Below are positions 1-7,463 of a stretch of DNA of 7,463 nt, piece by piece. The position numbers and the translations under genes were made by a program. Origin of the DNA: Anaerolineae bacterium (GTDB taxonomy: Bacteria > Chloroflexota > Anaerolineae > 4572-78 > J111). The notes below the pieces were generated by a model. It saw only the letters and a list, made by a program, of their open reading frames with translations, did not search any database and was not told the origin of the DNA. The DNA lies in assembly GCA_020433835.1 (NCBI GenBank), contig JAGRBY010000363.1, positions 1 to 7,463 of the forward strand, written 5' to 3'. Every line of letters begins with the position of its first letter. Positions within the stretch are counted from its first letter, which is position 1.

Positions 1-100
1 TTGAACATGAGACCTGCACAGGCTTACTTTTGGTGCTCAATTGGGCAACATGCTTACAATTTAGGCAAAAACCTGGGTTCTTTACCCCTCTCCACGGTTT

Positions 101-129
101 AATGTTGCGCTATCATAAAGCGCAATATT
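101..129. repeat. Hairpin-forming inverted repeat
   Basis: AATGTTGCGCT (101-111) pairs with AGCGCAATATT (119-129) across a 7-base loop. This gives 11 pairs including one G-T wobble. It starts at the TAA (100-102) that closes an unrecognised open frame. It could therefore be the terminator of an upstream gene, but no clear T-run follows. It may equally be one of the mobile-type palindromes of this spacer. Confidence 0.5.
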
Positions 130-182
130 CACCTGAATTACCATTTTTTCCATACGAAGGCAATTGAATAGGGAGTCCAATA

Positions 183-196
183 GTCTCATATGAGAC
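183..196. repeat. Perfect 14-bp palindrome GTCTCATATGAGAC
   Basis: GTCTCAT is followed directly by its reverse complement ATGAGAC with no spacer. A dyad of this size could be an operator for a dimeric regulator or part of a repeat element. It lies about 180 bases before the protease start and upstream of the promoter candidate, so a regulatory role is only a possibility. Confidence 0.45.
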
Positions 197-204
197 GACA
201 GCGA

Positions 205-258
205 CCTTGAAAATTACCGTAGGACAAACTTAAGTTTGTCCTACGGTAATTTTCAAGG
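205..258. repeat. Perfect 54-bp palindrome, two 27-bp arms without spacer
   Basis: The left arm (205-231, beginning CCTTGAAAATTACCG) is followed at once by its exact reverse complement (232-258, ending CGGTAATTTTCAAGG), meeting at CTTAAG. Symmetry stops sharply at 204/259. Possible origins are a MITE-like element, two transposon ends joined head to head, or a cruciform regulatory site. It lies just upstream of the protease promoter candidate. I see no transposase in the window. Confidence 0.85.
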
Positions 259-263
259 GAGAA

Positions 264-293
264 TAGACTTTGAGGGTAAAAGAGTGCTATGAT
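264..293 (+). promoter_or_regulatory. Candidate sigma70-type promoter for the protease
   Basis: TAGACT (264-269, 4 of 6 to the -35 consensus) is followed by an 18-base spacer and TATGAT (288-293, 5 of 6 to -10). Transcription would begin near 300, leaving a leader of about 75 bases. The call rests only on box similarity and position. Confidence 0.35.
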
Positions 294-376
294 TAGACGT
301 TGCAACAACCTGTACAGCACAACAATAAGATTTTTACACGCATCTACTTCATACGTATCTACATTTTGGAGAAACC

Positions 377-1705
377 ATGAGGAAATTGAATGTCTATTTA
401 TGGATACTATTTACCGTAGGCTTTATGATGATCGTTATCCCCAATACGTGGGCCCAAGAGCCTACCGCAGCGTTACCAGGCGAACCCACACCCACACCTT
501 CCCCGGACGATGGCCCGATTAAACCGCAAATTGTCGGCGGTCAGGTGGCAGACCCCGGCGAATATCCCTGGCAGGTGGCGATTATTGATGCCTCTAGCAC
601 TAATCCTTACAACGGACAATTTTGTGGAGGCTCGCTTATTGATGCCGAGTGGGTATTAACAGCGTCCCATTGCGTGGTCTCTGGCGGCTCGGTTACGTCG
701 CCGGGCAGTATCAATGTGGTTGTGGGTATTAACAATTTAACGGATGGTCCCACAAGCGGATCAAAAGGTCAGCGTCTCGCTGTGGTTCAAGTTATTCCCC
801 ATCCTAATTTTAATGAAACTACCCTTGATAAAGATGTGGCTCTGCTTCACCTAGCCGCACCGGCTACTTTGAATACCACTGTTAAAACCATCGGTGTTGT
901 CGGCCCCGGCGATAGTGCTTTGTTTGAAGCGGGCGATACGGCCACAATCACCGGCTGGGGAACGACTTCAGAGGGCGGATCGGGTTCAAATGCCCTGCGC
1001 GAGGTATCTGTGCCGATTGTTTCGAATGCGACGTGTAACAGCTCGTCATCATACGGGGGACAGATTACATCGAACATGCTGTGTGCCGGATTGGCTGCCG
1101 GGGGCAAAGATGCGTGCCAGGGCGATAGCGGCGGGCCTTTAATCGTACCCAATGGTTCGGGAGGCTGGTTACAAGCCGGTATTGTAAGCTGGGGAACCGG
1201 CTGCGCTCGGCCCGATCTGTATGGTGTTTACACGCGAGTTTCGCAGTTCAAATCGTGGATAAATTCTTATACCAACACCGGTGCTTCCGCAACCGCTGTT
1301 TATCTACCCCTTTTAATAAGAACGACAACGAATACCATAGGTTGTACCCCGACAACACCCTCGGAGTCGGATGATATCAATGATGCGTCAATTATTTGCA
1401 GCGGTCAGAAAGTAAGCGGGCAAGTTAATGAATCTTCAGATTATGATGATGTTTATAAAATCTCAGTCGAAGCCGGACAGCGAATAAAAATCACGATGAA
1501 CGGTTCAGGAGGTAACGCCGATTTGTATCTCTTCCCACCGGATGCGTCCAGCGTGTACGATTCGTATTTTGATTATTCCGGCAATACCGGCAATGATGAA
1601 AGTATCGACGTAACCGTATCGACCGGCGGTTTTTGGTATGTTGACGTTTATGCCGTCAGCGGAACCACCAACTACAATGTTACCGTAACCGTAACGACTC
1701 CCTAA
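377..1705 (+). CDS. Secreted trypsin-like serine protease (S1/chymotrypsin family) with C-terminal PPC domain
   Basis: This is a 442-residue exported endopeptidase. Residues 1-26 form a signal peptide (MRKLN, hydrophobic core, cleavage likely after TWA). Residues 27-51 are a Pro/Thr-rich propeptide, and the mature chain should begin at IVGG (52-55). The catalytic triad is visible: His98 in TASHC, Asp153 in DKDVALL and Ser251 in GDSGGP. Asp245, six residues before Ser251, is the trypsin S1-pocket aspartate, so cleavage after Lys/Arg is predicted. Cysteine pairs 83-99, 220-236 and 247-276 match trypsin disulfides, and Cys323/Cys341 may form another. A linker with YLPLL (309-313) leads to a pre-peptidase C-terminal (PPC) beta-sandwich (about 330-440; DYDDVYKISVEAGQ, NADLYLF). 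GGAG at 368-371, five bases before the ATG, supports the start. Oddity: Gln51, not Arg/Lys, precedes IVGG, so self-activation is not obvious. The gene is monocistronic and ends before a strong terminator. Confidence 0.95.
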   Translation: MRKLNVYLWILFTVGFMMIVIPNTWAQEPTAALPGEPTPTPSPDDGPIKPQIVGGQVADPGEYPWQVAIIDASSTNPYNGQFCGGSLIDAEWVLTASHCVVSGGSVTSPGSINVVVGINNLTDGPTSGSKGQRLAVVQVIPHPNFNETTLDKDVALLHLAAPATLNTTVKTIGVVGPGDSALFEAGDTATITGWGTTSEGGSGSNALREVSVPIVSNATCNSSSSYGGQITSNMLCAGLAAGGKDACQGDSGGPLIVPNGSGGWLQAGIVSWGTGCARPDLYGVYTRVSQFKSWINSYTNTGASATAVYLPLLIRTTTNTIGCTPTTPSESDDINDASIICSGQKVSGQVNESSDYDDVYKISVEAGQRIKITMNGSGGNADLYLFPPDASSVYDSYFDYSGNTGNDESIDVTVSTGGFWYVDVYAVSGTTNYNVTVTVTTP

Positions 1706-1726
1706 CATAACGGATAAAGGTACTTC

Positions 1727-1769
1727 AAAAAAAGACGGTCACTGACATGAAAAGTGACCGTCTTTTTTT
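1727..1769. terminator. Bidirectional intrinsic terminator between convergent genes
   Basis: AAAAAAAGACGGTCACT (1727-1743) pairs perfectly with its reverse complement (1753-1769) around a 9-base loop. The stem has a GC-rich core (GACGGTCACT) and a run of seven T on either strand. It lies 21 bases after the protease stop and 35 bases after the dsbB-like stop on the opposite strand, so it can end both transcripts. Confidence 0.9.
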
Positions 1770-1804
1770 GTAGCAATAGCGTAAGCGTTTACACCTCTCA
1801 GTTA

Positions 1805-2242
1805 CTATTCAGTCGTTTGCATCTCGGCCCATTTGGTAGCGCCCATAATTATTGTAATCAATATAAAAGCGGTTAACGACATAAAGGGGATGGTGATAAA
1901 ACCCAAGTAATTAACCCAGTGCATATCACACGGTACACCGGCCGCGCAGGTGGAAGGATGGCTAAAAACACCCAGTTGAATAAGATAATGGTACAAGGCC
2001 ACCACAATCCCTATAATCGAAAAAGGCAGCACGTAATTGGTCAGCAATTCATCATGGGTGATAATGCCGACCAGAATAATTATCGACAAGGGGTACATAA
2101 GAATACGTTGGTACCAACATAAGGTGCAGGGAATGAAACCGGCAATTTCGCTGTAATATAAGCTGCCTAACAAGGCCGCCAGCGCCGGAATAAGGGCCAG
2201 ATAGGATCCGTATTGTAGTAAAAAATCTTTTAGTTTTGTCAT
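1805..2242 (-). CDS. DsbB/BdbC-type disulfide bond formation membrane protein
   Basis: This is a 145-residue integral membrane thiol oxidase. DsbB-family proteins pass electrons from a thioredoxin-fold partner to membrane quinone and so regenerate the disulfide donor outside the cytoplasm. Four hydrophobic segments are visible (about 12-30, 47-62, 70-90, 112-134). The first loop carries the CxxC pair Cys39/Cys42 in PCTLCWYQR, followed by Arg46, a family hallmark near the quinone site. The second loop carries the other pair, Cys99/Cys105 (STCAAGVPCD). Length fits the short BdbC branch. The ATG lies five bases after the stop of the selenocysteine thioredoxin gene. No good Shine-Dalgarno precedes it (ACAATAGAACAC), so translational coupling is likely. 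The gene order implies that the thioredoxin-like protein is its redox partner; that pairing is inferred. Confidence 0.93.
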   Translation of the reverse strand: MTKLKDFLLQYGSYLALIPALAALLGSLYYSEIAGFIPCTLCWYQRILMYPLSIIILVGIITHDELLTNYVLPFSIIGIVVALYHYLIQLGVFSHPSTCAAGVPCDMHWVNYLGFITIPFMSLTAFILITIIMGATKWAEMQTTE

Positions 2243-2247
2243 GTGTT

Positions 2248-2712
2248 CTATTGTGTTTGGGCTAAAAGTTGTTCGATTTGTTTTTTTATCGGGCCGGGCC
2301 GAACCAAACTCATTTGGATGAGAATTGGCTCACCCTGACCGTCAACTACCATAAGGGTTGGTATTCCACGAACCCCGTACATCGATGCCGCCTGTCGCCC
2401 GACTGCTGTCATAATATCGAGCCGGACAACTTCGGCTTGGCCTGATAAATCGCTCTCTAACCCATCAACGATGGGTTTATTCAATAGACAGGTCGCTCAC
2501 AAGTTGGAATAAAACTCAAGCACTTTGGGCTGACCATTGGTGAGCAGCGCTGTTAGCTCATTATAGCCGTTTACCTCAGCCGGACTGGTGCGCAAAAAAA
2601 TAAACGCCCCAATAATGGCGATGACGACCGCAACAATAAGCCACAATCCCTTATTGGGGTCGGGTGTGTCGTGTTCATACTCAAACGATGCGGGGGACGA
2701 TAATTGACTCAT
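2248..2712 (-). CDS. Membrane-anchored selenocysteine (UxxC) thioredoxin-like protein, UGA recoded
   Basis: Read through one in-frame TGA (2497-2499), this is a 154-residue thioredoxin-fold protein. A short polar N-terminus is followed by a membrane anchor (about 22-40, GLWLIVAVVIAIIGAFIFL) and an extracytoplasmic thioredoxin domain (about 45-152). The active-site segment reads VLEFYSNL-U72-A-T-C75-LLNKP, and the cis-proline loop is VRGIPT (Pro118). The TGA replaces the first, nucleophilic cysteine of CxxC, and the fold continues in the same frame after it. A hairpin downstream fits a bacterial SECIS. The likely role is thiol-disulfide exchange outside the membrane, coupled to the DsbB-type oxidase five bases downstream. 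GAGGAGG four bases before the ATG is a strong ribosome site. UGA is not Trp here: the neighbouring genes have many TGG codons and no internal TGA. The main alternative is a nonsense mutation of the active-site Cys, which the hairpin argues against. No selenocysteine machinery is in the window. Confidence 0.85.
2459..2477 (-). promoter_or_regulatory. Candidate bacterial SECIS hairpin
   Basis: In the mRNA, AACCCAUC (2477-2470) pairs perfectly with GAUGGGUU (2466-2459) around the loop GUU (2469-2467). The loop opens 27 nt after the UGA at 2497-2499, and its first base is G. From family knowledge, bacterial SECIS elements are short stem-loops lying inside the coding region just after the UGA, with a G at the start of a small apical loop, bound by SelB. 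The stem encodes N-K-P-I-V-D-G-L, so the coding sequence also has to satisfy the thioredoxin fold. Confidence 0.8.
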
Positions 2713-2732
2713 CCTGCCTCCTCTAGTTTAAT
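2704..2732 (+). promoter_or_regulatory. Candidate promoter for the alpha/beta hydrolase
   Basis: TTGACT (2704-2709, 5 of 6) lies 17 bases from TTTAAT (2727-2732, 5 of 6). The expected start point is near 2739, which would make a transcript beginning almost at the TTG codon at 2742. The boxes overlap the ATG and ribosome site of the opposing selenoprotein gene. Confidence 0.45.
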
Positions 2733-2741
2733 CAAAACAGA

Positions 2742-3683
2742 TTGATTTTAGCGAGAGTTACAATAATTGCAAAGATTTTTTTGAAATCTTCCAAAAAAGC
2801 GCCGCCGTTTCCCTTTAAATCTCACCAAAGCCAGATTGCTTATCGAACTGCTTACGACCGTATGCTTGCGCACTGGTCCGTTCCCGTTGAACCGCTGGAT
2901 GTGCCTACCAGGCTAGGCCAAACGCATATCAATGTTTGCGGGCCAAAAAACGCCCCGGCCTTGCTGCTGTTGCACGGATTTAACGTTAGTTCGACCATGT
3001 GGGCTCCGATCGTCGGCCCGTTAAGTCGAAAATTTCGGATTTACGCACTGGATATCATCGGCGATATTGGGCTGAGTATTCCCTGTCGCCCGTTGTATTC
3101 GATTACTCCTTTTATGGAGTGGTTGCGTGATCTTTTCGATGCGTTGCGTCTGGAAAAAGCGCATCTGGTCGGACTCTCTTTTGGCGGTTGGCTGGCGGCT
3201 AATTTTGCGCTGCATGCACCACAGCGCGTTAATAAAATCGGGCTGTTAGCTCCGGGCGGTACGCTGCTTTCGATAAATCCTGTATTTCTCCTGCAAACTG
3301 TGCCGGTGGGTTTGTTTGCTAATTCCTATTTTACCCATCGTTTTTTCAAATGGGCCTCGCTTCATCAGCGTATCGACGATGCGCTGTATCATGACCAGTT
3401 TGAGGCTATGATCGATCAGGCTGCGGTCGGCGAAAGCTGTTTTCGGCAATGTATCCGCGTTATCCCCTCTAAAATGTCTGATACCCAGCTGCGCCACATC
3501 ACCGCGCCGACGCTGCTGCTCATTGGCGAACAGGAGGTTATTTACAATCCGGTGAAGGCCATCAACCGGGCCAAATGGTTGATTCCCAATCTTCGGGCCG
3601 AACTTTTACCAAACGCCTGCCATGATTTGGTCTTTGCTCAATCGAAATTGATCAATCACTATCTGCTGGAATTTTTGTTGTAA
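2742..3683 (+). CDS. Alpha/beta-hydrolase fold protein
   Basis: This is a 313-residue serine hydrolase of the alpha/beta-hydrolase superfamily; the substrate cannot be told. The oxyanion-loop motif is LLLLHGFN (74-81), the nucleophile elbow is GLSFGG with Ser146, and the catalytic histidine is probably His294 (ACHDLVF). The acid is expected in LLIGEQEVIYNP (259-270), where I see Glu263 and Glu265 but no Asp, so a Glu probably serves. The segment DIIGDIGLS (104-112) is typical of this group. No signal peptide or membrane segment is evident, so it is probably cytoplasmic. The start is uncertain: TTG at 2742 has no Shine-Dalgarno, sits on the expected transcription start, and its first codons overlap the opposing operon's promoter. 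TTG at 2781 is an alternative. It diverges from the selenoprotein gene with a 29-base gap, which may be incidental. Confidence 0.88.
   Translation: MILARVTIIAKIFLKSSKKAPPFPFKSHQSQIAYRTAYDRMLAHWSVPVEPLDVPTRLGQTHINVCGPKNAPALLLLHGFNVSSTMWAPIVGPLSRKFRIYALDIIGDIGLSIPCRPLYSITPFMEWLRDLFDALRLEKAHLVGLSFGGWLAANFALHAPQRVNKIGLLAPGGTLLSINPVFLLQTVPVGLFANSYFTHRFFKWASLHQRIDDALYHDQFEAMIDQAAVGESCFRQCIRVIPSKMSDTQLRHITAPTLLLIGEQEVIYNPVKAINRAKWLIPNLRAELLPNACHDLVFAQSKLINHYLLEFLL
2745..2772 (-). promoter_or_regulatory. Candidate promoter for the selenoprotein-dsbB operon
   Basis: Read on the minus strand, TTGCAA (2772-2767, 4 of 6) is followed by a 16-base spacer and TAAAAT (2750-2745, 5 of 6). Transcription would start near 2738, about 25 bases before the ATG at 2712, which leaves room for the GAGGAGG ribosome site. 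The boxes overlap the first codons of the hydrolase if that gene starts at 2742. Confidence 0.4.
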
Positions 3684-3722
3684 AAAAGCAAGGCTACGTA
3701 ACACTATGTTGGCACCTTTTTA

Positions 3723-3801
3723 GAAACCAGGGTTTTGATGTCTCATGGATACCCTTTTGGGGCAAAAGACGTTTCTTTTTAACGCTAAAAACCCTGGTTT
3801 C
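3723..3801. repeat. Inverted repeat with 14-bp perfect arms
   Basis: GAAACCAGGGTTTT (3723-3736) is the exact reverse complement of AAAACCCTGGTTTC (3788-3801), with 51 bases between them. The interior has a small CCC-TTTT-GGG hairpin near 3752. A related motif, AAAACCTGGGTTC, occurs near 67-80. It lies just after the hydrolase stop. It could be a short non-autonomous repeat element or a large hairpin protecting the 3' end. It has no T-run of the intrinsic-terminator kind. Confidence 0.65.
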
Positions 3802-3817
3802 GTAATACCGTGACCAC

Positions 3818-3873
3818 AAAAAAGACGCAGAGGATTAAAAAAACGTGCTGCTCTCAAAATCTGCTCTGCGTCT
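3818..3873 (-). terminator. Intrinsic terminator for the nitroreductase-like gene
   Basis: AGACGCAGAG (3823-3832) pairs with CTCTGCGTCT (3864-3873). An additional GATT/AATC pairing follows inside a two-base bulge. Read on the minus strand, the stem is followed directly by a run of six T (complement of 3823-3818), the form of a rho-independent terminator. It lies about 100 bases after the stop codon at 3976-3978. The loop is large, so it may also be a repeat used as a terminator. Confidence 0.55.
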
Positions 3874-3882
3874 AGCAAAAAT

Positions 3883-3897
3883 AGGTGACAGTCACCT
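3883..3897. repeat. Palindrome AGGTGACAGTCACCT, copy of a dispersed motif
   Basis: Seven-base arms flank a central A. The core GGTGACAGTCAC recurs at 7269-7280 and, inverted, at 7338-7349. This marks a dispersed repeat family shared by two spacers 3.4 kb apart. Confidence 0.7.
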
Positions 3898-3975
3898 TGC
3901 GATTATTAAGGATAGCCTCACGTCAGTTTCATCATAAAACCGTGGGCCTTGGAATATCTCCTTTTTTCGGCAAAA

Positions 3976-4989
3976 TTACAGTAAAACCTCGTTTAATGCA
4001 TGACGAGGTGTATGTGATTTTTCTCGGCTGCCGTAGCCGAGTCGAAAGATGTGTTGGGGAAAGCCACTTGCAATAGGAACGAGAGATTTTAAAGCCTCTC
4101 GACATTGAGGAACTTCGATGATTTGGGTCATCGGCTGAAGTTGAACACCCAGCGAAGACGCTATAAGTGCAGTCCGCTCAAAAGCCTGACCGGTGGCAAC
4201 ATACGCTTTGCGATTGTCTTCCATCGAAGACAGAATGGCCAAAAACGGGGCATAATTAAGCACCTTTTGTTCCGAGGCCGGCGATAATTTGTCTTGACCC
4301 AGATAAGCCGTAGCCAGACGACCCATTTTAGTAACCAACCAGGATGCACTAAACGCCCCCTCTTTTAGCCAGTAGGTTAACTCCTCTCGGAAAGATGGAC
4401 TGGCAAATTGTAAAGCATCTGCTTGAATCATCAGCGCATCGACCTGTTTTTTTAAGCGTAAGTCATTGGTTAGGTGTAGTTTGATATTGGGTTCAGCGCA
4501 ACAATTTTCTATTTGACTTAAATCGGTTTTAGGGATGGTTAGTGCTTCGTATGCATTGCGACTGGTGTGACGATTGATGATGGCGTAGAACATTTTTTTG
4601 TCTTTTCGAAAGGGTGAAGGCGAGCCGTTAGGTGATAGCAACACCGAGGCAATAAATTCCGGTTGGTCAGCTTCAGGAAAGTAGGTAACCGTATGGCCGA
4701 AGCCAAAATGTTCGGCGGCGATGAGAAAGTTTTCTAAAGCGGCTCCAATACTGATATGCAGCTCCCGTCGGTTGGGATCTGAGGCTGTCAGCCAGCATGA
4801 CGGATCGAGCCAAAACTGGACCTCATCTTCATTTATGGCAAATCGCCAGGGTTGAATGTTATATTTTGAGGGGGCTAAAATAGCATATTGGAGCAGAAAT
4901 TTTTCTTTGTCAACCAGGCTGCCGTAACTGGGATAATCTCGCTCATTAATATGCCAGGGGGTAATTTTGAGATCATAGTTTTGCTGCAT
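3976..4989 (-). CDS. Acg-type FMN-binding nitroreductase-fold protein
   Basis: This is a 337-residue protein resembling the Acg subgroup of the nitroreductase superfamily (two NTR-like halves, flavin-binding; described from mycobacteria, true substrate unclear). Visible hallmarks are LLQYAILAPSKYNIQPWRF (32-50), the usual N-terminal FMN-site segment with the N-x-QPW signature; DPNRRELHISIGAALENF (71-88); RHTSRNAY (140-147); and, near the C-terminus, QPMTQIIEV and a final FRLGYG. No signal peptide or membrane span is seen. I chose the ATG at 4987-4989 because GAGG lies six bases upstream. An in-frame ATG at 5068-5070 would add 27 residues, with a weaker ribosome site (AGAAGA). It is transcribed alone, convergent with the hydrolase, and ends in a terminator-like hairpin. 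In some Acg homologues the flavin site serves to sequester flavin, so catalysis should not be assumed. Confidence 0.87.
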   Translation of the reverse strand: MQQNYDLKITPWHINERDYPSYGSLVDKEKFLLQYAILAPSKYNIQPWRFAINEDEVQFWLDPSCWLTASDPNRRELHISIGAALENFLIAAEHFGFGHTVTYFPEADQPEFIASVLLSPNGSPSPFRKDKKMFYAIINRHTSRNAYEALTIPKTDLSQIENCCAEPNIKLHLTNDLRLKKQVDALMIQADALQFASPSFREELTYWLKEGAFSASWLVTKMGRLATAYLGQDKLSPASEQKVLNYAPFLAILSSMEDNRKAYVATGQAFERTALIASSLGVQLQPMTQIIEVPQCREALKSLVPIASGFPQHIFRLGYGSREKSHTPRHALNEVLL

Positions 4990-5368
4990 TTTACGCCTCG
5001 CTTCGCTATATAGACTTGTTTGGATACGTGCTTTTGGAATCAATCCGCATCCGGAAATGATTCTATCCATCCGGTTATTTCTTCTGCTATCCCGCTTTAG
5101 TTTAACGGAAAATAGAGCCGATTACACCCGACAATTGAGCAGGATTTGCCCTGTATGGCTGTCCAGGCGATGGTTATTGTGGGGATGACGAGGTGATTGG
5201 TTCGTTGATTTGATATTGAGCGGCGTTACTTGCGTGAAGACCAACAGTAAAATGGTTTTTATGCCAGATAAGAGGGTATTACACGATAGCCGGAGGTATA
5301 GGTTGCTCTACCCGATACCTTCTTTAGAGGCTGTTTCCCAACGGAAGGGTAATCGCTACAGAGGTCGC

Positions 5369-5578
5369 ACAGATAAACACAGATTTTTATAAGAGGTTTG
5401 AGAATATCGTTCATGTCTTTAAGTTTTCGCCACGATGATAGCCGACTGATTTAAGAACACAGATGCACAGGATTAAACGGATTTTTTTGCCGTATTTTCC
5501 TGATCCGTTAATCCTGTCAATCTGTGTTCTTAATAATGGCGAAAAACTCGTGACACTAACATATCTGTGTCTATCTGT
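5369..5578. repeat. Three-layer nested inverted-repeat element of about 210 bp
   Basis: Outer arms: ACAGATAAACACAGAT (5369-5384) against ATCTGTGTCTATCTGT (5563-5578), 15 of 16 paired. Middle arms: TTTTCGCCA (5424-5432) against TGGCGAAAA (5537-5545), perfect. Inner arms: TTAAGAACACAGAT (5451-5464) against its exact complement at 5520-5533, extended by ACAGGATTAA and ACGGAT (5467-5482) against 5503-5517 with one bulge. The ACAGAT / GGATTAA-ACGGAT wording resembles intergenic repeats I recall from several soil and water phyla. No coding capacity is visible. It is probably a non-autonomous element or a long structured RNA. Confidence 0.75.
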
Positions 5579-5592
5579 AGACCCTAAAGGCG

Positions 5593-5612
5593 TTCTAAAG
5601 TAATCTTTAGAA
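5593..5612 (-). terminator. Hairpin 20 bases after the receiver-ATPase stop
   Basis: TTCTAAAG (5593-5600) and CTTTAGAA (5605-5612) form a perfect 8-bp stem with a TAAT loop. It lies just downstream of the minus-strand stop at 5633-5635. There is no following T-run on that strand, so it may only protect the 3' end or terminate weakly. Confidence 0.35.
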
Positions 5613-5632
5613 TATAGCTTTATGGTGGGGGA

Positions 5633-7144
5633 TTAAGGTACGGTTTCTAACGCATCGTCAGCAATGCGCATCTCTGTTAACAATTCTTGGGTTAACTCAG
5701 CTAAGGCGCGAGCCGAAGGTGCGCTTGGATCTTGTTGATAGATCGAAAGCCCGCGGTTATTGAGCGCAAAGTGTAATTTTGAGTCGTATGGGATGCGATA
5801 GGATTTGTCGACCTGTAACACTTTTTCAAGCTTGGTCAGGTTGATGCCGCCGGGCATATTGGCTCGATTAATAACAATTTTGATGTGGTCGACCGGGAAC
5901 TCAAGCTGCTCTGCCAGTTCTAGAAATAATTTGCAGCTTTTTATGGCCGGGAGTTCCGGGGTTAGCACAAGCAATATATAATCAGCCATTTCAAGAATGC
6001 TGAGCGTTAGCTCTTCAAGGTGGTTGTGGGTATCGATCACCACCATCTTGAAATCGTTTTTAAGGCTGGTGATAATATCCTTCATCATTTCCGGCTTAAT
6101 CATATCCGCTAATTGGGGCTGTGGGGGAGCCAGCAAAATCTTCACTCCGGAGTTGTGGGCCATCAAAATATCTTGAACCAAATCGATCTCCAAATTTCCG
6201 TCGTGAATTAAATCGCTGATGGTGCGTTCCGGCCGCGTATTGAGGTGAACAGAAATATCGCCAAATTGCAGGTCACCGTCTAAAAGCACTACGCCACTGC
6301 GACTTTGGTGAAGCGCGATAGCCAAATTGGCAGCAACCGCCGAAGTCCCAACCCCGCCCTTAGGGCTGTAAACAGCAATAACCGGCGTGTTTACATTTTT
6401 GGGAGCGGAACCATCGGCTGCTACCGGCTGATGCTTCTTTTGGGTTTTAGCCACTTCCATAATTTCAAATTGCTGATAGGCCGGTATACCAATTTTGTAC
6501 ACTCGACGAATACAATTTACCAGTTCTTCCGAAGTAAACGGTTTTGGCTGAAAATCTCTGGCTCCGGCCGCCATAGCACGCTTCATGTAGTGCTGGTCAG
6601 ACTGAACTGACATAATAATGACCTGGCTGTACGGTGCCTGTACCGACATTTCGCGTGTGGCGGTGATACCGTCCATATCGGGCATGTTAATATCCATCAA
6701 CACGATATGCGGTTTTAGCTCTACCGCCATTTCAACACCCTGCCGACCATTAACCGCCTGCCCGATAACCTCAATGTCATTTTCAAAATAAAGCAGCCGC
6801 GAAACATTATCACGGGTGCCCAGATTATCATCTACCAACAAAACACGAATTTTATCATCGGATGATGAGTCGAGTGGTTGACTGGTAAGCGCTGATTTAA
6901 TATTTGGTGACACATGGTTAGAAGCCGGTGTGGGCTGGCTAGAATTGGTGTGGGGTTGGCTTTTGTTGTTGTTTGTTTCTACTTTTTGGCTTGTCGTTTC
7001 GACTGGGGGTTTGGCGGATAGTACCTCTTCCACATCTCGCGTTGTGGATCTTTGCTGTCGGCGCAAAAAGAACAAAAGCGCCAGCCCGATCAATACAATC
7101 AAAACCAACGCTACTCCGGCAATTACTAAAATAATCGGATCCAT
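5633..7144 (-). CDS. Membrane-tethered response regulator receiver-CpaE/TadZ-like (MinD/ParA family) ATPase
   Basis: This 503-residue protein has three parts. Residues 4-27 are a single hydrophobic segment followed by basic RRQQR, which should anchor it with the bulk in the cytoplasm. Residues 33-97 form a Ser/Thr/Gln/Pro-rich flexible linker. Residues 98-218 are a CheY-like receiver: acidic pair Asp105/Asp106, phosphoacceptor Asp151 in LMDINMPDMDG, Ser179 and Lys201 (PKPF). Residues 254-500 are a SIMIBI ATPase with deviant Walker A KGGVGTS (262-268), LLDGDLQFGD (Asp289/Asp291) and Walker B VVIDTHNH (Asp371). CpaE/TadZ proteins localise Flp/Tad-type pilus machinery in known systems. Here phosphorylation of the receiver may control ATPase positioning. 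No pilus genes are adjacent, so the pilus role is inferred from family. The membrane anchor is unusual for the group. Its ATG has only a weak purine-rich site (GAAAGAAAG). Confidence 0.92.
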   Translation of the reverse strand: MDPIILVIAGVALVLIVLIGLALLFFLRRQQRSTTRDVEEVLSAKPPVETTSQKVETNNNKSQPHTNSSQPTPASNHVSPNIKSALTSQPLDSSSDDKIRVLLVDDNLGTRDNVSRLLYFENDIEVIGQAVNGRQGVEMAVELKPHIVLMDINMPDMDGITATREMSVQAPYSQVIIMSVQSDQHYMKRAMAAGARDFQPKPFTSEELVNCIRRVYKIGIPAYQQFEIMEVAKTQKKHQPVAADGSAPKNVNTPVIAVYSPKGGVGTSAVAANLAIALHQSRSGVVLLDGDLQFGDISVHLNTRPERTISDLIHDGNLEIDLVQDILMAHNSGVKILLAPPQPQLADMIKPEMMKDIITSLKNDFKMVVIDTHNHLEELTLSILEMADYILLVLTPELPAIKSCKLFLELAEQLEFPVDHIKIVINRANMPGGINLTKLEKVLQVDKSYRIPYDSKLHFALNNRGLSIYQQDPSAPSARALAELTQELLTEMRIADDALETVP

Positions 7145-7194
7145 ATTTCTTTCTTTCGCAACACCCTTTAAGAAAAATAACTTTGTATTTTTTA

Positions 7195-7223
7195 ATTATA
7201 CACAGAATTCCACAAATCAACTA
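7195..7223 (-). promoter_or_regulatory. Candidate promoter for the receiver-ATPase gene
   Basis: On the minus strand a perfect TATAAT (7200-7195) lies 50 bases before the ATG at 7144. The -35 is weak: TAGTTG at 17-base spacing (7223-7218), or TTGATT at only 14 (7220-7215). The AT-rich surroundings support a promoter, but the assignment rests mainly on the -10. Confidence 0.4.
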
Positions 7224-7253
7224 TAGTACTCTTTGTTTTTATTTTATGATAAG

Positions 7254-7373
7254 TTACGCAGTTCAAAAGGTGACAGTCACTGGGCAATAATAAATCGCCC
7301 TATTTAAGCTAAGCGGACGTACATTCTCAATCAAAAAGTGACTGTCACCTTGTTCATTCGCCCAACTGCGTAA
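7254..7373. repeat. MITE-like element with two-part terminal inverted repeats
   Basis: Outer arms TTACGCAGTT (7254-7263) and AACTGCGTAA (7364-7373) match exactly. Inner arms AAGGTGACAGTCACT (7267-7281) and AGTGACTGTCACCTT (7337-7351) match exactly over 15 bp. The 55-base centre has no coding capacity and contains a GGGC...GCCC hairpin (7282-7300). The inner arm motif recurs alone at 3883-3897. The shape suggests a small non-autonomous mobile element or a REP-type hairpin pair. No transposase is present in the window. Confidence 0.75.
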
Positions 7374-7411
7374 GTCCTTTTTATTATAACTTACCTTACG
7401 CAGAGACAGAT

Positions 7412-7441
7412 TTGACAAGAGACAAAAATCAGGAATAGGAT
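7412..7441 (+). promoter_or_regulatory. Possible promoter for a gene beyond the right edge
   Basis: A consensus TTGACA (7412-7417) is followed after 18 bases by TAGGAT (7436-7441, 4 of 6). The window ends with GCAGGAA, which could be part of a ribosome site. The rest of 7374-7463 holds no other feature I can support. Confidence 0.25.
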
Positions 7442-7463
7442 GTTGTACAAAACGAAGCAGGAA

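Follow-up and report, generated by a model that had tools for sequence, protein, structure and literature searches.

Does the single TGA that interrupts a thioredoxin-like reading frame in an Anaerolineae bacterium end translation, or is it decoded as selenocysteine (Sec)? We addressed this question in the window, the whole stretch of 7,463 nucleotides in which the gene lies, and in the relatives of the gene. Our reading, to which we assign a probability of roughly 0.9, is that its product is a selenoprotein with a thioredoxin fold, tethered to the membrane.

The gene, its in-frame TGA and the predicted fold

The features of the locus are collected in Table 1. The original prediction, stated without a strand, had placed one TGA in an otherwise unbroken frame; this is what we found, with the gene on the minus strand. 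The TGA occupies the first position of the CxxC motif, also as predicted, and the active site reads U-A-T-C with Cys75 intact. Automatic annotation halves such UGA genes. ORF calling splits the present one, in the way that had been foreseen, into a 71-residue ORF and a 78-residue ORF started by TTG (codon 77). In the public record, the 78-residue half of the closest relative, L001, is named 'hypothetical protein KDJ65_21010', and the 78-residue half of the window gene is also present, while the 71-residue half of the window gene is absent among the 120 matches listed of the 151 obtained in a public protein search with an alignment query. The same kind of search with the single joined protein gave no match at E ≤ 0.001.

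The open tail beyond the TGA is not a chance occurrence, as an 82-codon tail remained open in only 1.2% of 20,000 base shuffles. Between the window gene and L001 (84% identical), dN/dS is 0.136 before the TGA and 0.157 after it, indicating that the downstream half is similarly constrained at the protein level.

Table 1. Coordinates of the features of the locus within the window
Feature	Position	Strand	Basis
Shine-Dalgarno-like GAGGAGG ahead of ATG	2717–2723	minus	sequence; GGAGG in L001 too
Predicted selenocysteine thioredoxin gene, 154 codons	2248–2712	minus	ATG 2710–2712, TAG 2248–2250; frame otherwise open
N-terminal transmembrane helix, residues 19–40	2593–2658	minus	AF2 helix; hydropathy
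UGA codon 72, predicted selenocysteine, UxxC position 1	2497–2499	minus	TGA in L001, L002 and 45/54 family genes (window included)
Cys75, putative resolving cysteine	2488–2490	minus	Cys in 47/54 genes, Ser in 7/54
Hairpin AACCCAUC-GUU-GAUGGGUU, 8 bp, 3-nt loop	2459–2477	minus	27 nt from UGA to loop; bSECIS rules
Apical loop GUU of the hairpin	2467–2469	minus	loop G and U invariant in 26 aligned UGA members
Cis-Pro loop proline, Pro118	2359–2361	minus	invariant in alignments A1 (31 rows) and A3 (61 rows)
BdbC/DsbB-type disulfide oxidoreductase gene	1805–2242	minus	5 bp downstream; PF02600 51.7 bits; NF002849 133.7 bits

The joined product had been called a membrane-anchored thioredoxin, and both parts of this description are supported. 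The protein matches the Pfam Thioredoxin family PF00085 with 35 bits (cut-off 23.5), and this is its sole Pfam match at E ≤ 0.001, the DSBA domain being absent. The AF2 prediction (mean pLDDT 90.5) consists of the transmembrane helix, which is also predicted from hydropathy, and a thioredoxin fold with its conserved cis-Pro position, and its best structural matches are ordinary thioredoxins. The score against the thioredoxin equivalog model TIGR01068 is 40.5 bits, below the cut-off of 96.8; the protein may thus work like thioredoxin, yet it is not a member of this equivalog. One transmembrane helix probably anchors the protein with its catalytic domain outside, as judged from its relatives. 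The inter-helix loop is net positive in seven of the ten relatives scored as two-helix proteins, which would place their catalytic domain outside. The N-terminal tail of the window protein itself is acidic, with one K/R and four D/E before the helix, and gives no support for placing the catalytic domain outside.

A Chloroflexota family with UGA and cysteine members

Scanned with the single sequence, the genome collection yielded only L001 and L002, both in the Anaerolineae MAG HKST-UBA12 (G001). The neighbours of L001 are like those of the window gene (dsbB, hydrolase, nitroreductase-like and response-regulator genes). L002 is a paralogue elsewhere in the same MAG, 61% identical, and has its TGA at the same codon as L001 and the window gene. 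A profile built from 31 members, with stops read through, was then run on a set of 400 Chloroflexota genomes taken from a larger group. With a family cut of 86.7 bits, chosen after a gap in the scores was seen and excluding TGA rows below it (e.g. G129 with 64.2, G153:C6 with 58.5 and G326 with 57.7 bits), the family is present in 47 of the 400 genomes. Thirty-nine of these have a TGA, confirmed at the active-site codon in every case, and eight have cysteine only; G164 has one of each. Ordinary CGPC thioredoxins at loci L094 and L095 were dropped from the family counts. At these loci (shorter pieces L024 and L025), the Sec-thioredoxin gene is directly preceded by one for a CGPC thioredoxin, whose stop codon is TAA in L094 and TGA in L095. 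If the UGA is decoded as we propose, the family adds a selenoprotein clade, found in 39 of 400 genomes, to a phylum credited with three selenoproteins in the table of a 2006 survey (PMC1794560).

Fifty-four genes, including those of the window, L001 and L002, were analysed in detail, and position 72 is TGA in 45 and cysteine in nine of them. All seven genes with serine at position 75 are UGA genes, and they form two groups, L083–L085 and the second copies of the tandem pairs in L102, L105, L107 and L108. Of the six core pairs of the hairpin described below, L083–L085 retain all six and the tandem UxxS copies four. The UxxS sequences suggest a one-selenol mechanism.

An unrooted tree of the 54 genes, from which the active-site residue and the hairpin-coded residues were left out, needs seven Sec/Cys changes, at least six of which are forced by well-supported (starred) branches; an earlier quick tree had four forced changes. 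A single clade of cysteine forms was rejected (p-AU 0.0003), and holding L124–L126 together, a group named after the first tree had been seen, gave p-AU 0.013. Since the tree is unrooted, the direction of the changes is not given, though U is the majority state. According to section 10 of a 2026 review (PMC13188914), bacteria rarely replace selenocysteine by cysteine, the documented cases being mainly FdhA and SelD, and the repeated switches in the present family bear on this claim. As all eight genomes with only cysteine forms have selA, selB and tRNA-Sec, natural Sec/Cys pairs could be used to test what selenocysteine buys.

A SECIS-type hairpin and the selenocysteine machinery

In the family, a three-nucleotide GUN loop closed by a stem lies 27 nucleotides past the UGA. 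According to section 5 of the review, bacterial SECIS (bSECIS) elements have a loop of 3–9 nt, a stem of 4–16 bp, a G in the first two loop positions, a spacing of 16–37 nt and a minimum free energy of −7.5 or lower (PMC13188914). The window hairpin conforms to these rules, with −10.4 kcal/mol for a 30-nt piece. So do 34 of the 45 UGA genes, as compared to 13.2 expected from synonymous recodings, while 11 fail the strict rules; for the cysteine genes, the figures are three of nine and 1.4. The folding energy of the whole region, tested against synonymous recodings, differed only modestly, with a mean z of −0.84 for the UGA genes (4 of 30 at p<0.05) and −0.12 for the cysteine genes (0 of 5 at p<0.05). 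This test was too blunt, and position-specific tests of the hairpin were therefore added.

In the hairpin alignment, which holds 26 of the 30 UGA rows and leaves out four UxxS genes, 94.9% of the cells in the six core pairs are paired and 12 cells are changed on both sides. None of 500 shuffles was as high in pairing fraction, in two-sided cell changes or in covariation score, in statistics that, like all those on the hairpin, ignore relatedness among members. Two of the five covariation measures were unexceptional: two pairs showed any two-sided change, a number reached in 107 of 500 shuffles, and there were three further pair types, a number reached in 498 of 500. When the partner strand was slid by one to three columns, pairing fell to 26–58%.

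Because the stem lies within codons, we searched for paired amino-acid differences. L096 has Gly replaced by Arg, with CCT/AGG; L100 has Ile replaced by Phe together with Asp by Glu; and L087, L088, L091 and L092 have Asp-Gly replaced by Arg-Arg, a stem of five or six pairs being kept in all of them. The 15 UGA genes that had no part in defining the hairpin form 4–6 of the six pairs (mean 5.2), as compared to a mean of 2.2 in the nine cysteine genes, five of which had already been used in the whole-region energy test (Mann-Whitney p = 6e-5). One cysteine member, L127 (G014), keeps five of the six pairs with a CUG loop and may thus retain the remnant of a SECIS from before a change of Sec to Cys.

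We infer the selenocysteine machinery of the window's host from the genome of its relative HKST-UBA12. This MAG encodes SelA (566.9 bits), SelD (363.5 bits) and tRNA-Sec (65.2 bits, anticodon tca), together with a C-terminal piece of SelB that lies at a contig edge and is recognised from two SelB winged-helix domains. The best-scoring SelB match in this MAG was rejected as EF-Tu on the basis of its ORF. The relative's SelD gene (L013, 1483–2535) has a single in-frame TGA, so that this SelD is probably a selenoprotein itself. In the window, neither Rfam at the gathering threshold nor ARAGORN gave a match, the latter for tRNA genes.

Among the 39 TGA genomes, selA is present in 38 at E 1.5e-84 or better (missing in G218), selB is above the cut-off in 34 (missing in G309, G001, G386, G164 and G218), and tRNA-Sec is found in 35 (missing in G309, G386, G218 and G303) at a threshold of 59 bits. 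This threshold was our own choice, made because a 47.5-bit match in HKST-UBA12 that lies above the Rfam cut-off is a tRNA-Ser according to ARAGORN; by Rfam's own cut-off, 44 of the 47 family genomes have a tRNA-Sec match. G218, which has the TGA, no selA match better than 3.4e-4, no selB above the cut-off and no tRNA-Sec at 59 bits, is perhaps an incomplete MAG. The co-occurrence of selA with the family TGA (Fisher p = 0.0014, relatedness ignored) is weak evidence, since selA is above the cut-off in 321 of the 400 genomes and is present in all eight with cysteine forms only.

The other readings of the TGA can be weighed against these data. If it were a real stop, arising from a nonsense mutation, a pseudogene or a sequencing error, the ends of the mechanical ORF and of the public annotation at this codon would be explained; the recurrence of the TGA at this codon in relatives that were assembled separately, and whose identity over the alignment falls to about 24%, and the purifying selection downstream make this very improbable. 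We give equally little credence to two separate proteins, the second of which would start after termination at the in-frame TTG, because the split would cut the thioredoxin fold and part the two active-site residues, and full-length cysteine versions of about 160 residues exist. Slightly less remote, though still highly improbable, is the decoding of UGA as a standard amino acid, by a change of code or by general read-through. None of the five large window genes stops at TGA, and neither does any of the 11 closed large ORFs in L001. Against a change of code, in counts of mechanically called ORFs (some possibly spurious) from de-duplicated loci, TGA is the stop of 4 of 36 distinct ORFs of at least 200 residues in the HKST-UBA12 loci, where it is rare, and of 172 of 390 in the other family loci. 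Moreover, four of the five large window genes are free of internal TGA across almost complete Pfam domains, the only tRNA-Trp seen has the anticodon cca, and the hairpin accompanies UGA and not cysteine.

Decoding as selenocysteine is thus the reading that we prefer. The original prediction of a selenocysteine protein is supported, at the level of sequence, by the UGA and cysteine homologues, by the relative's sel genes and by the conserved SECIS-type hairpin. It had looked for homologues with either UGA or cysteine at position 72, and both kinds exist; it had named a TGA limited to this strain as evidence to the contrary, and L001 and L002 share the codon. Its expectation of sel genes stood, in the relative, for selA, selD and tRNA-Sec, and for selB in part. 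To judge from the sequence, the covariation and the relative's genes, a ribosome reaching UGA codon 72 would meet SelB and Sec-tRNA-Sec bound to the hairpin, and selenocysteine would be inserted in place of termination.

Possible partners and likeness to known systems

By analogy with thioredoxin chemistry, the selenolate of Sec72 would attack a substrate disulfide, and Cys75 would resolve the intermediate to leave a selenenylsulfide. The tethered protein would thereby carry out thiol-disulfide exchange through its selenol. The downstream neighbour is of the BdbC type, its NF002849 score exceeding the cut-off of 124, and the two genes are probably co-transcribed. The gap between them is identical in the window and L001, and the position of dsbB directly after the stop in both fits a DsbA-like role. 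When phmmer was run with the window's DsbB on 50 sequences, whose flanks in many cases extend no further than 5 kb, dsbB was found near the gene only in these two; as it was found near none of the other 48, dsbB was rejected as a family-wide partner. That the protein is the DsbA-like partner of BdbC/DsbB in disulfide making is therefore a guess, and a somewhat doubtful one. The wider proposal, in which the anchored selenothioredoxin acts as the DsbA of BdbC/DsbB in a selenium-based oxidative folding pair, within a family in which Sec and Cys have been exchanged no fewer than six times and two UxxS groups use selenium alone, is in our view unlikely.

The partner step has one rival, which leaves the selenoprotein itself untouched: the protein may be a tethered selenol reductant, either TlpA/ResA-like or peroxide-detoxifying, beside which dsbB stands by coincidence. 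We regard this as an even bet. Selenocysteine usually favours reduction, and the restriction of dsbB to two of the 50 sequences also speaks for a reductive role. So does a group of Anaerolineales-like loci, in which an EF-G-like gene on the opposite strand (judged by sequence) is followed by methyltransferase and metalloenzyme genes instead, as identified by Pfam on L113 only, and so do the CGPC thioredoxin genes upstream in L094 and L095. On the other hand, a BdbC-type gene follows at a distance of 5 bp in both of two diverged genomes, which points to co-expression within this lineage. The neighbours of the paralogue L002 (1–9431) are an ArsR-rhodanese regulator, an MFS transporter, an AhpC-TSA/redoxin-domain protein on the opposite strand and an ORF that, from its sequence, resembles a multicopper oxidase.

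Gram-positive bacteria have a BdbD/BdbC arrangement, in which the gene of a tethered thioredoxin-fold protein lies beside that of a BdbC-type oxidoreductase. The present locus is similar in that a tethered thioredoxin-fold protein is encoded next to a BdbC-type gene (NF002849), but its protein has selenocysteine instead of cysteine and belongs to the thioredoxin and not the DsbA family, and the partnership is putative. The canonical thioredoxin motif is WCGPC. Selenocysteine thioredoxins with UxxC are already catalogued (tables of PMC13188914; PMC9312934), so this kind of protein is known. One of them (PF00085; WP_010956703.1, PMC13188914) shares with the window protein the thioredoxin fold and the selenocysteine at the attacking position; as far as its description goes, the window protein is set apart by its N-terminal membrane helix and by SNLUATC in place of the canonical motif. 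The DsbA-like and DsbG-like selenoproteins of the same review (PMC13188914) are likewise predicted to exchange thiols and disulfides through UxxC, and the window gene adjoins a DsbB-type gene; unlike them, the window protein lacks the Pfam DSBA domain and resembles ordinary thioredoxins in its predicted structure.

SaoT (NF040730), the HUIPC type (NF047660) and TsoB (NF045694) are also thioredoxin-like selenoproteins with UxxC or a similar motif. At E ≤ 0.01, the 31 members match 22 families in all, to which the SaoT and HUIPC models do not belong. TsoB matches 19 of the members weakly (best 9e-8), with 17.2 bits for the window member as compared to a cut-off of 805, and PDO_seleno_TRX matches two (best 5.4e-4). 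No NCBIfam 20.0 model, for selenoproteins or otherwise, is above its cut-off for the window member. The main texts of PMC13188914 and PMC9312934 do not contain the string 'Chloroflex', and no description of an anchored selenocysteine thioredoxin family was found among literature titles and the opening parts of abstracts, a search outside which most of the subscription literature lies.

The rest of the window holds several other features. A trypsin-like protease with a PPC domain (377–1705) contains a YLPLLI stretch, which is common in Chloroflexota, and an Acg-family FMN-binding oxidoreductase is encoded at 3976–5070 (NF047509, 243.8 bits, above the cut-off of 199). A perfect 27-bp inverted repeat with no spacer lies at 205–258, and three copies of a palindromic repeat of the GTGACAGTCAC type, 80–100% identical, are found at 3880–3899, 7265–7284 and 7333–7352.
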